A DNA stretch of 64,000 nucleotides from Ghiorsea bivora (GTDB taxonomy: Bacteria > Pseudomonadota > Zetaproteobacteria > Mariprofundales > Mariprofundaceae). The first letter of the stretch is position 1. Every line of letters starts with the position of its first letter. Under the pieces are notes generated by a model. It was not told where the DNA came from. It worked only from the letters and a program-made list of their open reading frames with translations, and did not search any database. Shown here piece by piece: positions 1 to 64,000 of the stretch. The stretch covers positions 186,001 through 250,000 of the forward strand of contig NZ_JQLW01000006.1 in NCBI RefSeq assembly GCF_000744415.1. The letters are read 5' to 3'. A program made the position numbers and the translations under genes.

Positions 1-609
1 ATGGCAGAAGATTTAACTGAATATTTAACCGATGTAGGTTTAAGAGTACGCTATTTACACTCTGATATTAAAACCATTGAACGCATGGAAATCTTGCGTG
101 ACTTGCGTCTGGGTGAGTTTGATATCTTGGTAGGTATCAATTTACTTCGCGAAGGTTTGGATTTACCCGAAGTAAGCTTGGTTTGTATTTTTGATGCCGA
201 CAAAGAAGGGTTCTTACGCTCTGTGCGTTCACTGATTCAAACCATTGGTCGCGCTGCACGCAATGCAGAAGGCAAGGTTATTTTGTATGCCGACAAAATC
301 ACAAAATCCATGAAACAAGCCATGGATGAAACCAGCCGTCGCCGCGAAAAACAACTGGCTTACAATGCACAACATGGCATCACCCCTTTAACCATTAAAA
401 AAGAAATCCAAGATATTCTTGGTTCGGTTTACAACTTGGATTATGCCCACATCCCAGAAATCGCAGAACCTACCCCGTTAACGCCTTACGAGAAAAGCGT
501 GCGTATCAATGAGCTTGAACGTTTAATGACCGAAGCTGCTGCTGATTTAAGGTTTGAGGATGCTGCCAAGTACCGCGATGAAGTGGCAAAGCTTAAAGAT
601 GATGTTTAA
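1..609 (+). CDS. uvrB: UvrABC system protein B, C-terminal part (cut by window edge)
   Basis: This is the last ~202 residues of the UvrB damage-recognition helicase of nucleotide excision repair. Helicase motif V ([18 protein letters not shown]) and motif VI (QTIGRAARN) are visible, followed by the linker (TPLTIKKEI) and a C-terminal UVR domain ([22 protein letters not shown]) that in the family contacts UvrC. Family members are about 670 residues, so roughly two thirds of the gene lies upstream of the window. The ATG at base 1 is an internal methionine (family context [12 protein letters not shown]), not the start. The 3' end overlaps the convergent gene at 593-1519 by 17 bp. Confidence 0.95.
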
Positions 610-1519
610 GCTTATAATCCTCTAAAGATGGAATTGTATTAATCGTCATATCTCTTGCTTCTCTATCATCCAAAACTGCACTAAGCACAGCTCTGTTTTC
701 TTTCAGTTTACGATAAACCTGTCCATAAAGCGCATAACCAAAGTCGGAATAACGCCCGCTCCAAGCTGCAATACATGCATTACGCAACGCCAATACACGC
801 ACAGGTTCTAAAGCCTTCACAGTTGCACCATGTGGATACCCTGTAATCACGGAAATTTCTCCCAACTCATCACCTGAGCCTTGCTCCGCCACTACAATTT
901 TACTATCAAGTTCGCTTGGATGCTGAAAACTGATTTCAACCCTACCTGCTAAAATTAAGAACATAAAAGAAGCTTCATCACCTTCATGAATAATGACCTC
1001 ACCTTCTTTTACACTGACATATTTCGCATTGTATAATGCAACTTCGCGTACTGCCATGGGTAAGGTTGAGAAAACAGGGTTAACCGCTAAAGCACTGGCT
1101 GCAGCACGTCGTTCTGCCAGCTGTGTAGTCGCCCTAAGGAAACGTTCATTACTATCAAACAACATATGTACAGTTTCTGCTGGAACAGCATACAACTCAC
1201 AATCATCTACAGCCCTAACTTCTGCGCCAGCTGTGCCTTGATACAACACAGATGCCTCACCAAACACATCACCTGGTGTAATCGAACCAACTTCATACAC
1301 ATTATCTTCATGGCGTTTATTCACCAACAACTGCCCTGATTTCACAAGGTATAAAGACTCACCCTTCTGCCCTTCTTCAATCACAGGTTCATCGGCTTCA
1401 AAACTTATCAGATCGGCAGAACTAAACAAAAGTTGCAACTCATCAGGGTATAAAACACGCAAATCAGGGAATGCATTTCCTTGAAAAACCTCATGATTTG
1501 CCGCATTTGAATCAATCAT
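593..1519 (-). CDS. Protein with two cyclic-nucleotide-binding domains
   Basis: This 308-residue protein has two consecutive CNB (cNMP-binding) folds, at about residues 20-140 and 150-290. Each shows the typical glycine-rich beta-roll: [13 protein letters not shown] in the first, [13 protein letters not shown] with preceding [20 protein letters not shown] in the second. No helix-turn-helix, kinase, cyclase or transmembrane segment is visible, so it is not a CRP-type regulator by itself. The phosphate-binding cassette Arg typical of true cAMP binders (RSA) is not evident: the second domain reads PHGAT. Ligand binding is therefore uncertain. It is the last gene of a possible minus-strand series dnaE-accA-apbE-this gene, 39 bp after apbE, and converges with uvrB. 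Confidence 0.75.
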
Positions 1520-1558
1520 TATGCCATTATCGATGAATTTTCAAAAAGCTGCAAGTTT

Positions 1559-2572
1559 TTACTCACTTTCTTTCTCATCCAGCAAATGAAATTGAGTTTT
1601 TATACCCGAACTCATATGAACCAACATGTCTGGGTCCACCCATATCGCCTCAACATTGGGCATACTTTCAACAAGTGACATCCCTTTCTCAAAACCCAAA
1701 ATAAACAAAGCTGTACTCAAGGCATCGGCTTGCATTGCTGTGGGTGCTTGAACAGTCACACTTACCGACTGCATTGCAGGAAAACCCGTTTTAGGATTGA
1801 TAATATGGTGGTATCGCTTACCCTGACTTATAAAAAAACGTTCGTAATCACCCGATGTTACAATGCTAGTATCTGCTGATATATCCAACCAGCCCAATGC
1901 TGTATCCTGCCTAGGATGACGAATAGCAATACGCCATGATTGACCGCCATGGTCACCTAAAATACGCATATCCCCGCCAGCATTAATAATAGCATGTTGT
2001 ATGCCTAGATGCTTTAATTTTGCGATACCTTTATCAATCGCCAAACCCTTGGCAATCGCACCAAAATCAAGTTGAATCCCTGCCTTATCTTTCACCCATG
2101 TACGGGGTGCAATACGCCGTATGTTATCCACACCTGAGCGTGTTAAGGCTTGTCTCACTTCTGCTTTTGATAACACTTGCCTTGGTGCCACATCACCAGA
2201 AAAACCCCAGCGCATGTTCAAATCACCTAGCGTAGGGTCAAAGGCTGCTTGTGTTTCGCGCCAATATTTTATGGATTGCTGCAATAATGTATCCACAGCT
2301 GCATCTAACTGCACAGCCTCACCAACCGCAGCTTGGTTAAAGGTTTTCACGGTATTCAACACATCACCATGGGTAGTAAAAGTGTTTTCTACCGCTTGCA
2401 TCGCTGCCGCAGCCTGCGTGATTGCCTGTAAAGCAACATCTTCTGGTTTACCAGTGACTGTAAAAGTTACCACTGTGCCTAATAATAAACGTGTTTCTTT
2501 AATATCTTGCAGCTGAGGCTGACAAGAAACAAGTAGAAATAAGGCAACCACTGCCCATATAAATTTTAACAT
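1559..2572 (-). CDS. apbE: ApbE-family FAD:protein FMN transferase (lipoprotein)
   Basis: This 337-residue protein has a lipoprotein signal peptide with lipobox LVSC (Cys17), so it should be anchored to a membrane facing the periplasm. ApbE enzymes use FAD to attach FMN to a Thr of target flavoproteins, such as subunits of the Na+-translocating NADH dehydrogenase or Rnf complex. Family motifs seen include FDPTLGDLNMRWGF, DFGAIAKGLAIDK, INAGGDMRILG, the metal-site stretch HHIINPKTGFPA and QADALSTALFILG. Length is normal for the family. No Nqr or Rnf genes are in the window, so the target is unknown. It lies 34 bp downstream of accA on the same strand. Confidence 0.88.
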   Translation of the reverse strand: MLKFIWAVVALFLLVSCQPQLQDIKETRLLLGTVVTFTVTGKPEDVALQAITQAAAAMQAVENTFTTHGDVLNTVKTFNQAAVGEAVQLDAAVDTLLQQSIKYWRETQAAFDPTLGDLNMRWGFSGDVAPRQVLSKAEVRQALTRSGVDNIRRIAPRTWVKDKAGIQLDFGAIAKGLAIDKGIAKLKHLGIQHAIINAGGDMRILGDHGGQSWRIAIRHPRQDTALGWLDISADTSIVTSGDYERFFISQGKRYHHIINPKTGFPAMQSVSVTVQAPTAMQADALSTALFILGFEKGMSLVESMPNVEAIWVDPDMLVHMSSGIKTQFHLLDEKESE

Positions 2573-2606
2573 CTGTAATGCACGATACCCTGTTTAACGA
2601 ACTTGT

Positions 2607-3566
2607 TTATGCTTTTGTGCCAAAATCTCCCAAGTCGCGCAAACGTTGCTCTCGCTGCTTCAGCAATGTGTTGGCGGGCACTTTTAGCAGTTCACTTAAA
2701 CTTTTATACAATGTATCAGCCATCATCTCTGCTGCCTGCTCTACATTACGATGTGCACCTTCTTTTGGCTCATCAATAATTGCATCAATTAAACCTAAGT
2801 TTTGCATATCTACAGCTGTTGGTTTCAAGGCTTCAGCGGCTTCTGGTGCAAACTTACGATCGCGCCAAAGAATAGCAGCACAGCCTTCAGGTGAAATCAC
2901 GGCATAGGTTGAAAACTTTTGCATGTATAACCTATCACCCACACCAATCGCCAGCGCACCGCCCGAACCTCCTTCGCCAATCACAGTGGCAATCACGGGT
3001 ACTTTAAGCTTGGCAAGCTCTTGCAAGTTGCGTGCAATGGCTTCACTTTGACCACGTTCTTCAGCATCAATACCCGGCCATGCACCTGCGGTATCAATAA
3101 ATGTAAGCACAGGCATCTCAAATCGCTCAGCAAGTTTGAACAAGCGCAATGCTTTGCGGTAACCTTCAGGTTTTGCCATACCAAAATTACGATGCAACTT
3201 TTCTTTGGTTGTTTTGCCTTTTTGATGCCCTACAATCATCACCGAATGTTCACGAAAACGTGCAACACCGCCAACAATTGCTGCATCATCAGCAAAGGCA
3301 CGGTCACCGTGCAACTCTTGAAAATCATCAAAAATCAAAGGCACATAATCCAATAAGTTTGGACGGTCTGGATGACGCGATAGCTGACAAATTTCACTGC
3401 GTGTCGCCTTGGCATATACCCGTTTTACCAAGTCATCACGTTTTTTATGCAAACGTTCGACTTCTTCTGCAATATTAATATCCGCATCATCGCCCATCAG
3501 TGATAACTCCTCAATTTTGGATGTCATTTCTGCAATTGGACGTTCAAACTCCAGATATGTCGCCAT
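2607..3566 (-). CDS. accA: Acetyl-CoA carboxylase carboxyltransferase subunit alpha
   Basis: This 319-residue subunit belongs to the carboxyltransferase of acetyl-CoA carboxylase, which with AccD moves the carboxyl group from biotin to acetyl-CoA in the first step of fatty acid synthesis. The N-terminal coiled segment (EFERPIAEMTSKIEELS), DRAFADDAAIVGG, the acyl-CoA and oxyanion region (FIDTAGAWPGIDAEERGQSE), EGGSGGALAIGVGD and SPEGCAAILWRD are all typical. Length matches the E. coli protein (319 residues). The start lies 3 bp after the dnaE stop, so the two are probably co-transcribed; a dnaE-accA order is common in proteobacteria. Confidence 0.97.
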   Translation of the reverse strand: MATYLEFERPIAEMTSKIEELSLMGDDADINIAEEVERLHKKRDDLVKRVYAKATRSEICQLSRHPDRPNLLDYVPLIFDDFQELHGDRAFADDAAIVGGVARFREHSVMIVGHQKGKTTKEKLHRNFGMAKPEGYRKALRLFKLAERFEMPVLTFIDTAGAWPGIDAEERGQSEAIARNLQELAKLKVPVIATVIGEGGSGGALAIGVGDRLYMQKFSTYAVISPEGCAAILWRDRKFAPEAAEALKPTAVDMQNLGLIDAIIDEPKEGAHRNVEQAAEMMADTLYKSLSELLKVPANTLLKQREQRLRDLGDFGTKA

Positions 3567-3569
3567 GTT

Positions 3570-6500
3570 TTACCCCTGTCCTGCCTGATAAACTTTTCTT
3601 TTCTCTGCAAACTTCACTTGCCACGGTTTGCATACAATCTTTATGGACGATTTATCCACATACTCTTTTAACCAATCTTGGCTTCTTTGGTGCCATAAAA
3701 ATGAGCTAGTCATGGTTTCCAACTCGGCAATACTGCCATCAGGACGGCGAAGCGCAAAGTGTAAGGGTACTTGCGTGGTTATTTCTTCACGATTCGTATC
3801 CCCTATATCTTTCACAGCCACAGGTTTAACACAAAATTGCTTCACACCATCAATCATACTTTCGTCCCAAAGCGTAGTGCTACTATGGACACACACTTTT
3901 TCAATCAGTTGCGGCAGTATATCTTCCAACAATGTGACATGCTCTGCAATAAGCACAGGGCTGTTTTTGCTAGCATCCACTTTCGCCGCCAGTAAAATCA
4001 CTTGGTCGGGTTTAATCATTTCCCCACACTTTTCATAAGTTTTGGCAAATACAATCAATTCCGCAGTACCATACAAATCATCGACCTGTACAAAAGCCAT
4101 ATTGGCACCATTTTTGGTTCGATAATCACGCACGGATGAGATATACACAGGTAAAATCACAGTGGACTCATGTTCCAACTCTTCAAGCAAACTTAAATTG
4201 GTATCACCAAGGTTTTCAAGGTTGGACAAATGCTCTTCTAAAGGGTGACCTGTCAAAAAGAAACCAAATACTTCTCGCTCTGCCTGTAAATTTTCGCCCA
4301 TACCCCACTTGGGCACATCAGGGAATAAATCAGGTTCATTTTCACGAATAGAATCCACGGAGAACAAGGCAGACTGCCTATCATTCTGTTGTTTCCTGCG
4401 CTGGTTCGCCGTATTCAGTGCAGCATCCAAACCTTTGAGGCCTGCTGCAATATGTGGCACAAGCCCTGCCATTGCACCCGCTTTAATCAATGCCTCACCA
4501 ATACGTTTATTAAAACAGCCTTTGGGAATACGCGTAATCAAATCCTCAAAACTCTCAAAAGCACCATGTGCCTTGCGTTCTTTCACAATTGCACGAATCG
4601 CAGCTTCACCCACGCCCTTGATGGCTCCCAAACCAAAACGAATACCTTTATCGCCATCAGGCGTAAACTCCCAATCCGATTCATTGATGTGTGGTGCCAA
4701 GATTTCTAAACCCATATGTTCACAATCTGCAACCAAACCCATGACTTTTTCATCCGAACCCATATCGCATGATAATGTCGCTGCCATAAAAGCTTGCGGA
4801 TAATGCGCTTTGAGATATGCCGTTTGGTAACAAATCAAACCATATGCAGCTGAATGTGATTTATTAAAACCATAACCCGCAAACTTTTCCATCAAATCAA
4901 AAATTTGCTCAGCCTTGGCAGGGTCATGCCCATTTTTCTCAGCGCCTTCCATGAAAATTTCGCGCTGTTTCTGCATTTCTTCAGGTTTTTTCTTACCCAT
5001 AGCTCGGCGCAGCATATCGGCTTGTCCAAGCGAATAACCTGCCAATACCTGCGCAATTTTCATCACCTGTTCTTGATACAAAATCACGCCATTGGTTTCT
5101 TCAAGAATAGGCTTTAACTCAGGCAGCGCATATTGGATTTCTTGGCGACCATGTTTACATTCCACATAGGTATCCACCATGCCTGATTCCAAAGGACCTG
5201 GTCGATAAAGTGCTACCAAGGCAATCACATCTTCAAAGCAATCAGGTAAAAGCTTGGTTAATAGCTCTCGCATACCTTGGGATTCAATCTGGAATACCGC
5301 TGCGGTTTGCCCGCTTTGCATCAATTCAAAACTTGCCGTGTCATCCATAGAGATATGATTAATATCAAAATCTGGGTTACCCGTCTCACGCACCAAACGC
5401 ACAGCCAAATCGACCACAGTCAAAGTTTTTAAACCCAAGAAATCGAATTTGATTAAACCTGTTTTTTCAGCGCTGCCCATATCCCACTGCACCACAGGAC
5501 TTTTATGTGCGTTTTCTCCACCTTTGGGGTCGCGGTTCAGCGGCGCTGTTTCTGCCAGTGCCCAGCGCCCGATAATCACACCCGCTGCATGTTTACCAAT
5601 ATTGCGATTCATACCCTCTAACTTGAGCGCCAAATCAAACAAAGCTTGCACCTCATTGTCTTCTTCACACATCGCTTCAAGCTTGGGCTCTTGCTCCAAA
5701 GCCTTTTCCAGCGTGATGCCCAAATCCGATGAAATCAGCTTGGCAATAGTATTCACCTTAGCCAAATCAATGCCCAATACCCGCCCAACATCACGAATCA
5801 CCGCCTTGGCTTTCATCGCGCCATAAGTAATAATTTGCGCCACTTTATCTTCACCATATTTATGGGTGACATAGTCAATCACTTCTGCCCTACGGTCGCG
5901 GCAGAAATCAATATCAAAATCGGGCATGGAAATACGTTCTGGATTCAAAAATCGCTCAAACAGAAGCCCGTACTTAATCGGGTCAAGGTCAGTAATTTCA
6001 AGCACATACGCCACCAATGAACCTGCCCCCGAACCACGACCTGGACCCACAGGAATACCTTGTTCTTTCCCCCAAATAATGAAGTCGGATACAATCAAAA
6101 AGTAACCGGGGAAACCCATTTGAATAATAATATCCAACTCAAATTTGAGCCGCGCATCATACACTGCCCTATCGGCATCAGGCGTACCCTGCGTAATGGC
6201 TGCCCAGCGTTTATCCAGACCTTGCTTAGATAATGTACGCAAATATTCATTCAAATCCGAGCCATCAGGTGTTTGAAAATCTGGCATTTGCCAGTTGTAA
6301 AACTCAAGTTCCACATTGCATGATTGGGCAATAACCACCGTGTTTTCCAATGCTTCAGGCACATCTTCAAACAAACGATTCATTTCTTCGGATGTTTTTA
6401 AATGCCGTGCATCGCTCAAGCCATTCAAGTCATCGGCATCCAAAGTCGCATTATCCCGCAATGCCGACAGCACTTTAAAGGCCTGTTTATCATCTTCATT

Positions 6501-7163
6501 GAGGAAATGAACATTGTTGCTAGCAACCAAAGGAATATCGGTTTCATGCGCCAAAGCAATCACTTCTTGATTCAGTGTTTCTTGCCCATGATAATTTAAA
6601 CGCTGCAACTCAAGGAAGAAACTGTCTTCTTCAAAAATATCTTTGTATTCTAAGGCAAGTTCTCGGGCAGCTTCTTTATCACCTTTTCTTAAAGCACGCT
6701 CAACATCACCATCCCAACCCGAAGACAACGCAATCAAACCTTCGCCATACTCGCGTAACAAATCTTTATCAATACGCGGTTCATAATAATAACCTTGCAA
6801 CGAAGCAATCGACACCAGTTTAATCAGGTTATGCCAGCCCACATTGTTCCGTGCCAATAAGACAATAGACGGAAAATCAGGGCGACGCGGCCCTTCGCTG
6901 ACTTTTTCTTGAATCGTATCACAAAGGTTAAACTCACAACCCAAAATGGGTTTAATGCCTCGGCTCATGGCTTGCGAATAAAATTCAATCGCACCAAATA
7001 AATTACCATAATCAGTTAAAGCCACAGCGGGCTGCTGCAAAGATGCCACCAAGTCCAACATCTTTTTCACCTTGGCAGTGCTGCGTTGCATGGAATAGTC
7101 CGAATGCGTGTGCAGATGAACAAAAGGATTATCGTAGGTTTGCGGGATTTGTTCAGATGACAT
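3570..7163 (-). CDS. dnaE: DNA polymerase III subunit alpha
   Basis: This is the 1197-residue replicative polymerase. The N-terminal PHP domain begins FVHLHTHSDYSM. The C-family palm carries the catalytic aspartates in PDFDIDFCRDRR, with GPGRGSGAGSLVAY upstream. Helix-hairpin-helix sequence and a C-terminal OB fold (VILPVYISSVRDYRTKNG onward) follow. The length is typical of a full DnaE1 type (E. coli 1160). The start ATG at 7163 is the only one that keeps the PHP domain whole. It is transcribed with accA. Confidence 0.97.
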   Translation of the reverse strand: MSSEQIPQTYDNPFVHLHTHSDYSMQRSTAKVKKMLDLVASLQQPAVALTDYGNLFGAIEFYSQAMSRGIKPILGCEFNLCDTIQEKVSEGPRRPDFPSIVLLARNNVGWHNLIKLVSIASLQGYYYEPRIDKDLLREYGEGLIALSSGWDGDVERALRKGDKEAARELALEYKDIFEEDSFFLELQRLNYHGQETLNQEVIALAHETDIPLVASNNVHFLNEDDKQAFKVLSALRDNATLDADDLNGLSDARHLKTSEEMNRLFEDVPEALENTVVIAQSCNVELEFYNWQMPDFQTPDGSDLNEYLRTLSKQGLDKRWAAITQGTPDADRAVYDARLKFELDIIIQMGFPGYFLIVSDFIIWGKEQGIPVGPGRGSGAGSLVAYVLEITDLDPIKYGLLFERFLNPERISMPDFDIDFCRDRRAEVIDYVTHKYGEDKVAQIITYGAMKAKAVIRDVGRVLGIDLAKVNTIAKLISSDLGITLEKALEQEPKLEAMCEEDNEVQALFDLALKLEGMNRNIGKHAAGVIIGRWALAETAPLNRDPKGGENAHKSPVVQWDMGSAEKTGLIKFDFLGLKTLTVVDLAVRLVRETGNPDFDINHISMDDTASFELMQSGQTAAVFQIESQGMRELLTKLLPDCFEDVIALVALYRPGPLESGMVDTYVECKHGRQEIQYALPELKPILEETNGVILYQEQVMKIAQVLAGYSLGQADMLRRAMGKKKPEEMQKQREIFMEGAEKNGHDPAKAEQIFDLMEKFAGYGFNKSHSAAYGLICYQTAYLKAHYPQAFMAATLSCDMGSDEKVMGLVADCEHMGLEILAPHINESDWEFTPDGDKGIRFGLGAIKGVGEAAIRAIVKERKAHGAFESFEDLITRIPKGCFNKRIGEALIKAGAMAGLVPHIAAGLKGLDAALNTANQRRKQQNDRQSALFSVDSIRENEPDLFPDVPKWGMGENLQAEREVFGFFLTGHPLEEHLSNLENLGDTNLSLLEELEHESTVILPVYISSVRDYRTKNGANMAFVQVDDLYGTAELIVFAKTYEKCGEMIKPDQVILLAAKVDASKNSPVLIAEHVTLLEDILPQLIEKVCVHSSTTLWDESMIDGVKQFCVKPVAVKDIGDTNREEITTQVPLHFALRRPDGSIAELETMTSSFLWHQRSQDWLKEYVDKSSIKIVCKPWQVKFAEKRKVYQAGQG

Positions 7164-7344
7164 GACGCAAGCTTAGCCGAGTTTCAAAACATAGTTAAGC
7201 GTATTTATCACTTATTCACCTAATGCTTTACGCAGTGCCTTTTTCAACTTCTTTCTGTCATAATCTTTGGGTGATTTTTGCACTTATGTGTGTGTTGCAA
7301 GCTTTTTTCGCACCTTAATATCGTGCACTTTTATTTTACCAATT

Positions 7345-8811
7345 TTAATCTTTTTCATGACTCAAAAATTGTAATACAAATGATGATAGCAATATTAAAA
7401 ATGTGCCCACCACACCAATCATCATGGTATGCAATGGGAACGTTAAATCCATTTCAACGCCAAACTTCGCCAAACTTGCCCATGCCACAAACACCACGCC
7501 AATCAATGTCGCAATCATAGCTAGTTTGGATGAAAGTTTGGGCAACAACAGTGCTGATAAAAACAAGCCCAACATACCCCCACCAAAAATCGCCGAAATT
7601 TGCCACCAAACATCCAAAGCCGTTTTCACATCAATCATGGCAAGGCTGGCAAGTGTTGCCACCACACCAATGATTGCCGTGGTAAAACGAATCATGCGCA
7701 ATTGTTTGGCATCATCAGCCTGTGGATGAAACACCCGCTTGTAAAAATCAATCGTGACCACCGTTGCTGAGCTATTGAGTGATGAGTCCAGTGTACTCAT
7801 ACCTGCCGCCATCACCCCCGCAATCACAATACCCACCAAACCTGTTGGCAATTCATGCACAATAAAATACGGAAACACTTGGTCGGCTTTGGCAGGAAAA
7901 TTTTCAGGTTGAACATTGAGATAATACACAAACAACGCCGTACCAATCATAAAAAACAAAGCTGAAATTGGGATATAAAGTAATCCACCCAACCACAATG
8001 CTTTTTTCGCTTCATGTTCTGATGGTGCAGACAAAAAACGTTGCACATAATTTTGGTCAACCGAGAAGTTTTTTAGGTTTTCCACAATACCGAAGATGAA
8101 GATGACCCAAAAACCTTGCACCACCAAGTCAAAATCGAATGTACCCAAATCAAACTTATGCGCTCGGCTTGCTTCTGCGGTCAGCACTTCAAAACCACCA
8201 TCCATATTGTTGATAAGCAAGAACAAACACAACAAACCACCCAATAGTAACACAATGGACTGCACCACATCCGTCCAAATCACCGCAGCAAAACCACCCA
8301 ACAATGTATAAAGAATAGTCAGCGCACCCAATGCTAAAATCAGCGTGGTAATATTCATGCCCAACAAGGCCGCCAAAGCCAGTGCAGTTAAATATAACAC
8401 CACGGCAAAACGACCGACTTGCAACAACACATACGCCACACCCATATACAGCCGCGCCCAAAGCCCAAATCGACTTTCCAAGTATTCATAAGCCGTGGTC
8501 TGCACATGATTACGATACAAAGGAATAAACCACTTGGCAGCAATCCAAATGGCAATGGGTAATGTCAGCGAAAACACAAAAGGTCGCCAATCCGAAGCAT
8601 ACGATTTACCAGGGTTGGCAAGAAAACTAATACTACTCAAATACGTTGCCATGAGTGATAAACCAATCGCCCAACCGGGAATCAATTTACCCGCCAAGGT
8701 AAACCCTTTCATATCATGGCTACCTTTAACAAACCACGCCCCAAAAGCGGTAGTCGCCACGATATAAATCACGATAATGGCTAGGTCGATACTGGAAATA
8801 CTGCTTTGCAT
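7345..8811 (-). CDS. Sodium:solute symporter family (SSS) transporter
   Basis: This is a polytopic inner-membrane transporter of the SSS family (PutP, PanF, SglT relatives) of 488 residues with about 13 hydrophobic helices. Family signatures include a first helix followed by FTLAGKLIPGWAIGLSLMATYLSS, the TM5 region with YTLLGGFAAVIWTDVVQ, and GIVIAGVMAAGMSTLDSSLNSSATV, the conserved Na+-site segment. The substrate cannot be told. I chose the ATG at 8811 (MQSSISS) over the one at 8832 because AGGGAG stands 6 nt before it. A tract of 14 cytosines on the coding strand lies about 70 bp upstream (see the repeat at 8877). Confidence 0.88.
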   Translation of the reverse strand: MQSSISSIDLAIIVIYIVATTAFGAWFVKGSHDMKGFTLAGKLIPGWAIGLSLMATYLSSISFLANPGKSYASDWRPFVFSLTLPIAIWIAAKWFIPLYRNHVQTTAYEYLESRFGLWARLYMGVAYVLLQVGRFAVVLYLTALALAALLGMNITTLILALGALTILYTLLGGFAAVIWTDVVQSIVLLLGGLLCLFLLINNMDGGFEVLTAEASRAHKFDLGTFDFDLVVQGFWVIFIFGIVENLKNFSVDQNYVQRFLSAPSEHEAKKALWLGGLLYIPISALFFMIGTALFVYYLNVQPENFPAKADQVFPYFIVHELPTGLVGIVIAGVMAAGMSTLDSSLNSSATVVTIDFYKRVFHPQADDAKQLRMIRFTTAIIGVVATLASLAMIDVKTALDVWWQISAIFGGGMLGLFLSALLLPKLSSKLAMIATLIGVVFVAWASLAKFGVEMDLTFPLHTMMIGVVGTFLILLSSFVLQFLSHEKD

Positions 8812-8876
8812 AAACGCTCCCTTCCGAGCCAAACCGTAGCAGTTATTTCGGCTTTAATGAACCGCAGTACCCGCAA

Positions 8877-8890
8877 GGGGGGGGGGGGGG
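8877..8890. repeat. Homopolymer tract of 14 G
   Basis: An uninterrupted run of 14 G lies in the 224-bp gap between the symporter start (8811, minus strand) and the small membrane-protein gene ending at 9036. On the symporter's coding strand it is C14, 66-79 nt upstream of the chosen start. A TTGCGG that could act as a -35 element directly follows the tract on that strand. Tracts this long slip readily during replication, and their length in an assembly is itself uncertain. Confidence 0.9.
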
Positions 8891-8932
8891 CAGGCTTCTT
8901 GCCTACGGCAATTCATCACGGAACACAGAGTT

Positions 8933-9018
8933 ACGCAGAGGAACAACGCTATCAATTATACGTCTTCCCACGCAGATGGGAATCCACTTCCCTTTGTTTA
9001 GCTACGTCGAAGCCTTGG
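8933..9018. repeat. Mosaic intergenic repeat, copy 1 (degenerate)
   Basis: Two blocks here recur in the same order near 10304-10366: ACGCAGAGGAACA at 8933-8945 and CTTTGTTTAGCTACGTCGAA from 8992. Between them TTCCCA...TGGGAA forms a small inverted repeat (8965-8981). This copy is the more diverged one, with several substitutions in the second block. No coding potential is seen. Confidence 0.55.
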
Positions 9019-9035
9019 TTTGCAATATTGCAATA

Positions 9036-9227
9036 TCAAGAAACATCATCTTTTCCCAACGCATAAAATCTAAATGCAAACCCAATACTAAACACCACCA
9101 AGGCAATCGCTGCACCTCCCCACCATGGCAAGGATCTCACCTCAAACCAGTTCAGCATAAGATTCAAAAGCCATACCACGAAAAGCAACTTACCCAGTGA
9201 CGACAAATAATCACCCAGCTTTAACAT
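9036..9227 (-). CDS. Small membrane protein, two hydrophobic segments
   Basis: This 63-residue protein has two predicted membrane helices (LGKLLFVVWLLNLMLNWF and WWGGAAIALVVFSIGFAF) and a short polar tail. I do not recognise a family. A strong ribosome-binding sequence (GGGAGG) lies about 11 nt before the ATG, and the gene starts 27 bp after lpxK on the same strand. It is therefore likely to be translated as the distal gene of an lpxK transcript. A role in envelope biology is only a guess from its neighbour. Confidence 0.6.
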   Translation of the reverse strand: MLKLGDYLSSLGKLLFVVWLLNLMLNWFEVRSLPWWGGAAIALVVFSIGFAFRFYALGKDDVS

Positions 9228-9254
9228 ATAATCTATCCTCCCATCATGAAGCTA

Positions 9255-10241
9255 TTATCCCATAACATTCACAAACGCTAATACTGAAGCAAGTAGCCCT
9301 TCCTCAGCCTCAGCCTTTTGCTCCAGCACCCAAAGCGGTTTGCTGTTGTCCCAAAGTGGTAAAAGTTTTACAGCATCTTTACCCGTAGTCACAATGGTTT
9401 GATTGCCCTTCATCAGTTTAGCTACGACATCTTGGGTGTAAGCATGGTGGTCATCAAAGATTTCATGATTCATCACTTCAAACCCCAAAGTTTCCAAATC
9501 ATTGCGCACTCGCCTTGGTCTTGCCACCGAAGTCACCAGTGTCACCTTACTATCGACACCAAGCGGCATACCCTGCACACCCATCCAGTCCACAACACCC
9601 GCCGCTTTTGCCGACCAATCCCATTCTTTAGCATCCGTCAACGGTTCAAACCCACCATGCCCCGTGCGTACCACAACATCCGCCCGAGCAAGCGCAGAAA
9701 CAGGCTCTCTTAAAGGACCTGCAGGCAACAAATAACCATTACCCACGCCCTCTTTGGGCACAAGCACAATATCACACACCCTATGCAGTTGGCGATATTG
9801 AAAGCCATCATCCAAAATCAACACATCGCCATACTTAGCTGCCATCTCAGCACCTTTGATGCGGTCGCGCCCTGCAATCACTGGACACCCACTTAACCTA
9901 TATAATAAAACAGCTTCATCACCCACTTCTCTAGCTTTAGAATACTGCGACACCACATGCGGCTCTTGATTATTTGCCCCATCACCTCGTGATAATAAAA
10001 CAGGATTAAACCCTTGCGCTTTTAGCTCGCCTGCAAGCCAGACGACAAAGGGTGTTTTGCCACTGCCACCGACTGTAATATTGCCTACTGAAATCATAGG
10101 AATGGATGGGCAAACTTGGGTTTGAAAGCGTTTGTTTTGGTCGTATAACATGACCTTCTTATAAATACGCGACAACAAGCGCAGCCCAATATTGGGTTTA
10201 CGGCGTTTGCTCCACCACATATGTTCAAACCATTGTTGCAT
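9255..10241 (-). CDS. lpxK: Tetraacyldisaccharide 4'-kinase (lipid A synthesis)
   Basis: LpxK phosphorylates the 4' position of the lipid A disaccharide at the inner membrane. The sequence shows the N-terminal amphipathic/basic segment (WWSKRRKPNIGLRLLSRIYK), a Walker A (VGNITVGGSGKTPFVVW), the catalytic DDGFQYRQL region, and the conserved LVTSVARPRRV and FDDHHAY motifs. I chose the ATG at 10241 (MQQWFEH), giving 328 residues, the usual family length. The upstream in-frame extension to 10328 runs through an intergenic repeat and has no homology character. The organism therefore makes lipid A. Confidence 0.93.
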   Translation of the reverse strand: MQQWFEHMWWSKRRKPNIGLRLLSRIYKKVMLYDQNKRFQTQVCPSIPMISVGNITVGGSGKTPFVVWLAGELKAQGFNPVLLSRGDGANNQEPHVVSQYSKAREVGDEAVLLYRLSGCPVIAGRDRIKGAEMAAKYGDVLILDDGFQYRQLHRVCDIVLVPKEGVGNGYLLPAGPLREPVSALARADVVVRTGHGGFEPLTDAKEWDWSAKAAGVVDWMGVQGMPLGVDSKVTLVTSVARPRRVRNDLETLGFEVMNHEIFDDHHAYTQDVVAKLMKGNQTIVTTGKDAVKLLPLWDNSKPLWVLEQKAEAEEGLLASVLAFVNVMG

Positions 10242-10303
10242 AGCTGCACTTTGCTTGGCTTCAAAAGTAATTGCAACGGTATTACTTTTTTGAACCGCAG
10301 AGG

Positions 10304-10410
10304 ACGCAGAGGAACACCAAACTTTCACACCCGCTTTCCCCTTTGTTAAGCTGCGCCGAAGCCTTGCTGTTGAAGAAGGAATAAGCGAAAAAACTTTTCG
10401 CCCCCATTTT
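10304..10410. repeat. Mosaic intergenic repeat, copy 2
   Basis: The region holds tandem CGCAGAGGA units (10296-10314), then CTTTGTTAAGCTGCGCCGAA (10341), then AAGGAATAAGCGAAAAAACT (10376). The 15-mer TAAGCTGCGCCGAAG is identical at 10347 and 33911. The AAGGAATAAGC...AAAACTTTT block recurs at 11285. The element separates the divergent lpxK and 10505 lipoprotein genes. Confidence 0.6.
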
Positions 10411-10444
10411 AACTAACACAGATAAAGAAAAGTTAATATACCTC

Positions 10445-10471
10445 TTGACTTTCTTACCCCCCCCATATTTT
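10445..10471 (+). promoter_or_regulatory. Possible promoter with a C8 tract in the spacer
   Basis: TTGACT at 10445-10450 could be a -35 element and TATTTT at 10466-10471 a -10 element. The spacer is 15 bp and contains eight consecutive C (10457-10464). Two extra C would bring the spacer to the optimal 17 bp. It lies ahead of the lipoprotein gene at 10505. The assignment is inferred from sequence only. Confidence 0.35.
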
Positions 10472-10504
10472 TCGCATAAAACTAGTGAGGGGAGAATATT
10501 AACC

Positions 10505-11257
10505 ATGAATTTTAAACAAACTATTACTTACGCAACCATACTTACACTACTAGCAGCCTGTGTGCCACCAAAGCAGACTACAACAATAAACACCAAAACT
10601 GAGCCTGCAAAACCAGTCACTGCGGTAGCTCTTAACATCACACCACTAAAGCAAACAAAGCTATCTCAAACAAAATCTAAAGTGACTGTACGCATCGAAC
10701 CGATAAATGAGTGGTCATACCATTGGGTTTATACTAACTTATACACTCAAAAACCCGATGAGATTAAACTATTTACACTTAAAATCGAAGATGGAAAAAA
10801 GGATTACATTAAAGAATCAAAGCCCAATCTATTTTACGACAACGAAAACGTTCGGTTCAAGATTACAATTAGTAATCAATCGGATAAAGTTATTAGACCT
10901 TCTGGCAGTGTTTTAACCATTGATGCTGATGGCAAAAACCTTCCCGTTCAAAAATCCCAAATGCTAGATTACATTAATGCAATAATTGTGCCCAACTCAT
11001 CCAAAGAAATGATTATTTCGCCTTTCACAATAAAAGCTCTAACATCCAAAAATCATGGAACTATTCGTTTTGGGTTATATGAGTTAAAGGTTGGTGATAA
11101 ACTAGAAACATTTGAATGGTATTATAATTTCAAGAAGGTTTTTCATACTATAAAAGGTCAATCAACTATCCATACCGAAGAACGCTTATATCCATTCAAT
11201 GTCCCAGCTCGCCAAGGACAACGGACACCTGGACCAAAAGCGGTTATTATCGACTAA
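10505..11257 (+). CDS. Hypothetical lipoprotein
   Basis: This 250-residue protein has a lipoprotein signal peptide ending in LLAAC. The mature part is rich in Lys, Thr and Ile, begins with a low-complexity Thr/Lys linker, and continues as probable beta-strand sequence (VRFKITISNQSDKVIRPSGSV) that suggests a beta-sandwich. I recognise no family. The ATG at 10505 is preceded by GAGGGGAG about 10 nt upstream, which decides the start. Its A-rich codon use and position between repeat blocks would be consistent with acquired DNA, but this is weak evidence. No obvious partner gene is adjacent. Confidence 0.75.
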   Translation: MNFKQTITYATILTLLAACVPPKQTTTINTKTEPAKPVTAVALNITPLKQTKLSQTKSKVTVRIEPINEWSYHWVYTNLYTQKPDEIKLFTLKIEDGKKDYIKESKPNLFYDNENVRFKITISNQSDKVIRPSGSVLTIDADGKNLPVQKSQMLDYINAIIVPNSSKEMIISPFTIKALTSKNHGTIRFGLYELKVGDKLETFEWYYNFKKVFHTIKGQSTIHTEERLYPFNVPARQGQRTPGPKAVIID

Positions 11258-11328
11258 CTGAAAACATTGCCATTAAAAAGGAAAAAGGAATAAGCAAAAA
11301 CTTTTAGTCCCACTTCAAAGGAATCTGT

Positions 11329-11364
11329 CATATCCCAAAATATACTATAATCTTTTGGGATATG
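11329..11364. repeat. 12-bp perfect inverted repeat (hairpin)
   Basis: CATATCCCAAAA (11329-11340) and TTTTGGGATATG (11353-11364) are perfect inverted copies with a 12-nt spacer. It lies 71 bp after the lipoprotein stop. There is no T-run after it, so it is not a classical terminator. Confidence 0.7.
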
Positions 11365-11372
11365 TCGGTTCG

Positions 11373-11440
11373 TTTCTTTTTCGGAAAAGAAATTAACAAA
11401 AATCTTTCTTTTACTCATGGATTCCCGCCTGCGCGGGAAT
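11373..11440. repeat. Mosaic intergenic repeat, copy 3
   Basis: A hairpin TTTCTTTT-TCGG-AAAAGAAA (11373-11392) is followed by TTAACAAA and then ATTCCCGCCTGCGCGGGAAT (11421-11440). The last is a palindrome of the ATTCCC-N8-GGGAAT form seen in dRS3-like repeats of other proteobacteria. The same order recurs at 34012-34083, where the hairpin is TTTCTTTG-TTGA-CAAAGAAA, a paired substitution that keeps the stem. Confidence 0.6.
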
Positions 11441-11496
11441 GACGACCCTTGTTTATCTTCGTGACCATCAACATAAAAAGCAGTAAGTTGTGCCTT

Positions 11497-11964
11497 ATGA
11501 ACAACAAGGAAAATAACGATTGGAAAGCTGGTATTCAAACATTGTTGAGCAACACCCGCATTGCTTTTTTAAGTACGCAAGGCGACATATCGCCTGAAAC
11601 CAGCATGTGCCCTTATGCTGTGTTTCAAGGTGATATGGTGTTGCACTTATCAGCTCTTGCCAAACACAGCAAAAACCTAAGCAACAGCCAACACGCTGGG
11701 CTAATGATTTGCACGCCTGAATCAGCAGATTTCTCTCCACTTGCCCTGCCTCGCTTAAGTTTTACAGGGCATATCGAAGCTGTGCCTGAAGATGAACAAG
11801 CAGCTTATAAAAAAGCTTACTTGCAAAACATCCCTGATGCAGAACCCTTATTTTCATTCCCCGACTTTACGCTCTATCGCTTCAAGGCGAGTGCTGTGTT
11901 TTGGGTGGGTGGCTTTGGCAAAGCTCGCCAAATTCCTTTAGAAACATGGAAATCTATATGTTAA
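11497..11964 (+). CDS. Pyridoxamine 5'-phosphate oxidase-like flavin-binding protein
   Basis: This 155-residue split-barrel protein of the PNPOx/HugZ-like superfamily is likely to bind FMN or haem. Typical features are the first strand ARIAFLSTQGDISPETSMCPYA, HLSALAKHSKNL, the middle segment LPRLSFTGHIE, and the C-terminal FWVGGFGKARQI, which resembles haem-utilisation (HugZ) proteins. The ATG at 11497 (MNNKENN) gives the normal length; an in-frame extension to 11449 has no family support. No strong ribosome-binding site is visible. The next gene overlaps its 3' end, suggesting a two-gene unit with the phosphatase. Confidence 0.75.
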   Translation: MNNKENNDWKAGIQTLLSNTRIAFLSTQGDISPETSMCPYAVFQGDMVLHLSALAKHSKNLSNSQHAGLMICTPESADFSPLALPRLSFTGHIEAVPEDEQAAYKKAYLQNIPDAEPLFSFPDFTLYRFKASAVFWVGGFGKARQIPLETWKSIC

Positions 11965-12755
11965 ATTTATTATCCCAAGTCGAAAGCATCGCCAAAGAAG
12001 TTGGGCAACATATTTTATTGCCTGCCTTTATCAGCCAGACTTCAATACAATCGCGAAAAAGCGATGGCTCTATCGTCACCGAAACCGATGAAAAAGCACA
12101 AACCTTTATCCAACAAGCCTTGCATGACATCCACCCAAACATTGGATTTCTTGGCGAAGAAATGAGCAAAGCCGAACAACAACAAGCTTTAGATGAAGGT
12201 GGCAAGTTTTGGTGCGTTGACCCCCTCGATGGCACGGGAAACTTCACTACCCCCATGCCTTTGTTTGCTATATCCATTGCTTTGATTGCAGATGACAAAC
12301 CCGTACTTGCCTGTATTTATGACCCTGTACGCGATGAAATATTTTCCGCCACACGGGGCAATGGTTTAAGTATTAATGGTGAAAGCTATACACCTATACC
12401 TGTGAACAAACCTTTGAATGATTGTATTGGTTTTGTTGATTTTAAACGCCTTCAAACACCACTTGCCATCAAACTCGTGACAAAAAAACATTATCGAAGC
12501 CAACGTAATATCGGTACATGCGCGTTGGAATGGGCATGGCTTGCCGCAGGCCGTGCGCAATTTATTGTGCATGGTGGACAAAAACTTTGGGATTATGCCG
12601 CAGGTCTATTGCTTGCCGAAGAAGCTGCTTGCACGGTGACTGATTTTGCAGGTAACCACCCTTTTGCACAATCGCGTTTAAGCTGCCCTATTCTCGCCAC
12701 CAGCAATACGGATTTATCCCAAGCTTGGTTATCGTTGGTTGACGAAAAAGCTTAA
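11946..12755 (+). CDS. Inositol monophosphatase / CysQ-family phosphatase
   Basis: This 269-residue Mg2+-dependent phosphatase belongs to the IMPase/FBPase fold. The metal-binding motifs are present: GEEMS around residue 70, WCVDPLDGTGNF around residue 95, and LWDYAAGLLLAEEA near the C-terminus. Family members hydrolyse inositol phosphate, 3'(2'),5'-bisphosphate nucleotides or similar; the sequence does not decide which. The ATG at 11946 overlaps the previous stop by 19 bp; an alternative ATG lies at 11958. Confidence 0.85.
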   Translation: MEIYMLNLLSQVESIAKEVGQHILLPAFISQTSIQSRKSDGSIVTETDEKAQTFIQQALHDIHPNIGFLGEEMSKAEQQQALDEGGKFWCVDPLDGTGNFTTPMPLFAISIALIADDKPVLACIYDPVRDEIFSATRGNGLSINGESYTPIPVNKPLNDCIGFVDFKRLQTPLAIKLVTKKHYRSQRNIGTCALEWAWLAAGRAQFIVHGGQKLWDYAAGLLLAEEAACTVTDFAGNHPFAQSRLSCPILATSNTDLSQAWLSLVDEKA

Positions 12756-12774
12756 CCCCCTACGCTTGCAACCC

Positions 12775-13764
12775 GTGAAAAACGACAACCCTCTCAACCA
12801 AGCCATCAAACTGTGTACCGATGACATGAAACGCGTGAATGACTGCATTCATGACAATCTGCAATCGGACATCGCCATGATTCCTGCCATTGGTCACTAT
12901 ATTATTAATAGTGGCGGCAAACGTCTGCGCCCTTTGTTATGCCTTTTGATTGCCAAAATGTTTGATTATAAAGGTGATAGGCATATCCCTCTATCGGTGG
13001 TGGTTGAGTTTATTCATACCGCATCCTTATTGCATGATGATGTGGTGGATTCATCCGATTTTAGGCGCAGTAACCCATCTGCCAATGCCGTATGGGGCAA
13101 TCAAGCCAGTGTCTTGGTGGGCGATTATTTGTTTTCCCGTTCCTTCCAAATGTTGGTACAAGACAACGATATGGGCATGTTAAAACTCATGGCTGATGTA
13201 ACCAACGCACTGGCTGAAGGCGAGGTATTACAATTATCCCGCACTTTTCACTTGGAAATGACCGAAGAAGAATGCCTAGAAGTGATTGAACGCAAAACGG
13301 CTGTATTGTTTGCCGCCGCTGCAGAGGTTGGCGCACATGTCAGTGGTCAATCCGAGCAAGTGATTCAAGATATGACCGAATATGGTATGTGTTTGGGTGT
13401 AGCTTTTCAATTGATGGATGATGCTTTGGATTATTTATCCGATGAAGAAGCCGCTGGCAAACCTGTGGGACATGATTTGGAAGAAGGTAAAATCACCTTA
13501 CCGCTGATTCATGCCATGCACCAAGACCCAGAGCTTCAAGAGCGTGTACGCATCATTTCTGAACGCGATGAAAACCCATACCATGAAGGTGATAGAGCAT
13601 GGGTTCGCGACCGTGTATTGCAACATGGCGGCACTGAATACACCATGTTTAAAGCCAAAGTTTATGCAGAACGAGCGATGAATTTATTACCCGATGTAGA
13701 AAACAAAGAAATTAAACAGCTATTGTGTGACCTAGCTAACTTTTCTGCACAACGTTTATATTAA
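12775..13764 (+). CDS. ispB: Polyprenyl (octaprenyl-type) diphosphate synthase
   Basis: This trans-prenyltransferase makes the side chain of respiratory quinones. The first Asp-rich motif is LLHDDVVDSSDFRRSNPSAN and the second is QLMDDALDYLSDEEAAGKPV; GGKRLRP, which binds isopentenyl diphosphate, lies near the N-terminus. The start is uncertain. GTG at 12775 (MKNDNPLNQAIK) gives 329 residues, like E. coli IspB, while a TTG at 12739 overlaps the preceding gene. Neither has a clear ribosome-binding site. Chain length cannot be read from the sequence with certainty. Confidence 0.9.
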   Translation: MKNDNPLNQAIKLCTDDMKRVNDCIHDNLQSDIAMIPAIGHYIINSGGKRLRPLLCLLIAKMFDYKGDRHIPLSVVVEFIHTASLLHDDVVDSSDFRRSNPSANAVWGNQASVLVGDYLFSRSFQMLVQDNDMGMLKLMADVTNALAEGEVLQLSRTFHLEMTEEECLEVIERKTAVLFAAAAEVGAHVSGQSEQVIQDMTEYGMCLGVAFQLMDDALDYLSDEEAAGKPVGHDLEEGKITLPLIHAMHQDPELQERVRIISERDENPYHEGDRAWVRDRVLQHGGTEYTMFKAKVYAERAMNLLPDVENKEIKQLLCDLANFSAQRLY

Positions 13765-13850
13765 ACTACTACGTATAAGCAGCATGTCGCTTGATAAAAA
13801 CATCAAGACTGTTTACATTGAGCTTAGAGGAACTTGGAGGAACAACACAC

Positions 13851-14321
13851 ATGAATATTGATTTTAATTGGTTGGAAAAAAACTTCTTTGGACAGAAACT
13901 TGATGACACACAACGCGACGTGTTATCCACAAAATTTGACGTGGTTAAATATAGCGCTGGTGATACCATCGTAAAACAAGGAAGCATGGGGCAAGCACTC
14001 TATATTATCCATTCAGGCACTGCGCATATCGACTGCGATTGTAATGGTGAGAATGTACGTGTTGGCACTGTTCACTCTGGCGACTTGGTTGGCGAAATGA
14101 GTTTTTTAACTGCGGCAGAGGCAAGTGCTACCGTGACTGCCCGTGATGACTGTGTAATCTATAAACTACCACGTTCTGCTTTCACCAGCTTAATGAAAGA
14201 AAATCAAGAGTTGGCGTATGCTGTGTTTGCACACCTACTTACCCATACAGCTGATGTGATTCGTCAAATGAATGCTGAAAAAGCAGCCATTCAACATTAT
14301 ATGGCAGGCAGCCGCTTCTAA
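13851..14321 (+). CDS. Single-domain cyclic-nucleotide-binding protein
   Basis: This 156-residue protein consists of one CNB fold (about residues 20-135), with GDTIVKQGSMGQALYIIHSG and GDLVGEMSFLTAAEASATVTA. The Arg of a canonical cAMP phosphate-binding cassette is replaced by Ser/Ala sequence, so cAMP binding is doubtful. No DNA-binding domain follows. GGAGG 11 nt upstream supports the ATG at 13851. An intrinsic terminator follows at 14359. It is the second stand-alone CNB protein in the window; the other is at 593-1519. Confidence 0.75.
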   Translation: MNIDFNWLEKNFFGQKLDDTQRDVLSTKFDVVKYSAGDTIVKQGSMGQALYIIHSGTAHIDCDCNGENVRVGTVHSGDLVGEMSFLTAAEASATVTARDDCVIYKLPRSAFTSLMKENQELAYAVFAHLLTHTADVIRQMNAEKAAIQHYMAGSRF

Positions 14322-14358
14322 AAAACAACGCTGCTCAACCTATGGCACCAAATCTAAG

Positions 14359-14390
14359 AACCAAGCAGTCATTCTGCTTGGTTTTTTTTT
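14359..14390 (+). terminator. Intrinsic terminator
   Basis: The stem AACCAAGCAG / CTGCTTGGTT has a 5-nt loop and is followed by T7. It lies 38 bp after the CNB gene and 22 bp before thiL. Confidence 0.9.
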
Positions 14391-14411
14391 ATCTTACGTT
14401 AAGTTCACAGC

Positions 14412-15353
14412 ATGAATCATGAATTTGATGCCATCAGTCGCTTATTTCAACAACGCACCCCTTTTCAACATCCGACAACCCAAGTGGGCAACGGTGATGA
14501 TGCTTCAACCCATAAAATTCCTGATGGTTTTGAGTTGGTTGTTAGCACCGATACTGCTGTTGAAGCTGTGCATTGGCCTCAAGATATGCCCTTGGATATT
14601 GCAAGCAATCGCGCCATTAACGCAGCCCTTTCCGATTTGGCAGCCATGGGCGCAACACCAGCTTGGCTATGGCTTGCCATCATGGCAAAAGATGCTACAA
14701 GTTTAAGCAGTATGAGCGATGGTATTGTACAAGCATGTTTAACCCACAAGGTTGAGCTTGCTGGTGGTGATACTGTACGTTCAAGCACCAACACCATCAA
14801 TGTTACCGTGGGTGGTTTACTACCCAAAGGGCAAGCCATGTTACGCGCCCATGCCCAAGTCAGTGATAATGTTTGGTTGTTGGGCAACATAGGCTTGGCC
14901 GCAGCAGGTTTAAAACAATGGTTTAAAGGTGATAAAAAAGGCTGTTTTGTTCCCTATTTCCAACACATCAAACCTTTATACCAGCAAGGCATTGCTTTGC
15001 GTAAGCTTGGTATCCGTTGCTGCATCGACATCAGTGATGGGCTGCTCCAAGATGCAGGACATATCGCCAAAAGCTCAGCGCTTGGTTTGCATGTTGATTT
15101 GGCGCATATTCAGAACCTAGCTTGCTACCAGCAGTTATTAGCCCACTTTGATAAAGAAACCAGCTTGAAAAAAGTTTTAAGTGGTGGAGAAGATTATGCT
15201 TTATTATGCACTGCCCCGAAATCACAGCAGCGAGTACTACAAAATATGCATGCACAGCATATTGGCACTTGTGTGAAAGGTGACGGTGTACATTTGATAC
15301 ATGAGGGGAAAATCGTGGACTATAATATCAAAGGTTATGACCATTTTGCATAA
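14412..15353 (+). CDS. thiL: Thiamine-monophosphate kinase
   Basis: ThiL phosphorylates thiamine monophosphate to the active cofactor thiamine diphosphate, using ATP. This 313-residue protein has the ThiL/PurM fold: GNGDDAS, STDTAVEAVHWP, SNRAINAALSDLAAMGA, AGGDTVRSS and DISDGLLQDAGHIAKSS. Length is normal. It heads a compact group thiL-pgpA-pncC, as in many gammaproteobacteria. The pgpA start lies inside its last codons. A ThiE-like gene lies at 61041, far from here. Confidence 0.94.
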   Translation: MNHEFDAISRLFQQRTPFQHPTTQVGNGDDASTHKIPDGFELVVSTDTAVEAVHWPQDMPLDIASNRAINAALSDLAAMGATPAWLWLAIMAKDATSLSSMSDGIVQACLTHKVELAGGDTVRSSTNTINVTVGGLLPKGQAMLRAHAQVSDNVWLLGNIGLAAAGLKQWFKGDKKGCFVPYFQHIKPLYQQGIALRKLGIRCCIDISDGLLQDAGHIAKSSALGLHVDLAHIQNLACYQQLLAHFDKETSLKKVLSGGEDYALLCTAPKSQQRVLQNMHAQHIGTCVKGDGVHLIHEGKIVDYNIKGYDHFA

Positions 15354-15843
15354 TACAACACTATCCACACTCAAATGGCTTGCCGCAGGGCTTGGCAGCG
15401 GTTGGTTGCCCAAAGCACCAGGCACATGGGGCAGTCTATTTTCTCTTATTCCTGCTTGGTTTATTTTACAAACTTGGGGGTCTCATGGCTTAGGTATGGC
15501 AACATTATACGTCACAGGTATTGGTTTTATCGTGTGTTATTATTTATTACCTCATCTTGTCGCCCAAGGTGAGAACCATGACCCTGGGTGGATAGTCATT
15601 GATGAATGGGCAGGGCAATGGCTTTGTATCTACATCATGCTTTTGTTTTACCCTCAACTTGATTTAAACATGCTTTTACCCTTTGCTTTTGTTCTCTTTC
15701 GATGTTTTGATATTCTCAAACCTTTCCCGATTAAAACCGTGGAAACATGGGGTGCGGATTGGTTTTCCATTATCAATGATGATTTGGTTGCAGGTATGAT
15801 GGGAGCAGCTCTTGGACTGTTAATTTTAACTTGGGTTACATAA
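15337..15843 (+). CDS. pgpA: Phosphatidylglycerophosphatase A
   Basis: This inner-membrane phosphatase converts phosphatidylglycerol phosphate to phosphatidylglycerol. The 168-residue protein has the family motifs LPKAPGTWGSL, VIDEWAGQWL and DDLVAGMMGA, and three to four hydrophobic helices. ATG 15337 (MTILHNTT) overlaps thiL by 17 bp, indicating translational coupling. Confidence 0.93.
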   Translation: MTILHNTTLSTLKWLAAGLGSGWLPKAPGTWGSLFSLIPAWFILQTWGSHGLGMATLYVTGIGFIVCYYLLPHLVAQGENHDPGWIVIDEWAGQWLCIYIMLLFYPQLDLNMLLPFAFVLFRCFDILKPFPIKTVETWGADWFSIINDDLVAGMMGAALGLLILTWVT

Positions 15844-15844
15844 A

Positions 15845-16306
15845 ATGAATAAAGCACAACATTTAATTCAAAAACTACAGCAAAATCACTGGCAAATTCG
15901 TTGTGTAGAGTCTTGCACAGCAGGTGCACTTACCGCAGCGATTGGTAGCATCGCTGGTGCATCATCGGTATTGGATAGAAGCTGGGTAACATATAGCAAC
16001 CAAGCCAAACATGAAGAAGTGGGTGTCCCCCTTAAGACTCTTGAAACCTATGGTGCAGTGAGCAAGGAAGTTGTACTCAGCATGGCAGAAGGCGCTGTTC
16101 GCGGCTGTGAAAATCATACATTATCACTTGCCGTAAGCGGCATTGCAGGCCCTGATGGCGGCAGAAAAAACAAACCTGTAGGCACGGTTTGGATTGCTTG
16201 CAAAACACCTTCTCAAGCAGCCTATGCCCAATGTTTTCATTTCAAAGGCAGTCGCACAGAAATACAATTACAAGCCGTAACACAAGCGCTGACTATGCCT
16301 TTGTAA
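15845..16306 (+). CDS. pncC: Nicotinamide-nucleotide amidohydrolase (CinA C-terminal domain)
   Basis: This 153-residue stand-alone CinA-C domain deamidates NMN to nicotinate mononucleotide in pyridine nucleotide recycling. Motifs seen are VESCTAGALTAAIGSIAGASSVL, YSNQAKHEEVGV, GAVSKEVVLSMAEGA and VSGIAGPDGG. It follows pgpA with one base between. The older annotation as a competence protein is not needed. Confidence 0.9.
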   Translation: MNKAQHLIQKLQQNHWQIRCVESCTAGALTAAIGSIAGASSVLDRSWVTYSNQAKHEEVGVPLKTLETYGAVSKEVVLSMAEGAVRGCENHTLSLAVSGIAGPDGGRKNKPVGTVWIACKTPSQAAYAQCFHFKGSRTEIQLQAVTQALTMPL

Positions 16307-16357
16307 AATAAAACGCTATCTTACGACTTATCAATAACCATCTCAAAGGAGTCGCTT

Positions 16358-17341
16358 ATGCGCTGGTCTGGTGTTGTTCCACATGATAATGCTTATTTCC
16401 CAAGAAAAAAACTCACCGTTGTTGGCTCTGGTAATGTCGGTGCAACTGCTGCATTTTTAGCCGCTTATAAGGAGCTGGGTGATATTGTATTGCTTGATGT
16501 GATGGAAGGTGTGCCCCAAGGCAAAGCTTTGGATATGTATGAAGCCTCTCCCATTTTAGGTTATGATGTGAATGTCAAAGGCACACAAGATTATGCTGAC
16601 ACTGCAAATTCCGATGTGGTTGTGATTACGGCAGGCATAGCCCGCAGACCAGGCATGAGCCGTGATGACTTATTGGCAACCAATGTAAAAATTGTCGCTG
16701 AAGTCACCGCAAATATCGTCGAACATTCACCCGACTGCATTATTATCGTGGTTACCAATCCGCTCGATGCCATGGTTTATACTGCCAAACAAGTTTCAGG
16801 TTTTTGTCGTAAACGCGTGGTTGGCATGGCTGGCGTATTAGACTCTGCACGTATGCGTTCATTTATCGCCCAAGCTTTGGATGTATCCATCACCGATGTT
16901 TCCGCTTTGGTATTGGGTGGGCATGGCGATAATATGGTACCACTTACGCGTTATTCTACCGTAGGTGGTATTCCACTGACTGACATGATGAGCAAAGAAG
17001 ACATTGATAACATCAGTGAACGCACTGCCCAAGGTGGTGCAGAAATTGTACAGTTACTCAAAACTGGCTCGGCATTTTATGCGCCCGGTGCAGCCGTTGT
17101 TGAAATGGCAGAAGCCATTTTAAAAGATCAAAACCGTATTCTACCCTGTGCAGCTTGGCTTGAAGGTGAATATGGCATCAACAATTATTTTATGGGAGTA
17201 CCATGCAAACTGGGCGGTGGTGGCATGGAAGGCGTCATCGAGCTGGACTTAAATAAACAAGAAAAAACAGCCATGAAAACATCGCTAACATCCGTCAAAG
17301 AACTGGTCAAACAAGTTGATAACATGGGTATTTTTTCATGA
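16358..17341 (+). CDS. mdh: Malate dehydrogenase (NAD-dependent, LDH-like type)
   Basis: This TCA-cycle enzyme interconverts malate and oxaloacetate. The 327-residue protein has the Rossmann motif [29 protein letters not shown], substrate Arg in [22 protein letters not shown], the MDH signature [16 protein letters not shown] and catalytic His in [10 protein letters not shown]. About 15 residues precede the usual N-terminus ([14 protein letters not shown]). AGGAG 8 nt upstream supports the ATG. The sucC ATG overlaps its stop (ATGA), so mdh-sucC-sucD form one operon. Confidence 0.95.
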
Positions 17342-18495
17342 ATATCCACGAATATCAAGCCAAACAATTACTCAAAGCTTATGGCATCTCAGTCCCTCAT
17401 GGTAAACCCGTTTTACATGCTGATGAAGCCTTTGCCATTGCTGAACTTTTGGGTGGCGACGTTTGGGTCGTCAAAGCGCAAATTCATGCTGGTGGTCGTG
17501 GCAAGGCTGGTGGTGTGCGCATTTGTAAATCACTGGCTGAAGTAGAGCAAGCCGCCAATGACTTGATGGGCAGCACCTTGATCACCCATCAAACAGGTAA
17601 AGAAGGCAAAGAAGTTCATCGTCTATACATTGAATCTGGCGTTGATATTGAACATGAATATTACCTAAGTTTGCTGATTGATCGTGAGCATGAGTGCATC
17701 AGTTTTGTGGTCTCTCCAGATGGCGGCATGGACATTGAAGAAGTTGCAACCAACACCCCTGAGCGCATTTTAAACGTGCAAGTGGATACCGTATCAGGTT
17801 TATCGCCCTATATCAGTCGGAAAATGGCGTTTTTCCTAGGACTAAAAGGCGACAATGCTAAAGTATTTGGTAAATTGGCAGAATCACTGTATGCCATGTT
17901 TGTCAAAACAGATGCCAGTTTGCTTGAGCTCAACCCTTTGGTGCTCACCACACAACATCAATTTATTGCCCTAGACGCCAAGTTTTCTGTGGATGACAAT
18001 GCACTTTATCGTCAGCCCAGTGTTGCCAATTTGCGCGACCTAGACGAAGAAGACCCTAAAGAAACCGAAGCTGCCAAATATGGGCTTAATTATATTGCGC
18101 TTGATGGTTCCATCGGCTGCATGGTTAATGGCGCAGGGCTTGCCATGGCAACCATGGATATTATCCAGCTCAAAGGACAAAAACCCGCCAATTTCTTAGA
18201 TGTTGGTGGTGGTGTGACGGTTGAAACTGTATGCGAAGCATTCAAGCTTTTATTTGATGACCAGCATGTTAAAGCCGTATTGGTCAATATTTTTGGCGGC
18301 ATTGTGCGCTGTGATGTGATTGCCCAAGGTTTGCTCGAAGCGATTAAAACACACCCTATGCGCGTACCTGTGGTGATGCGTTTGGTAGGCACCAATGAGA
18401 AAGAAGGGCGAAAACTCATTGCCAATGCAGATTTGAATGTGCAGTGGGCAAGCGACTTAGATGAAGCAGCAACTTTGGCTGCGGAGGCTGTATAA
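17338..18495 (+). CDS. sucC: Succinyl-CoA synthetase (ADP-forming) subunit beta
   Basis: SucC carries the nucleotide-binding ATP-grasp domain of succinyl-CoA synthetase. At 385 residues it starts [17 protein letters not shown], then shows [25 protein letters not shown] and the C-terminal [16 protein letters not shown] segment. Lengths of about 385-390 are usual. It overlaps mdh by 4 bp, and sucD starts immediately after its stop. Confidence 0.96.
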
Positions 18496-19362
18496 ATGGC
18501 AGTATTACTTGATAAAAATACCCGCGTCATTTGCCAAGGGTTCACGGGCAAACAAGGCACTTTTCATTCCGAACAAATGATAGCTTACGGCACAAATTTT
18601 GTGGGTGGTGTCACACCAAACAAAGGCGGTGCTACCCATCTAGGGCTACCCGTATTTAACACCGTAGAAGAAGCTGTAAACCAAGCTGGTGCTGAAGCCT
18701 CAGTGATTTATGTGCCCGCACCCTTTGCAGCAGACTCAATTATGGAAGCCGCTGATGCTGGTATCAAACTTATTGTATGCATCACCGAAGGTATTCCTGT
18801 TGAAGATATGCTAAAGGTAAAAGCATATTTAAGGGGCAGGGATAATATCCTAATTGGTCCAAACTGCCCTGGCATCATCACCCCAGGGCAAGCTAAAATT
18901 GGTATCATGCCAGGACATATTCATTTACCTGGTCGTATTGGCGTGGTCTCGCGTTCTGGCACACTCACCTACGAAGCTGTAGAACAACTTACCCAAACCA
19001 AACTTGGGCAAAGCACCTGCATTGGCATTGGTGGTGACCCTATACACGGCATGACATTCACCGATTGTCTTAAACTTTTTGAAGCTGATACACAAACCGA
19101 AGGTATTATCATGATTGGTGAAATTGGTGGCTCAGAAGAAGAAGAGGCCGCCGAATATATTCAACACCATGTATCAAAACCCGTGGTCGCATTTATCGCA
19201 GGCGCAACTGCGCCTTCAGGTAAACGTATGGGGCATGCTGGTGCCATTATCTCTGGTGGCAAAGGTACGGCTGAGGCTAAATTTACAGCATTGGAAGCCG
19301 CAGGTGTTATCGTAGAGCGCAATCCAACCCTGCTTGGTAAACGTATGACTGAGCAATTTTAA
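18496..19362 (+). CDS. sucD: Succinyl-CoA synthetase subunit alpha
   Basis: SucD binds CoA and carries the phosphohistidine intermediate. This 288-residue protein shows [47 protein letters not shown] and the active-site [10 protein letters not shown] (His about 247). It starts directly after the sucC stop with no spacer, so translation is likely coupled. No terminator is visible before the tRNA cluster. Confidence 0.96.
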
Positions 19363-19391
19363 AGGATTTTTATCATTCTTGTCTTTTCCAT

Positions 19392-19419
19392 TTGCAATCG
19401 AAACAACACTGGCTATATT
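19392..19419 (+). promoter_or_regulatory. Probable promoter of the tRNA-Ser/Arg cluster
   Basis: TTGCAA (19392-19397), a 16-bp spacer and TATATT (19414-19419) are followed by a GC-rich discriminator (GCGCCCC), as is usual for stable RNA genes. The first tRNA begins 13 bp after the -10 element. Confidence 0.5.
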
Positions 19420-19431
19420 GCGCCCCACAAC

Positions 19432-19520
19432 GGAAGGGTGACAGAGCTGGCCGAATGTACCGGTCTTGAAAACCGGCGTAGGGAAACCTACCGTGGGTTC
19501 GAATCCCACCCCTTCCGCCA
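19432..19520 (+). tRNA. tRNA-Ser (anticodon TGA)
   Basis: The cloverleaf has acceptor GGAAGGG/CCCTTCC, anticodon loop CTTGAAA with TGA at 19467-19469, a long variable arm (TAGGGAAACCTA) and T-loop TTCGAAT. The CCA end is encoded at 19518-19520. Confidence 0.97.
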
Positions 19521-19561
19521 GCTAATGTGGTCTCCGCTGTTTTTCAGCGGAGCTTCTACAA

Positions 19562-19651
19562 GGAGAGGTGGCTGAGTGGCTGAAAGCGCGCCCCTGCTAA
19601 GGGTGTATAGAGTAAAATCTATCGAGGGTTCGAATCCCTCTCTCTCCGCCA
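19562..19651 (+). tRNA. tRNA-Ser (anticodon GCT)
   Basis: The acceptor GGAGAGG pairs with TCTCTCC, the anticodon loop is CTGCTAA with GCT at 19596-19598, and there is a long variable arm. The encoded CCA ends at 19651, and that last A is also the first base of the ATG of the next gene. Confidence 0.97.
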
Positions 19652-20163
19652 TGTTTTTAAAAACATTACTGGGCTTAAGTTTAGCAGTGTTTTTAAGCGC
19701 ATGTGATGGAGAAAAAACGCAGGAAATTGAGTGGCAATTGCCTTTAAGTGTCCCAACCGACCCTCATGCTTCTGCAAAAGCCAAGCAACTCCCTGATTGG
19801 GCAATGAACAATCAAGGAAATGCAACTGTTGTTGTCCTGAACAAAGCAACAACACGTATATTTGAAGTTAATGTTCAAAATGGCAGTGAGAAAAAAACCA
19901 ATGATTGGTCGATTCAACTGCAAGGGCTTGCTCAAGGGCTACGTATCAAAGATAATACACTTATCAATGATACAAGCATAAGCAATCCCGCAGCTTTTGT
20001 CGCATTGTATTATCGTGATACATTGATGTATGAAGGCTGGTTGTACCAAGATTTCCCTGAATTATTTGGCATGGATAATTCGCACTGGAAAGTTTGGATA
20101 AAAGACGTTACTATGCCGCCGTCTTCGCAAGAAGATGACAACAGCAATAAAAGGCTCCCTTAG
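19651..20163 (+). CDS. DUF2155-like lipoprotein wedged between two tRNA genes
   Basis: This 170-residue protein has a clear lipoprotein signal peptide (MFLKTLLGLSLAVFLSAC). The body resembles DUF2155 proteins: ATVVVLNKATTRIFEV near residue 53 and the C-terminal NPAAFVALYYRDTL, EGWLYQDFPELF, HWKVWIKDV. The family's function is unknown. The ATG shares its A with the CCA end of tRNA-Ser, and the TAG stop (20161-20163) lies inside tRNA-Arg at tRNA positions 8-10. No ribosome-binding sequence exists, since the bases before ATG are the tRNA acceptor stem. The signal peptide leaves no sensible later start; the in-frame GTG at 19576 lies within the tRNA. See findings. Confidence 0.8.
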   Translation: MFLKTLLGLSLAVFLSACDGEKTQEIEWQLPLSVPTDPHASAKAKQLPDWAMNNQGNATVVVLNKATTRIFEVNVQNGSEKKTNDWSIQLQGLAQGLRIKDNTLINDTSISNPAAFVALYYRDTLMYEGWLYQDFPELFGMDNSHWKVWIKDVTMPPSSQEDDNSNKRLP

Positions 20164-20230
20164 CTCAGCTGGATAGAGTATCTGACTACGAATCAGAGGG
20201 CCGGGCGTTCGAATCGCTCAGGGAGCACCA
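20154..20230 (+). tRNA. tRNA-Arg (anticodon ACG)
   Basis: The acceptor GCTCCCT pairs with AGGGAGC, D-arm TAGCTCAGCTGGATAGAGTA, anticodon loop CTACGAA, discriminator A and encoded CCA (20228-20230). Its first 10 bases overlap the end of the lipoprotein gene. Confidence 0.97.
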
Positions 20231-20238
20231 TTTTTTAA

Positions 20239-20270
20239 AAGACCTGCAAGCAATTGCAGGTCTTTTTTTA
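20239..20270 (+). terminator. Intrinsic terminator of the tRNA cluster
   Basis: The stem AGACCTGCAA / TTGCAGGTCT closes a GCAA tetraloop and is followed by a T-run. It lies 9 bp after tRNA-Arg. Confidence 0.92.
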
Positions 20271-20365
20271 TCTCTATTTTCCACTAAAACAAACATAACA
20301 GCTTACCTGTTCACCTATCACTATAAAATAATGGCGTAAACCCTTGACACCTATAATGAATTAGT

Positions 20366-20385
20366 CTTTCATTCGACTATGAAAG
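20366..20385. repeat. Inverted repeat, possible operator
   Basis: CTTTCAT and ATGAAAG are inverted with a 6-nt spacer, just after TTGACA (20344) and TATAAT (20352). Those two elements are only 2 bp apart, so they do not form a standard promoter. The rest of 20271-20683 holds no credible gene, only the sigma-54-like element at 20513. Confidence 0.35.
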
Positions 20386-20512
20386 TATTGACTACCACCC
20401 TAAACCTTCAGGCACTCTTTTTCTTGAAAAGGCATGTGCCCCACACTTTCATCAACATACTTAAAAACTTAACCTACAAAACATCTTACGTCTTATTCTC
20501 TTTTGGCTTGAG

Positions 20513-20530
20513 ACTTGCTTGCTTAAATAA
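20513..20530 (+). promoter_or_regulatory. Sigma-54-type promoter of the exopolysaccharide operon
   Basis: TTGGCTTGAGACTTGCTT fits the -24/-12 consensus (TTGGCACG-N4-TTGC), with GG at 20515-20516, ten bases, then GC at 20527-20528. Transcription would start near 20540, leaving a leader of about 144 nt before the first gene. Confidence 0.55.
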
Positions 20531-20683
20531 AGACCACGGGGCTCAAAATTTTATCTTAAAAATAAAGCATTTACATGACTTCCATATAGAGGAGATGGTC
20601 TTGGCTTGTACAAACACACAACGTAAAATCCTACAACAAAACACACAAACCATCTGCCAAAACCTATGCATACAGGGGCAAAC

Positions 20684-23263
20684 ATGACCAGTAAGCAGAG
20701 CCTAAAAAGGTTCATTTTCACCCTTCTTTACATCTGTATAAGTGTGAATTTATTGGCATGTAGAAGCACAGTTCCACAACCATCCATGCCCTTGCAGGCG
20801 CTAAACTCGCCTATTCCAAAATACAAAATGCACAATATAGGTCCACAACAAGCATCTGAATCACAATCAGTGCACTATGTTGACCTGAATCAAGATGGTT
20901 ATATCGACTTACTTATTGGTGGTCATGAAAATATTGATGGTTTCCATGTTGAATGGGGTGATGGTACTGGCAACTGGACACTACAGGGCGGCCCACTTAC
21001 AGCCATGCAGCCTCGCGCCATTGCAACTGCAGATGTTGATCACGATAACAACATTGAAGTCCTTATTGGCGGCGAAGGTGACCAAAAAGGATTACAAGTA
21101 TGGAAACTAAACAATCAAACACAGACTTGGGACCTACACTCGTCCCCCTTGGTTGCGGGCGTATTCCATGCCGTTAAATTTGCTGATATTAATGAAGATG
21201 GATGGCAAGATATTATTGCTGTTCGCTCAGATAGCATTGCCGATGGCGGCATTTATGTATTGCTTAATGATGGACACAATGGCTGGGTTCAAGGCACTGG
21301 ACCTATGGTCAAAGGTATCTTCACAGGTGTATCAGTTGAAGATATTAACGCAGATGGTCACCTCGATATTATAGCTGCGCGTCGTGGCGGTTTGGGTGCT
21401 ACACAAAACAGAGAACAACTTTGGAGTCAAGCTGGTGGCATTCAAGTTTGGTATGGTGATGGTAATGCACGTTGGGAGCCTTTGGTATTACCCACCAATG
21501 CCGACGCTGAATCGGTTACGGTTGCTGATATCAATAGCGATGGCAACTTGGATATTGTGGCTGGTTTATACCAACAAGGTATTCGTTACTGGATAGGTGG
21601 TGAAAAAACTTGGACAATTCAAAGCCTTACAACTTCGGGCACTTGGTCAGACGTGCGCGTAGGCGACCTGAATGCAGATGGTGATAAAGAGCTGGTTGCC
21701 TCATCCAGTATTGGTCAAGGCATGGCTATTTGGAGTTGGAAAGACAACCGTTTTATCAGTGAAGATCATCAAGTACCCAACTATGGCGTATACCTTGATT
21801 TGGATCTTGGTGATGTCAAAAACAATGGTCTATTAGATATTGCCGCAACACGAGCAGATGGTGGGGTTGAAATTTGGTCTTTTAGCAAAGCCAAACCGCT
21901 ACCCATGAAAAAATTCTTATCAAAACAAGTAGGCAAACGCCTTTCTATCTATTTCGATTCGGGAACAGCACGTTTAAACCCTGAATCCATTGAAAAAGTC
22001 AACGCATGGGTTGAATCATTAGGTGTGGATTTAAGTCAGCTTCACCTTGAATTACAAGGTCGTGCTGACCAACGTCCCATTCATTCTGAATTATACCCCA
22101 ACAACACAGCACTCTCCAGAGCCCGCGCAGATGCTGTAGCGACAACACTTTTAAGGCACAATGCAAAAAAAGAAAACTTAATCATTGATGCTTTAGGCGA
22201 TAAGTCTCCACTTCCACCAGGTTTAGACCCTGCTTCCTTACGTCAAAACAGAAGGGTGTTTGTAAAAGCCTTTAAAATTGAAAACACCAAACTTCCTTTA
22301 TCAGCATCCAATATCAATAAGCGTGACTTATATAATATTGATGAGAACAAGGTGTTTAAAACCATTGATGGTGTACCTGAATACAAAGTTGGTATTGGTG
22401 ACGAGCTACAAATTACTTTTTGGCAGGGTGCAAAGTCAGAGGTACAAAAGGTCATCGTACAAATCGATGGCACGGTATCCCTCCCTTACCAAGCTGCGCT
22501 TAAAGTGGCAGGTCTAACACCACGTGAAATCGATAGCCTAACCACAAACATTATTAGGAAGTATGAACGAAACCCACGCGTTGATGTTCAAGTGCTTAAA
22601 GCCAAGAGTAAATTTGCCAGTATTTTTGGTGAGGTACAAAGTTTATCACGTCAACCTACAGGTGCAGGCACTTATGCCCTGCGCGGTAAAGAAAGTTTGG
22701 TTGATTTTTTATCCCGTGTGGGTGGTCCGACCAAAGAAGCCAACTTAAATAATGTACAAATCATTCGTGATGGTAAAACCGTACTCTTGGATTTAAACCG
22801 TGCTATTCGCCAAGGTGATTTATCTGAAAATGCTATTATTGATGATGGAGATACCATTTTTATCCCATCACTTGCCCAATCCAAACGCCAAGTTTATGTG
22901 CTTGGGCAAGTTGCCAAAGCTGGTATTGTAGAGTTTACAGGTGATATCAACTTTTTGGATGCTGTTTCTAAGGCGGGCGGCTTGACTAATGATGCCTATT
23001 TACCAGATATTCGAATTTTACGTACAGATAGAGACCAACCGCAAATCCTAGCTGTTAACTTCCAACGTTTCCTTGAAGAAGGTGATTTAACCCAAAACCT
23101 TGCTTTGATGGATAAAGATGTATTGATTATACCATCACGCCCTATTGCCAATTGGAATAAGTTTATAGCTGATATAACACCTTCGATTACTTTGCTTTTA
23201 CAACCTGTTAGCATTGCCCAGCAAATTCTAACGCTACGCTTATTAACGGGGCAGATTCAATAA
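20684..23263 (+). CDS. FG-GAP propeller / OmpA / Wza-type polysaccharide export fusion lipoprotein
   Basis: This 859-residue outer-membrane lipoprotein (lipobox LLAC, Cys26) joins three modules. Residues ~63-405 contain seven FG-GAP/VCBS repeats spaced about 50 residues apart, with Ca-binding loops such as DLNQDGYIDLLIGG, DINADGHLDIIAAR and DLNADGDKELV, as expected for a seven-bladed propeller. Residues ~408-530 form an OmpA-type peptidoglycan-binding domain (LSIYFDSGTARLNPES, LQGRADQRP, NRRVFVKA). Residues ~566-859 are a Wza-like export domain (YKVGIGDELQITFW, DGTVSLPYQAALKVAG) with SLBB-type repeats (VYVLGQVAKAGIVEF). AGGGG precedes the ATG at 20684. The next gene overlaps its stop as TAATG. 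Confidence 0.88.
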   Translation: MTSKQSLKRFIFTLLYICISVNLLACRSTVPQPSMPLQALNSPIPKYKMHNIGPQQASESQSVHYVDLNQDGYIDLLIGGHENIDGFHVEWGDGTGNWTLQGGPLTAMQPRAIATADVDHDNNIEVLIGGEGDQKGLQVWKLNNQTQTWDLHSSPLVAGVFHAVKFADINEDGWQDIIAVRSDSIADGGIYVLLNDGHNGWVQGTGPMVKGIFTGVSVEDINADGHLDIIAARRGGLGATQNREQLWSQAGGIQVWYGDGNARWEPLVLPTNADAESVTVADINSDGNLDIVAGLYQQGIRYWIGGEKTWTIQSLTTSGTWSDVRVGDLNADGDKELVASSSIGQGMAIWSWKDNRFISEDHQVPNYGVYLDLDLGDVKNNGLLDIAATRADGGVEIWSFSKAKPLPMKKFLSKQVGKRLSIYFDSGTARLNPESIEKVNAWVESLGVDLSQLHLELQGRADQRPIHSELYPNNTALSRARADAVATTLLRHNAKKENLIIDALGDKSPLPPGLDPASLRQNRRVFVKAFKIENTKLPLSASNINKRDLYNIDENKVFKTIDGVPEYKVGIGDELQITFWQGAKSEVQKVIVQIDGTVSLPYQAALKVAGLTPREIDSLTTNIIRKYERNPRVDVQVLKAKSKFASIFGEVQSLSRQPTGAGTYALRGKESLVDFLSRVGGPTKEANLNNVQIIRDGKTVLLDLNRAIRQGDLSENAIIDDGDTIFIPSLAQSKRQVYVLGQVAKAGIVEFTGDINFLDAVSKAGGLTNDAYLPDIRILRTDRDQPQILAVNFQRFLEEGDLTQNLALMDKDVLIIPSRPIANWNKFIADITPSITLLLQPVSIAQQILTLRLLTGQIQ

Positions 23264-25545
23264 TGGCAGCAGCACAACATAACGAAGGCTACGAACTTAA
23301 TTTATCTGAATATTGGCAAATTATTGTAAGAAGACGTTGGATTATTATCTTTTGTGCCTTATCCATGGGTTTTTTCAGTGGTTTTCTGACTTGGGCAAAA
23401 CAACCACCCGCTATTTATACATCCAGCTCTGCCATCAAAATTGAGTCATCGGTGAATGTTGCCGACCTGCTGCTTCGCGGTGGTTCAAGACAATCGTACA
23501 GTGATGTCAAAACACAACTGGCTATGATTGAGTCTTATGCCGTGATGGAACGTGTGGCGCAACGCATGAACCTTATTCCTCCAGAGTTAAGTTCAGAAGA
23601 AATTCGGGCTAACCCCGATTATATGGATGAAGTGTTGAGTATCAAAGACAGTATATCTGTATACCAAGATCAAGTCTCGGGAATTATCACTATCTCTGCC
23701 ACTTCAACACGCCCCTTATTTGCACGTGACTTGGCACAAGCTGTAGCCGATGAATTTAAAGAATTTAACGTACAAGATAAAAATCGTCGGATTTTCGAAG
23801 CAAAAAAGTTTATTCAACAACAGTTAATCATTGTACGCAAACGGCTAAAAAAAGCTGAAGAACAAATTCGTGATTACCGCAATAAACATAATTTATCTTT
23901 TTCAAGCGCCGATCCTGAACTTATGGCACGCATTATTTCTGACTTGGAACAAGAATACCGTCAAGCCACAGCGCATTTGGGCGACCTGAAATTTGCTATC
24001 AAACCACTCAAACAACGTATCAATAATGGTGATTGGGATTACCAAGCTGTCACCATTGCAGGTAGCGTGAGCAACTACTTTGACCAGCTCAACAAACGTT
24101 TGGTTGATATGGCACTCAAACGTACTGAGTTGATGACCAACTACACCGATGACCATCCACAAATCAAAGAGTTACGTGAGCAGGCCCACGATATTTTATC
24201 CAGCATGGTCGATGAACTCATCAAACAAATTGAACTCACACAACGGCGTATTTCTGATATTCAAAAAAGTATAGAAAAAACCAAACATCGTTTCCAGGGT
24301 GTACCCGAACAAGCCCTAGAACTGCAACGTATGCAACGTACTGTGCGCATCAATGAAGAATTGTTCGACTTGCTTGAGAAGAAATATCAAGAAGTGTTAA
24401 TCAAAGAAGCCGAAAAAGTGCAGGCTGTGTCTTTGGTGCGCCCAGCCATGATTCCAGTGTTTCGCATCAACCCTGTTAACCCTGTACAAAGTGGTCTGGC
24501 AGGCATGATTCTTGGTTTGGTACTTGGTCTGATCGTATCTTTGATTCTTGAAGCGATGGACTCATCTGTAGGCACCATTGAAGAAGTGGAAAGCTTTTTG
24601 GATACTTCTGTTGTTGGTTTTGTACCCCAATTGGATCACGATGAAGCCATTGAACTGTTTTCTGGTGTCAAAGAACTCAAAACAAGTGGACACCATTTAG
24701 AAAGACAAATCCGTCTGATTAGTCACTTCTCACCGCCATCAACCATTTCAGAAGCTTACCGCAGTTTACGAACCAACCTGCTTTTTTCACAAACAGGTGG
24801 GCACAAGGTTATTCTAGTTACCAGTTCTACGGTCAAAGAAGGTAAAAGTACAATTGCAGCGAACTTGGCGGTGGTATTGGCCCAACAAGGTGGGCGTATA
24901 CTCCTAATTGATGCTGATATGCGCAAACCTATGCAACACCATACTTTTGGTCTCAAACGTGACCCAGGTTTAAGTGAGTGTTTATTAGGGCAATACCATT
25001 GGCAGGATGTAGTTAAACGCTTTTCTGATGTAATGTTAGGCGACATGGGTATTGATCAAGCCTTATTAACACCAGGTCTTGATCAATTAGAAATTCTTAC
25101 ATGTGGTATTGTAAATGCCAATCCCCCAGACTTATTGGCAGCACCCATGATGGATACCATCTTAAAAGAAGTACGTGAAGAATATGATATGGTAATTATT
25201 GATATGCCACCACTATTGCATACCACTGATGCAACCATACTAGCTTCAAAAGTAGACGGTGTATTGCTTGTATACCACATTGGTTCTGTGGTTAGAGGTG
25301 CTTTGAAACGTGTGAAAACCAACATTGAAGCTGTGGGTGGCCATGTGCTTGGCATTATCCTCAATGGTGTTCGCGGTGAGCTATCACCCGATTATGCAAC
25401 GTATAAAATGAATCGCTATTATGCTTATGCATATGGTAATGATGAACAAATTCGAGGAAATATATTTGAGCAATGGATTGCAAAAATGAAACGTCGCTCT
25501 CTGCGTTTATGGCAGGCAGTGAAAACACGTTTCGACAAGGAGTAA
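23263..25545 (+). CDS. Wzz-type chain-length protein fused to BY-kinase
   Basis: This 760-residue inner-membrane copolymerase with a bacterial tyrosine kinase (Wzc/EpsB type) partners the Wza-like protein. An N-terminal Wzz domain (YWQIIVRRRWIIIFCALSMG) has TM1 near residues 28-48; a long coiled-coil periplasmic region follows, and TM2 lies near 405-425 (LAGMILGLVLGLIVSL). The kinase has Walker A SSTVKEGKSTIAANLA (~520), Walker A' LLIDADMRKP (~547) and Walker B VIIDMPP (~642). A C-terminal tyrosine cluster (YKMNRYYAYAYG) is the expected autophosphorylation tail. Its ATG overlaps the previous stop. Confidence 0.93.
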   Translation: MAAAQHNEGYELNLSEYWQIIVRRRWIIIFCALSMGFFSGFLTWAKQPPAIYTSSSAIKIESSVNVADLLLRGGSRQSYSDVKTQLAMIESYAVMERVAQRMNLIPPELSSEEIRANPDYMDEVLSIKDSISVYQDQVSGIITISATSTRPLFARDLAQAVADEFKEFNVQDKNRRIFEAKKFIQQQLIIVRKRLKKAEEQIRDYRNKHNLSFSSADPELMARIISDLEQEYRQATAHLGDLKFAIKPLKQRINNGDWDYQAVTIAGSVSNYFDQLNKRLVDMALKRTELMTNYTDDHPQIKELREQAHDILSSMVDELIKQIELTQRRISDIQKSIEKTKHRFQGVPEQALELQRMQRTVRINEELFDLLEKKYQEVLIKEAEKVQAVSLVRPAMIPVFRINPVNPVQSGLAGMILGLVLGLIVSLILEAMDSSVGTIEEVESFLDTSVVGFVPQLDHDEAIELFSGVKELKTSGHHLERQIRLISHFSPPSTISEAYRSLRTNLLFSQTGGHKVILVTSSTVKEGKSTIAANLAVVLAQQGGRILLIDADMRKPMQHHTFGLKRDPGLSECLLGQYHWQDVVKRFSDVMLGDMGIDQALLTPGLDQLEILTCGIVNANPPDLLAAPMMDTILKEVREEYDMVIIDMPPLLHTTDATILASKVDGVLLVYHIGSVVRGALKRVKTNIEAVGGHVLGIILNGVRGELSPDYATYKMNRYYAYAYGNDEQIRGNIFEQWIAKMKRRSLRLWQAVKTRFDKE

Positions 25546-25547
25546 TC

Positions 25548-25745
25548 ATGCAAAGAGATTTTGATCACTTCGTAAAACATAAAAAAAAACGTAACCGTTT
25601 TATTGCGATTTTTATCTTAACCATGTTAGCTGCTGGCATTGTCGTTTTGATTCAAGAATGTAGCCAAAGCTTTAATGAGCCTTACAACAAAGACTATCAG
25701 CCTATGGATAAAGCAAGACACCTTGATGCAGGTAAACAACCCTGA
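25548..25745 (+). CDS. Small single-pass membrane protein of the exopolysaccharide operon
   Basis: This 65-residue protein has a basic N-terminus (VKHKKKRNRF), one membrane helix (IAIFILTMLAAGIVVLI) and a polar, probably periplasmic tail. I do not recognise a family. AAGGAG 6 nt before the ATG at 25548 supports the start, and it follows the BY-kinase stop by 2 bp. Its TGA stop overlaps the probable CTG start of the next gene. The position suggests an accessory role in polysaccharide export, unproven. Confidence 0.7.
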   Translation: MQRDFDHFVKHKKKRNRFIAIFILTMLAAGIVVLIQECSQSFNEPYNKDYQPMDKARHLDAGKQP

Positions 25746-27202
25746 GTATTCGAAGCATTCGTGTCCCTATACCACCAAACATTCTACTAACGTTTGTTTT
25801 AACCACGTTATTACTTTATAGCGCTTATCTTTTAGCACCTCAGCTTATTCAAGGTCCTTTGCTTCTTTTTGCGGGTTTAATGATTGTCGTCATCACATTC
25901 ACCAGCATTGAGTTAGCACTCTACTTCCTTATTTTGTCCACCCTGCTCTCACCTGAGCTAACCTTTGGTGGCGCATCAGCCCAAGAAGTTGCTGCAGGCA
26001 TGAGCAGTACTACTGAGTCCCGAGGTATCACATTGCGCTTGGATGATATTATGTTAACCCTGATTTCATTCACATGGTTAGTACGTATGGCTGTTCGCAA
26101 TGAGCTTGGTTTCTTACGTCGCACACCCATCAATCAAGCCGCTTTTTTATATTGGGTCGCCTGCGCCTTTTCGACCATGATTGCTTTCTTCTCCGGCAAG
26201 GTTGGTTTGTATGGTATATTCTTTGTTATCAAATATTTGGAATATTTTATTCTGTTTTATATCGTAGTAAATCATGTACATGATGAAGCCATCATCAAAC
26301 GTTTTTTGATGGTTATGATTTTCACATGTTTGGTTGCATCACTTATTGGTATCGCACAAATACCTTCAGGGCTTCGTGTTTCCGCACCTTTTGAAGGTGC
26401 TGAGGGTGAACCCAATACCTTTGGTGGTTACTTGATGTTTATGTTTAGTATTATGTTGGGTATTCTTCTGCATACAACAAACAAAAAACAACGTTTTTTA
26501 CTCTTTATTGCCATGGGCATTATTCTTATACCCTTTGCATTTACAGAATCACGAAGTTCTTACCTTTCCTTTATTGTGGCAATCATTTGTTTTCTTTTCT
26601 ATTCTCAAAAGAAAAAACTACTCTTTTTTATGTGTTTAACAGGTCTGGCTCTTGCCCCCTTTGTTTTACCGCAAAATGTTATTAACCGTGTCATGTTTAC
26701 ATTTAACCAAGCCGAGCAATCGGGCCAATTGCAAGTGGGTAATATAAAAGTTGATACATCAACAACAGAGCGGTTGCGAGCTTGGGAGGATGTCATCACC
26801 AATGACTTCCCTAAAAATCCTGTTTTTGGTGTAGGTGTTACAGGTGGTAAGTTTCTTGATGCACAATACCCACGTGTTTTATTAGAAACGGGTATTGTTG
26901 GGCTTGTACTCTTTATTTGGTTCTTACGGCGGGTTTGGGTATTACTCAAAAAAAGTAGCCGTAAACTTCAAGACCCTGTGATGCGCGGTGTAGCCTTGGG
27001 GGCACTGTGTGGCTTCGCTGGTTTATTGGTGCACGGTATTGGCGCCAATACCTTTATTATTGTGCGAATCATGGAACCATTTATGATTATTTTAGGTTTG
27101 GTTCTTGCCATGCAAATCTTGGAAAAAGAAAAGAAACAACGTGAAGAAGATACCACATCAGAGAAAAACAACGAGCCTATTAAGGCCTCAGTTCGTTTCT
27201 AA
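25742..27202 (+). CDS. O-antigen ligase / polymerase-family membrane protein
   Basis: This polytopic protein has about 10-12 helices and belongs to the O-antigen ligase/Wzy superfamily. The large periplasmic loop contains TESRSSYLSF, then TTERLRAWEDV, NPVFGVGVTGGKFLDAQ and VLLETGIVGLVLFIWFLRR, typical of the Wzy_C/WaaL signature. The usual first start would be TTG at 25859, but the frame is open and hydrophobic back to 25736 with no ATG, GTG or TTG in between. CTG at 25742 overlaps the preceding TGA (CTGA) and has AGGT 9-10 nt upstream, so I take it as the probable start, giving 486 residues. The 3' end overlaps convergent recJ by 15 bp. Confidence 0.82.
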   Translation: MSIRSIRVPIPPNILLTFVLTTLLLYSAYLLAPQLIQGPLLLFAGLMIVVITFTSIELALYFLILSTLLSPELTFGGASAQEVAAGMSSTTESRGITLRLDDIMLTLISFTWLVRMAVRNELGFLRRTPINQAAFLYWVACAFSTMIAFFSGKVGLYGIFFVIKYLEYFILFYIVVNHVHDEAIIKRFLMVMIFTCLVASLIGIAQIPSGLRVSAPFEGAEGEPNTFGGYLMFMFSIMLGILLHTTNKKQRFLLFIAMGIILIPFAFTESRSSYLSFIVAIICFLFYSQKKKLLFFMCLTGLALAPFVLPQNVINRVMFTFNQAEQSGQLQVGNIKVDTSTTERLRAWEDVITNDFPKNPVFGVGVTGGKFLDAQYPRVLLETGIVGLVLFIWFLRRVWVLLKKSSRKLQDPVMRGVALGALCGFAGLLVHGIGANTFIIVRIMEPFMIILGLVLAMQILEKEKKQREEDTTSEKNNEPIKASVRF

Positions 27203-28924
27203 CACCACATCTTTAATCACAAATTGCACCGCATCACCACCCCGATAGTCATCGGTTTGCAATTGCCCCAAAACCGAGACACATACACCTTCTTGTAAAT
27301 CATCTGCCAAAACACCTGCACCAAAAACCACAGCATTGATAAACTGCAAACCATCCGTCAGTCGTACACGCATCACACCACCCTTAAGTTTTTTAGCATC
27401 AACCACAGTCACATCATGAATCACCCATAAACACGCGGGGTTAGACTGCCCAACAGGTTCAAAACGCTGCAACCTTGCTGCCAAACCAATATGCAAAGCA
27501 GATAAACTTAATACACCATCAATCAACAAATGATTTTGAATCAGACCATCCATTTGTTGTTGCTTGACTGCTCTTGTAAAATCCAAGACAAAAGCATCCC
27601 AGCTGCCCGATTTAACCGTGCCACCCCCAGCACCAGCATGCCCACCAAACCCATGCAAATGCTCCTCACATGCTTGCAATAACTGACCTATATGGAAACC
27701 TTTTACACCACGCAATGATACACGAATATCTTGGTTGTTATCCACAAAACCTACGGCTGCGGGTCGCCCATGTTGCCTAGCCAAACGCCCTGCAACCAAA
27801 CCCACCACACCAGCATGCCAACTTTCATCATAAACAGTGAGATGTGTATTCTTTTCTTGGTTTTCACCTGTGCTGTTTGGGTGGGTTGCCTCAAGTTTAA
27901 CCAATGCTTGTTTATATGTTTCCACTTCAATTTTTCGCCGTTCTTGGTTGCATACATCCAAAGACGCTGCCAATGCTGCCGCCTCACCTGCATCTTGGCA
28001 GCACAATAAACGCATCGCCTCTTCACCATGCCGCATACGACCCGCCGCATTCACCCGAGGTGCCAAATAAAAACCAATGCTCTCAGTTGAAATGCGTTTA
28101 CGATTTACCTTTGCAATGTCTAACAATGCTGCCATGCCTACAGAAGGAGCAGTACGCAGTTGTTGAAGCCCAAAATGCACCAATACGCGATTCACACCCT
28201 GCAAAGGCATCACATCAGCTACCGTTGCCATTGCCACCCTATCCAGCAATTGTTTTAAATCATAAGCAGGGCGCTGTTTTTTATCAGCAAGCAGCTTCCA
28301 AGTCGCCATCAGCAAAAAGAAAGCAACCCCTGTACCACACAGTACGCGCTCAGCAAAACCACAGTCTTCGCGTGCTGGGTTTAATAAAGCATATGCATTG
28401 GGTAATATCTTGTCAGGCAAATGATGGTCGGTGATAATTAAATCAAAACCTAACGCCGTCGCCTTATCGCATGCATCCAAACATGTGGTACCTGTATCTA
28501 CACTTAACCCCAATGTAGCCCCCGCTTCATAAGCCATCTGCACAGGCTCTACACCAATACCATGCCCATCATCGGCACGGTGTGGAATGGAAAAACAGAC
28601 ATCTGCACCTGCACTTCTTAAGGCTTCTACAAGGATAGTGGTACCGCTTACCCCATCGCAGTCAAAATCACCAAACACATGAACTTTTTCTTTCTTTTCT
28701 ATGGCGAAAACCAAGCGATCTGCCGCTTTTTGCATATCTTGCATGAGGAAAGGGTCTGGTAAATCAGATAATGCAGGCGCAAAAAAAGCATCTTGCTCAG
28801 ATAAGCCTCTCGCTTTGAGTAAACCTTGCCACGCACTTAATGGGTTATCCGCTATCAGTGGCTCATGTCGCCACTGCAATGTGCGCCCCTTTCGCGTGCT
28901 TTTCCCTTGGCAATCAAAAGTCAT
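27188..28924 (-). CDS. recJ: Single-stranded-DNA-specific exonuclease RecJ
   Basis: This 5'-3' exonuclease acts on single-stranded DNA in recombination and mismatch repair. The 578-residue protein shows DHH motif I as HVFGDFDCDGVSGT (usually DYDADG, here FDCDG), ITDHHLPD, a DHHA1 segment with YDESWHAGVVGLVAGRLA and GFGGHAGAGGGTV, and a C-terminal OB domain. Length is normal. The start overlaps the cmoB stop by 11 bp, so the two are co-transcribed. Confidence 0.95.
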   Translation of the reverse strand: MTFDCQGKSTRKGRTLQWRHEPLIADNPLSAWQGLLKARGLSEQDAFFAPALSDLPDPFLMQDMQKAADRLVFAIEKKEKVHVFGDFDCDGVSGTTILVEALRSAGADVCFSIPHRADDGHGIGVEPVQMAYEAGATLGLSVDTGTTCLDACDKATALGFDLIITDHHLPDKILPNAYALLNPAREDCGFAERVLCGTGVAFFLLMATWKLLADKKQRPAYDLKQLLDRVAMATVADVMPLQGVNRVLVHFGLQQLRTAPSVGMAALLDIAKVNRKRISTESIGFYLAPRVNAAGRMRHGEEAMRLLCCQDAGEAAALAASLDVCNQERRKIEVETYKQALVKLEATHPNSTGENQEKNTHLTVYDESWHAGVVGLVAGRLARQHGRPAAVGFVDNNQDIRVSLRGVKGFHIGQLLQACEEHLHGFGGHAGAGGGTVKSGSWDAFVLDFTRAVKQQQMDGLIQNHLLIDGVLSLSALHIGLAARLQRFEPVGQSNPACLWVIHDVTVVDAKKLKGGVMRVRLTDGLQFINAVVFGAGVLADDLQEGVCVSVLGQLQTDDYRGGDAVQFVIKDVVLETN

Positions 28925-29912
28925 ATTTTGCCACCATTACAGCGCGTTTGGGTGCTTGATAACCTTCAATAGTTTTTTGTGTGTTTTGCGGGTCTAAGAA
29001 ATTAGGTAATGACTCAAAAGTCATCCATGCTGTGCTGCGTTGTTCTTCTGTACTGGTTGTATTTAAGGCCACACAACGTATCTCTTTAAACCCTGCCCGC
29101 TGTAACCAAATTTTCAACATGGAAACCGATGGTATAAACCATACATTACGCATTTTGGCATACCGCCCACTGGGCACCAAACACGTGGTTTCATCACCAT
29201 CGACCACCAAGGTTTCCAGCACCAACTCACCACCTTTTTTTAATAAACTGCGTATTTTATACAAATGTTCCAAAGGTTCACGTCTATGGTATAAAATCCC
29301 CATGGAAAACACTGTGTCAAAACACTGCATACCATCAGGCATTTCATCGATACCCGTAGGAATTAAAAAGTTTGCAGCATCGGGTTGATAACGTTTAATA
29401 CTGGCAAAATGGAAAGAGAATAAAGGTGAAGGGTCAATGCCAAGCACCAACTTCGCACCTTCACCCAACATGCGCCACATGTGATAACCCGAACCACAAC
29501 CAATATCCAACACCATTTTATCCTGAAGCGGAGAAATATGTGGTAGCACCCGTTGCCATTTCCAATCTGAACGCCACTCCGTATCAATATGCACACCTAA
29601 AATATCAAAAGGTCCTTTACGCCAAGGGTGGAGCTGTTTTAAAGCTTTCTCCAACTCACTTTGATCAACACTGCTATTTTTTCCATCACCAATGCGCACT
29701 TGTTGCGCAAAATCAACGTCCTGCACATGTATATCTGGCAAAACATTCAAGGCTTGGGACCAACGTAGAAAATCACCATGTTTAAAAATTTTATGCCAGC
29801 CCTGTTGGTTTAACTTTAATAAGGCATCGGTGTAAGGCGCGAAGTCTAGACAAGATAAAATATGCGCTAGGTTTTGATATTCTCTGGCTTGATAAGCTGT
29901 TGTAAAATCCAA
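28914..29912 (-). CDS. cmoB: tRNA U34 carboxymethyltransferase
   Basis: CmoB uses carboxy-SAM to convert 5-hydroxyuridine-34 to 5-oxyacetyluridine in tRNA. Seen are HPWRKGPFDILGVHIDTEWR, the SAM-binding motif VLDIGCGSGYHMWRMLGEGA, FSMGILYHRREPLEHL and YQAPKRAVMVA. I prefer TTG at 29912 (MDFTTAYQ, comparable with MIDFGNFYS of E. coli), with GAGGAA 6 nt upstream. An ATG at 29939 would add nine residues and would place that ribosome-binding sequence inside the gene. CmoA, which makes carboxy-SAM, is not in the window. Confidence 0.93.
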   Translation of the reverse strand: MDFTTAYQAREYQNLAHILSCLDFAPYTDALLKLNQQGWHKIFKHGDFLRWSQALNVLPDIHVQDVDFAQQVRIGDGKNSSVDQSELEKALKQLHPWRKGPFDILGVHIDTEWRSDWKWQRVLPHISPLQDKMVLDIGCGSGYHMWRMLGEGAKLVLGIDPSPLFSFHFASIKRYQPDAANFLIPTGIDEMPDGMQCFDTVFSMGILYHRREPLEHLYKIRSLLKKGGELVLETLVVDGDETTCLVPSGRYAKMRNVWFIPSVSMLKIWLQRAGFKEIRCVALNTTSTEEQRSTAWMTFESLPNFLDPQNTQKTIEGYQAPKRAVMVAKYDF

Positions 29913-29995
29913 TGTTTCCTCACATATATAAAAAGCCAAAGCGTAAACCTCCCATCAGCAAAAGAAAGTAAAAAGCAAGGCAGAGTATTGTAGTC

Positions 29996-30331
29996 AGTCA
30001 TATCATCTACTGAGATATTACCAATCGACTTATCAAGCAAAGATAATGATGCCAGTGTTCTTTTTATAACGCTGATTTGGGATGTTTCTTGTCTTACCCC
30101 TTTTTTTAAAGGGGTAACATCAACCAAATACTTTTCTATAATTTCACTGAATGTTGTGTATTCAGCTTTAAGAATACCTTTAAATGAGTTGTTCATCATT
30201 GCATCTTCAATGACTTCTGCCCATTTGATAGCCTCCAGTTTTGTTTCAAAGGTTTTAGCCCGCTGAGGGAATCCTTTCTTTCTTACTTGAGCCTGCCACT
30301 GGTGTTTTCCACGCTTCCTTATTGTTGCCAT
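29996..30331 (-). pseudogene. Truncated tyrosine integrase (phage/island remnant)
   Basis: The frame starts MATIRKRGKHQWQAQVRKKG, a typical N-terminal arm-binding domain of tyrosine integrases. It continues through KTFETKLEAIKWAEVIEDAM and a core-binding SAM-like segment (TFSEIIEKYLVDVTPLKKG). Homology-like sequence ends near SVDDMTDYN at about 29996; the remaining in-frame tail to 29867 is unrelated and runs into the cmoB start. The catalytic domain with the R-H-R-Y residues is absent. It lies about 210 bp from the 3' end of the initiator tRNA gene, a typical integration site. Confidence 0.8.
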
Positions 30332-30402
30332 ATTATTATCTAAGCCTCTTAAATATATACCCTTTAGAAGGGGTAAAAGTCAATAGGCTGATGAAGATTT
30401 AT

Positions 30403-30486
30403 TGTGACAAATGGTGTGACAAAGCCCTTTTTTAGACTTTTTTCAAACCAAAGAATTGAATCAACTGTGACAAGAATTGTGAAAAA
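30403..30486. repeat. TGTGACAA direct repeats near the integrase remnant
   Basis: TGTGACAA occurs at 30403, 30415 and 30466, with a near copy (TGTGAAAA) at 30479. The two pairs have 12- and 13-bp periods. They lie between the integrase remnant and the tRNA, where arm-type integrase or excisionase sites would be expected. Confidence 0.5.
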
Positions 30487-30489
30487 ACG

Positions 30490-30523
30490 AAAAAGGGACT
30501 TAAGCCGTTAAGCGTAAGCCCCT
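30490..30523 (-). terminator. Intrinsic terminator of tRNA-fMet
   Basis: On the minus strand AGGGGCTTACGC pairs with GGCTTAAGTCCCT (one mismatch, one G-T pair) and is followed by TTTTTC. It lies 18 bp after the tRNA. Confidence 0.75.
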
Positions 30524-30540
30524 ATTAATGTTGCGTAATT

Positions 30541-30615
<75 letters not shown>

Positions 30616-30659
30616 TTATTGGGTGTTTGCCTCAAAGGTTTGAACCCGAAGCGGGGCGA

Positions 30660-30687
30660 ATTGTAGCGTCAACTTTTTAAATAACAA
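30660..30687 (-). promoter_or_regulatory. Probable promoter of tRNA-fMet
   Basis: On the minus strand TTGTTA, a 16-bp spacer and TACAAT are followed by a GC-rich discriminator (TCGCCCC). The -10 element lies about 45 bp before the tRNA. Confidence 0.5.
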
Positions 30688-30784
30688 GCCTTAAGATTTT
30701 CACCTATATCCAAAACTTATCCAGTGTAAGCTTTGGCAAAAATAAACGACAAAACTGCAACACCTTAATTTTGGAGAACCTCAC

Positions 30785-31771
30785 ATGCGTGATATGTTAC
30801 CTTTACTTAAAAAAACAGACTTTCCAGCTCTTAAACGCGCTCGCATGCACACCTTGCAAGTCAACCTCGGTTATTTATGCAATCAAACCTGTTTTCATTG
30901 TCATGTGAATGCTGGCCCTAATCGCAAGGAGTTGATGGATGAAGCCAATATCAACTTACTTATTCAGTTGATGGAAGTGTCAGGCATCAAAACTTTGGAT
31001 TTAACAGGTGGTGCACCTGAAATGAATCCGCACTTTCGTAAACTTGTGCTTGCCGCACGTAAACTCAAAATCAATGTGATTGACCGCTGCAACCTGACTA
31101 TTCTTAATGAAGAAGGGTATGAATGGTTGGCAGACTTCTTAGCAGACAACCAGGTCGAGGTTGCTGCATCCTTACCCTGCTACTTAGAAGACAATGTGGA
31201 CAGTCAGCGCGGCAATGGCGTATTCCAAAGTAGCATTACAGGCATTAAAAAACTTAACGCATTGGGCTATGCTGAAGAAGGTAGTAAACTTACATTAAAT
31301 CTTGTGTACAACCCGCAAGGCATCAGCCTACCCCCTTCACAAGAGGAACTTGAAGCGGCATACAAAAAAGAATTGTTAGCCCGATATGACATCCATTTTA
31401 ATGAACTCTTTACCATCACCAACCAGCCCATTGCTCGGTTTGGCAGTACGCTTGTCAGCAAAGGGTTATTTAATGAATACATGACATTACTCAAAGACAA
31501 CTTTCAACAAGCCAATATGAAAGGTGTGATGTGTCGAACCTTAATCAGTATCGACTGGCAAGGTTATGTCTACGATTGTGATTTTAATCAAATGCTAGGG
31601 CTTCATGCACCTATTGAAGGTGAAGAAAAATTACATATCGCCCAACTCATCGCTCAAGAAGAGTTAGCACAAACCCTAGGTTATGGTTTAGCAGGGCAAC
31701 CTATTGCCATTATGGATCATTGTTATGCCTGCACAGCAGGGCAAGGTTCAAGTTGTGGTGGCGCGTTATAA
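30785..31771 (+). CDS. arsS: ArsS-type arsenosugar biosynthesis radical SAM protein
   Basis: This 328-residue radical SAM enzyme has its [4Fe-4S] cysteines in CNQTCFHC (Cys32, 36, 39). The SAM-binding LDLTGGAPEMNP motif and the C-terminal auxiliary cysteine region (MCRTL, YDCDFNQML, HCYACTAGQGSSCGG) match the ArsS/DUF3641 family. ArsS transfers the deoxyadenosyl group to dimethylarsenite in arsenosugar formation. Some members are selenoproteins, but here the positions are ordinary Cys codons. TTGGAG 8 nt upstream supports the ATG. No arsM, which would supply methylated arsenic, is in the window. Confidence 0.88.
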   Translation: MRDMLPLLKKTDFPALKRARMHTLQVNLGYLCNQTCFHCHVNAGPNRKELMDEANINLLIQLMEVSGIKTLDLTGGAPEMNPHFRKLVLAARKLKINVIDRCNLTILNEEGYEWLADFLADNQVEVAASLPCYLEDNVDSQRGNGVFQSSITGIKKLNALGYAEEGSKLTLNLVYNPQGISLPPSQEELEAAYKKELLARYDIHFNELFTITNQPIARFGSTLVSKGLFNEYMTLLKDNFQQANMKGVMCRTLISIDWQGYVYDCDFNQMLGLHAPIEGEEKLHIAQLIAQEELAQTLGYGLAGQPIAIMDHCYACTAGQGSSCGGAL

Positions 31772-31774
31772 GCA

Positions 31775-31804
31775 CAAAAAAAGCCCTCTAGGTTTTAGAG
31801 GGCT
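31775..31804 (-). terminator. Intrinsic terminator of the 31813 lipoprotein gene
   Basis: The stem AGCCCTCTA / TAGAGGGCT has a 5-nt loop. On the minus strand it is followed by T7, so it serves the minus-strand gene. It also lies 3 bp after arsS, with no T-run on that strand. Confidence 0.85.
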
Positions 31805-31812
31805 TAGTCGTA

Positions 31813-32499
31813 TTAATTAGATGCGGTCTCTTTTTGTTCCCATGGTAATCCTGCATATTTGGGATAGCCCTCAATGTATAAAACCTTGGCTTTTGTACTA
31901 TCGTGAATATATTGCATAGCTTCGGATACTGTTTGATCCACAAAACCTTGCGGTGAACCCGCCGAACCCGCAATCGCAGATCCAAGTTTCTTGCCTAGCT
32001 CAAGAGGGTTTAGCGTAAAACCTTCTTTCGTTGTATAGGAAGCATAAAAATCTAAATGATAACCTTTAGTGTATGGGAACAAACAAGCCGTAAACTGAAT
32101 TCCACCTGTAGTTCCTGGATGAGGTCGATGCGCACTTCCTGTCCACGCGGCACCTTCACATTGCACACTCTTCAATCCTGCTTGACCTGCTCTCGCCATA
32201 AAAAATGCCATATTACCAGAAAGTTTTTGTGTAACCACCTTAAATCTTCCTGCTTTCTTTGGAAGCGGCGAACCATCTGGAATAGGTCTTGTTTCGCTCA
32301 TATCTGACACAGAACGACCAATTCCGTCACTAACTAAATCTGACATATCAAACCGTGATACGGAAGTTTGAACATCAAAAATTCTATAATGTTCAACAGT
32401 TTTATACTTGTTTGTCATTGCATTATTTGTAGCTCCACAAGATGCCAAAAGTAATGAAACTGATAAAAGCTTCACTCCTAGTTTTAATTGTACTCTCAT
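31813..32499 (-). CDS. Hypothetical lipoprotein
   Basis: This 228-residue protein has a lipoprotein signal peptide ending LLLASC. The mature part contains LSGNMAFFMARAG, a central CEGAAWTGSAHRPHPGTTGG segment and FYASYTTKEGFTLNP, followed by a Gly/Ser-rich stretch. Two cysteines after the lipid-anchored one (in VQCEG and FTACLF) might form a disulphide. I do not recognise a family. It is monocistronic, divergent from trpS, with its own terminator. Confidence 0.75.
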   Translation of the reverse strand: MRVQLKLGVKLLSVSLLLASCGATNNAMTNKYKTVEHYRIFDVQTSVSRFDMSDLVSDGIGRSVSDMSETRPIPDGSPLPKKAGRFKVVTQKLSGNMAFFMARAGQAGLKSVQCEGAAWTGSAHRPHPGTTGGIQFTACLFPYTKGYHLDFYASYTTKEGFTLNPLELGKKLGSAIAGSAGSPQGFVDQTVSEAMQYIHDSTKAKVLYIEGYPKYAGLPWEQKETASN

Positions 32500-32530
32500 T
32501 ACTATCTCTCTCCTTTTCGCGCTTAAGATA

Positions 32531-32548
32531 TTGGCAAGATATTTGCGG
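32531..32548 (+). promoter_or_regulatory. Sigma-54-like element upstream of trpS
   Basis: TTGGCAAGATATTTGC has GG (32533-32534), ten bases and GC (32545-32546), close to the -24/-12 consensus. It lies about 98 bp before the trpS start. A tRNA synthetase is an unusual sigma-54 target, so it may be chance. Confidence 0.3.
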
Positions 32549-32644
32549 GGGGCTAGTCAAGTTTTCCATAAGCAAAACAAAACATTGCTTTAAAGTGGGT
32601 TCAACCTCAATCTTTCGCCTTCATTCATTTTGGAGAAAAGTACC

Positions 32645-33676
32645 GTGGCAAAACAACAACAAGATTCACAAAACATCAAACGCATCGTTTCAGGCATGCG
32701 CTCATCAGGCAAATTACACCTTGGGCACTACAAAGGTGTGCTGCAAAACTGGCTAACTTTGCAAGAGGATAAAGAATGCTTTTTCTTTGCCGCAGACTGG
32801 CATGGTTTAACCACCGAATATGCGAATCCTTCTGTGGTTAAAGAAGGAATTTGGGATATGTTGATGGACTGGTTGGCGGTGGGCATTGACCCTGAAAAAT
32901 CGACGATTTTTATCCAATCTCAAGTACCAGAACATGCCGAATTGCATTTATTGCTATCCTTTATGACTCCACTTTCATGGCTAGAGCGCGTACCCACCTA
33001 TAAAGACCAAATTGCGCAACTACGCGAAAAAGATTTGGGAACGTACGGTTTTTTGGGTTATCCATTGCTTCAATCGGCTGATATTATGATGTATCGCGCC
33101 GATGCTGTGCCTGTGGGCGAAGACCAAGTACCACATATTGAACTGACCCGTGAAATTGGACGCAGATTTAATCACCTTTATCGCCAAGGTATTCCGCCGC
33201 TATTTCCAGATTGCCAAGCTTTATTGATGCCAACATCCAAGCTTCCTGGGCTTGATGGGCGCAAGATGAGTAAATCATACGGCAATGCCATTACGCTATG
33301 CGAGCCTTGGAAGGACACTGAGAAAAAAGTTAAAACCATGCCAACGGATCCTGCGCGTGTTCGCCGCGAAGATGCTGGCACCCCTGAGCTTTGCCCTGTT
33401 TGGGATTTTCATAAAGTCTATTCTACTGAAGAAGAACGTAACGAAGTCCGTGAAGGTTGCACCACAGCAGGTATTGGTTGCTTGGATTGTAAAAGTATCT
33501 TACTCAAACACTTGAAAGATGAATTAGAACCCATCCGTGAGCGTAGAGAAGATTTAGCCAAACGCCCAGATGATGTGAAAGACATTGTGCGAGCAGGCAA
33601 TGAAAAAGCACGTCGTGAAGCACGAAAAACCATGGATAAAGTGCGTAAATCAGTCAAGTTGGATTACAAGCTTTAA
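32645..33676 (+). CDS. trpS: Tryptophanyl-tRNA synthetase
   Basis: This class I aminoacyl-tRNA synthetase charges tRNA-Trp. The 343-residue protein has GMRSSGKLHLGHYKGVLQN (HIGH motif as HLGH), PVGEDQVPHIELTREI and the KMSKS motif GRKMSKSYGNAI. I chose GTG at 32645, because TTGGAG 8 nt upstream is its ribosome-binding sequence; the in-frame TTG at 32630 is part of that sequence. The C-terminal region is highly charged, as in the longer proteobacterial type. Confidence 0.94.
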   Translation: MAKQQQDSQNIKRIVSGMRSSGKLHLGHYKGVLQNWLTLQEDKECFFFAADWHGLTTEYANPSVVKEGIWDMLMDWLAVGIDPEKSTIFIQSQVPEHAELHLLLSFMTPLSWLERVPTYKDQIAQLREKDLGTYGFLGYPLLQSADIMMYRADAVPVGEDQVPHIELTREIGRRFNHLYRQGIPPLFPDCQALLMPTSKLPGLDGRKMSKSYGNAITLCEPWKDTEKKVKTMPTDPARVRREDAGTPELCPVWDFHKVYSTEEERNEVREGCTTAGIGCLDCKSILLKHLKDELEPIRERREDLAKRPDDVKDIVRAGNEKARREARKTMDKVRKSVKLDYKL

Positions 33677-33686
33677 AAAGAGCGTC

Positions 33687-33706
33687 ACTCCCGTGCAGAC
33701 GGGAGT
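33687..33706. repeat. Perfect hairpin after trpS
   Basis: ACTCCCGT and ACGGGAGT form a perfect 8-bp stem with a GCAG loop, 10 bp after the trpS stop. No T-run follows. It opens a 500-bp block (33677-34182) without genes, made of mosaic repeats. Confidence 0.7.
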
Positions 33707-33796
33707 CCATGATTCAAACGGAATGGGTTCCCGCCTTCCCCCAGGGGATACTCTCTTGCTACGCAATTCACCTGATCGCGGGAATGACATATAAAA

Positions 33797-33837
33797 ATAC
33801 AACTGTCACCTCTAGCAAAGTCGAGAGGTCTTGAGAT
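33797..33837. repeat. 41-bp direct repeat, copy A
   Basis: This unit matches 34090-34130 at 39 of 41 positions. It begins ATACAACTGTCACCTC and ends GAGAGGTCTTGAGAT. Internally ACCTC and GAGGT are inverted, so the RNA could fold. A GGGAATGACAT-like block precedes it. Confidence 0.85.
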
Positions 33838-33910
33838 TTTTCCATTCCGTTCGCACTCCAAATCGAAATGATATAAAAAACCGTTTAGATACAATATGGC
33901 AACCTTTTGC

Positions 33911-34083
33911 TAAGCTGCGCCGAAGTATCTTGTGGCAAAAGGATAAAGCGCAGTAACACGCACCCTTTTGACACAAGTAAACGAAGGGAACAAGCAGCTT
34001 ATAAAAGGCAGTTTCTTTGTTGACAAAGAAATGAACAAACACATACAACACGTAAGTGGATTTCCGCCTTCGCGGGGATAACG
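33911..34083. repeat. Mosaic intergenic repeat, copy 4
   Basis: It holds TAAGCTGCGCCGAAG (33911-33925), identical to 10347-10361, then the hairpin TTTCTTTG-TTGA-CAAAGAAA (34012-34031), then a GGATTTCCGCCTTCGCGGGG palindrome-like block (34059-34078). The order matches copies 2 and 3. Confidence 0.6.
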
Positions 34084-34089
34084 TATAGA

Positions 34090-34130
34090 ATACAACTGTC
34101 ACCTCGAGCAAAGTTGAGAGGTCTTGAGAT
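34090..34130. repeat. 41-bp direct repeat, copy B
   Basis: This is the second copy of the unit at 33797-33837, in the same orientation 293 bp further on, with two substitutions (T to G and C to T). It ends about 50 bp before rluB. Confidence 0.85.
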
Positions 34131-34182
34131 ACCTCCACTGCGGTCGGTATGACAACCAAATAACATACAGTGGGGACATTGC

Positions 34183-34956
34183 ATGAACGATAAAAGAAAA
34201 CAACCCGAAAAGCCTGAAAATACAGGCGTTCGCATCAATAAATACCTTGCCAGTTGCGGCCTTTGCTCTAGGCGCGAAGCCGATAAAATGATTGAGGCTG
34301 GGCGCGTACAGGTCAATGGTGAAGTTGTTACCCAAATGGGTACCAAAATTCAGCCCAATGATTTGGTATTGGTCGATGATAAACCCGTGGACAACAACCA
34401 AGAGCAAATCTACCTGCTTTACAACAAACCCCGTGGTTTATTGTGCTCGCGCAAAGATGATAAAGGTCGCCCGTTGATTTATGACCATTTGGACATCCCT
34501 GCGCATGTGCAATCAGTTGGTCGCTTGGATATGGATAGTGAAGGTTTATTATTGCTCACCAGCAATGGTGAAATCTTGCAAACATTGATTGCGCCAAAAA
34601 ACAAAATTCCGCGCAAATACAAAGTGAAATTCACAGGTTCTTTAAGCTTAGAAAGCATTGAAAAGTTACGCAATGGCGGTATCGATTTGGGTAAAGGTGA
34701 ATTAAGCGACCCTTGGGATATGAGCATTGACTCCGATAATGGTGGGCATAGTTGGATAACCGTAACCATCAAACGCGGCAGATGGCGCGAAATCCGCCGT
34801 ACTTTGGATGCAGTGGGCCACATTGTGCGCCGCTTGATTCGCGTACGTTTTGGTCCGATTAAACTTGAAGAGGGTATGCCCATAGGCAGCTGGCGTAATT
34901 TGAGCAGCAAAGAAGTCGCCGCCCTAAAACGCCTGCATAAAGACGCTTCAAAATAA
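34183..34956 (+). CDS. rluB: 23S rRNA pseudouridine synthase RluB family
   Basis: This 257-residue RsuA/RluB-type enzyme converts a uridine of 23S rRNA (E. coli U2605) to pseudouridine. It has an N-terminal S4 RNA-binding domain (RINKYLASCGLCSRREADKM), LLYNKPRGLLCSR, the catalytic Asp in VGRLDMDSEGLLLLT, and WREIRRTLDAVGHIVRRLIR. Similar enzymes (RluE, RluF, RsuA) differ in target; the RluB call rests on the C-terminal sequence and is somewhat less sure than the family call. Confidence 0.88.
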   Translation: MNDKRKQPEKPENTGVRINKYLASCGLCSRREADKMIEAGRVQVNGEVVTQMGTKIQPNDLVLVDDKPVDNNQEQIYLLYNKPRGLLCSRKDDKGRPLIYDHLDIPAHVQSVGRLDMDSEGLLLLTSNGEILQTLIAPKNKIPRKYKVKFTGSLSLESIEKLRNGGIDLGKGELSDPWDMSIDSDNGGHSWITVTIKRGRWREIRRTLDAVGHIVRRLIRVRFGPIKLEEGMPIGSWRNLSSKEVAALKRLHKDASK

Positions 34957-34957
34957 A

Positions 34958-34985
34958 AAAGGGCGGGCATTGCTGCCCACCCTTT
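34958..34985. terminator. Bidirectional intrinsic terminator between rluB and clpB
   Basis: AAAGGGCGGGCA and TGCCCACCCTTT pair with one mismatch around a TTGC loop. A T-run follows on the minus strand and a short one on the plus strand, so it can serve both convergent genes. Confidence 0.85.
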
Positions 34986-35005
34986 CGTCATGTTTTTCCA
35001 TCAAG

Positions 35006-37573
35006 TTATTTGATGATTAAACCTTCGTTTTCATCATAATCCACAGTAATGCTATCACCACTTGCTTGTCCACCAATCAAGTATCGCGCCAAAGGCGTTT
35101 CAACCGCTTGTTGGATAAAGCGTTTGAGTGGACGCGCACCATACACAGGGTCGTAGCCTTCTTTCGCCAACCATGCTTTTGCAGCATCGGTGACTTCAAA
35201 GTTGTAACCTTGCGCTTTGATGCGTTTGGCAAGTGATGCCACAAGCAAGTCCACAATATGAACCAAATCATCTTGTGTAAGTGCTGCAAACAAGACCACA
35301 TCATCCACCCTGTTTAAAAACTCTGGGCGGAAGTGGGCTTGCAATCTCGCCATCACTTTGGCTTCCACTTCATCATCAATGCCTTCCAGCATTTCATCGC
35401 TGCCGATGTTACTTGTCATCAACACAATGGTATTGCGGAAATCTACCGTTCTACCTTGTGAATCCGTCAAGCGACCATCATCAAGCAATTGCAAGAGAAG
35501 GTTAAACACATCGGGATGTGCTTTTTCAATCTCATCAAAGAGCAACACCGAATAAGGATTACGGCGCACTGCTTCAGTGAGTTGACCACCTTCTTCAAAA
35601 CCCACATAACCTGGAGGCGCACCAACCAAACGCGATACGCTATGTTTCTCCATGTATTCCGACATATCCAAGCGAATCATATGCTCTTCACTGTCGAACA
35701 ATGCATTGGCAAGCGTACGTGCAAGCTCAGTTTTACCCACACCAGTCGGACCCAAGAAAATAAATGAGCCCATCGGTCTATTCGGGTCTTGAATGCCCGC
35801 TTTAGCGCGAAGAATGGCATCAGACACAGCTTTGACGGCTTTATCCTGACCAATCACCCGCTCATGCAACACAGATTCCAAACGCAAAATTTTCTCGCGT
35901 TCGCCTTCCAACAATCGTGTCACAGGAATATTGGTCCAACGCGCCACCACTTCTGCAATTTCATCGTCGGTCACTTCTTCCTGCAACAAGTCGCTTGAAG
36001 ACTCTTGCGCTTCCAATGCTTTAAGTTTGGCTTCCAACTCAGGAAGTTTGCCATACCTAAGCTCAGCTACTTTCTCCAACTGATAATTGCGCTCTGCTTC
36101 CTCAATTTCTAAACGTGTTTTATCAAGCTCTTCACGCACAGTTTGCAATGCATCATGGGCAGTTTTCTCACTTTCCCACTGTGAATACATGACATCTCGT
36201 TTTTCTTTTAAGTCAGCAAGCTCTTTGCGCAATACTTCCAAGCGCTCTTTACTCGCATCATCGGTCTCTTTTTTCAAAGCTGTTTCTTCAATTTCAAGGC
36301 GCATCACTTTTCGGGTGATTTCATCCAGCTCTGCTGGCATAGAATCGATTTCAGTTCGAATCGATGCACATGCCTCATCAATCAAATCAATAGCTTTATC
36401 GGGCAAGAATCTATCATTGATATACCTATCCGACATGGTTGCCGCTGCTACAATTGCCGCATCTTGAATGCGTACACCATGATGCAATTCAAAACGTTCA
36501 CGCAAGCCGCGCAAAATTGAAATCGTATCTTCCACATTGGGTGCTTCGACAAGCACAGGTTGGAATCTACGCTCCAATGCCGCGTCTTTTTCAATGTATA
36601 AGCGATGCTCGTTTAAAGTTGTCGCACCAATACAATGCAATTCACCACGTGCCAACATAGGTTTGAGCATATTACCTGCATCTGCTGAACCTTCGGTTTT
36701 ACCAGCGCCAACAATGGTATGCAATTCATCAATAAATAGAATGACACGACCTTCCGATGCTTTGATTTCATTGAGCACCGCTTTGAGGCGTTCTTCAAAT
36801 TCACCACGGTATTTCGCACCCGCCATTAAGGATGTCATATCCAAAGCAAAGATGGTGCGGTGTTTCAATCCTTCAGGCACATCACCCGATACAATACGTT
36901 GCGCCAAACCTTCAGCAATCGCAGTTTTACCCACACCAGGTTCACCAATCAACACAGGGTTGTTTTTGGTTTTACGTGATAAAATCCGAATCACTGCCCG
37001 AATTTCGCTATCGCGCCCAATCACAGGGTCTAACTTGCCCTGCCTTGCCATTTCAACAAGGTCAGTGCCGTATTTTTCCAACGCTTCATATTGTGCTTCT
37101 GGCGTATCACTGGTTACCCGTTGATTACCGCGCACAGCTTGCAATGCCTCTTCAAATTTAGGCATATCCAAGCCTGATTCAATCAGAATTTTTGCCGACT
37201 CCGTAGATTTGTCATCAATAATCGCCCATAAAATATGTTCCACAGACATATAGGCATCGCCCATTTTCTGCATTTTATCCATGGCTTTCACAACCATTTG
37301 GTTCAATTCATGGGTGACAAAAATTTTGCCTGCTTCGCTGCTACCTGTCACTTTAGGGCGTTTACCCAAAGCAACCGATACTTTGTTTTTTACAGCTTCA
37401 ACATCCACGTCAGCCTTATTCAGAAGCTGCGTTGCTAAACCCTTATCTTGACTTAAAAGCTCAAACAAAACATGTGGCGTATCCACCTCTTGATGGGATA
37501 ACCGTACTGCAGTGGCCTGCGCTGCTTGTATTGCTTCAGCGACTTTTTGTGTAAAACGACTTGTATCCATCAC
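35006..37573 (-). CDS. clpB: ATP-dependent disaggregase ClpB
   Basis: This 855-residue Hsp100 chaperone resolubilises protein aggregates with DnaK. It has an N-terminal Clp_N repeat domain, a first AAA+ module (Walker [14 protein letters not shown], Walker [11 protein letters not shown]), the coiled-coil M domain (about residues 410-525, rich in Glu/Lys), and a second AAA+ module ([26 protein letters not shown]). A C-terminal D2-small domain follows. The M domain distinguishes it from ClpA and ClpC. A heat-shock-type promoter lies upstream. Confidence 0.97.
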
Positions 37574-37623
37574 TGCTACCTCTCATATATTTTTTAACCT
37601 TACTTTTCTTGCGTCCTTTATGC

Positions 37624-37656
37624 TATAAGGTCGCATAATAATGAATTCAAGGGGTT
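37624..37656 (-). promoter_or_regulatory. Heat-shock (sigma-32-type) promoter of clpB
   Basis: On the minus strand CCCCTTGAA (-35; consensus CCCTTGAA) is followed after about 14 bp by CGACCTTATA, a partial match to the CCCCATNTA -10 element. It lies 50-80 bp before the clpB start. The -35 match is exact, the -10 weak. Confidence 0.6.
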
Positions 37657-37821
37657 AAAGTGATGTTATCTATGCTGCAAGTTATTCATACCAATAGTGG
37701 TGAATGAACAATATATGATACCCTCCACTTCCATGACTTATTCTATGCTTGACACTTGATAGCCATCTCGCAACACTTCGCGCCGTCTTACCAACGCACG
37801 AGTTGATTAAAAGTGCACAAT

Positions 37822-37906
37822 GCCCGAGTGATGGAACTGGTAGACTTGGGGGATTCAAAATCCCTTGCCTCACGGCGTGGCGGTTCGAATCCGCCCTCGG
37901 GTACCA
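37822..37906 (+). tRNA. tRNA-Leu (anticodon CAA)
   Basis: Acceptor GCCCGAG/CTCGGGT, anticodon loop TTCAAAA (CAA), long variable arm (TGCCTCACGGCGT), T-loop TTCGAAT and encoded CCA (37904-37906) are all present. A TTGACA lies at 37747, but no good -10 follows. Confidence 0.96.
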
Positions 37907-37912
37907 TTCATG

Positions 37913-37949
37913 AGCCTGCAAACTTTTCGAAGTTTGCAGGCTTTTTTTA
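37913..37949 (+). terminator. Intrinsic terminator of tRNA-Leu
   Basis: AGCCTGCAAACTT / AAGTTTGCAGGCT closes a TTCG tetraloop and is followed by T7. It lies 6 bp after the tRNA and 30 bp before hrpA. Confidence 0.95.
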
Positions 37950-37978
37950 TTTCTCACTACACCTTACACTTGGCAGCA

Positions 37979-40900
37979 ATGAACAATCCAATCAACTGGT
38001 CAGAACTCAGTAAAAATATTCAAACATGCATGTTGTTTAAGCGTAGGTCATTTTCAAATCGACTAAGAAAACTGCGTGGGCTGAGCAAAAAGAACAAAGA
38101 TATAAGCACCCAGTTACAACGTTTACAGACCGACATCAAACAATCACAACAACAGCTGTTGGATAGACAAAACAATATCCCAAACATCAACTATCCCGAA
38201 GACTTACCCATCAGCCAGAAGCGAGAAGTCATTGCAGATGCCATCCAAAGCAATCAAGTCACCATTATTGCAGGTGAAACAGGCTCAGGGAAAACCACCC
38301 AAATTCCTAAAATTTGTTTAGCGCTTGGGCGCGGCATCATGGGAACGATTGGACATACCCAACCACGCAGAATTGCCGCAAGAAGTGTGGCAACCCGTAT
38401 CGCCGAGGAACTTCAATCACCATTGGGTAAAGATGTGGGTTATAAAATTCGTTTTTCTGACCACACCCAGCCCAACACCTATATCAAGCTGATGACCGAT
38501 GGCATTTTATTGGCTGAAATTCAGCATGACCCTAGGCTTTTGCAATACGATACGATTATCATTGATGAAGCCCATGAACGCAGTTTAAATATCGACTTTT
38601 TATTGGGTTATATCAAAAATATTCTACCCAAGCGTCCTGATTTAAAGGTTATCATCACATCCGCAACTATTAATACCGAACGGTTTTCCCAGTTCTTTAA
38701 CCATGCGCCTGTCATTGAAGTGTCTGGTCGTAGTTTCCCTGTGGATATTGCATACCTACCAGCTGATGAAGACGATGATAAGTCGCTCGAAGCTGCCATT
38801 ATTCGAGCTGTTGATGAAGCGGCTGACTATGAGCCATTGGGTGATATTTTGATTTTCTTACCCGGTGAGCGTGAAATCCGAGACATTACCCATGCCCTGA
38901 ACCAACATGCCATGCGCAACACCGAAGTACTACCCTTGTTCTCAAGGCTTTCCCCTGCCGAGCAAGACAAGATTTTTAAAGGGCATAAAGGGCGGCGCAT
39001 TGTGCTGGCAACCAATGTAGCGGAAACATCGCTCACTGTGCCCGGTATTCGTTTTGTCATTGATTCAGGACTTGCCCGTATTAGCCGCTATAGCCCTAAG
39101 TCTAAAGTACAACAACTTCCCATCGAACCTATTTCCCAAGCTTCTGCCAATCAACGCGCAGGTCGTTGTGGGCGTGTGGCGGCAGGTATTTGTTTTAGAC
39201 TCTACAGTGAAGAAAACTTCAACAATCGTCCTGAACATACCGACCCTGAAATTCTCCGCACCAATCTCGCCAATGTGATTTTACAAATGGTAAGTTTGGG
39301 TTTGGGTGACATTCATCAATTTGATTTTATGCAACCACCTGAAAAGCGCAGCATACAAGATGGCTACAAACTGCTTGAAGAGCTGCAAGCGATTGATAAA
39401 AACATGGCTGTCACTAAACAAGGAAAACAACTTACACGGCTACCTGTTGACCCTCGCTTTGGGCGTATGTTATTGCAAGCCAACCAAGAGCGAAGCCTAC
39501 GAGAAGTATTGATTATTGTTGCCGCCTTATCCGTACAAGACCCTAAAATACGCCCCGCAGACAAGCAGCAAAAAGCCGATGAAAAACACAAGATTTTCAC
39601 CGACAAAACATCCGACTTTTTATCATGGCTTAAGCTGTGGTTTTGGTATCAAGAACAACGCAAACATTTAAGTAAGTCTCAGCTTAGAAAAACCTGCACC
39701 GCACATTTCTTATCCTATTTGCGTATGCGTGAATGGACAGATTTACATGGACAATTGCTTGGCATCGTCCGTGAATTAAAGCTCACCCCCAATAAAGAAG
39801 ATGCCAAACCCGATGAAATCCACAGAGCTATGCTTTCAGGGCTACTTAGTCATGTGATTAAAAAACGCGAAGAAGCAAAAAAAGGGGACGCACCATTTAT
39901 TGGCGCACGAGGTTTGCAAGTCCACTTGTTCCCAGGTTCGCCTGTGAGCAAAAAACCAGCACGTTGGTTGATGGCAGGCTCACTGGTCGAAACCTCTCGC
40001 CTATTCGCCCGCAGCCTCTCACCCATCAACCCTGAATGGTTAGAAGTTTTAGCACCCCATCTGCTCAAACGAACCTATAGTGAACCACATTGGTCAAAAA
40101 AACGTGCCCAAGTTTGCGCCTATGAAACGGTGACTTTATATGGCTTGCCCATTGTGAGCCGCCGTATTGTACACTTTGGCAGCATAGACCCTGAAATATC
40201 CCGTGAAATTTTCATTCGTCATGCTTTGGTTCACCATGAGTTTCACAGTTTTGGCAAATGGTTTAAACACAATACAAAACTTTTGGCAGAAATTGAACAT
40301 ATGGAAGCCATGCACCGCCGCCGTGATTTTATGAGCGATGAACAAACCCGCTTTGATTTCTTCGATGCGCTTATTCCTGAACATGTGTATAGTGGAAAGC
40401 TATTTGAGCAATGGCGTAAAAAAGCTGAGAAAGATAAACCAAAACTACTTTATTTAAGTAAGGACGTCTTGTTAGAAGATGCAACCCATACCATTGATAG
40501 TCGGCAGTTTCCTACACACTTGGAAACCCATGGTTTAAAACTCAAACTACAATACCACTTCGACCCCAGTCATCATGCCGATGGCATCACAGTGCAAGTG
40601 CCTATTATGGCATTGGGTCAGCTTAAAGCAGAGCCGTTTGAGTGGTTGGTACCAGGCGTGTTAGAAGAAAAAATTACAACGCTTATCAAAGCTTTGCCTA
40701 AATCGCTACGCAAAAACTTTGTGCCAGCACCTCAGTTTGCCGCAGCTTGCGCAGGTAATCTAAGTTTTGCGCAAGGTTCACTATTGCTTGCCTTATCACG
40801 AGAGTTGCAACGCATGACTGGTATTTATATCCCTACGCAAGATTGGCAAATTGATAAATTGCCTGCCCATTTATGTATGAAATTTGAAGTACGTGATCAA

Positions 40901-41878
40901 AATAACAAAGTCATCACCACTGGACATCAGCTGGGTTTATTACAAAAGCAATACGCACACCTTGCCCGCGTGAATACAGGGCAACAAAAACACACCGCGA
41001 TTAAACTACAACAAAATATCACCCGCTGGGACTTTGGCGAGTTGCCTGAAGTGGTCACCAGCCAAAAACAAGGCATGCATATTGCCCAGTTCCCTGCTTT
41101 GGTGGATAAACAAAACAGTGTATGCATCAATCTTTTAGAGAGCGAAAATGCTGCGCTAAAAGCCACACGACAAGGTATAAAACGTTTGCTTATGCTTAGT
41201 TTGCACCAGCAAGTAGATATGCTGCGAAAGAATATGCCCAAACAAAAGGAGCTGGCTTTGTATTATGTCAGCCTTGGCAAAGCCGAAGATTTGCGTGAGT
41301 CCATCATTAGCCAAACATTTGAGCAGGTATTTTTATCTGACCTAAAAACATTGCCCCGCAATGCCAAAACTTTTCAAATGCTTTTGGATAAAGGCAGAGC
41401 CAAGCTGGTTAAACAAGGGGCAAACATAGCCGAACAAGTATGCCAAACATTACAAAACTATGCTGAATTACAACATAAACTTCGTAGCGTGAAAGCCGCA
41501 GCCCTTGCCCCTGTGGTACAAGATATACAACAACAAGTGCAACATATGATATACCCTGATTTTGTGAAACACACCCCTAGCCAGTGGTTGCCTCACCTGC
41601 CTAGATTTATACAAGCTGCTTTATTACGCTTGGAAAAAGCAGGGCAACAGTTGGCGCAAGACAGTATTAACACCAAGGTGTTACAACAGTTTTGGTTACA
41701 ATACAGGCAGCAGCTAGAACAATGTGAAAAACATAATGAAGACACCGCACAACTGGTGGAATTTCGCTGGTTGTTAGAAGAGCTTCGCGTTTCATTGTTT
41801 GCCCAAAGCCTAAAAACATCCATGCCCATATCCATTAAACGCATAGAAAAACACTGGACATCCGTATTATCAGTATAA
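37979..41878 (+). CDS. hrpA: DEAH-box ATP-dependent RNA helicase HrpA
   Basis: This 1299-residue DEAH helicase matches E. coli HrpA (1300 residues), which acts on stalled or colliding ribosomes. Motif I is IAGETGSGKTTQIPKICL, Ia HTQPRRIAARSVA, II IIDEAHERSL, III SATIN, and VI QRAGRCGRVAAG. An OB-fold and a long C-terminal DUF3418-type region follow. The ATG at 37979 (MNNPINWSEL) is chosen; in-frame sequence further upstream lies inside the terminator and tRNA-Leu. No clear ribosome-binding site is present. Confidence 0.95.
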   Translation: MNNPINWSELSKNIQTCMLFKRRSFSNRLRKLRGLSKKNKDISTQLQRLQTDIKQSQQQLLDRQNNIPNINYPEDLPISQKREVIADAIQSNQVTIIAGETGSGKTTQIPKICLALGRGIMGTIGHTQPRRIAARSVATRIAEELQSPLGKDVGYKIRFSDHTQPNTYIKLMTDGILLAEIQHDPRLLQYDTIIIDEAHERSLNIDFLLGYIKNILPKRPDLKVIITSATINTERFSQFFNHAPVIEVSGRSFPVDIAYLPADEDDDKSLEAAIIRAVDEAADYEPLGDILIFLPGEREIRDITHALNQHAMRNTEVLPLFSRLSPAEQDKIFKGHKGRRIVLATNVAETSLTVPGIRFVIDSGLARISRYSPKSKVQQLPIEPISQASANQRAGRCGRVAAGICFRLYSEENFNNRPEHTDPEILRTNLANVILQMVSLGLGDIHQFDFMQPPEKRSIQDGYKLLEELQAIDKNMAVTKQGKQLTRLPVDPRFGRMLLQANQERSLREVLIIVAALSVQDPKIRPADKQQKADEKHKIFTDKTSDFLSWLKLWFWYQEQRKHLSKSQLRKTCTAHFLSYLRMREWTDLHGQLLGIVRELKLTPNKEDAKPDEIHRAMLSGLLSHVIKKREEAKKGDAPFIGARGLQVHLFPGSPVSKKPARWLMAGSLVETSRLFARSLSPINPEWLEVLAPHLLKRTYSEPHWSKKRAQVCAYETVTLYGLPIVSRRIVHFGSIDPEISREIFIRHALVHHEFHSFGKWFKHNTKLLAEIEHMEAMHRRRDFMSDEQTRFDFFDALIPEHVYSGKLFEQWRKKAEKDKPKLLYLSKDVLLEDATHTIDSRQFPTHLETHGLKLKLQYHFDPSHHADGITVQVPIMALGQLKAEPFEWLVPGVLEEKITTLIKALPKSLRKNFVPAPQFAAACAGNLSFAQGSLLLALSRELQRMTGIYIPTQDWQIDKLPAHLCMKFEVRDQNNKVITTGHQLGLLQKQYAHLARVNTGQQKHTAIKLQQNITRWDFGELPEVVTSQKQGMHIAQFPALVDKQNSVCINLLESENAALKATRQGIKRLLMLSLHQQVDMLRKNMPKQKELALYYVSLGKAEDLRESIISQTFEQVFLSDLKTLPRNAKTFQMLLDKGRAKLVKQGANIAEQVCQTLQNYAELQHKLRSVKAAALAPVVQDIQQQVQHMIYPDFVKHTPSQWLPHLPRFIQAALLRLEKAGQQLAQDSINTKVLQQFWLQYRQQLEQCEKHNEDTAQLVEFRWLLEELRVSLFAQSLKTSMPISIKRIEKHWTSVLSV

Positions 41879-41978
41879 TTTATCAACATAAATGGTGCTA
41901 CATGTCACTAGAGATTTCCAATCGCCATAGTAGGCTTGCTTCCCCCCGTTGAGCAAGTTTAGGAGTTTAGTGTTCGCA

Positions 41979-43985
41979 ATGAAGAAAATTAGCTTGATAC
42001 TGTTGCTTGGCATAAGTATATCATTAACGGCTTTTTCGGCAGTTAAACAGTGGGAAGAAGGACAACGCCAGCAACAATACCAACACCGTGCTGATGCACA
42101 TACCGCAGCGCTCATCGCTGGGTTTCAAAACATTGCAAAACAACTCGAAGATATGCGTTACCTACTCGAATACAATATCAATAATAAGAAAGATAAACCA
42201 ACAGAGCCCCGTGAACTTTTGGATATGTTTACCCCTATATTAAGTCATGAACCTGCACTTATAGATGTAGACTGGGCAGTGTTTGACCCCAACACAGGAC
42301 AAGCGCACATCATTTACAGCCTCAAACATCGAAACAACATTGAAAAAATCCCCGTCACCCTGAGCAAACATCCTGTCACCGCACATATCACGCAAGAAAC
42401 GCCAGACCACTATGTACTACAACTTATCAGTCCAATCAGTAACCAACTCAATCCCATCAATCAACCAGAGCTTGAAGGCAAACTTGTTGCCGCACTTGTT
42501 ACCGAATGGGATATCAAAACCATTATCGAACAAGCCTTAAAACATACGCCTGTGGCTGCCCAAGACATCCATATTATTAGCATCGAAAACAATAAAAAAA
42601 CAGAGCTCTATGTTCATGCATCTCGTAGCCGCACTAAAGCAGATAAACACGTACACACCGATATTCATTACACCACCACCTTCCCTTTTGCTAACTTAAC
42701 CTTACAAGCAGAATATGAGGCTGCACCCAAGTTTCTTAAAGATTTCCCTATTGTACTTGCTTGGCAAACCCTATTGATTTGGCTTGCTGCCACCTTTTTA
42801 CTTGCTTGGTATATTTATAAAAAAGATAAACATACCGAACATGTCGAAAAACTCGTCGAAGAGCGTACTAAAGAACTCAATAAAAAACGTAAGAAACTGC
42901 ATCAAATCATTGCAAACCTACAAGATATTTATTACGAAATAGATCTTAAAGGTAATATAAAGATGATATCCCCCTCCATTGGTTCACTTGGTTACACCGT
43001 GGATGAGGTGCTAAATAAAAGTATGCAAACATTCTGTATTGATAGCGACGAACTCAAAAACCTCTTGCTTGCTTTACAAGGCAGCGGCGATGGTAAAATA
43101 CATAACCGCCATATCCGTGTCAGACACCACAATGGTAGTTTGCGTTGGGTATCGATGAATGCACAATATAGGTATGATGAGAATCGGAAAGTTGTAAGCA
43201 TCGAAGGAACATTACGAGATTTCACAGTATCTAAGGCACAACAAGAGAAGATTCAACAAGCAGACAAACTTGAGCTTTTAGGGCTGATGGCAGGCAGCAT
43301 TGCGCATAATTTCAATAATATTCTTACTTCTATTTTAGGTCACGCCTCTATGGCTCGTATGTCTTCTCAAAGCAATCCAAAACTCAACCAACATATGGAT
43401 GCAATTGAAAGTTCGAGCACCAAAGCTGCTGAAATATGTAAACAAATGCTTGCTTACACAGGGCAAGGAAATTATTGCTTACAACCACTACACTTAAGCC
43501 AATGTCTTGGCGAAGTTAAAGCAATGATTCGCGCTTCTATTCCTGAAAACATTCAGCTCGATTTTTCCTTTACTGATGACTTAGCTGCTATCCGTGCCGA
43601 CAAGTCTCAAATTCAACAACTGGCTATCGACTTAATTCTAAATGCCGCAGAGTCTTATGAACAAAAAGCAGGAACCGTGCGCACCTCAACTGGTAGCCAA
43701 GTCTTAAAAGCACAAGACTTGAAGTTATGTATCGAATCAGAACAGTCATCGCCTGGGAGTTATATCTACCTTCGTATTCAAGATACAGGCTGTGGCATAG
43801 CAAAAGCCATGCAAGAAAAGATATTTGAGCCTTTTATCACCACTAAATTTATGGGTAGAGGACTAGGACTAAGCGCTGTGCGTGGCATTGTACGCTCCCA
43901 GCATGGTGCTATTTTATTAGAGTCTGAAGAGGGTAAAGGCACCACCATCACCGTATTTTTTCCTGTTGACAACCACCAAGCATAA
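41979..43985 (+). CDS. Membrane sensor histidine kinase with PAS domain
   Basis: This 668-residue kinase has TM1 at residues ~3-22, an extracytoplasmic sensor of about 240 residues, and TM2 (LLIWLAATFLLAWYIY). A short coiled coil, a PAS domain (IYYEIDLKGNIKMISPSIGSL), an H-box GSIAHNFNNILTSILGH (His about 443) and an ATPase domain (QDTGCGIAKAMQEKIFEPF, GRGLGLSAVRGI) follow. It has no receiver domain and no adjacent response regulator; the NtrC-type regulator at 47470 is the nearest candidate. ATG 41979 or GTG 41970 could be the start; AGGAG at 41961 fits GTG slightly better in spacing. Confidence 0.88.
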   Translation: MKKISLILLLGISISLTAFSAVKQWEEGQRQQQYQHRADAHTAALIAGFQNIAKQLEDMRYLLEYNINNKKDKPTEPRELLDMFTPILSHEPALIDVDWAVFDPNTGQAHIIYSLKHRNNIEKIPVTLSKHPVTAHITQETPDHYVLQLISPISNQLNPINQPELEGKLVAALVTEWDIKTIIEQALKHTPVAAQDIHIISIENNKKTELYVHASRSRTKADKHVHTDIHYTTTFPFANLTLQAEYEAAPKFLKDFPIVLAWQTLLIWLAATFLLAWYIYKKDKHTEHVEKLVEERTKELNKKRKKLHQIIANLQDIYYEIDLKGNIKMISPSIGSLGYTVDEVLNKSMQTFCIDSDELKNLLLALQGSGDGKIHNRHIRVRHHNGSLRWVSMNAQYRYDENRKVVSIEGTLRDFTVSKAQQEKIQQADKLELLGLMAGSIAHNFNNILTSILGHASMARMSSQSNPKLNQHMDAIESSSTKAAEICKQMLAYTGQGNYCLQPLHLSQCLGEVKAMIRASIPENIQLDFSFTDDLAAIRADKSQIQQLAIDLILNAAESYEQKAGTVRTSTGSQVLKAQDLKLCIESEQSSPGSYIYLRIQDTGCGIAKAMQEKIFEPFITTKFMGRGLGLSAVRGIVRSQHGAILLESEEGKGTTITVFFPVDNHQA

Positions 43986-44101
43986 ACCGACCTTTCGCTG
44001 TCTTATGAACAGTGCAACTGCAACAAAACGAATCACCAAGCTATGGCTTTTGCTATCGGCTGTGGTTTGTTTTGTTTAACGTTTACACTTTGTAATACTA
44101 T

Positions 44102-44136
44102 ACAAGCAACCGCAGAAATTCTGCTTCGTTGCTTGT
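44102..44136. repeat. Compound hairpin in the leader of the EamA gene
   Basis: ACAAGCAAC (44102) pairs with GTTGCTTGT (44128), with an inner GCAGAA/TTCTGC stem. There is no T-run. It lies 68 bp before the EamA start and may fold in its leader RNA. Confidence 0.5.
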
Positions 44137-44203
44137 TCACCTTCCAAAACATCTAACTAACAGTATTTCTCGGTTGCTCTAAATATCTAATTGGAGTAAT
44201 ACC

Positions 44204-45115
44204 ATGAACGCTACCGTTCAATCACAACAAAGAAACATACAAATAGGCTTTTTACTTGCTACGGGCGCTGCCCTTGGCTTTTCCATCAAAGCTATTTTTG
44301 TCAAACTGGCATACGCATATCATGTCGATGCCATCACCATGCTTATGTTCCGCATGATGTTTGCCCTGCCCTTTTTTATTGTGATTGTTTGGTTGGAAGA
44401 GCGTAAAGCCAAAAGCCGTATTCGTCGTAAAGATTTTATAAATATCACCCTATTGGGTTTGGTGGGTTACTATTGCTCCAGCTTATTGGATTTTATGGGC
44501 TTAATGTATATCACCACGGGATTAGAGCGCTTAATCTTGTTTCTTTTCCCGACCATGGTGGTGTTTATTTCAGCTGTATTCTTAGGCAAACGCATCCAAA
44601 AAGAAGCTTATATTGCTTTGGCTTTAAGCTATATGGGTATCATCGTAGCCATGGCGAATGATGTACAAATATCGGGTGAACATGTGTTGCTTGGTTCAGC
44701 ATTGGTATTTGTCGCCACCATCACTTATTCAGTATTTTTGGTGGGTAGTGGTAAAATCATTCCAAAGGTTGGTGCGCGAAAGTTTACTGCATATGCCATG
44801 ATTGTGTCGTGTATTGCTGTGATAATACAATTTGGTATCACCCACGACACAGCGAGCTTCAATCAGCCAGTAGAAGTGTATGCTTATGGATTTGCTATGG
44901 CTGTGTTTTCCACCGTGCTTCCTGCATTCATGTTGGCTGCTGCCATGCACAGGATTGGCGCAAGCAAAACATCCATCATTAGCGGCTTAGGCCCTGTAGC
45001 GACCATTGTGTTGGCTGCCATATTCTTGGCAGAGCCCTTAACCTTGATACAAGTGGTTGGCGCGGCATTGGTGATGGCTGGTGTGCATATTCTAGGCAAA
45101 AGTAAAAATAAGTAA
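44204..45115 (+). CDS. EamA/DMT-family transporter
   Basis: This 303-residue inner-membrane protein has ten hydrophobic helices in two EamA repeats. The first begins FLLATGAALGFSIKAIFVKLAY, and the second starts near VLLGSALVFVATITYSVFLV. MGLMYITTGLERLILFLFPTMV is the typical helix 3-4 region. The family moves metabolites or drugs; the substrate is not predictable. TTGGAG lies 8 nt before the ATG. It stands alone in its orientation group. Confidence 0.88.
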   Translation: MNATVQSQQRNIQIGFLLATGAALGFSIKAIFVKLAYAYHVDAITMLMFRMMFALPFFIVIVWLEERKAKSRIRRKDFINITLLGLVGYYCSSLLDFMGLMYITTGLERLILFLFPTMVVFISAVFLGKRIQKEAYIALALSYMGIIVAMANDVQISGEHVLLGSALVFVATITYSVFLVGSGKIIPKVGARKFTAYAMIVSCIAVIIQFGITHDTASFNQPVEVYAYGFAMAVFSTVLPAFMLAAAMHRIGASKTSIISGLGPVATIVLAAIFLAEPLTLIQVVGAALVMAGVHILGKSKNK

Positions 45116-45179
45116 TTAGGGTTTGTAATTATTGTGGCACAGTTTCGACTGATGGCGCAATAATTACCTTGGAGTTTTC

Positions 45180-45827
45180 ATGTTTAAAGTTTTATTCGTA
45201 ACACTAATTGCGTTTGTTTCGCCTGCTATGGTAGGTGCAACAAACCTTACCTTGGGTGAGTTTTCTAAAGGTTCGCTTAGTGGTTGGGAAGAAAAAGAAT
45301 TTGAAGGCAGCACCCAATACAGCTTTATATTTGATGAGCAAATCAAACAGCAAGTGCTCAAAGCTGAAAGCCATCAAGGTGCATCGGGTTTATTCCGTGA
45401 ACAACGCATTGATTTAAACAAAACCCCATACCTTAATTGGTCTTGGAAAACATTTTCACACTTTCCAAACATTAATGAAAATGAGAAATCTGGCGATGAT
45501 TTTGTTGCCCGTATTTATGTGGTTGTGGATGGGGGGGTCTTTTTCTGGAAAACCATAGCGCTTAATTATGTGTGGTCATCTGCCCATCAAAAAGATGAAA
45601 ATTGGGATAATCCTTTTACATCTAATGCCGCAATGTATGCTGTAGAATCAGGGCGCTCCAACCTTGGTCAATGGCAATATTACAAACGTAATATCAAAGA
45701 GGACTTGAAAAATATTGTCGGCAAAGACACCCAATACATTGATGCCATCGCTATTATGACCGACACGGATAATGCGGGTCTAAAAGCCATTACATACTTT
45801 GGAGATATTTCTTTTACTTCTGAATAA
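45180..45827 (+). CDS. DUF3047 protein, secreted
   Basis: This 215-residue protein has a cleavable signal peptide (FKVLFVTLIAFVSPAMVGA). The mature region matches the DUF3047 pattern: GSLSGWEEKEFEGSTQYSF, LNWSWKTFSHFPN, DDFVARIYVVVDGG, LNYVWSS and IAIMTDTDNAGLKAITYFGD. Function is unknown; a jelly-roll-like carbohydrate-binding fold is sometimes suspected for such proteins, which is only inference here. TTGGAG precedes the ATG. Confidence 0.82.
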   Translation: MFKVLFVTLIAFVSPAMVGATNLTLGEFSKGSLSGWEEKEFEGSTQYSFIFDEQIKQQVLKAESHQGASGLFREQRIDLNKTPYLNWSWKTFSHFPNINENEKSGDDFVARIYVVVDGGVFFWKTIALNYVWSSAHQKDENWDNPFTSNAAMYAVESGRSNLGQWQYYKRNIKEDLKNIVGKDTQYIDAIAIMTDTDNAGLKAITYFGDISFTSE

Positions 45828-45933
45828 ACATCCTGTCATACCAACCAGTAGGAAAACATGCTTTAAGCAAGTACTGATTTATTCACTGTTTCCGTGCAAT
45901 GACATTACCTTGCAAGCCATCTAAGCTTTGCCC

Positions 45934-46308
45934 ATGAGTGTACGTATTGATAAATGGCTGTGGGCAGCTCGCTTTTATAAAATGCGTAGCCTTGCCACCG
46001 ATGCATGCAAAGGCGGGCATATCATGGTCAATGGTATGCGTTGTAAACCTGCCAAACTGGTTCAGCTTGGTGATGAAATCCAAATTCAAAAAGAACAAGA
46101 GTCTTTTACTGTCATCATCACGGGCTTGGCAGAAAAACGCAGCTCAGCCAAAATTGCACAGGGACTCTATGCGGAAACACCAGAAAGCATCAAATACCGA
46201 CACGATTTAAACGAACAGCGCAAATTTCAAACTTACCTTGCACCCTCCCCAGAAAAAAGACCAGACAAACGCGACAGGCGAAAGATTCAACAGTTCAAAG
46301 GGCGCTAA
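45934..46308 (+). CDS. hslR: Hsp15-type S4 RNA-binding protein
   Basis: This 124-residue protein has an S4 domain at the N-terminus (VRIDKWLWAARFYKMRSLAT, GGHIMVNGMRCKPAK) and a basic C-terminal tail (RPDKRDRRKIQQFKG). Hsp15 binds 50S subunits that carry a stuck peptidyl-tRNA and helps recycle them. The ATG at 45934 is preferred over an in-frame TTG at 45928. A hairpin with a T-run at 46377 may end the transcript. Confidence 0.88.
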   Translation: MSVRIDKWLWAARFYKMRSLATDACKGGHIMVNGMRCKPAKLVQLGDEIQIQKEQESFTVIITGLAEKRSSAKIAQGLYAETPESIKYRHDLNEQRKFQTYLAPSPEKRPDKRDRRKIQQFKGR

Positions 46309-46376
46309 TGTCCAGCATTAAAATATCTTAATAAAATTTCTTGTTTGTGACAAAATACCTGCTAAGAATTGCACTC

Positions 46377-46402
46377 GAAAAAGTAGGAACACCCTACTTT
46401 TT
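46377..46402. terminator. Hairpin between hslR and the carbonic anhydrase gene
   Basis: AAAAAGTAGG (46378-46387) and CCTACTTTTT (46393-46402) form a 10-bp stem with a 5-nt loop. It can end hslR transcription. A TTGTTT...TAAGAA promoter-like pair lies at 46341-46368, so the hairpin could instead be at the 5' end of the carbonic anhydrase mRNA. Confidence 0.55.
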
Positions 46403-46436
46403 AATTGAACGCAAATATTTCTCGGAGGGGAACTCA

Positions 46437-47318
46437 ATGAAACACATTTCAACTGCACTTGCATTAAGTGCAATGCTTGCAACACCAGCTTTCGCAAGCG
46501 ACCACGGTAGCCATGAAGGAGGCATGCATGGTCATAAAGCAGTAGCTAATAGCGTGATTGCAGCGCAACGTGCAGCACTGGCTAAAAACACCCAAGGTAA
46601 AGGTTTTGGTCCCCAGTCACCACGTGATATCGATCATGCAGCGGGTAACAATAAACGTATCTTTAGCACAGCACCTGCCTACACCCACATGAACCTATGC
46701 AACATCCATTTCCATAAAAATGCAGAACATAAAGGTGGTGAATTCACAATTTATGCAGGTAACGGCAATGGTGAAGGTTATCAAAGTGGTTACCGCGCAG
46801 ATATTTCGCACTACAGCCACGCAGAGCTAAAACCAACCAAACATGACATTTGTCCAAGCTCACACAGTCACTTGGTACCTGGTGACACCATTGAAGTTCA
46901 TTATGTATACACCACTGCACAAGTAAAACCTGGTCCAACTTTGGGCGCTTGCTTGAGCGATGCAATCAAAAACCCCCAGCTTCGTGTTGAGACACAAGTT
47001 TACACTGTGGTGAATGATAAACATGCTGCAAATTTCATGGACTTAACCAAATACGGTAAAGTTGGTGCATACTACCAAGCAACCAACATCCCTAACAACA
47101 CGGGTACGCCTGTAGCTTACGAAGGCTCAACAACTGGCCCTGGTTACAATGAAAAAGGTTCACCTTTTCAAGTATCTTGGAATGTTCGCCCGAAAGTGAT
47201 GAAAGTAAATATCGAATCTGTTGGTGAATGGTGCAAAGGTAATGACTTTAAAGAAGACCATGCACATGGTGTTCGTAACCTTGTGAAAAACCCTGATTTA
47301 TTATCTGAAATTAAATAA
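46437..47318 (+). CDS. Delta-class carbonic anhydrase, periplasmic
   Basis: This 293-residue protein has a signal peptide (MKHISTALALSAMLATPAFA). The mature part matches bacterial delta-class carbonic anhydrases, zinc enzymes that interconvert CO2 and bicarbonate. Zinc-ligand type histidines occur in CNIHFHKNAEHKG, with GEFTIYAGNGNGEGY, HDICPSSHSHLVPGD, IEVHYVYT and FQVSWNVRPKVMKVNIES downstream. Four or more Cys in the mature part could form disulphides. An N-terminal His-rich stretch (SDHGSHEGGMHGH) may bind metal. GGAGGGG 6 nt before the ATG is strong, suggesting high expression. A terminator follows directly, so it is monocistronic. Confidence 0.85.
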   Translation: MKHISTALALSAMLATPAFASDHGSHEGGMHGHKAVANSVIAAQRAALAKNTQGKGFGPQSPRDIDHAAGNNKRIFSTAPAYTHMNLCNIHFHKNAEHKGGEFTIYAGNGNGEGYQSGYRADISHYSHAELKPTKHDICPSSHSHLVPGDTIEVHYVYTTAQVKPGPTLGACLSDAIKNPQLRVETQVYTVVNDKHAANFMDLTKYGKVGAYYQATNIPNNTGTPVAYEGSTTGPGYNEKGSPFQVSWNVRPKVMKVNIESVGEWCKGNDFKEDHAHGVRNLVKNPDLLSEIK

Positions 47319-47335
47319 TTCACACAAAATATATC

Positions 47336-47367
47336 AAAGCTGTCTTCTCATGGAGGCAGCTTTTTTA
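47336..47367 (+). terminator. Intrinsic terminator of the carbonic anhydrase gene
   Basis: AAAGCTGTCTTC / GGAGGCAGCTTT (12 bp including two G-T pairs) closes a TCAT loop and is followed by a T-run. Confidence 0.9.
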
Positions 47368-47469
47368 TACCTGAAACATATTAGAAACGTCAAAAAACAA
47401 ACATATCTTGCCAAATAAATTATCACTGTCATTATTTTGACCATCTGAACACCATCTCTGGAGGGGAAA

Positions 47470-48861
47470 ATGAAGCAGTCGGCATATATGTTATTGGTTG
47501 ATGATGAAGAAGAGCTTCGCGCCACCCTTCAAGAAACCTTAGAACTTGCCAACTACCATGTCATGACCGCCAGCAATGCAACCCGCGCCAAAGATGCTGT
47601 GGACAATGGTAAATTTGATGTTGCCATCCTTGATATTCGTTTACCTGACGGCAGTGGTTTAGACTTGCTCAAATCATTCAAAGAAAGCGACCCTGATATG
47701 GGTATTATTCTGATTACAGGTTACTCCGAGGTTGATTCAGCTGTGCAAGCCATTGAATTGGGCGCTGATGACTTTCTCAAAAAACCCTTTGAGCCTGATG
47801 AACTACTGATTCGTATTCAAGAGTTACTTAAAAAACGTGTTCTTAAGCAAGAAAACAAAAAACTCAAACAAGAAATTCGCTCTAGCAAAAGCCAACATGG
47901 GCTGGTTGGACAATGTGATGCTATCCAACGTATCCGAGATACCGCATTATTACTTGGGGATTCTGATAGCACGGTCTTAATCACTGGCGAATCGGGCACG
48001 GGCAAAGAAGTGCTTGCCAATATGTTGCACCAATCAGGCAGTCGCGCGGATAAACCCTTTGTATCCATCAACTGTGGTGCTATCCCTGAAGAACTTTTGG
48101 AGTCTGAGCTTTTCGGACATGTCAAAGGCGCATTCACAGGTGCAGTGCGTGCTCGCGCAGGACGTTTCGAAGTTGCCAATGGTGGCACCATTTTTCTTGA
48201 TGAAATTGGTGATATGAGCCCTAAATTACAAGTGAAGTTACTGCGTGTACTCCAAGAGCGCACTTTTGAACCTGTAGGTAGCCACCAACCTATCCATATT
48301 GATGTACGTGTTGTTGCAGCCACCCATAGAGACTTAGAAGAAGAAATTGAACAAGGTCGATTCCGTCAAGATTTGTATTACCGTTTGAATGTTATTCCCT
48401 TAACATTACCTGCTTTACGTGAGCGTGAAGATGATGTCATTATTTTGACCGAAAAGTTTCTGGAAAACTTTAACAAGCTCAAAAATAGTAATATCACAGG
48501 TATTTCAGATGCCGCAAAAACTATTCTTCTTCGCTACAACTGGCCAGGTAATGTCCGTGAATTACAAAACTTAGTTGAACGTGTCACCACCCTAAAACGC
48601 AGTGGTAAAATAGATATTGAAGACCTTCCTTCACGCATGCTTGATGCCGCTGAACGTACCGTCCAAGGCTTTAGTATTGATGTAAAACAACATGATACCA
48701 TTGATTTCAAAGGTATTGTTGATGAGTTTGAAAGCCACCTGATTACCAGTGCTTTAGACCGCTTTGGTTGGAACAAAAACCAAGCTGCAAAATTTTTATC
48801 TATGAATCGCACCACTTTGGTGGAAAAAATCAAAAAGAAAGGTCTAGTGCCCTCAAGCTAA
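47470..48861 (+). CDS. NtrC-family sigma-54 response regulator
   Basis: This 463-residue regulator has a receiver domain (acidic pair in LLVDDEEEL, phosphoacceptor Asp about 55 in VAILDIRLPDG, LKKPF), a sigma-54 AAA+ domain and a Fis-type helix-turn-helix (NKNQAAKFLSMNRTTLVEKI). The AAA+ domain has Walker A ITGESGTGKEVLANML, the sigma-54 contact loop GAFTGA, and GTIFLDEIGDMSPKLQ. GGAGGGG precedes the ATG. No kinase is adjacent; the kinase at 41979 is a candidate partner. A sigma-54-like element immediately downstream (48891) suggests local targets. Confidence 0.92.
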   Translation: MKQSAYMLLVDDEEELRATLQETLELANYHVMTASNATRAKDAVDNGKFDVAILDIRLPDGSGLDLLKSFKESDPDMGIILITGYSEVDSAVQAIELGADDFLKKPFEPDELLIRIQELLKKRVLKQENKKLKQEIRSSKSQHGLVGQCDAIQRIRDTALLLGDSDSTVLITGESGTGKEVLANMLHQSGSRADKPFVSINCGAIPEELLESELFGHVKGAFTGAVRARAGRFEVANGGTIFLDEIGDMSPKLQVKLLRVLQERTFEPVGSHQPIHIDVRVVAATHRDLEEEIEQGRFRQDLYYRLNVIPLTLPALREREDDVIILTEKFLENFNKLKNSNITGISDAAKTILLRYNWPGNVRELQNLVERVTTLKRSGKIDIEDLPSRMLDAAERTVQGFSIDVKQHDTIDFKGIVDEFESHLITSALDRFGWNKNQAAKFLSMNRTTLVEKIKKKGLVPSS

Positions 48862-48890
48862 GCAATACCATTTCACCCCCACTTTAAATT

Positions 48891-48907
48891 CGGCATAGCT
48901 CTTGCAT
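48891..48907 (+). promoter_or_regulatory. Sigma-54-type promoter of the TPR operon
   Basis: TCGGCATAGCTCTTGCA has GG (48892-48893), ten bases and GC (48904-48905). The TPR-gene ATG starts 13 nt after the C. Transcription would then begin at or next to the start codon. Confidence 0.5.
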
Positions 48908-48917
48908 TAAGCTGAAT

Positions 48918-50903
48918 ATGCCGAATATTTATCGTATCCTATTCTCATCCTTATGCATGGTGGTATTGCTACATATACCCACTTTGCATGCTGAAAATAT
49001 TAAAATCACCAGAGCTGCATCCTTTTTACAACAAGGTGCCCCCAATAAAACCATCTCTTTTGCCCAGCAACTTCTCGCCACCCCTCAGCTAAGTGAAAGC
49101 GAGCGCAAACAACTCTTAGAACTTATTGCCCAAGCCGAAGTGATGATTGCATCAGCTCGCCACTATGAAGACGTTCATCGTGCTGTAGCTGCTATTGAAA
49201 CCCTCATCAAAGAGTTTCCTGAGCAGGTAGATGAACCAACCCTACTAACACAAATCATTGATTTATACTGGAAACAAGATGCCCTAGAAGAAGCCCAAGC
49301 CAGTATTCTTGACTTACAAAGCAGGTTCCCTGCTTCACAACAAGCCCAAGATAGTATGCTGACCTTAGGTAAGATTTATTTTATTCATCATCGTCTAGCT
49401 GATGCTCGTCGAATGTTTTTACGTTTTGCACTTCATGTAAAGCGTGATTCAGCACAAGGTCGTGAAGTTCAGCTGTGGACAGCACTTGTCGACTACGAAG
49501 AAGGGCGATATGACCAAGCTTTGCCTGTATTCGAGAAGATTTACCGTTTAAAACCTGAGCTGATTACTGCACACGACAATATTTATGCCCGTTATATCAA
49601 TTTATTAAACATCCAAGGTAAAAAACGCCAAGCATTGATTCAAACCCGAGATTTTCTCAAAACATTCAAAACCAGTTCACACTCTCCCTCCATCCGCTTA
49701 TTACAAGCCGACCTATTACTTGGTTTACCCAACCCTCCTATTGAAGATGTGGCTCGGGTTTATGAGTTACTGGCAGATAAAGAAGCCAATACAGTAATAG
49801 GTAGAAAAGCTTTTATGCGTAAACTTATGATTCAAATGCGTGACAAACATACCTATTACGACATCAAACCCGCCATTATTGCTTTAAAGCGGATTGCCAA
49901 CCAAAATCAAATGTCCATTGTTGAAGATGAAGCTTTTTTGCATGAAGCAGAATTATGGGAGAAAGTTGCCCAACACGACCCTAAAAATAGCCCCAAAGCT
50001 GCAGGTGATGCTGCTTTGCAACAGTTCACACGTGCATCTAAATCCATTGATCAACCCATTGCACAACAAGCCAAGGCTCTAGGGCATCAAAGCTTTAAGC
50101 GGCAAATGAATACGTTTATTCAACAGCAAGCATGGCTAAAAGCCATCACTTTATGGCAACGATTTCCCAACTTTAGACCTCCTGCACAAGATTCCACACA
50201 GTTACGTTTTGCTGTTGCCCACGGCTTGCGTTTATTGATGGAATATGAACAAGCTGAACAAATGCTCGCATCACTGCAGCAACAAGCCCAAGGCAGTGTA
50301 TGGGGTGAAAAAGTGATGTTAGAACGCGCCAAACTTTGGTTGGACCGTCAAGACCCCCAAGGTATTCAAAAAGTGTTGCAATGGTTGGATAAACATGAGT
50401 ACACATTATACCGACCTGAAATGTTGGTCATCGTTGCCCATATGCAAATTCAAAACAAGGATGCCACTTCTGCATCCCACACCTTAGATAGCGTTGCTCC
50501 CGAAGACTTGACAAAAGAAACCCGTGCTGAATATTGGAAGGTTCAAGCTTTAACTTCCGAAAAATTATCGCGTTGGCATGTTGCCGCACACGCATGGCGC
50601 ATGTATGCCAAATACCAGCCTGATGACATCGACCAAGCCATGCTTAACCAAGCCAATGCCTTGTTTAAAGGCAAAGATTATCTACGCGCAGAACAATTAT
50701 ATCAGCAAACACCCCAAACCTTACAAAATCCTGAATGGCAATACCGTTACAGTGTTTGTCAACTCAAAAGCGGCAAGTGGAATCAGGCCATAGAGCGCCT
50801 CAAAACACTCAAAGCCAATCCCGATGCTGGTATTTACGCATCCATGGCATCGCTCACACTTGCTGAGCGCGAAGCCGAACGTTTAATCAAGGAGAACCCA
50901 TGA
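48918..50903 (+). CDS. Exported TPR-repeat protein
   Basis: This 661-residue protein has a signal peptide (IYRILFSSLCMVVLLHIPTLHA) and many helical TPR-like repeats, for example EGRYDQALPVFEKIYRLKPEL, KGKDYLRAEQLYQQTPQTL and WNQAIERLKTLKANPDAG. It probably lies in the periplasm as a protein-interaction scaffold. No enzyme domain is seen. The ATG at 48918 keeps the positively charged signal-peptide N-region; there is no ribosome-binding sequence. Its TGA stop overlaps the ATG of the next gene (ATGA), so it is coupled to a FlbD/FleQ-like regulator. Confidence 0.8.
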   Translation: MPNIYRILFSSLCMVVLLHIPTLHAENIKITRAASFLQQGAPNKTISFAQQLLATPQLSESERKQLLELIAQAEVMIASARHYEDVHRAVAAIETLIKEFPEQVDEPTLLTQIIDLYWKQDALEEAQASILDLQSRFPASQQAQDSMLTLGKIYFIHHRLADARRMFLRFALHVKRDSAQGREVQLWTALVDYEEGRYDQALPVFEKIYRLKPELITAHDNIYARYINLLNIQGKKRQALIQTRDFLKTFKTSSHSPSIRLLQADLLLGLPNPPIEDVARVYELLADKEANTVIGRKAFMRKLMIQMRDKHTYYDIKPAIIALKRIANQNQMSIVEDEAFLHEAELWEKVAQHDPKNSPKAAGDAALQQFTRASKSIDQPIAQQAKALGHQSFKRQMNTFIQQQAWLKAITLWQRFPNFRPPAQDSTQLRFAVAHGLRLLMEYEQAEQMLASLQQQAQGSVWGEKVMLERAKLWLDRQDPQGIQKVLQWLDKHEYTLYRPEMLVIVAHMQIQNKDATSASHTLDSVAPEDLTKETRAEYWKVQALTSEKLSRWHVAAHAWRMYAKYQPDDIDQAMLNQANALFKGKDYLRAEQLYQQTPQTLQNPEWQYRYSVCQLKSGKWNQAIERLKTLKANPDAGIYASMASLTLAEREAERLIKENP

Positions 50904-52252
50904 ACGAGCAACATCATATCGCCATTGTTGGTTTCCCTATGCAATACATCTCTGATGTACAAATCCAACTGGGCACATTGCTGCCCGATACACCTGTAGA
51001 TGTACTAATGAAGTTTGAATCTGAAATGCTGGATCAATTCAGTCTTATCTTTCTTTGGGATGATGTGACCATACTTAGTGTAGTACACCGCATCTTTAAG
51101 CAACGCCCCCAAGCCAATATTGTCATTCTTGCTGAACATGGGCATGCCGAACGCGCCCAAGAACTGATGGACATGGGTATTATGGACTACCGTACTTTGC
51201 CGTGCCCTGATGAAGTCTTAGAAATTTATGTGCGCAAATCAGGGCATCAAACAGCCCTGCATTCGGTTGCCAAACAACAGCAACAGGGTTCAGATATTTT
51301 TGTCACTGAAGACATTGAAACCCGCCGTTTACTCGACCAAGTTGCACTGGTTGCCCCTAGCAACGCATCCGTGTTTGTGGTCGGTGAATCGGGCACGGGC
51401 AAAGAACGCATGGCACGGTATATTTATCAGTGTTCAGGGCGCAAAGACAATGCTTTTGTTGCCATCAATTGCGCCGCAATCCCTGAAAACATGCTTGAAT
51501 CTGAATTGTTTGGTTATGAAAAAGGCGCGTTTACAGGAGCGGATAAAACCAAACCAGGCAAGTTTGAAATCGCCCACCAAGGCACACTTTTACTCGATGA
51601 AATCACCGAAATGCCCCTGCACTTGCAAGCCAAACTACTGCGTGTATTGCAAGAAGGTGAAGTAGATAGGTTGGGCGGTAATAAACCCATCAAGGTGGAC
51701 GTACGCATCATTGCCACTAGCAACCGCAACTTAGAGCAAACTGTTGCTGAAGGAAAATTTCGCCAAGATTTATACTTTCGTTTAAATGTGGTGACCGTGG
51801 TATTGCCACCACTACGCTCACGTTTAACCGACATCAAACCACTTGCCGAACACTTTTTACAGCATTTTTCTACCATGTATAATAAAACAGCCCCCATACT
51901 AAGCCCTCAAGCGCTACAAACACTGATGCAACATGGTTGGGAAGGTAATGTTCGTGAGTTAGAAAACTGTATGCACCGCTCATTTTTGATGTGTACTCAG
52001 GGTGAAATCAAACCCGAACACTTGGGTATTGGTGGTTTGAGCACATCGGCTTCATCCAGAAACGAACAAAAAAGCGATGTACAAGCTGGCATGAGTATTC
52101 GCAATATGGAGCGCGCATTGATTGAGCAAACATTAGAACATGTACAAGGCAACCGCACCGAAGCTGCCAAACTGCTCGGCATCAGCATTCGAACTTTACG
52201 CAACAAACTCAAAGAATACCAAGGCGAAGCTGCGGCTTCTGTCGCTGTCTGA
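50900..52252 (+). CDS. FlbD/FleQ-like sigma-54 activator with degenerate receiver
   Basis: This 450-residue protein has an N-terminal receiver-like domain without a clear phosphoacceptor (SLIFLWDDVTI where Asp would be expected), so phosphorylation is unlikely. The sigma-54 AAA+ domain is complete: VVGESGTGKERMARYI, GAFTGADKTKPGKFE, TLLLDEITEMPLHLQ, and VRIIATSNRNLEQTV. The Fis-type helix-turn-helix is GNRTEAAKLLGISIRTLRNK. The AAA+ sequence is closest to flagellar regulators of the FlbD/FlrC/FleQ group, but no flagellar structural genes are in the window. Confidence 0.87.
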   Translation: MNEQHHIAIVGFPMQYISDVQIQLGTLLPDTPVDVLMKFESEMLDQFSLIFLWDDVTILSVVHRIFKQRPQANIVILAEHGHAERAQELMDMGIMDYRTLPCPDEVLEIYVRKSGHQTALHSVAKQQQQGSDIFVTEDIETRRLLDQVALVAPSNASVFVVGESGTGKERMARYIYQCSGRKDNAFVAINCAAIPENMLESELFGYEKGAFTGADKTKPGKFEIAHQGTLLLDEITEMPLHLQAKLLRVLQEGEVDRLGGNKPIKVDVRIIATSNRNLEQTVAEGKFRQDLYFRLNVVTVVLPPLRSRLTDIKPLAEHFLQHFSTMYNKTAPILSPQALQTLMQHGWEGNVRELENCMHRSFLMCTQGEIKPEHLGIGGLSTSASSRNEQKSDVQAGMSIRNMERALIEQTLEHVQGNRTEAAKLLGISIRTLRNKLKEYQGEAAASVAV

Positions 52253-52265
52253 GGTTTTATTTAAT

Positions 52266-52652
52266 ATGAAAATTCAATCCACCAACAACAAACAACATGT
52301 AAAAAAAGCACAAAAAAAACAAACACCATCCACATCTTTTGGTGCCATGCTCAATGCTACATCCATGGACAATACACAAATCGATACCGAGCAATCCATT
52401 CAGCCCAAGGCAGACAAACACCCCGATTCAAACCCGCAACAAACACTAGAAACGCATATGCAAGCACTGGAAGATGCACTTCAGACTTTAGAAAAAGAGC
52501 CACAAAACTCAAAACATATGCAACAAACAATCGTTGATTTGCGCCAGGCGCTACAACAAAGCCAGCTCACACCACAAGCACTGGAAGATGCTGATACTTT
52601 GCTTGCCGTTGAAGCCAAACGTTTAGCCAGCTTAAACAAAAAAACACCTTAA
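52266..52652 (+). CDS. Small helical protein downstream of the FlbD-like regulator
   Basis: This 128-residue protein has a polar, disordered N-terminal half (rich in Lys, Gln, Thr) and an amphipathic helical C-terminal half (MQALEDALQTLEKE, IVDLRQALQQSQLTPQALED). It starts 14 bp after the regulator stop with a GAGG about 10 nt upstream. I recognise no family. In Caulobacter the regulator FlbD is paired with the small helical protein FliX, and the gene order and general shape here recall that pair, but I see no decisive sequence match. Confidence 0.65.
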   Translation: MKIQSTNNKQHVKKAQKKQTPSTSFGAMLNATSMDNTQIDTEQSIQPKADKHPDSNPQQTLETHMQALEDALQTLEKEPQNSKHMQQTIVDLRQALQQSQLTPQALEDADTLLAVEAKRLASLNKKTP

Positions 52653-52726
52653 ATAACTTCAAAAACCCTATTTATTTTGTATGATTCATATTTCTTAACA
52701 TAAACAACAAAATCAAGGATAAAAAC

Positions 52727-53740
52727 GTGCCACAACAACGACTAGCAACCCGCAAATGCCCTTTAATATATAGTCTGTTATTGATGGTGACTTTTGTCAT
52801 ATTCAATGGTTGCTCACAACAAGAACAAACAACAGGAAACAGCAAGGAAACCATCAACATTGGGCGTTTGATTTGTGGTGGACATTTATCGCTCGCTGTG
52901 GTCGAAAACAAATACCAACAAGACTTTACAGACTTTACTTTAAAAACTGTACAAAATCATAATTGGGATGATGTGGTTCATGATATGAAAAGTGGTAAAC
53001 TGGCGGGTACATTTATCTTATCACCCCTTGCCATGCAGCTGATTCGCCAAGGTTTGGATGCCAAAATTGTGATGATGGCAGATAGAAATGGCAATGGTTT
53101 CATCTTAGCCAAACAATACAAAAGCATTGAAGCACTCAAAGGGAAAAAAGCAATTATAGCCGTACCCCATTTGTATTCGCAGCATCATGTACTGCTATAT
53201 TTATCGCTCCAACAACACGCTGTTCCATACACTGATGTGACTGTTGTTCCCATGCCCCCACGCGATATGATTACATCTTTATCACGTGGTGAGATTGATG
53301 GTTTTGTGGTCGGTGAACCCGAAGGCAATCGCTCTGTTTCTTTGGGTAAAGGTTGGATGGCAGCGATTTCCCCACAAATTTGGGAAAATCACATGGACCA
53401 TGTGTTTCTAGCAAGCAATACTTTTATCAAAGAGCACCCACAACAACTTCAAGAACTGATGAACAGCTTAAAAAAAGCTGGTAATTTTATTGAAACACAT
53501 CCCCATGAAGCTGCCATCATGGGCGAAGGTTATACAGGCGCAAGTGCTCAAGTATTTGAACAAGTGCTCACCACACCTGCCAATTGGATTGATTATTCAG
53601 ACATGATTCCCAGTGATGCACACATACAAGCCATGGCAGAAGAGATGGTAGCGATGGGTTTATGGAAAGATATTCCAAATAACCTTAACTCTTATACCGA
53701 TACCAGCTTTATTCAAAAAGCAACCGCACTCCACCCATAA
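52727..53740 (+). CDS. Substrate-binding lipoprotein (NMT1/SsuA/NrtA-like)
   Basis: This 337-residue protein has a lipoprotein signal peptide (lipobox FNGC) and a type II periplasmic binding fold. Family-like segments are INIGRLICGGHLSLAVVENK, MKSGKLAGTFILSPLAMQLI, LKGKKAIIAVPH, SLSRGEIDGFVVGEPEG and LASNTFIKEHPQQLQELM. Relatives bind nitrate, bicarbonate, sulphonates or thiamine precursors. No ABC permease or ATPase is nearby; instead a hybrid histidine kinase overlaps its stop (TAATG). GTG at 52727 is the start, with AAGGAT 8 nt upstream. Confidence 0.85.
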   Translation: MPQQRLATRKCPLIYSLLLMVTFVIFNGCSQQEQTTGNSKETINIGRLICGGHLSLAVVENKYQQDFTDFTLKTVQNHNWDDVVHDMKSGKLAGTFILSPLAMQLIRQGLDAKIVMMADRNGNGFILAKQYKSIEALKGKKAIIAVPHLYSQHHVLLYLSLQQHAVPYTDVTVVPMPPRDMITSLSRGEIDGFVVGEPEGNRSVSLGKGWMAAISPQIWENHMDHVFLASNTFIKEHPQQLQELMNSLKKAGNFIETHPHEAAIMGEGYTGASAQVFEQVLTTPANWIDYSDMIPSDAHIQAMAEEMVAMGLWKDIPNNLNSYTDTSFIQKATALHP

Positions 53741-56358
53741 TGCCCGTTTTACCCCGTTCTATTTCTTTAAACAAAGCTTGGTATGCCCTCATCTTTGTCG
53801 CATCGCTGCTACCAGCGTTTATCATTGCGCCCTGGCTTGCCGACCAAGCACATAAATTATTACTCGAGCGCGCATTACTCCAAGAAAAAATCTACCACAA
53901 ACAAATCGAAGTTTTGTTTTATGAAGAAACTAAACGCCTAATCTCTGTTTTGGTCAACAAGGCTGACCCCATCGCTTTACACCTTGATAACCCAAAAACC
54001 TTTAACGCCAATATAAACAACATGACCACTAGGTTATTACACCGTTTGATGAAACGTGAGCCCATGTTTAATACCATCTCTTTATACGATAATCATGCCA
54101 ATATCATCACCCGTGTGAAGCGTAATCAACATACTCCAGCCCTCATCACTACCCAATCACCCGCATTTATTATTAGCCAACATAATCGCACATTTATTGG
54201 CTCACCACATCGCTTAGCAGATGGTCACTTCGAGTTTATAATTGCTGTGCCTCTTATTGCCCATGAACAAGTTATAGGTAGTGTCATTGCAACCATTAAT
54301 ATCCTTGATTTCTGGCGTAATATTCAGACAAAAGTAACAACTACAGAAGATAATATGCTCTATTTGATAGATGGGCGTGGTGTTTTACTGGCACATGAAC
54401 AAAACTCTCATCTGCATCAAGGTGATTTACTAACCAACAAAGCTATTGTCCGCTCTTTGCTTGCCTATAAGAACTGGAACAGTACACAAGCATATCAAGG
54501 GTTTGAACAGCAAAATGTTTTTGGTATTGGTTCACATATCAATAATTTAAGCTGGTCAATTGTTTCTGAAATATCTGCATCGCGAATTATGCAGCCCATT
54601 GAAAAATCACTAAGTTACTTGGTCTTCATTGTGTTTTTGGTGCATATCTTCTTTGGTGTTTTTGGTATATTGATGGTACGTAGAATGCTTCAACCCATTC
54701 ATAGCTTAAGCCAAGCCATACAACATGCCGAACAAGGGCAATATCAAGTTGACCTACCGCACTCAGCGTATAAAGAAGTTCAAAACCTTATCCAACACTT
54801 TACAAATCTTACGCACACCATTGCTGAGCGCGAAAGTGAGTTACGCCAGTATATGCGCACCCTAGAACACCTCGGTGAATCCATTCTGATTACAGATAAA
54901 CATGGTATAGTCAGCTATATCAACCCTGCTTTCAAGAAAGATACAAGCTACACCAACAGCATTCTTGGTAAACCCATACAACACATCAAAAAAAGCACCC
55001 AAAGTAATACTGTCTACCACCGTATCCATCACTGTATTCAAACAGGTGAAGCTTGGGAAGGCAGGGTGACTGCTTTCAAAGCTGATGGTGAAAGTTTTCC
55101 TGCACGCATACATATTTCGCCTGTTTTTTCTGACCATCACATCACACATTTTGTCATGATTTTACAAAATATGACAAAACATGATTTGCTTGAAGCGCAA
55201 CTGCTACAAGCGCAAAAAACAGAAAGTATTGGTACACTTGTTGGCGGTATTGCCCATGACTTCAACAACAATCTTGCTGCCATTATGGGTAATACTTATT
55301 TAGCCAAAGCTTCCATTAAAGCAGGAAGAGACCAAGATACCACCCAAAAAATAGAAAATATTGAATCACTAAGCAAACACGCAGCAACAGTTGTTGCGCA
55401 ACTCATGGCATACGCTAGACAAGATATTATACAAAAAGATAAGATTAACCTAAGCACCACCATTGAAAATACCATTGGTTTATCCCATGTTGCTATACCT
55501 GAAAACATCCAATTTAAAGTTCATATCACACATAGTGATGATATTGTCTTCGCTGACCCATCACAAATACAACAAATGGTGATGAACCTACTGAATAATG
55601 CACGAGATGCTGTGGCTACGGTTGAACAACCATGTATTACGTTGCATGTAACACCTGTTTTTGTAGATGCGAATTTCCACAAACGTAACCCTGATATCTC
55701 TACATTACACTTTATGCGGCTTAGTATTAAAGATAATGGTCATGGTATAACAAAAGAAAACTTACCCCATATTTTTGATCCTTTTTTCACCACTAAGGCG
55801 GTAGGAGAGGGTACAGGGCTTGGTTTATCCATGATTCTTGGCATGGTACAAAGCCACCAAGGGGTAATTGACGTTGAAAGCACCCAAGATAAAGGTACAA
55901 CTTTTCATATTTATTTACCTATTGTGGAAAACAAACAAAATAAAATACACAACATCAATGAACCACAGCATGAACATGCCCAAGGTGAAAGCATTTTATT
56001 AATTGACGATGATGATGAGGTGCGCGAAACCACTGCGGAAGTTTTGGAATCGCTGGGTTACCAGGTCATTCAAGCCAGTGACGGACTGCAAGGTTTACAA
56101 TGTTTTGAGCAAGCTATACATATTTCAGCGATTATTGTTGACTTAATCATGCCCAATATGGGCGGTATTGCATTTGCCGAGAGAATTCGTCAAAGCCATG
56201 AGAATATTGGTATTATATTCCTTACAGGCTATGAAAAACCAGATGTTTTGCATAAGCTTACAATACAAAACACATGTATATTAAGCAAACCTATTGATTT
56301 TGATTTACTGCACCAAACCATACAACATATGTTTAATGTCACCCAAAAACTTAAATAA
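53740..56358 (+). CDS. Hybrid sensor histidine kinase (Cache-HAMP-PAS-HK-REC)
   Basis: This 872-residue kinase has TM1 (ALIFVASLLPAFIIAPWLA) and a periplasmic Cache-like sensor (~40-285, with FEFIIAVPLIAHEQVIGSV). TM2 (YLVFIVFLVHIFFGVFGIL), a HAMP linker and a PAS domain (~380-490) follow. The H-box is GGIAHDFNNNLAAIMG (His about 506), and the ATPase domain has IKDNGHGITKENL and GTGLGLSMI. A C-terminal receiver (ILLIDDDDEVRET, phosphoacceptor Asp about 800 in IIVDLIMPN) completes it. Translation is coupled to the binding lipoprotein. No DNA-binding output is attached, so phosphate must pass to another protein. Confidence 0.9.
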   Translation: MPVLPRSISLNKAWYALIFVASLLPAFIIAPWLADQAHKLLLERALLQEKIYHKQIEVLFYEETKRLISVLVNKADPIALHLDNPKTFNANINNMTTRLLHRLMKREPMFNTISLYDNHANIITRVKRNQHTPALITTQSPAFIISQHNRTFIGSPHRLADGHFEFIIAVPLIAHEQVIGSVIATINILDFWRNIQTKVTTTEDNMLYLIDGRGVLLAHEQNSHLHQGDLLTNKAIVRSLLAYKNWNSTQAYQGFEQQNVFGIGSHINNLSWSIVSEISASRIMQPIEKSLSYLVFIVFLVHIFFGVFGILMVRRMLQPIHSLSQAIQHAEQGQYQVDLPHSAYKEVQNLIQHFTNLTHTIAERESELRQYMRTLEHLGESILITDKHGIVSYINPAFKKDTSYTNSILGKPIQHIKKSTQSNTVYHRIHHCIQTGEAWEGRVTAFKADGESFPARIHISPVFSDHHITHFVMILQNMTKHDLLEAQLLQAQKTESIGTLVGGIAHDFNNNLAAIMGNTYLAKASIKAGRDQDTTQKIENIESLSKHAATVVAQLMAYARQDIIQKDKINLSTTIENTIGLSHVAIPENIQFKVHITHSDDIVFADPSQIQQMVMNLLNNARDAVATVEQPCITLHVTPVFVDANFHKRNPDISTLHFMRLSIKDNGHGITKENLPHIFDPFFTTKAVGEGTGLGLSMILGMVQSHQGVIDVESTQDKGTTFHIYLPIVENKQNKIHNINEPQHEHAQGESILLIDDDDEVRETTAEVLESLGYQVIQASDGLQGLQCFEQAIHISAIIVDLIMPNMGGIAFAERIRQSHENIGIIFLTGYEKPDVLHKLTIQNTCILSKPIDFDLLHQTIQHMFNVTQKLK

Positions 56359-56437
56359 AATTTATGACTAACATCACATTATTATAATAAACCTTATGCA
56401 TCATAGGCAACATCCTAAGTAAAAAAGGAGATTGTAT

Positions 56438-56554
56438 ATGAAGAATATGACAAAAAAGATTGGTAAGTTTTTATATCGTGATGGACCAGCCGTAATTGCA
56501 ACGATTTTGTTTGCTGGCATCTTTGTGCAACATTATACGAATATGACAAGCTGA
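56438..56554 (+). CDS. 38-residue single-pass membrane peptide
   Basis: The frame encodes 38 residues, MKNMTKKIGKFLYRDGPA and then a hydrophobic helix (VIATILFAGIFV) and a short tail. AAAAAAGGAG stands 7 nt before the ATG, one of the best ribosome-binding sites in the window, and an intrinsic terminator follows 20 bp after the stop. That makes a compact stand-alone gene. No family is recognised. Confidence 0.65.
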   Translation: MKNMTKKIGKFLYRDGPAVIATILFAGIFVQHYTNMTS

Positions 56555-56573
56555 TAAAATGCTTGTAAATCGC

Positions 56574-56607
56574 AAAGGCTACAAGGCAATGTCTTGTAGC
56601 CTTTTTT
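56574..56607 (+). terminator. Intrinsic terminator
   Basis: AAAGGCTACAAG / CTTGTAGCCTTT, a 12-bp stem with a 7-nt loop, is followed by TTTG. It ends the 38-residue gene. Confidence 0.9.
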
Positions 56608-56701
56608 GTGATATATTGACAATATAGACATCGCTCCTACCCTCTGCTTAACTAAGGAAGATTCCTAAAAGGCATCTCACCGCTTAAACATTGGAGCATC
56701 T

Positions 56702-57736
56702 ATGGCTGAACACATTATTGGCATTGATATTGGTTTTGGTTTTACAAAAGCAACCAACGGACATGATTTTCTGATATTTAAATCTATTTTCGGCGAAGCG
56801 GTTGAATTTCAAATCAAAGAAAACTTACTTCACGCCAATACTGATGATGATCACCTACAAATCGAAGTAGACAATACTTCCTATTTTGTTGGTGAACTCG
56901 CCGAACGCCAAAGTTCCGACCGTACATTCACCTTAGACCAAACACAGTTTGTATCTTCTTCCAGTAAAATTCTTGCCCTTGCGACATTAAGTAAATTGGT
57001 AAAAGACACCGCCCAACCAATCAAACTGGTGGTGGGTTTACCCATTGGTCACTATCGTGAGTACAAAGATGAATTGGCAAAAATGTTGCAAACCACACAT
57101 AACTTTTTTGTGATTAATGCTGATGGCGAACGCAAACAAACAAGCATTACAGTTTCCGATGTGCGTGTATTACCCCAACCCATTGGTACAGTGATGGACA
57201 GTTTATTAAGCACCACAGGCATTGCTAAAAACAAACGTTTTGCCACCGATAAAATTGGTATTATTGATGTTGGATTTCGCACCACAGATTACACCATTTC
57301 GGATAAAGGTCGGTATTCCGAACGTGGCAGTTTAACCACAAAAAATGGTATTTCCCGTGCGTTTTCCCAGATTGGTAACAAACTTAAAGATGCTTGTGGT
57401 ATTAACATTGAAATCTACCGTTTATACGATGCTGTAGACAAAGGCACCATCAAAGTACGTGGTAAATCATATGACTTGCATAAAATCACCGAACATGCAT
57501 TTAAACAGCTAGCATCACAGGTTGCCGCCGATGCCAACCAAGTTTGGACAGATGACTGGGATATTGATGCCATTATGATTACTGGTGGTGGCGGTGCTGT
57601 ATTACTGCCCTATATGGAAGCAGAAATCGAAGGCGCAATCATCCCTATCAAACAAGACTTGGATTATCGCTTACACAATGTACGTGGTTATTACAAATTT
57701 GGTTTATATACTTGGGCAAACCCCAAAAAGAAATGA
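56702..57736 (+). CDS. ParM/StbA-like actin-family ATPase
   Basis: This 344-residue protein has the actin-fold nucleotide-binding motifs: phosphate-1 IIGIDIGFGFTKATNG, phosphate-2 IGIIDVGFRTTDYTI, and the adenosine motif AIMITGGGGAVLL. VVGLPIGHYREYKDEL and PIGTVMDSLL are typical of ParM/Alp-type plasmid segregation filaments. Such proteins polymerise with ATP to move plasmids, with a DNA-binding ParR partner and a parC site. Neither is evident here: the upstream gene is a membrane peptide and the downstream gene, on the other strand, is apaG, one base away. No ribosome-binding site is obvious. Confidence 0.85.
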   Translation: MAEHIIGIDIGFGFTKATNGHDFLIFKSIFGEAVEFQIKENLLHANTDDDHLQIEVDNTSYFVGELAERQSSDRTFTLDQTQFVSSSSKILALATLSKLVKDTAQPIKLVVGLPIGHYREYKDELAKMLQTTHNFFVINADGERKQTSITVSDVRVLPQPIGTVMDSLLSTTGIAKNKRFATDKIGIIDVGFRTTDYTISDKGRYSERGSLTTKNGISRAFSQIGNKLKDACGINIEIYRLYDAVDKGTIKVRGKSYDLHKITEHAFKQLASQVAADANQVWTDDWDIDAIMITGGGGAVLLPYMEAEIEGAIIPIKQDLDYRLHNVRGYYKFGLYTWANPKKK

Positions 57737-57737
57737 T

Positions 57738-58103
57738 TTAGTTCAAAATACCTGCAACTGCCAAGGTAAACATGGGTATATCCGCTTCAAAAAACACACC
57801 ATCTTCCGCACGCATTTGATATGAACCCTGCATACAACCCACCTCGGTTTTAAGCACTGAATAACTGCTATATCTATGCTCCTGCTGGGGGGCAATAACA
57901 GGCTGCTCACCAATCACACCATCACCTTGTACTTCTGTAATATTACCATCAGCATCCGTAATCAACCACTTGCGTGATAAGAGTTGTGCCGCCTGCTCGC
58001 CATTGTTTCGAATACAAATATGGTAAACAAACACATACTCACCCTCTCGTGATTGCTCTGCTTGGTATTCAGTCTCAACAGTGATTTCAATATGATTTTT
58101 CAT
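57738..58103 (-). CDS. apaG: ApaG protein
   Basis: This 121-residue protein is a fibronectin-III-like domain of the ApaG family, with IEITVETEYQAEQSREGEYVF, YHICIRNNGEQAAQLLSRKW, ITDADGNITEVQGDGVIGEQP and GCMQGSYQM. The family is linked to Co2+/Mg2+ homeostasis and Ap4A metabolism in E. coli by genetics; its biochemistry is unclear. It converges with the ParM-like gene with one base between the stops and no terminator. Confidence 0.93.
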   Translation of the reverse strand: MKNHIEITVETEYQAEQSREGEYVFVYHICIRNNGEQAAQLLSRKWLITDADGNITEVQGDGVIGEQPVIAPQQEHRYSSYSVLKTEVGCMQGSYQMRAEDGVFFEADIPMFTLAVAGILN

Positions 58104-58150
58104 ACTTTTGCCTCATACACCTTATAGCAACACACTTCATACATCACGCT

Positions 58151-58510
58151 TCATAACATCACAAAGGGCGACAATGCAAATATAGCCACAATTAACACTG
58201 CCAGCAACACCAAAAAGACTTGCACAGGATTCTGCTTTACCTTTTTCCAAACTGTAGGCTGCTCACCTTGTACACAAAGCTCGGCATATGTGGCTTGTGC
58301 ATCCTTATATCGTTGCACTTGGTAAGTTCGAATCAAAACCTTGCCTTGTTCTAGCTGTGTTTCATCATGCAGCCAAATCGCCGCAAAACCCAACCCCCAA
58401 CGCCCATTCGTTGTTTCATAAAAATCAATATCATGTGACTCCAATAAAGCTCTAATGTCATCGGCTTCATCATCTTCCACACCGCGAAGTTTGAATAACA
58501 TTACAGACAT
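58151..58510 (-). CDS. DUF6164 membrane protein
   Basis: This 119-residue protein starts MSVMLFKLRGVEDDEADDIR, then HDIDFYETTNGRWGLGFAAIW, a pattern of the DUF6164 family. One C-terminal membrane helix (VFLVLLAVLIVAIFALSPF) is present. The soluble N-terminal half resembles a small ferredoxin-like regulatory domain. Function is unknown. Its start overlaps the end of the mscS-type gene by 10 bp, so it is probably co-translated with it. Confidence 0.75.
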   Translation of the reverse strand: MSVMLFKLRGVEDDEADDIRALLESHDIDFYETTNGRWGLGFAAIWLHDETQLEQGKVLIRTYQVQRYKDAQATYAELCVQGEQPTVWKKVKQNPVQVFLVLLAVLIVAIFALSPFVML

Positions 58511-59589
58511 GGTTTATCCGGATGTTCGATATATAAAGTACGGCTTGGGAATGCAAATTCTAAACCCAAAGTCTCCAACAACTGCATAATTTGCATGTTC
58601 ACCTCTTGCCGCACTTGTAAATACACTGCCCACTCTTTGCTCTGACTGAAATAATATAAGAAAATAGACAAAGACGAATCTTCAAAATTATCAAATTTCA
58701 CCAATGAAAACTCTTGATCCACGCCAGGGTGTTCTGCCAATATTTTTTCAATACCTGCAATAGCCTGCTGCATTTTTTCCGTGCTAGTATCATAGGTGAT
58801 ACCAATACGCATTTTAATCCGCCGCTTAGAACGCGCATCGATATTATCAATCACCATATTTGCCAACATCGAGTTGGGTACATTCACCAAAGTGCGGGAA
58901 AAGGTACGAATGCGCGTAGAACGAAAGCCGATTTCTTCAACCACCCCTTCAAACTCTGAGGTTTTAATCCAGTCGCCCACAGCAAAAGGTCTATCCACCA
59001 ACAGCATCACCGAACCAAACAAGTTGGCAATGGTATCTTTGGCTGCCATAGCCACTGCAATACCACCAATACCCAATGAAGCAACTAGCCCTGAAATTGA
59101 ATAACCAAGGTTTTGGGCAATCACTAGAATACCTGTCACAATCAAGAAAAGTTTTAATGTTTTGGATATAAATGGCACAAGTTGGTCATCCAATGTTGAG
59201 TCTGTTTTTTGTGCCTTAGCCATCGCATACACCGAAAAACCATCAATCAAACGCCACAAAAACCAACCCACCAAAACAATGCTTAACATACGCCCCAAAC
59301 GTTCAGCAATCGCAACCAGTGGCAAAATATCTGACGGAGGATTTAACACCATCACCGAAGCCCAAATACCCAACAACAAAATCAACCAACTCAAAGGTTT
59401 TTCTGAAGCTTGCAACAAAGTATCGTCCAATGTTGTTTTGGTCTTACCTGCCAAATGTTTGGTCACCCGCTGTAAACCACGAATTAAATAGCGATGCGCC
59501 AGCACTGTCACCATCAATAAAGTCGCAGCGACCGCCCAACGTACCCAAGTATAATCACTCATCCATGTTGAAAACTGTGAAAAATCCAT
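58501..59589 (-). CDS. MscS-family mechanosensitive channel
   Basis: This 362-residue membrane protein has about five helices before the pore helix. The MscS pore and beta-domain core is visible: LGIGGIAVAMAAKDTIANLF, DRPFAVGDWIKTSEFEG, VVEEIGFRSTRIRTFSRTLV and VPNSMLANMVIDN. A C-terminal alpha/beta domain follows (MRIGITYDTSTEKMQQAI). MscS-like channels release solutes on hypo-osmotic shock. It heads a minus-strand group with DUF6164 and apaG. Confidence 0.92.
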   Translation of the reverse strand: MDFSQFSTWMSDYTWVRWAVAATLLMVTVLAHRYLIRGLQRVTKHLAGKTKTTLDDTLLQASEKPLSWLILLLGIWASVMVLNPPSDILPLVAIAERLGRMLSIVLVGWFLWRLIDGFSVYAMAKAQKTDSTLDDQLVPFISKTLKLFLIVTGILVIAQNLGYSISGLVASLGIGGIAVAMAAKDTIANLFGSVMLLVDRPFAVGDWIKTSEFEGVVEEIGFRSTRIRTFSRTLVNVPNSMLANMVIDNIDARSKRRIKMRIGITYDTSTEKMQQAIAGIEKILAEHPGVDQEFSLVKFDNFEDSSLSIFLYYFSQSKEWAVYLQVRQEVNMQIMQLLETLGLEFAFPSRTLYIEHPDKPCL

Positions 59590-59666
59590 TGTATCTTACC
59601 CCAATCATTTGACGCTTTAAGTCATGCTTTCTACACTAGCCAAAGAAAGCCACAAGGAGAATACGT

Positions 59667-59951
59667 ATGGGTCATCAACAATTGCAAGCACTCTTTTCTA
59701 ATCTCGATGACCTGCGCGCCCTGGTTGGGCGGAAAGTTCGTTATTTAAACGATGATTATGAAATCACCGATTTACTCGCTGATGAAGATATGTTGGTTTT
59801 ATCTTCGCGCTCTGATGATGTGGTGCAAGATGATTGTTATGGCAGAGCCCATCGCATGGTGCCCAAGCAACAACGCCTTCGTTTTCGTGACCCTGATGGT
59901 AAACCCACCGCCATTTGGGATGAGATTATTTTTTTAGATGGAGCTTTATAA
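59667..59951 (+). CDS. Hypothetical 94-residue protein
   Basis: This small acidic soluble protein begins MGHQQLQALFSNLDDLRALV and has probable beta-strands (KVRYLNDDYEITDLLADEDM, MLVLSSRSDD) and the end IWDEIIFLDGAL. I do not recognise a family. AAGGAG 9 nt upstream supports the ATG. The Rieske gene starts at the base after its stop, and it heads a coupled six-gene operon. Confidence 0.75.
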   Translation: MGHQQLQALFSNLDDLRALVGRKVRYLNDDYEITDLLADEDMLVLSSRSDDVVQDDCYGRAHRMVPKQQRLRFRDPDGKPTAIWDEIIFLDGAL

Positions 59952-60266
59952 ATGGCAGAATGGATTGATGTTGCCACAGAACAAGATTGCCCCAAAGGGG
60001 AACGAATGATTGTGGATACAGATGCAGGAAAAATCGCTGTGTTTCACCTTAGCCAAGGTTTTTATGCGATTGAAGATCGTTGCTCCCACGATGGTGGGGA
60101 ACTGGCATCAGGTGAATGTGATGGTGATGAAATTATATGCCCAAGACATGGTGCACGCTTTTGTATCCTTAATGGCAAAGCCTTAACCCCACCTGCCTAT
60201 GAAGATATTGAAGTATTTAAAGTGCGTGTAAACAACGGCATGATTCAGGTAGACATTGACAACTAA
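59952..60266 (+). CDS. Rieske-type [2Fe-2S] ferredoxin
   Basis: This 104-residue protein has the Rieske ligands C-S-H in EDRCSHDGGELASG and C-P-R-H in EIICPRHGARFCILNG. It resembles small soluble ferredoxins of aromatic-ring dioxygenases and NirD-like proteins (VFHLSQGFYAIEDRC). It can donate single electrons. No oxygenase is in the window, so the partner is unknown. It abuts the preceding gene and overlaps the following one by 11 bp. Confidence 0.9.
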   Translation: MAEWIDVATEQDCPKGERMIVDTDAGKIAVFHLSQGFYAIEDRCSHDGGELASGECDGDEIICPRHGARFCILNGKALTPPAYEDIEVFKVRVNNGMIQVDIDN

Positions 60267-60456
60267 GCAGCCCCTTCAAAAACAACCAGCCTGCCGACAA
60301 TGTAAACATTATTTTATTACTTGGGATGCCAAACTCCCCTACGGATGCAAAGCCTTTGCTTTTAAATCAAGGTGTATACCTTGCTTGGATGTCTTTCGTT
60401 CATCGGGTAAACCTTGTATACAATTCACACAAAAATCAGGAGTAACAAAAACATGA
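60256..60456 (+). CDS. Small Cys-rich protein, probable metal-binding
   Basis: This 66-residue protein has six cysteines in CRQCKHYF, YGCKAF, RCIPC and KPCIQF, a pattern of a short conserved bacterial family (CxxCxHYyITWD...PyGCkAFgFkS). Zinc binding is likely. Some relatives carry a uracil-DNA-glycosylase label, which nothing in this sequence supports. It starts with TTG at 60256 inside the Rieske gene, and its TGA overlaps the next ATG as ATGA, which argues it is translated. Confidence 0.7.
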   Translation: MTTKQPLQKQPACRQCKHYFITWDAKLPYGCKAFAFKSRCIPCLDVFRSSGKPCIQFTQKSGVTKT

Positions 60457-60734
60457 TTAAACATATCGTTATGTGGTCATTACAGGATAAAAATGATGCC
60501 ACCATGGTTAAAAAAACCTTGGAAGATTTAAAAGGCAAAGTGCCAAGTATTATTGATATTGAAGTCGGTATTGATTTTAGTGCTACCGATACCTCTGCAG
60601 ATGTGGTATTGTATTCTACATTTGCAAACCGTGATGACCTTAACGCTTATGTTGCGCATCCCGACCACCAAGCGGTGATTCCGATGATGCAGCGTGTTAC
60701 AACATCACGTAAGGTGGTGGATTATGAAATTTAA
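60453..60734 (+). CDS. Dabb-family alpha/beta-barrel protein
   Basis: This 93-residue protein has the stress-responsive A/B barrel (Dabb) pattern: MIKHIVMWSLQDKNDATM at the N-terminus, VGIDFSATDTSADVVLYSTF and LNAYVAHPDHQAVIPMM. Relatives form dimeric barrels with varied or unknown roles. AGGAG 10 nt before ATG 60453 decides the start over an in-frame ATG at 60414. It overlaps both neighbours. Confidence 0.85.
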   Translation: MIKHIVMWSLQDKNDATMVKKTLEDLKGKVPSIIDIEVGIDFSATDTSADVVLYSTFANRDDLNAYVAHPDHQAVIPMMQRVTTSRKVVDYEI

Positions 60735-61041
60735 TCTTTTATTGCTCTTTATGTTCGCTTGCGTCAACGCGGCATGGGCTGAAGACTTTAACTTACGCGA
60801 AGAACTTAATCCCAAAGTAGAAAATAACCAAGTTGAAGTTCGCACCTATAAACATGATGGCGATAATGCCACCATCACAGAATACCGCTCAGGCGGCAAA
60901 GTTTGGATGATTAAGGTACAACCCGCAGGCGGCTTCCCACCTTATTACCTCTATGATGATGAAGGCACTGGCGTATTCGAACGGCGGGTTGCAGGCAATG
61001 AAATGCCCAAACCACCCATGTGGATTATCAAACGTTTTTAA
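60724..61041 (+). CDS. DUF2782 protein, exported
   Basis: This 105-residue protein has a signal peptide (KFNLLLLFMFACVNAAWA). The mature region fits DUF2782: VEVRTYKHDGDNATITEYRS, GGKVWMIKVQPAGGFPPYYL and PPMWIIKRF. Function is unknown. The ATG at 60724 overlaps the Dabb gene by 11 bp, and the stop overlaps the ThiE-like start (TAATG). In gammaproteobacteria DUF2782 genes often lie near polA or other housekeeping genes, unlike here. Confidence 0.85.
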   Translation: MKFNLLLLFMFACVNAAWAEDFNLREELNPKVENNQVEVRTYKHDGDNATITEYRSGGKVWMIKVQPAGGFPPYYLYDDEGTGVFERRVAGNEMPKPPMWIIKRF

Positions 61042-61670
61042 TGGCAAAACACCTTCATCCACCCATACAATTGGTACTCATCACCGACAGCAAACGTTTT
61101 GCCGACCAGCAAGCCATGTTGGCATGTATCGAGCAAGCCATACAAGGCGGTGTGGATACGGTTGTTTTACGTGAAAAACATCTGGACTCAGCCAAACTGC
61201 TAAGCCTAGCTTCCAAACTTCGCATACTAACACGCAACCAACATGCCCGTTTAATTATTCATAGCCACGCCGATATTGCCAAAGCTGTTGAGGCTGATGG
61301 TGTGCATGTTGATGCGCAATCCATTCAAGAAATCATGCAAATAAAGCAGTGGCTGGATGGTGACTACCTTGTTTCTGCCTCATGCCATAATGAAGCTGAA
61401 CTAAAACACGCTGAAAAACAAGGTGCTGATTTTTGTTTTTTATCACCTGTCTTTCCTACGCGGTCTCACCCCGGCGCACCCTGCTTAGGTGCTACGCAGT
61501 TTCTTAAGCTTGCATCCTGCGTAAAAATACCAGTAATTGCATTGGGTGGCATTGAACCTGATGTGTTCGAGCAATTACAAGGTCATGGTGTCGCTACTAT
61601 GGGAGGCATCTTAAATGCACCACAACCCAAACAAGCAGCCCAAGCATTACAATATAAACATGATGCCTGA
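61041..61670 (+). CDS. thiE: Thiamine phosphate synthase family (ThiE/TenI-like)
   Basis: This 209-residue TIM-barrel protein has QLVLITDSKRFADQ, GGVDTVVLREKHLDS, a pyrophosphate-site-like LIIHSHADIAKAVEADGVHV, FLSPVFPTRSHPGAPCLG and PVIALGGIEPDVF. ThiE joins the pyrimidine and thiazole halves to thiamine phosphate; TenI is a related thiazole tautomerase. The DGVHV segment followed by DAQS instead of the usual GQxD leaves the exact function open. Its ATG overlaps the DUF2782 stop. It would feed ThiL at 14412 if it is a true ThiE. Confidence 0.78.
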   Translation: MAKHLHPPIQLVLITDSKRFADQQAMLACIEQAIQGGVDTVVLREKHLDSAKLLSLASKLRILTRNQHARLIIHSHADIAKAVEADGVHVDAQSIQEIMQIKQWLDGDYLVSASCHNEAELKHAEKQGADFCFLSPVFPTRSHPGAPCLGATQFLKLASCVKIPVIALGGIEPDVFEQLQGHGVATMGGILNAPQPKQAAQALQYKHDA

Positions 61671-61749
61671 GACAAGCATCACACTTAAATAAAAAACACC
61701 TGCTAAACTAACGCACAATAACGTAACAAAAAGGAAAGGGATTTATTTT

Positions 61750-62532
61750 ATGAAATATCAAACAACAATGAAACTGGGGCTTGGCCTTATATGTGGTCTA
61801 TCATTCTTTTCTTTGCATAGCAGTGCCATAGCTTCTGATGCATATAGCTCATTATATGAAGACAAATATGAACTCGCACACGCTATTCCAGACTTACGTG
61901 ATGAACGTGATGTTAAAACAAAAAAACGCAAGTTCTTCAATGCGCTTCGCCCTATGGTTATTGTAGAAAACCAGCGTATTGGTGAACAACGTCAGTTTTT
62001 ATTAAACATACGCAACAAAACTTCTTTAACCCAAAAAGAACAAAAAAAGCTTGAAACACTTTTAAAATATTACCGTTTAGCATATAACAAAGATGGTTCA
62101 GTACCATGGAAAGAGCTACTCAAACGCGTGGACACTGTACCCTTAGAGTTGGTATTATCCCAAGCCGCCAATGAATCAGCTTGGGGCACATCCCGCTTTG
62201 CACGCAAAGCGAACAACTTGTTTGGTCAATGGTGTTTCACCAAAGGCTGTGGTTTGGTACCCAGCCGTCGCAATGTAGGAAGCACCCATGAAGTTGCAGC
62301 CTTTAAATCACCACAATTATCTGTCCGCAGTTACTTAAGAAACTTAAACACAGGTCGTGTGTATAAAGATTTACGTGATATTCGTGCCCAAAAACGCGCT
62401 GAAGGCAAACAAGCAACAGCGCACGAACTCGCAGCAGGTTTAAGCAAATATTCTGAACGTGGTCAAGCCTACGTGAAAGAAATTCGTTCTATGATTAAAT
62501 ACAATGGTAAATATATGCGGGGCGAAAGCTAA
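61750..62532 (+). CDS. Bax-type glucosaminidase, exported
   Basis: This 260-residue protein has a signal peptide (LGLGLICGLSFFSLHSSAIA) and a C-terminal glucosaminidase domain of the Bax family. Catalytic Glu lies in SQAANESAWGTSRFARKANN, followed by LFGQWCFTKGCGLVPSRR, FKSPQLSVRSYLRNLNTG and LSKYSERGQAYVKEI. It probably cleaves peptidoglycan at N-acetylglucosamine. AAAGGAAAGGG lies about 9 nt before the ATG. Confidence 0.9.
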   Translation: MKYQTTMKLGLGLICGLSFFSLHSSAIASDAYSSLYEDKYELAHAIPDLRDERDVKTKKRKFFNALRPMVIVENQRIGEQRQFLLNIRNKTSLTQKEQKKLETLLKYYRLAYNKDGSVPWKELLKRVDTVPLELVLSQAANESAWGTSRFARKANNLFGQWCFTKGCGLVPSRRNVGSTHEVAAFKSPQLSVRSYLRNLNTGRVYKDLRDIRAQKRAEGKQATAHELAAGLSKYSERGQAYVKEIRSMIKYNGKYMRGES

Positions 62533-62591
62533 TAGCTATGAAACGCAGTTATTTCCTGCGCTTTCATTATACTTTTCCAACACTCATAAAG

Positions 62592-62608
62592 TGGCATGAT
62601 TACTGCTT
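62592..62608 (+). promoter_or_regulatory. Sigma-54-type promoter of the GGDEF gene
   Basis: TGGCATGATTACTGCT has GG (62593-62594), ten bases and GC (62605-62606), a near-consensus -24/-12 pair. The ATG begins 13 nt after the C, the same spacing as at 48891. Confidence 0.5.
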
Positions 62609-62618
62609 GTTATAAAGT

Positions 62619-63878
62619 ATGGACACTCAGCTTACCAACAACTTACTACAGCTAGACAATGTGCACACTGACCCTGTATTAATTGTTGGTGCAGGTCTAG
62701 GTGGCACAGCCATGCTGGATATTTTCAGTGAAGACACATTAACACCTGTAGCAGGCATTGTGGATAACAACCCGCATGCAATCGGCATACAAAATGCCAA
62801 GAAACGTAGGATTCCTGTGTTTAACGACCTTAAAGAAGCCTTGGAAACATTAGGTACTTGCTCCGTTTTTAACATGACAAACAACGAGGAAGTATCCGAT
62901 GTTGCCGCACAATATGTAGGTACAGGTCGTGTGATTGGCGGTCAAGAAGCCAAAATATTTTGGGATATTATTTCTCGACTTAAACTTATGAAACATGAGT
63001 TACAAGAAAACCAAACACGTCTAAAAGCTGTTATCCATAATGTTAAAGAAGGAATTATTACCATGGATGCAGATGGTTATATCGAAAACATCAATCCTGC
63101 TATGGAACAAATTTTCGGCTATGCGCAGCAAGAGCTCAAAGGAGAGAACCTCAGCAAACTCATCCCATCCATAGGCTTCTCAATGCCTGATGCCACCCAG
63201 CATAAAGAGGCCATAAACCCCCAAGGTTGCCAAGAATTAACAGGTATTTATAAAAGCGGAACGCAGTTTCCTATTGAATTAAACTTATCCGAAATGCGTC
63301 TAAATGGTAAAACACACTTTGTTGGTATTGTACGTGATATTAGTGAACGTAAAGAAGCTGAAGAGCGCATGTTGCAACTCGCACTGTATGACCAATTAAC
63401 CCAATTACCTAATCGTACCTTGTTTTATGAACGTTTATCCTTTTCTATCAAACAATCCAAACGCTCAAAAGAGCCGCTTGCCTTATTATTTATTGACCTT
63501 GATGGCTTTAAAGCCGTCAATGATAACTTTGGTCATCTGGCAGGAGATCAGCTTCTCGTTGAAGTAAGTAAGCGTTTATTACACAACACACGAGACTCTG
63601 ATGTGGTCGCCCGCCTCGGCGGTGATGAGTTTGTGATTATCCTTAATCACCTTAAAGACTTACACTACATAGAGCATATTACCCATAAACTCATTCAAGT
63701 GCTTGGTAAACCTATGCAATTCCAAGGACATACATTTCATGTTGGTGCCAGCATTGGTATATCTGTGTACCCCAAACATGCACATGATATCAACACCTTG
63801 ATTCAACAAGCCGATTCGGCCATGTATCAAGCTAAGAAAGCAGGTAAGAATAGATACTACTTTGCCCAAGAAGATTAG
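62619..63878 (+). CDS. Rossmann-PAS-GGDEF diguanylate cyclase
   Basis: This 419-residue soluble protein starts with a nucleotide-binding-like domain (PVLIVGAGLGGTAMLDIF, GIVDNNPHAIGIQNAKKRRI, about residues 18-120), resembling CoA- or NAD-binding Rossmann domains. A PAS domain (MDADGYIENINPAMEQIFGY) and a GGDEF domain follow. The active site VARLGGDEFVIIL is intact, and an inhibitory I-site RxxD (RDSD) stands five residues before it, so it should make c-di-GMP with product inhibition. No membrane segment is seen. The start lacks a ribosome-binding sequence; a later start would break the Rossmann motif. Confidence 0.9.
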   Translation: MDTQLTNNLLQLDNVHTDPVLIVGAGLGGTAMLDIFSEDTLTPVAGIVDNNPHAIGIQNAKKRRIPVFNDLKEALETLGTCSVFNMTNNEEVSDVAAQYVGTGRVIGGQEAKIFWDIISRLKLMKHELQENQTRLKAVIHNVKEGIITMDADGYIENINPAMEQIFGYAQQELKGENLSKLIPSIGFSMPDATQHKEAINPQGCQELTGIYKSGTQFPIELNLSEMRLNGKTHFVGIVRDISERKEAEERMLQLALYDQLTQLPNRTLFYERLSFSIKQSKRSKEPLALLFIDLDGFKAVNDNFGHLAGDQLLVEVSKRLLHNTRDSDVVARLGGDEFVIILNHLKDLHYIEHITHKLIQVLGKPMQFQGHTFHVGASIGISVYPKHAHDINTLIQQADSAMYQAKKAGKNRYYFAQED

Positions 63879-63884
63879 TTAAGA

Positions 63885-64000
63885 TTACGCTCTGGTTTGA
63901 CCAGAGCCCAAAACAATCCATTTCTGCGTGGTCAAACCTTCAAGTCCAACAGGGCCTCGTACATGTAAACGGTCGGTTGAAATACCAATCTCAGCACCCA
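63885..64000 (-). CDS. proA: Glutamate-5-semialdehyde dehydrogenase, C-terminal end (cut by window)
   Basis: Translating the minus strand from the edge gives [20 protein letters not shown] and then [17 protein letters not shown] before a TAA (63885-63887). This matches the conserved C-terminus of ProA (gamma-glutamyl phosphate reductase), the second enzyme of proline synthesis. Only about 38 residues are in the window. It converges with the GGDEF gene 6 bp away, and a GCTCTGG/CCAGAGC hairpin lies within its last codons. Confidence 0.88.

Follow-up and report, generated by a model that had tools for sequence, protein, structure and literature searches.

A lipoprotein gene of Ghiorsea bivora that overlaps a tRNA gene at each end and may begin translation inside one of them

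In the 64,000-nucleotide stretch of the Ghiorsea bivora genome analysed here (the window), a lipoprotein gene lies between the genes for tRNA-Ser(GCT) and tRNA-Arg(ACG) and, by the ARAGORN bounds of these tRNAs, overlaps both. The ATG at 19651 shares its A with the encoded CCA of tRNA-Ser, and the TAG stop at 20161–20163 lies within tRNA-Arg. A preliminary description of this DNA had reported these overlaps, together with a terminator after tRNA-Arg and the lipoprotein signal of a DUF2155-like protein, and all of these observations are borne out. The features of the locus are as follows.

19392–19419, + strand: sigma70-like promoter, TTGCAA-N16-TATATT, with a GC-rich discriminator, GCGCCCC (consensus scan; predicted transcription start at about 19426)
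19432–19520, + strand: tRNA-Ser(TGA), first gene of the operon (ARAGORN)
19521–19561, + strand: inter-tRNA spacer with the hairpin CTCCGCTG/CAGCGGAG (maintained in most Ghiorsea by compensatory changes; not followed by a U-run)
19560–19568, + strand: proposed Shine-Dalgarno (SD) sequence AAGGAGAGG, made of the tRNA leader and the 5' strand of the acceptor stem, serving the GTG at 19576
19562–19651, + strand: tRNA-Ser(GCT) (ARAGORN; CCA encoded; single copy in the genome)
19576–20163, + strand: longest extent of the ORF, 195 codons, opening at a GTG in the tRNA-Ser D-arm and closing at the TAG in tRNA-Arg; the proposed real coding sequence
19651–19701, + strand: signal-peptide core MFLKTLLGLSLAVFLSA, from the CCA-sharing ATG to the residue preceding the lipobox Cys
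19702–20160, + strand: mature DUF2155 lipoprotein, from Cys1 to the last codon (Pfam PF09923, AlphaFold model, dN/dS)
20154–20230, + strand: tRNA-Arg(ACG) (ARAGORN; single copy), of which nucleotides 8–10 (20161–20163) are the TAG stop of the ORF
20237–20273, + strand: intrinsic terminator, a hairpin plus U-run, which closes the operon

The promoter matches the consensus at 9 of 12 positions, which in the scan alone is not above chance; TATACTGCGCGCC-type promoter elements also occur upstream of tRNA-Ser(GCT) in genera g4, g5 and g13. (Ghiorsea, the genus of the window, is coded g1 and Mariprofundus g9; the remaining codes, g2, g4, g5, g10, g11 and g13, denote further genera of their family.) A consensus scan found no promoter-like site between the operon promoter and the terminator, the interior of tRNA-Ser included. 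The tRNA operon would thus include the ORF as a cistron, and only transcription across this cistron would reach tRNA-Arg. A hairpin with a T-run follows tRNA-Arg in most genera checked. The hairpin between the two tRNA-Ser genes is perhaps a processing or spacing element. Extra copies that would free the overlapped tRNAs were not found in this genome, where the other tRNA matches are tRNA-Ser(GGA), tRNA-Arg(TCT) and tRNA-Arg(CCG), and in the fused genomes checked for an additional tRNA-Ser(GCT) the other ARAGORN-readable tRNA-Ser matches were GGA isoacceptors. The next gene downstream (20666–23263) encodes an unusual fusion of FG-GAP repeats and an OmpA domain followed by polysaccharide-export (Poly_export, SLBB) domains, and stands ahead of a chain-length/tyrosine-kinase-like gene.

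Residues 58–152 of the encoded protein match DUF2155 (PF09923, profile positions 1–88 of 89) at 28.5 bits, compared with a Pfam gathering cut-off of 27. A lipobox of the form L-x-x-C follows the signal core (LSAC in the window's protein), and its Cys is invariant in 44 aligned sequences, whose alignment begins at that residue. The AlphaFold model of the mature lipoprotein is a beta-rich domain (pLDDT 80.9), for which a search of the PDB gave no match at E 0.001; a search of NCBIfam returned no family for the protein. It is encoded in 63 of 78 genomes of the class Zetaproteobacteria, the order tRNA-Ser(GCT)–lipoprotein–tRNA-Arg(ACG) is retained in most loci, and the mature domain has dN/dS values of 0.15–0.39 within genera. 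Conservation and dN/dS rule out a chance ORF; by these measures it is a real gene under purifying selection. Because the ORF is under such selection and the tRNAs are single copy, both kinds of product are probably functional despite being read from overlapping sequence on the same strand. Both ends of the ORF overlap single-copy tRNAs, and tRNA processing must destroy the message, as the preliminary description had argued. The DUF2155 proteins of Alphaproteobacteria, uncharacterised exported proteins, belong to the same Pfam family. In Thioclava the gene is non-essential, and its operon also contains mlaD and an NDUFA12 homologue (PMC9226611); no tRNA context is described for that operon, whereas the Ghiorsea gene lies inside a tRNA operon.

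To compare the junction with tRNA-Ser, 63 loci were oriented, 51 of which have tRNA-Ser(GCT) nearby; most of the relatives are metagenome-assembled genomes. We call a locus compact when fewer than 60 nt separate tRNA-Ser from the Cys codon. This is the case in 25 of the 51, from Ghiorsea and five other genera, with 36–51 nt between the end of the tRNA and the lipobox Cys codon, whereas in the 26 spaced loci, mostly from Mariprofundus, the distance is 75–777 nt. The compact state is stable through whole genera and represents about four to six independent lineages. The preliminary description had proposed that relatives with a separate start and a spacer would speak against the arrangement. Many such relatives exist, mostly Mariprofundus and with an SD of their own; the overlap itself, being conserved across Ghiorsea and five other genera, is not refuted by them.

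In every compact locus (25/25) the reading frame is open and in phase up to a GTG in the D-arm of tRNA-Ser (G15-U16-G18, at 19576 in the window), compared with 10 of 26 spaced loci in phase. The in-phase compact loci comprise four combinations of tRNA length and gap (90/51, 90/36, 91/47 and 91/44), so that the extra base in the variable arm of the 91-nt tRNAs is offset downstream. Given four architectures, the probability of this pattern by chance is about 0.04; sign tests on the tree comprise only 3–5 pairs and are below significance. The remaining two frames of the window's tRNA-Ser contain stops. U16, which makes the GTG, is kept in all 25 compact loci and in 17 of 26 spaced loci, and G7, which strengthens the SD, is present in 11 of 25 and 0 of 26, respectively, although these loci are related and not independent, and the tree offers too few contrasts for tests of the two positions to reach significance. 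Among the spaced relatives there are tRNAs with GCG in place of the GTG. In g4, 39% of the changes in the codons that immediately follow the tRNA are synonymous in this frame, versus 17% under column permutation (P 0.006); for codons 0–5 alone the signal is weak (P 0.18).

Several lineages lack another place to start. In L023, L027, L053, L056 and L058 the segment from the end of the tRNA to the signal core is devoid of ATG, GTG and TTG. A start outside the tRNA with a Lys or Arg ahead of the Cys is absent from 14 of the 25 compact loci, and four lineages other than Ghiorsea lack an outside start that is both charged and preceded by an SD. The n-region of the window's protein is positively charged (K4) if read from the ATG; in g2, g4, g11 and part of g5 it is charged only if the tRNA-encoded part is translated. 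In L007, where the neighbouring tRNA-Ser has been lost, the gene carries a separate ATG and a new n-region that is charged. Termination–reinitiation at the D-arm TGA-GTG was considered and rejected, since relatives do not conserve an in-frame ORF upstream. A frame that is open into a tRNA can be incidental: in the region 37822–37979 the frame of an hrpA-like ORF (37865–41878) also runs open into tRNA-Leu(CAA), but this tRNA is followed by a terminator-like hairpin and the ATG at 37979 is the likelier start.

According to the preliminary description, no Shine-Dalgarno sequence can exist upstream of the lipoprotein gene. It had not remarked that the frame continues open to the GTG at 19576 or that an SD-like sequence precedes this codon, and the claim is wrong, since AAGGAGAGG, at the 5' end of the tRNA itself, provides that GTG with a strong SD. 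This sequence lies 7–10 nt before the GTG, a suitable spacing, and its predicted hybrid with the anti-SD has an energy of −12.2 kcal/mol, compared with −7.2 kcal/mol at the 5% quantile of random ATGs. Across all compact loci with tRNA-Ser the D-arm GTG has SD energies of −6.4 to −12.2 kcal/mol, whereas starts outside the tRNA reach −2.4 kcal/mol or weaker in the 25 compact loci and −4 to −10 kcal/mol in most spaced loci. No 16S gene was found in this genome's assembly; with its 3' end missing, SD use was judged from the genes of the window, where SD cores precede 15 of 38 ATGs versus 3.9 by shuffling. The AA preceding GGAG was considered as a conserved extension of the SD and discarded, as it is not conserved. 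When folding is predicted for transcripts of increasing length, the SD stays largely accessible up to about nucleotide 19640, with accessibility mostly 0.3–0.7; in the complete tRNA it is unpaired with a probability of only 0.07–0.2. Because the folded tRNA hides the SD, initiation there would have to be inefficient. In addition, a GTG and SD-like bases occur in tRNA-Ser anyway, which is a point against a start within the tRNA.

At the other end, 34 loci terminate at or inside tRNA-Arg: 24 at nucleotides 21–23, nine at nucleotides 8–10 and one at nucleotide 1, so 33 of the 34 stop at one of two sites where tRNA-Arg supplies UAG. Ten loci are in a frame without an early stop in tRNA-Arg, and all ten end before it (frame versus stop position, Fisher P 5e-5, relatedness ignored). 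Overlap with tRNA-Arg varies among close relatives, L001 ending inside the tRNA and L002 before it.

From these data, we propose that one RNA, transcribed from a stable-RNA promoter, contains tRNA-Ser(TGA), tRNA-Ser(GCT), the message for the DUF2155 lipoprotein and tRNA-Arg(ACG). Ribosomes would initiate at the GUG at 19576 in the tRNA-Ser D-arm, with AAGGAGAGG at the 5' end of this tRNA serving as the SD. Initiation would be confined to transcripts that are still being made or are misfolded, in which the 3' strand of the acceptor stem has yet to pair with the SD. The tRNA would thereby encode 25 residues that form the n-region of a long signal peptide, the expected tRNA-encoded peptide being VAESAPLLRVYR; signal peptidase II would then cut at the lipobox Cys and discard this leader, so that the mature lipoprotein would be identical whichever start is used. 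Translation would terminate at the tRNA-Arg UAG. If a transcript folds and RNase P cleaves it, the outcome would be tRNAs and no message; if ribosomes capture it, the outcome would be protein and no tRNA. We assign a probability of roughly 0.55 to the reading that translation starts in the D-arm of tRNA-Ser and stops in tRNA-Arg, each transcript giving either tRNA or protein. A kinetic competition is suggested by an SD that is predicted to be open on nascent RNA and closed in the full tRNA. The broader proposal, that the tRNA gene doubles as ribosome-binding site, start codon and n-region of the lipoprotein and that nascent folding against ribosome capture sets the fate of the RNA as tRNA or surface protein, is more tentative, and we put it a little short of an even chance. 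Initiation at the GTG, its competition with folding and any regulatory meaning are all inferred from sequence. It is plausible that the level of the lipoprotein is tied to tRNA processing, as the preliminary description had suggested.

The strongest competitor is a start at the ATG that shares the CCA, either on unprocessed tRNA–mRNA or on a leaderless message whose promoter lies within tRNA-Ser, with the open frame into the tRNA being incidental. Most Ghiorsea and L021 have an ATG at exactly this junction with a Lys or Arg within the first five codons, which would give a normal 17-residue lipoprotein signal. That most Ghiorsea species keep both the ATG and a Lys or Arg at codon 4 fits this start and counts against the one in the D-arm. 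Several observations point the other way: (i) The ATG has no SD (−0.1 kcal/mol). (ii) The scan for promoters found no candidate inside tRNA-Ser. (iii) Two Ghiorsea relatives, L009 and L011, have ATA in its place, and L011 is without any other charged start. (iv) Four other compact lineages share the layout but not the ATG. Together with the five loci that lack any start codon at the junction, such relatives weaken the leaderless or internal-promoter start suggested in the preliminary description. We regard this explanation as unlikely overall, at about half the weight of initiation in the D-arm; within Ghiorsea the ATG could serve as a second start and, conceivably, as the main one.

The arrangement may instead be the result of neutral compaction, the gene giving very little protein or none, in which case the overlaps would do no regulatory work. 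The existence of spaced relatives and the coming and going of the tRNA-Arg overlap are consistent with this, but the dN/dS values indicate that the protein is probably made and needed, and the compact state at tRNA-Ser persists through whole genera. We consider it improbable. Still less probable is punctuation by the tRNAs on the model of animal mitochondria, in which endonuclease cuts at the tRNA ends would free a message with almost no leader, beginning CCAUG... where the cut follows the discriminator base. The zero-spacing gene order with encoded tRNAs at both borders suits such a mechanism; however, no RNase Z/RNase BN homologue in this genome reaches the curated cut-off, which speaks against an RNase Z route, a cut after the encoded CCA removes the A of the AUG, a cut at tRNA-Arg removes the stop, and the mechanism could not work in lineages without an AUG at the junction. 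For g4 in particular, a start at a weak GTG, TTG or CTG 6–9 nt after the tRNA, giving an uncharged signal peptide of 13–15 residues, is equally improbable: a GTG or TTG stands at +6 or +9 in 8 of 9 g4 genomes, but hydrophobic codons yield these triplets by chance, their position is not common to the genomes, they have neither SD nor Lys/Arg, L053 lacks such a codon, and the codons before +9 still look coding.

The locus resembles animal mitochondrial punctuation in that a protein gene abuts or overlaps tRNAs at both ends on one polycistronic transcript. It differs in being bacterial, in having an encoded CCA, no RNase Z-family homologue over the cut-off and a complete UAG supplied by the downstream tRNA, and in a start that is best placed within the tRNA and not at an end formed by processing. 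The tRNA operon of E. coli tufB, which combines tRNA genes and an mRNA on a common stable-RNA promoter with processing by RNase P, is a close likeness among bacteria. In bacterial tRNA–mRNA cotranscripts of this type a spacer provides a separate SD and start, which lets one transcript supply tRNA as well as mRNA; in Ghiorsea the tRNA and ORF sequences overlap, making the products mutually exclusive. We found no precedent for the arrangement in the open-licence PMC literature, where several of the phrase searches were narrow. If our reading is correct, an essential tRNA gene is read as sense mRNA over most of its length, in breach of the rule used by gene finders that tRNA and coding sequence never overlap, and annotation pipelines would be expected to misplace or drop such genes. 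The locus would also offer a natural case of a single RNA contested by its co-transcriptional folding, by RNase P and by capturing ribosomes, and it would couple the transcription of stable RNA directly to an envelope protein. In Mariprofundus, spacers of 200–780 nt in L031, L032, L036, L038, L046, L052 and L059 contain repeated units like the 3' end of tRNA-Ser (ccctctctctccgcca) as well as hairpin-like segments, and are perhaps a small tRNA-associated element that separated the tRNA from the gene.
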